From a bacterium (GTDB lineage: Bacteria > JACRDZ01 > JAJRWM01): a stretch of 6,326 nucleotides of DNA. This document shows, in pieces, positions 1 through 6,326 of this stretch (the stretch's first letter is position 1; each line of letters begins with the position of its first letter). The notes beneath the pieces are model-generated. The model did not search any database. It was not told the origin of the DNA and saw nothing but the letters and a program-made list of their open reading frames with translations. Both the position numbers and the translations under genes were made by a program. The stretch spans positions 1-6,326 of the forward strand of contig JAJRWM010000069.1 in assembly GCA_024276815.1 (NCBI GenBank), written 5' to 3'.

Positions 1-517
1 CATATAGCAAACTACCGTACTGCATACGGGCCAGATAGCTCTCAGGATCATACCGAACAGCTTTTTCAAAAGTAACAAGGGCCTTATCGGTTTCTTTTTT
101 CCCCAGTTGCAGGACGCCCAGAAAGACATAGGCCGGGCCGTAATCGGGATTGCTGCTGATCGCCAGCTCGAACATCTCCCGGGCTTTACCGATATCCCCT
201 ATTTTGGTATAGACATGCCCCAGCTTGGTCAGCGCCTCGGCAAAACCAGGCTCTATCGCCAGAATCGCCTGATATTCGGCGATGGCTTTATCATAGAGTC
301 TTTCCTGCTCAAAAAGATTGGCGGCCACAAAGTGAGAGTAGATATTGGCCTGGCGGATATCCTTGGCATCCAGGGAAAGTTCATATTCGGCCGGCAACAG
401 TTTCCGCATCAGGCCGCTTTCTCTGGGAACTGGCGGCTTCTCGCCGGGCTTAACGGCGTGTCTGGCACAGCCGCTGATTAAAAGTATTGATGAAAGCAGA
501 ATTAGATGTTTTTTCAT
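1..517 (-). CDS. TPR-repeat lipoprotein (C-terminus beyond window)
   Basis: The reading frame starts at an ATG (517-515) and is still open at the left edge, giving 172 visible residues. The N-terminus has two lysines, a hydrophobic stretch and a lipobox ending L-I-S-G-C17, so Cys17 should be lipidated after signal peptidase II cleavage. Ala at +2 favours the outer membrane if the organism has one. After a proline-rich linker (about 23-35) come 34-residue tetratricopeptide units at about 57-90, 91-124 and 125-158, with a fourth starting at 159. Each ends in the usual A-x-x-x-x-P pattern (LAIEP, LAISSNP, KAVRYDP). TPRs are protein-interaction scaffolds, so this is probably an assembly or secretion-associated lipoprotein with no enzymatic role; the partner cannot be read from sequence. 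An in-frame TAA lies two codons upstream, so no longer start is possible. There is no strong Shine-Dalgarno. It follows the lipM-like gene by 77 bases and is probably in the same operon. Confidence 0.85.
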   Translation of the reverse strand, partial: MKKHLILLSSILLISGCARHAVKPGEKPPVPRESGLMRKLLPAEYELSLDAKDIRQANIYSHFVAANLFEQERLYDKAIAEYQAILAIEPGFAEALTKLGHVYTKIGDIGKAREMFELAISSNPDYGPAYVFLGVLQLGKKETDKALVTFEKAVRYDPESYLARMQYGSLLY

Positions 518-594
518 AGGTTAATCATTTTAACGCTTCTCTTCGGGCAAAGGGCAATCAGGGTCACTCCCGCGGGCGTTCGTTTTTTTCTTCT

Positions 595-1398
595 TCACGC
601 CGCGACTGGCCGCGGCAGGGAAGTCAGCGTCTCCTGTATGCCCCAGCTTTCCCGGAAACCATTCAGCAACGCCGCCTTGACTTCCTCCCGAAGGACCTGT
701 CTGCCCAGCGCCGCCCTGAGGTCAGCCACCAGCGGCTCCGACGGAAGTAAACCGGAAGCCTTACCGCTTAGATACTTTCCGGCCTCACCTGGTTCACGTT
801 GGAGATAAATTGAGCCATGTTGCAGTAAATATCCTTTCTCCCGAACCTGGGCGCTGCCCAGAAGCTTAAGCCCAGCTAATTTAATTTCATAACGACCGGC
901 GCTTAAAAAACAGTCCGCTTCTCTCTGATGATCGCGGCCGCTTCTTCGTTTTTCTATTTCAGCGGCCAGCCCTAAATTAGCCAGCCCCTTTTTCAAGGCC
1001 TTGGCAATGCCCTGGAAGGAAGCGGTCACCCCGCCGCCAAAACAGGGATTGTCGATCGGCAACACCAGGCTGTAAGTCAGTTCGTTCTTATGAAATACCG
1101 CCCGCCCGCCGGTTGCCCTGCGGACAACGGCTATCCCGTCGGCCTCACACGCTGACCGGTTAATCACGTCCGCCTTCTGAAAGCGGCCCAGGGTTACCGC
1201 CGGGGGATCGAACCAGTAAAAACGGATGATGCCGGCCACCGGCAAATCCGGAGCCAGAGTCAGGAGTTTTTTATCCAGCGCCATGTTAAACCTGGCCTCA
1301 CCGCCGCCTGAATCCAGAACCAGCCAAGGGTTATTTGTAGGCTTGATTTTCGCTCCCCCAGTAGATTGGCTTACGATCAAAAAAGTGCTGCGCTTCAA
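595..1398 (-). CDS. lipM: Lipoyl-family octanoyltransferase, LipM type (biotin/lipoate ligase fold)
   Basis: Likely moves the octanoyl group from acyl carrier protein to a lipoyl-domain lysine (glycine cleavage GcvH in the LipM paradigm), the first step of lipoate synthesis in the cytoplasm. Numbering from the TTG at 1398, the family signatures are: F37-NMALD-42; F60-YWFDPPAVTLGRFQ-74; R93-RATGGRAVFH-103 followed by E106-LTYS; D162-CF-164, with Cys163 where LipM has its catalytic cysteine; and K178-LLGSAQ-184 followed by LLQHGSI. The protein is a single catalytic domain (267 residues or fewer) without the extra C-terminal domain of E. coli LplA. The cysteine also favours LipM over a ligase. 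LipL amidotransferase or a lipoate ligase are alternatives. The start is uncertain. The TTG at 1398 overlaps the glpX end by 68 bases and has no convincing ribosome site. Homologues begin near residue 20, where GGGGGAG lies 5 bases before an ATC codon (1347-1345). Confidence 0.85.
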   Translation of the reverse strand: MKRSTFLIVSQSTGGAKIKPTNNPWLVLDSGGGEARFNMALDKKLLTLAPDLPVAGIIRFYWFDPPAVTLGRFQKADVINRSACEADGIAVVRRATGGRAVFHKNELTYSLVLPIDNPCFGGGVTASFQGIAKALKKGLANLGLAAEIEKRRSGRDHQREADCFLSAGRYEIKLAGLKLLGSAQVREKGYLLQHGSIYLQREPGEAGKYLSGKASGLLPSEPLVADLRAALGRQVLREEVKAALLNGFRESWGIQETLTSLPRPVAA

Positions 1399-2314
1399 TG
1401 AATCTGATCGTACCGCTCTTGCCCCGCATCACCATCGAATGGGTATAGGCGCCGCCCTTGAAGAACCTGACGCCCTTGAGCATGGAGCCATCCGTGACTC
1501 CGGTGGCGGCGAAGAAAATATCATTGCCACTGGCCAGATCGTCAAGCCGGTATATTTTTTCCAGGTCGCTGATGCCCATTTTTTTGGCCCGTTCTTTTTC
1601 CTGTTCGTTGCGAAACTTTAATCTGCCCAGCATATCGCCGCCCATACATTTTAAGGCCGCGGCGGCTAAAACACCTTCCGGCGCCCCGCCGGTTCCCATC
1701 ATCATGTCGATGCCCGATTCAGGGATCGCCGTCGCCACGGCCGCGGCGACATCTCCATCGGTAATCAGGCGGATGCGCGCCCCGGCCTTGCGAATCACGT
1801 TGATCAACTCAACGTGGCGTTCCCGGTCGAGGACCATTACGGTTATCTCCTCAACCTGTCTGCCCAGCGCTTTGGCAACCCGCTTAATATTTTCCTCCGG
1901 TGGTGCGTCAATATCAATACAACCCACGGCCTGAGGTCCGACAGCTATTTTCTGCATGTAGGTGTCAGGGGAATGCAAGAAAGAGCCCTTGGGCGCGGCG
2001 GCAATTACCGACAGGGCGTTAGGGCCGCCATGGGCGGTCAGGGTTGTTCCTTCCAGCGGATCCAGAGCGATATCCAGTTCCGGCGGCGCTCCCGACCCGA
2101 CCTTTTCTCCGATATACAACATCGGGGCTTCGTCGCGCTCTCCTTCGCCGATAACAACGGTTCCGTCCATGCTTACGACATCAAAAGCCCGCCGCATATA
2201 ATCAACCGCCGCCTGGTCCGCGGCTTTTTCGTCACCCAGTCCCACCCAGCGGGCCGATGCCAGCGCGGCGGCCTCGGTTACCCTGACAAATTCCATCGCC
2301 AAGTTTCTATCCAT
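1331..2314 (-). CDS. glpX: Class II fructose-1,6-bisphosphatase
   Basis: Hydrolyses fructose 1,6-bisphosphate to fructose 6-phosphate in gluconeogenesis; some relatives also act on sedoheptulose 1,7-bisphosphate. From the ATG at 2314 the protein is 327 residues, close to the usual 320-340. Metal and substrate residues known from E. coli GlpX fall at the same numbers here: Asp33 (in K30-AADQAAVD), Glu57 (in IGEGERDEAPM), Asp85 with Glu88 and Thr90 (in DPLEGTT), and Glu213 (in GTGGAPEG). All core residues look intact, so the enzyme should be active. The ATG at 2314 is chosen because a GGGAGG ribosome site sits 7 bases upstream; an in-frame TTG at 2329 lies at that site and is rejected. It is first in its operon, behind a sigma70-type promoter, and its end overlaps the lipM-like frame. 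The window does not show whether it serves gluconeogenesis or carbon fixation. Confidence 0.96.
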   Translation of the reverse strand: MDRNLAMEFVRVTEAAALASARWVGLGDEKAADQAAVDYMRRAFDVVSMDGTVVIGEGERDEAPMLYIGEKVGSGAPPELDIALDPLEGTTLTAHGGPNALSVIAAAPKGSFLHSPDTYMQKIAVGPQAVGCIDIDAPPEENIKRVAKALGRQVEEITVMVLDRERHVELINVIRKAGARIRLITDGDVAAAVATAIPESGIDMMMGTGGAPEGVLAAAALKCMGGDMLGRLKFRNEQEKERAKKMGISDLEKIYRLDDLASGNDIFFAATGVTDGSMLKGVRFFKGGAYTHSMVMRGKSGTIRFIEAQHFFDRKPIYWGSENQAYK

Positions 2315-2328
2315 CTTGAAACCTCCCA
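2307..2328 (-). promoter_or_regulatory. glpX ribosome binding site deciding the start
   Basis: On the minus strand GGGAGG is followed by TTTCAAG and then ATG (2314-2312). The near-perfect Shine-Dalgarno with 7-base spacing selects this ATG over the longer in-frame TTG start. Confidence 0.8.
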
Positions 2329-2375
2329 ATTCCAGTCTAATAACACGATAATTGCTATAGGTTTACAGAAGTTAA

Positions 2376-2405
2376 ATTCTACCAACATTATCCCATCCTT
2401 GTCAA
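2376..2405 (-). promoter_or_regulatory. Sigma70-type promoter of glpX operon
   Basis: On the minus strand a perfect -35 TTGACA (2405-2400) is followed after 18 bases by TAGAAT (2381-2376), a 5-of-6 match to the -10 consensus. Predicted transcription would begin near 2369, leaving a leader of about 55 bases before the glpX ATG. No ORF or riboswitch structure was recognised in that leader. Confidence 0.75.
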
Positions 2406-2415
2406 CCGGGGGAAC

Positions 2416-2443
2416 TCCTGGAGGCTGCCCGGCCCGGCCAGGA
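2416..2443. repeat. Inverted repeat just upstream of glpX -35
   Basis: TCCTGG (2416-2421) and CCAGGA (2438-2443) are perfect 6-base inverted arms around a very GC-rich 16-base centre, ending 10 bases upstream of the -35 box. It could be an operator or a hairpin from the upstream unit. No T-tract follows it in the gene direction, so it is not called a terminator. The rest of the 233-base gap (2315-2547) holds only the promoter, this repeat and the candidate terminator. Confidence 0.3.
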
Positions 2444-2501
2444 TCACTCAACTATCAAACAAAAAGCAAGAACAAGAACCTTCCCGAAAAACATTTTTGG
2501 G

Positions 2502-2538
2502 AAAAAAGCTTCTCCCGCATAGCTTCCGCTCAAGCTTT
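2502..2538 (-). terminator. Candidate terminator after the DUF2284 gene
   Basis: Reading the minus strand, AAAGCTT (2538-2532) and AAGCTTT (2511-2505) can pair as a 7-bp stem around a 20-base loop, and the T-run continues for three more bases. It begins 9 bases after the DUF2284 stop codon, where an operon end is expected before the glpX promoter. The stem is AT-rich and the loop is long, so it is weak. A second bulged hairpin (TTCCC with GGGAA, 2481-2503) follows, with a T-rich tract after it. Confidence 0.4.
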
Positions 2539-2547
2539 AGACTTTTA

Positions 2548-3351
2548 TTATTCATAAAAGACGGCGCCGACAGCGCTGACAAAGGTGGCGGTTTGTTCAT
2601 CAGCGCTCCATTCGAGGTCAAAATCAAAACACTCGCTGACCAGCGCGATGACGTTGACTCCCAGTGATTCAAGGCTGACTATTTGCCGGTCAGGTTGAAG
2701 ACATTCGTGCCCATCCAGCTCAACGACACATTTTTGACAGGCAGAGCAGGCGCCTGAACCGGCGATAATAAAACCTTGCTTGCGGTAAGCCAGCAAGATG
2801 CCGACCAGCAAATCCCTGGTCAGCTGATGCCCGGCGCGATATTTGTCTTCCGCGGCAAGACAAGCAAAATATTCCAGTCCGATACGGACACATACGACCC
2901 TGGCCGTTTTCGCTCCCTTGATATGCCGGGCAAAGGTCGGACTGTGCGGCGGACAGGATAAATTTTTGTTGTATTTGCCGCAGCCTTCACAATGTTGCTT
3001 GTAGACCGCGTTCTGGTCAAAATCCTCAACCGGCAGAAAGCCTTCGAACTTTTCGTAAAGGATGATGTGCCCCGATTGGTCAGCGTATTCGAGGACTTCC
3101 ACCGTTTGCCGGTTTCTTTGCCTTAGTTCAACCGTCAACAGGTCAATTCGTTTCCGATATTCCCGGCATTTTTCCTCATAGTCCCGTTTGTGGGCTTCCA
3201 CGATATGAGCGTCGATGTGAACCGTTGTCTTGAGCAGGGTATAGCGAAGTATTTCTTCTTCTTCCGCAAGGTATTCCCGGACGAGCGTCAGCTCTTTTTC
3301 CAGTTCCTCAACGGTCATCTCATGCGGTTGTTTTCCGGTCCGGGTAATCAA
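2548..3351 (-). CDS. DUF2284 cysteine-rich metal-binding protein with N-terminal coiled coil
   Basis: From the TTG at 3351 the protein has 267 residues in two parts. Residues about 12-85 are highly charged and heptad-like (EELEKEL, LAEEEEIL, EEKCREYRKRIDLL, VELRQRN), predicting a coiled coil. Residues about 95-267 match DUF2284: C121-x2-C124-x8-C133-PP, then C202-x2-C205-x2-C208-x8-C217, followed by VSLESLGVNVIAL. The second cluster has ferredoxin-like spacing, so a 4Fe-4S cluster is plausible, though the family function is unknown. No signal peptide is seen, so it is probably cytoplasmic. It lies 39 bases after argJ and is probably co-transcribed. The TTG has a GGAG 10 bases upstream. An internal ATG at 3318 would remove only 11 residues and is the main alternative. 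No role in arginine synthesis can be inferred beyond proximity. Confidence 0.8.
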   Translation of the reverse strand: MITRTGKQPHEMTVEELEKELTLVREYLAEEEEILRYTLLKTTVHIDAHIVEAHKRDYEEKCREYRKRIDLLTVELRQRNRQTVEVLEYADQSGHIILYEKFEGFLPVEDFDQNAVYKQHCEGCGKYNKNLSCPPHSPTFARHIKGAKTARVVCVRIGLEYFACLAAEDKYRAGHQLTRDLLVGILLAYRKQGFIIAGSGACSACQKCVVELDGHECLQPDRQIVSLESLGVNVIALVSECFDFDLEWSADEQTATFVSAVGAVFYE

Positions 3352-3390
3352 GGCGCTGATTCTCCATGAAAAAGATAAACTGGGCCGGCT

Positions 3391-4599
3391 TCAGCTACGG
3401 TAGTCGGCGTTTATTCTGACATATTCATAGCTCAGATCGCTGGTCCAGATCCAGTTTGACGCTTCGCCAACGCCTAACGAGATATTAATATCGATCTCGG
3501 GTTTCTTTAGTAAGTCCCCCAGCGGCCCCTCCGGCAGCGGGATGACCGGTTCCCCGTTTTCAAACACGCAAATGGAACCAAAAGCGATGCTGAGCCTGGT
3601 CGGATCAAGTTCAACGCCGGCATTGCCCAGCGCCATAAGCACCCGCCCCCAGTTGGCGTCCTCGCCAAAAAGGGCTGTTTTTACCAGGTTGGAATTGGCT
3701 ACTTTACGGGCGATCTTATCGGCTTCAGCCATATTCTGGGCGTTATTTACCGTAATTGTGATAAATTTTGTCGCCCCTTCGCCGTCCTTGACGATCATTC
3801 TGGCCAGTTTTTGGCAAATTACGGTTAAATTACGCGAAAAGACCCGGTAATCATCGTCTGCTTTGTCGATTAAGGGGTTGTTTGCCGCTCCATTGGCTAA
3901 AATAAGCGCCATGTCATTGGTGCTGGTGTCGCCGTCAACCGTCAACCGGTGAAAGGAGGAATCTACGGCCCCGCGCAAAGCTTTTTCCAGCAAGGGGGCG
4001 GAAATCGCTATGTCTGACGTGAGAAAAACCAACATGGTGGCCATGTTCGGCTCGATCATGCCAACCCCCTTGGCCATAGCGCCGATTTTAACTGCCGTAT
4101 CGTTAATCTCAAAGCTGAGAGCCGCCTCTTTGGCGTAGGTGTCCGTGGTCATGATCGCTTCCGCCGACCGACCGCCTCCCTCAACCGACCGGGCGGCAAT
4201 CAACCGGTCCAGTGACGCTTCGATCTTGTCAACCGGCAAGGGCACGCCGATGACGCCGGTTGAAGCCGGCAGTATTTCCGCTGGCGGGATTTTCAGCTTG
4301 CCGGCCAGGACACTGACTAATGACCTGGTTTCCGCCAAGCCTTTAGGCCCGGTGGCGCAGTTGGCGTTATCGCTGTTGATGAAAAAGGCCCGGGCTTTTC
4401 CGGATTTAAGATGCTCAGCGGTTATAACACAGGTATTGGCTTGGACCCGATTTTTGGTAATCATGCCGGCGGCGGCGGCCGGTTGTGACGTGGTAACCAA
4501 AGCTAAATCTTTTTTCTTGTCACTTTTAATGCCGGCGTTAATGCCGCTGGCGATAAAATCCAGCGGAGAAGTGATCCCCCCGTCCTTAATCCAGTCCAC
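3391..4599 (-). CDS. argJ: Glutamate N-acetyltransferase / ornithine acetyltransferase
   Basis: Transfers the acetyl group from N-acetylornithine to glutamate, recycling acetyl in arginine biosynthesis; bifunctional forms also use acetyl-CoA. The 402-residue length is typical. Family signatures in order: AAGMITKNRVQAN (43-55), NSDNANCATGPKG (75-87), STGVIGVPLP (113-122), IMTTDTYAK (149-157), KGVGMIEPNMATML (177-190), DGDTSTND (222-229), and the ending YVRINADYR. The precursor should self-cleave between Ala187 and Thr188, making Thr188 the catalytic N-terminus of the beta chain. The loop is NCATG where many homologues have NACTG. Whether it is mono- or bifunctional cannot be read from sequence. 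The start is GTG at 4599, with GAGG 8 bases upstream; the nearby ATG at 4613 is out of frame. No other arg gene is in the window, so this is not a classic argCJB cluster. Confidence 0.95.
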   Translation of the reverse strand: MDWIKDGGITSPLDFIASGINAGIKSDKKKDLALVTTSQPAAAAGMITKNRVQANTCVITAEHLKSGKARAFFINSDNANCATGPKGLAETRSLVSVLAGKLKIPPAEILPASTGVIGVPLPVDKIEASLDRLIAARSVEGGGRSAEAIMTTDTYAKEAALSFEINDTAVKIGAMAKGVGMIEPNMATMLVFLTSDIAISAPLLEKALRGAVDSSFHRLTVDGDTSTNDMALILANGAANNPLIDKADDDYRVFSRNLTVICQKLARMIVKDGEGATKFITITVNNAQNMAEADKIARKVANSNLVKTALFGEDANWGRVLMALGNAGVELDPTRLSIAFGSICVFENGEPVIPLPEGPLGDLLKKPEIDINISLGVGEASNWIWTSDLSYEYVRINADYRS

Positions 4600-4636
4600 T
4601 GCCCCAACCTCATGAAAAGTGAAATTATTAACGCTA

Positions 4637-4645
4637 ATTATAACA
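4637..4645 (-). promoter_or_regulatory. Extended -10 promoter of argJ
   Basis: On the minus strand TGT-TATAAT gives a perfect -10 hexamer (4642-4637) with the extended TGn motif directly before it. No good -35 is present 16-18 bases upstream (CCTCAG region), which is acceptable for extended -10 promoters. Initiation near 4630 would leave a leader of about 30 bases containing the GAGG ribosome site. Confidence 0.65.
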
Positions 4646-4647
4646 CA

Positions 4648-4662
4648 CAGGTCTACGACCTG
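4648..4662. promoter_or_regulatory. Perfect palindrome in the argJ promoter, possible operator
   Basis: CAGGTC-TAC-GACCTG is a perfect inverted repeat with 6-base arms and a 3-base centre. It begins 6 bases upstream of the argJ -10 hexamer and spans the spacer and -35 position, where a dimeric regulator would block polymerase. It does not resemble the AT-rich ARG box, so no regulator is named. Confidence 0.45.
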
Positions 4663-4669
4663 AGGATGC

Positions 4670-4715
4670 TTGCCTTCGGCACAGGCCGGTGGCCTGCTTT
4701 AATTGCCTTCGGCAC
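4670..4715. repeat. 13-bp direct repeat pair
   Basis: TTGCCTTCGGCAC occurs at 4670-4682 and again, exactly, at 4703-4715, a 33-base period. On the plus strand each copy forms a TGCC/GGCA stem with a UUCG tetraloop. The 20 bases between them include the palindrome CAGGCC-GGT-GGCCTG (4682-4696). The second copy lies inside the left arm of the foldback element and the first straddles its left edge. Confidence 0.75.
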
Positions 4716-4831
4716 CTCAAAACCGCTCGCAAAGAGTTGCTCGCTTGGGTATTACCTAATACATAGCCGAGTACTTTTACGAGGCGGAATCAAAAATCGC
4801 AAAGCGGATTAAACAGGCCCACCGGCCTGTT
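4681..4831. repeat. Foldback element: long imperfect palindrome, MITE-like or structured RNA
   Basis: The two ends are inverted copies: the 23 bases at 4681-4703 read inward match 4830-4808 read inward on the other strand except for one G gap and one C gap (ACAGGCCGGTGG, CCTG, TTTAAT shared). The centre is a perfect palindrome, GTATTA-CC-TAATAC (4749-4762), whose middle coincides with the midpoint of the end repeats. Between the TTTAAT and GTATTA blocks the two arms are equal in length. They keep shared blocks in the same order, such as CCGC, TCG, AAA, AG and CTCG. Many arm differences would be G-U pairs in a minus-strand transcript. The element has no coding capacity that can be defended. 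It fills the eda-argJ gap, overlaps the eda stop codon and ends shortly before the argJ promoter. No target-site duplication is evident. Confidence 0.7.
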
Positions 4832-4832
4832 A
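4806..4832 (-). terminator. Hairpin at the end of eda, likely terminator
   Basis: On the minus strand AACAGGCC-GGTG-GGCCTGTT forms a perfect 8-bp GC-rich stem with a 4-base loop (4831-4812), followed by TAAT rather than a long T-tract. Its first bases overlap the eda stop codon (4832-4830). It is also the right end of the foldback element, so the element may supply the terminator for the DUF547-eda unit. Confidence 0.5.
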
Positions 4833-5471
4833 AGTTTTGAGCCAGAGGTATGATTGCAGCGTTTTTACTACACTGCGGGCGGTATGAGCTATTTTATCGA
4901 TTTGCTTACTGGCCAGGGCTTCGGGTTCAATCAGCGAAGTCGATAAACCCACCGCTTTTACCCCGCTTTGAAGGTAGGAAATCATGTTCTTGGGAGTAAC
5001 GCCGCCGCTGGCCAGGATGTTCAGTTCAGGCATCGGCCCTTTAAGGTATCTTATGTAATCAGGTCCGCCCATCGACCCCACCGGGAAAACTTTCACCAGG
5101 TCGGCGCCCAGGCTATGAGCCTGCCAGACCTCGGTTGGCGTCAAGCCGCCGCTGGCGATAAAAACGGAAGCTTTTTTCGCGGTTCTGATTATCTTTTCCT
5201 CGCAGATGGGCGAGACAATAAATTTTACGCCGGCCGAGACGGCTTCCTTCGCTTGTTCCGCGGTGTTAACGGAACCGGCGCCAATCCAGACCTCCGAAGT
5301 CGAGGACAGTTTTTTTATCACCTCAATAGCGTCCGGTGTGGTCAGGGTTATTTCCACCAGTTTAAGGCCGCCACTAATGACCGCTTCGGCCGCCGTCAGC
5401 GCCGCCTCCGGCGAATCTGTCCTGACCACGGCGAAGATTTTGTTTTTAGTTACAAAGTCTTTATCAGTCAT
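4830..5471 (-). CDS. eda: KDPG/KHG aldolase family protein (Eda-like, substrate uncertain)
   Basis: A class I aldolase of the Eda family, expected to cleave a 2-keto-3-deoxy sugar-acid phosphate (or 4-hydroxy-2-oxoglutarate) to pyruvate plus an aldehyde. Its 213 residues match the usual single TIM-barrel length. Landmarks: VVR (15-17), V39-EITLTTP with catalytic Glu40, GAGSVNT (64-70), VSP with Pro88, LTPTEV (110-115), V126-KVFP with Schiff-base Lys127, GGP-YIRYLKGP, and ASGGVTPKN. Differences from E. coli Eda are Thr44 at the Arg49 position, Ser67 for Thr73, SPI for SPG, ASGG for the usual PGxxTPTE proline segment and for PTGG, and GLSTSLI for GGSWL. Related aldolases such as DgoA vary at some of these sites, so substrate is left open. 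The ATG at 5471 lies 10 bases after the DUF547 stop, implying translational coupling. The stop codon sits in the end of the foldback element. Confidence 0.87.
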   Translation of the reverse strand: MTDKDFVTKNKIFAVVRTDSPEAALTAAEAVISGGLKLVEITLTTPDAIEVIKKLSSTSEVWIGAGSVNTAEQAKEAVSAGVKFIVSPICEEKIIRTAKKASVFIASGGLTPTEVWQAHSLGADLVKVFPVGSMGGPDYIRYLKGPMPELNILASGGVTPKNMISYLQSGVKAVGLSTSLIEPEALASKQIDKIAHTARSVVKTLQSYLWLKT

Positions 5472-5481
5472 GAATTAAGGC

Positions 5482-6243
5482 TCAGTTTGACCATTGGCTA
5501 AGGTTCCATTTATAGTCAAAATATTTTATTTTGTAGCGATTATTATCTAAAAAATCCTTAATTTCCGGGGGAACATGCTTTTCCAGAAAGTTAATAATCC
5601 CGCCATCTTTTTTAAAGTCCTCGGCGTCCCAGGTAAAAAGCAGCGAGAGGTAAAGCGTTTTATTTTCGCTGTCGAGATAAAAACCCTTGGCTGGATTGGC
5701 CAGGAATTTCTCCAGCTGATCGTTTAACTGCTCCCGGAGTTTTTGAGGACGATAGGCCTCCTGTCTCAGGTCAGGAGCGCTGACAGCGGTATTGCTTAGG
5801 GCTGTCTGGATCAGAGGTTCTTTGAACTTGTGGCGGATCAGCAACTTGAGCTGGCTGAGAGAATAGGTCTTGCCGCCAATTGTGGCGACCGGTTCATTTG
5901 CAAAAGGGTGGAACAGGTCTCCGGTTGCCTTGATGCTCTCAGTCGGATAATTTTCGGCGACTGTTTTAAGGGCGAAGAGGTTGTAGGCGTTAAGCCAGAA
6001 AGCCAGCTTTTCAGCTTCGCCAACTATCGCCTGCGGATAGGTCTTCTCAAAGTCAGAGATTAACTTGTTAAACCTTTTATCTGCTTTAAGCCCCTGATAA
6101 TCAACGCCCACGGTCTTAATCCCGGCTATTTCCACCGGCGCGGTATACCGTTCAAACAGGGAGTCCCATAAATCGTAATCAACAGCGTACAGGGCGCCGG
6201 TCAGCACGACAAAAAACATCAATATCGAGACTTTTTTAATCAT
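5482..6243 (-). CDS. Secreted DUF547 protein lacking the family cysteines
   Basis: From the ATG at 6243 the protein has 253 residues. It begins with a typical signal peptide (two lysines, a hydrophobic core at about 5-16, predicted cleavage after ALYA at 20), so it should be exported. The DUF547 core is clear: F82-WLNAYN-88, ENYPTESIK (97-105), VATIGGKTYSLSQLK (119-133), then L149-SNTAVSAPDLRQEAY-164, and the ending KYFDYKWNLS. Family members usually have cysteines in the segment before the P-x-L-x-x-x-AY motif (a C-x-x-x-S-C-P arrangement). Here that segment is SNTAVSAP and the whole protein has no cysteine. The molecular function of DUF547 is not established. The upstream in-frame extension toward the window edge lacks an ATG start and would bury the signal peptide, so it is rejected. 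It is the first gene of a unit with the eda-like gene. Confidence 0.85.
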   Translation of the reverse strand: MIKKVSILMFFVVLTGALYAVDYDLWDSLFERYTAPVEIAGIKTVGVDYQGLKADKRFNKLISDFEKTYPQAIVGEAEKLAFWLNAYNLFALKTVAENYPTESIKATGDLFHPFANEPVATIGGKTYSLSQLKLLIRHKFKEPLIQTALSNTAVSAPDLRQEAYRPQKLREQLNDQLEKFLANPAKGFYLDSENKTLYLSLLFTWDAEDFKKDGGIINFLEKHVPPEIKDFLDNNRYKIKYFDYKWNLSQWSN

Positions 6244-6274
6244 AAAGAAGCTCTGCTTCCCACTGTTTTTCAAG

Positions 6275-6303
6275 ATTATAGACAAAAAGCCGGGATTAAG
6301 CAA
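6275..6303 (-). promoter_or_regulatory. Sigma70-type promoter of the DUF547-eda unit
   Basis: On the minus strand TTGCTT (6303-6298) is followed after exactly 17 bases by a perfect TATAAT (6280-6275). The -35 keeps only the TTG of the consensus. Initiation near 6268 would give a leader of about 25 bases before the ATG at 6243. Confidence 0.65.
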
Positions 6304-6326
6304 GGCCTTTGTTCTGCCGCCCAAGG

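Follow-up and report, generated by a model that had tools for sequence, protein, structure and literature searches.

The closest described systems to the element reported here are the REPs, REPINs and BIMEs, which are grouped into the GTAG and CGTC superfamilies (PMC3733652, PMC3116915). REPs situated less than 16 nt from a stop codon down-regulate translation, according to work cited in PMC12306157. The eda-argJ gap of the window (the whole stretch of 6,326 nucleotides analysed here) contains one copy of a previously undescribed, hairpin-ended dispersed repeat family, which resembles REPs in its short palindromes, alternative complementary stems, minimal loops, inverted pairs and many copies. 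The family is likewise extragenic and mostly located 3' of genes, and its termini supply stop codons, TGA in the element and TAG in REPs.

The repeat element in the eda-argJ gap

The window is a complete contig (C234); the draft genome to which it belongs has 246 contigs, measures 2.39 Mb and is about 91% complete. Its genes lie on the minus strand and include eda, argJ, glpX and those for a DUF2284 protein and a lipoate ligase. In three other genomes of the same phylum ArgJ is 44-47% identical to the ArgJ of the window, and eda was not found beside argJ at the examined loci of these relatives. The earlier note had described a 151-bp palindrome at 4681-4831. The palindromic stretch is real, and so are its 23-nt inverted ends (4681-4703 and 4808-4830, 83% complementary) and the small palindrome in each of them, but the left edge lies 33 b further out, an end hairpin and a mini-hairpin having been overlooked there. 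The following features were assigned.

4648-4829, unstranded: whole repeat element, 182 b, the true limits of the feature; set by the outermost end hairpins, where family matches stop
4648-4662, plus strand: outer end hairpin of type 1 on the left, CAGGTC-TAC-GACCTG, with AGGATG after it; model R1 scores it at 56.8 bits
4671-4681, plus strand: second mini-hairpin of the end module, TGCC-TTC-GGCA; compensated in other copies (GC to CG and the reverse)
4682-4696, plus strand: inner end hairpin of type 3, CAGGCC-GGT-GGCCTG, with CTTTAAT after it; a nested extra end module
4704-4714, plus strand: second copy of the mini-hairpin TGCC-TTC-GGCA, 33 nt from that at 4671-4681
4723-4790, unstranded: core of two homologous, diverged half-arms around GTATTA-CC-TAATAC (4749-4762); dispersed copies, no coevolution of the arms
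4798-4806, plus strand: right-arm counterpart mini-hairpin CGC-AAA-GCG; consensus of the copies CGC-GAA-GCG
4814-4829, plus strand: outer end hairpin on the right, CAGGCC-CACC-GGCCTG; read on the minus strand, it follows the stop codon of eda at distance 0
4830-5471, minus strand: eda (KDPG/KHG aldolase), with its TAA stop at 4832-4830
3391-4599, minus strand: argJ, the next gene downstream of eda, starting about 48 nt past the repeat element

The left outer end module (4648-4681) is composed of the type 1 hairpin, the junction AGGATGCT and the first mini-hairpin. At the midpoint, GTATTACCTAATAC had been taken for a perfect 14-base palindrome; it is an inverted repeat of 6+2+6 bases, which is not kept among the copies.

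A dispersed repeat family

A BLAST search of the element's own genome with a 181-b query gave 67 matches, the best other copy being 89% identical. The check for dispersed copies proposed in the earlier note thus returned many, with the same end modules, as expected of a non-autonomous dispersed repeat. Analyses within this genome were performed on sampled stretches (about 686 kb), and the architecture was read from 51 clusters on sampled contigs that add up to 581 kb. A full copy is an inverted pair of end modules flanking an inverted-duplicate core of about 100 b, in the order end hairpin (6-bp stem, 3-nt loop), junction, mini-hairpin and half-arm, then the same inverted. The end hairpin is mostly CARRYY-TRC-RRYYTG, and the junction is AGGATG, ACCATG with the CAAGCG stem, or TTTTAAT with AACAGG..CCTGTT hairpins; the mini-hairpin of the copies is TGCC-TTC-GGCA or CGC-TTC-GCG. 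With a covariance model of the end module at least 83 ends were identified in the genome, a lower bound based on the scoring of 150 out of 1148 first-look candidates.

Among the genomes searched, the family was found only in its own. The covariance model detected no family ends in the three same-phylum genomes, the queries used gave no match in viral (IMG/VR), phage, plasmid, E. coli and GTDB species genomes, and no Rfam entry matched the element above the gathering threshold. The family contains no near-identical copies that would point to recent mobility. The MAG is fragmented, partly since repeat copies break contigs: the ends of C14, C94, C125 and C183 fall inside copies, and one copy is common to two contigs (L039:235-406 and L041:15211-15319), which makes the copy number uncertain.

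Other repeats and transposase remnants were also observed in this genome. A second, unrelated family of 122-b MITEs, with ends GTAACNCGTCAGT... and an internal GTCATTCCCGTGCCAACGGGAATCCA palindrome, is present in nearly identical copies (L031:6941-7062, L033:5388-5509, L034:5147-5268, L037:2149-2270, L041:10500-10621, L043:15904-16025 and L048:146-267), and looks recently mobile. A further motif with dispersed copies, GGCAAAACAAGAACCTTGGAAACCCC..., the third in this genome and in many cases succeeded by long A/T hairpins, gave 12 hits in 686 kb (L038, L043:15148, L045, L056:6002, L078, L217 and others), and the glpX-DUF2284 gap of the window contains a similar stretch, AACAAGAACCTTCCC, possibly at 2470-2515. 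A DDE_Tnp_1 transposase lies in two frames in a broken insertion sequence (L172; C184:504-1606, locus coordinates), and a truncated gene of a Y1 (IS200-like) transposase runs for 62 codons to a TAG (L071; C210:1282-1434). No family ends were found at either of them.

Conservation of the end hairpins

To avoid selecting for hairpins, the test for them at the ends used the inner module alone as its anchor. In about 48 family ends, the preceding 15 nt contained a perfect 6-bp stem in 40 cases and a 5-bp stem in six, while unrelated anchors gave 0-3 by the same test. The stems are of at least eight different kinds; the sequence of the outermost 15 b differs between ends, and only the hairpin as such is conserved there. 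For the two helices of 40 distinct ends, 94.5% of the cells were paired (76.6% after shuffling). Double changes were seen in 81 cells versus 26 in shuffled data, and the covariation score was 0.528 versus 0.206, with none of 500 shuffles as high; these covariation counts take in related ends. Quasi-palindrome correction at replication can produce such compensation too, even where the hairpins have no function. The loop of the end hairpin is nearly always TAC or TGC (GTA or GCA on the other strand), and that of the mini-hairpin is mostly GAA on the other strand. GNA triloops form very stable DNA mini-hairpins.

Placement on stop codons

Sixty outer ends, listed by hand from the cluster read-out, were scored against gene ends given by a simple hexamer-based caller, whose calls are approximate and not a curated annotation. 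Twenty-two of them face the 3' end of a gene with the stop codon outside the element. At 14 of these 22 the stop lies 0-3 nt from the outer hairpin, exactly flush at eight, and TAA, TAG and TGA occur alike among the flush or nearly flush stops. Uniform placement in other gaps would give 2.7% (binomial p 3e-17), and only one of 22 gene 5' ends was found at such a distance. At seven further ends the stop is a TGA formed by the last two bases of the hairpin and the next A. The placement was replicated with 23 model-found ends not used before, where six out of 13 lay at 0-3 nt and two used a hairpin-borne TGA (nine in total with the first set). Copies of the 122-b MITE, taken as a control, showed no abutment on stops, only four of them facing a gene 3' end.

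The hairpin-borne stop, at an offset of -16, follows from the reading frame C AGG TCT ACG ACC TGA. In genes ending in this way the match to the protein family profile stops close to the start of the hairpin: residue 388 of 392 aa in UvrB falls at profile position 658 of 658, and the profile ends at 524 of 527 aa in a GH57 branching enzyme and at 215 of 220 aa in MazG. The junction therefore lies at the natural stop. An annotation accident as the source of the -16 offset was rejected, since the frame explains it and the profiles show natural C-termini at the junction.

A hairpin with a T-run within 80 nt of the stop was found at seven of 179 other genes and at one in shuffled sequence; intrinsic terminators are very rare in the sampled genome. 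That the family's hairpins are the genes' own terminators was also considered and rejected, as a set of only about ten stems is used again and again across the sites, and hairpins are rare at the 3' ends of other genes. The placement on stop codons suggests that the repeats mark or regulate gene ends.

Proposed origin and retention of the copies

No target-site duplication was found in the family (observed 0.90, permuted 0.98), whereas the same test, applied as a positive control to the 122-b MITE, recovered 8-b duplications in five of seven copies. Dispersed, modular in anatomy, bounded by ends conserved as hairpins, free of target-site duplications and placed at stop codons, the copies probably represent a REP/BIME-like repeat that spread long ago and is kept at gene 3' ends as mRNA 3' hairpins. 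The spread would have occurred by a hairpin-recognising, duplication-free process, for which the best-known precedent is single-strand DNA transposition of the IS200/RAYT kind. Copies at gene 3' ends may have been retained because the end hairpin acts as an mRNA 3' boundary. It could do so by blocking exonucleases, by delaying the ribosome at termination or, where a U-run comes after the hairpin, by weak termination; type-3 ends have a hairpin followed by TTTTAAT, and type-1 and type-2 ends are without a following U-run. In the window, eda mRNA would gain a hairpin directly after its UAA and would be partly uncoupled from argJ.

It is possible, though on balance we doubt it, that the copies are true REPs of a RAYT (TnpA-REP) system, the transposase having decayed or being absent from the draft. 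Y1 transposition leaves no target-site duplication, in line with the family, and the truncated Y1 gene is present at C210. The ends also carry a conserved 4-nt foot where REPs carry their tag (AGGA, or ACCA with CAAGCG stems; 5'-TCCT or TGGT on the other strand), with variable host DNA on the other side. Alternative complementary stems, short loops, inverted pairs, 3' location and stop-supplying termini have all been described for REPs (PMC3733652). The foot, however, is neither GTAG nor CGTC, and the Y1 remnant is short and has no family ends adjoining it. An intact Y1/RAYT, TnpB or reverse transcriptase was not found in the genome, an absence that is no proof in a MAG about 91% complete. Since the GTAG/CGTC tag is absent and no intact RAYT gene was found, the family is here called a variant of the REP kind and not a member of the GTAG/CGTC families.

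The placement can also be read in another way, which we regard as unlikely: the spreading machinery would pick its targets by the stop codon, or by the state of DNA or RNA at that point, through an undescribed hairpin-reading, duplication-free mechanism that leaves the upstream protein intact. Insertion would then occur flush behind the stop, or the stop would be replaced by the hairpin-borne TGA, and the family would have adapted to entering gene ends without doing harm. Two sources of the placement can be set against each other, a targeting of stop codons by the elements and a selection that spares just those copies with a hairpin in contact with the stop; both options bear on how mRNAs end in bacteria with very few intrinsic terminators.

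Spread without any transposition, by replication slippage, template switching and ectopic gene conversion between copies, is improbable. End modules are nested or in tandem, as 52-b units in C137 and C223, whole elements of 127 b are repeated three times in C15, and copies show mosaic joins at CTTCG/GGCA and CTCGCAA, as such processes would leave; yet local processes do not explain about 50 scattered sites on separate contigs.

The earlier note had also proposed that the 3' end of eda carries a long hairpin RNA which protects or processes the transcript; it was considered here as a signal for termination, processing or protection, selected for its 75-base stem. The note's fold check bore out the stability of the 151 b at 4681-4831, which exceeds that of dinucleotide shuffles on both strands (z -5.9 and -5.8; none of 200 as stable), and four terminator-like hits, all weak, were found in the element region against 0.8 in shuffles. 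The terminal hairpins, though, supply much of this exceptional stability, the core alone having a mean fold z of about -1.4 (plus) and -1.5 (minus) in 23 copies. In 28 copies 75.8% of the long-arm cells were paired versus 75.3% after shuffling, with 23 double changes versus 22.4. The likeness of the two arms was 4.2 within a copy, 5.5 across copies and -0.7 in shuffled sequence (permutation p 0.98). RNAalifold predicted no pairs on the plus strand of the core and eight weak ones on the minus strand, and Rfam gave no match. Since the arms of one copy are no more alike than those of different copies and show no covariation, the long palindrome goes back to an inverted duplication that the copies inherited; its matching blocks reflect homology of two half-arms and not a coevolving stem. 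The minus-strand G-U pairing that had been seen as a hint of selection on RNA is indeed in excess (162 versus 88 cells), but the structure was derived from that strand and the argument carries little weight. Signs of selection or correction on structure are confined to the short end hairpins, which the earlier note had pointed out, and a selected long hairpin RNA is thus very improbable.

That the element is a classical MITE, mobilised by a DDE transposase that recognises conserved terminal inverted repeats and makes a target-site duplication, is hardly credible, for although the element is non-autonomous, about 150-180 b long, dispersed and an inverted repeat, and the genome does hold one true MITE of a different family, no duplication was detected by the test that finds them for that MITE, the ends are conserved as hairpins and not in sequence, and the DDE transposase at C184 is broken in two frames and without family ends.

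Comparison with known systems

The BOX and RUP repeats of Streptococcus pneumoniae are small, interspersed and modular, with tandem inner modules, and RUP is a TIR/TSD element. The element is like them in modularity; its sequence is unrelated, and unlike RUP it is not of the TIR/TSD type. Mitochondrial double hairpin elements, or repetitive hairpin elements, are dispersed double hairpins, as is the element; the two are unrelated, those being found in an organelle, and we know of no stop-codon placement for them. Rickettsia palindromic elements (RPEs) are palindromic repeats of about 100-150 b located in frame inside ORFs. The element is similar to them in size, palindromy and contact with coding sequence, but lies at the stop codon. 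Some RPEs have been linked to CGTC REPs (PMC3733652).

The strongest likeness is to REPs themselves. With at least 83 ends, the family forms many dispersed extragenic short palindromes, as REPs do; in place of the unpaired GTAG/CGTC foot and the cognate RAYT flanked by the repeat, the draft, about 91% complete, contains the AGGA or ACCA foot and the 62-codon Y1 fragment. Also unlike REPs are the near-invariant 3-nt TNC loop, the attached second mini-hairpin and the conserved core of about 100 b. The genome belongs to an isolated candidate phylum, and REP-like biology, with compensated hairpins at gene ends, would occur there in a lineage without the REP-defining tags or transposase. In E. coli, REPs also form a hairpin just after the stop codon, and about 11% of the predicted ones lie within 15 nt of a stop (PMC12306157). 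In the family described here the distance is at most 3 nt at 14 of the 22 ends that face a gene 3' end, a placement sharper than any we found reported for E. coli REPs.
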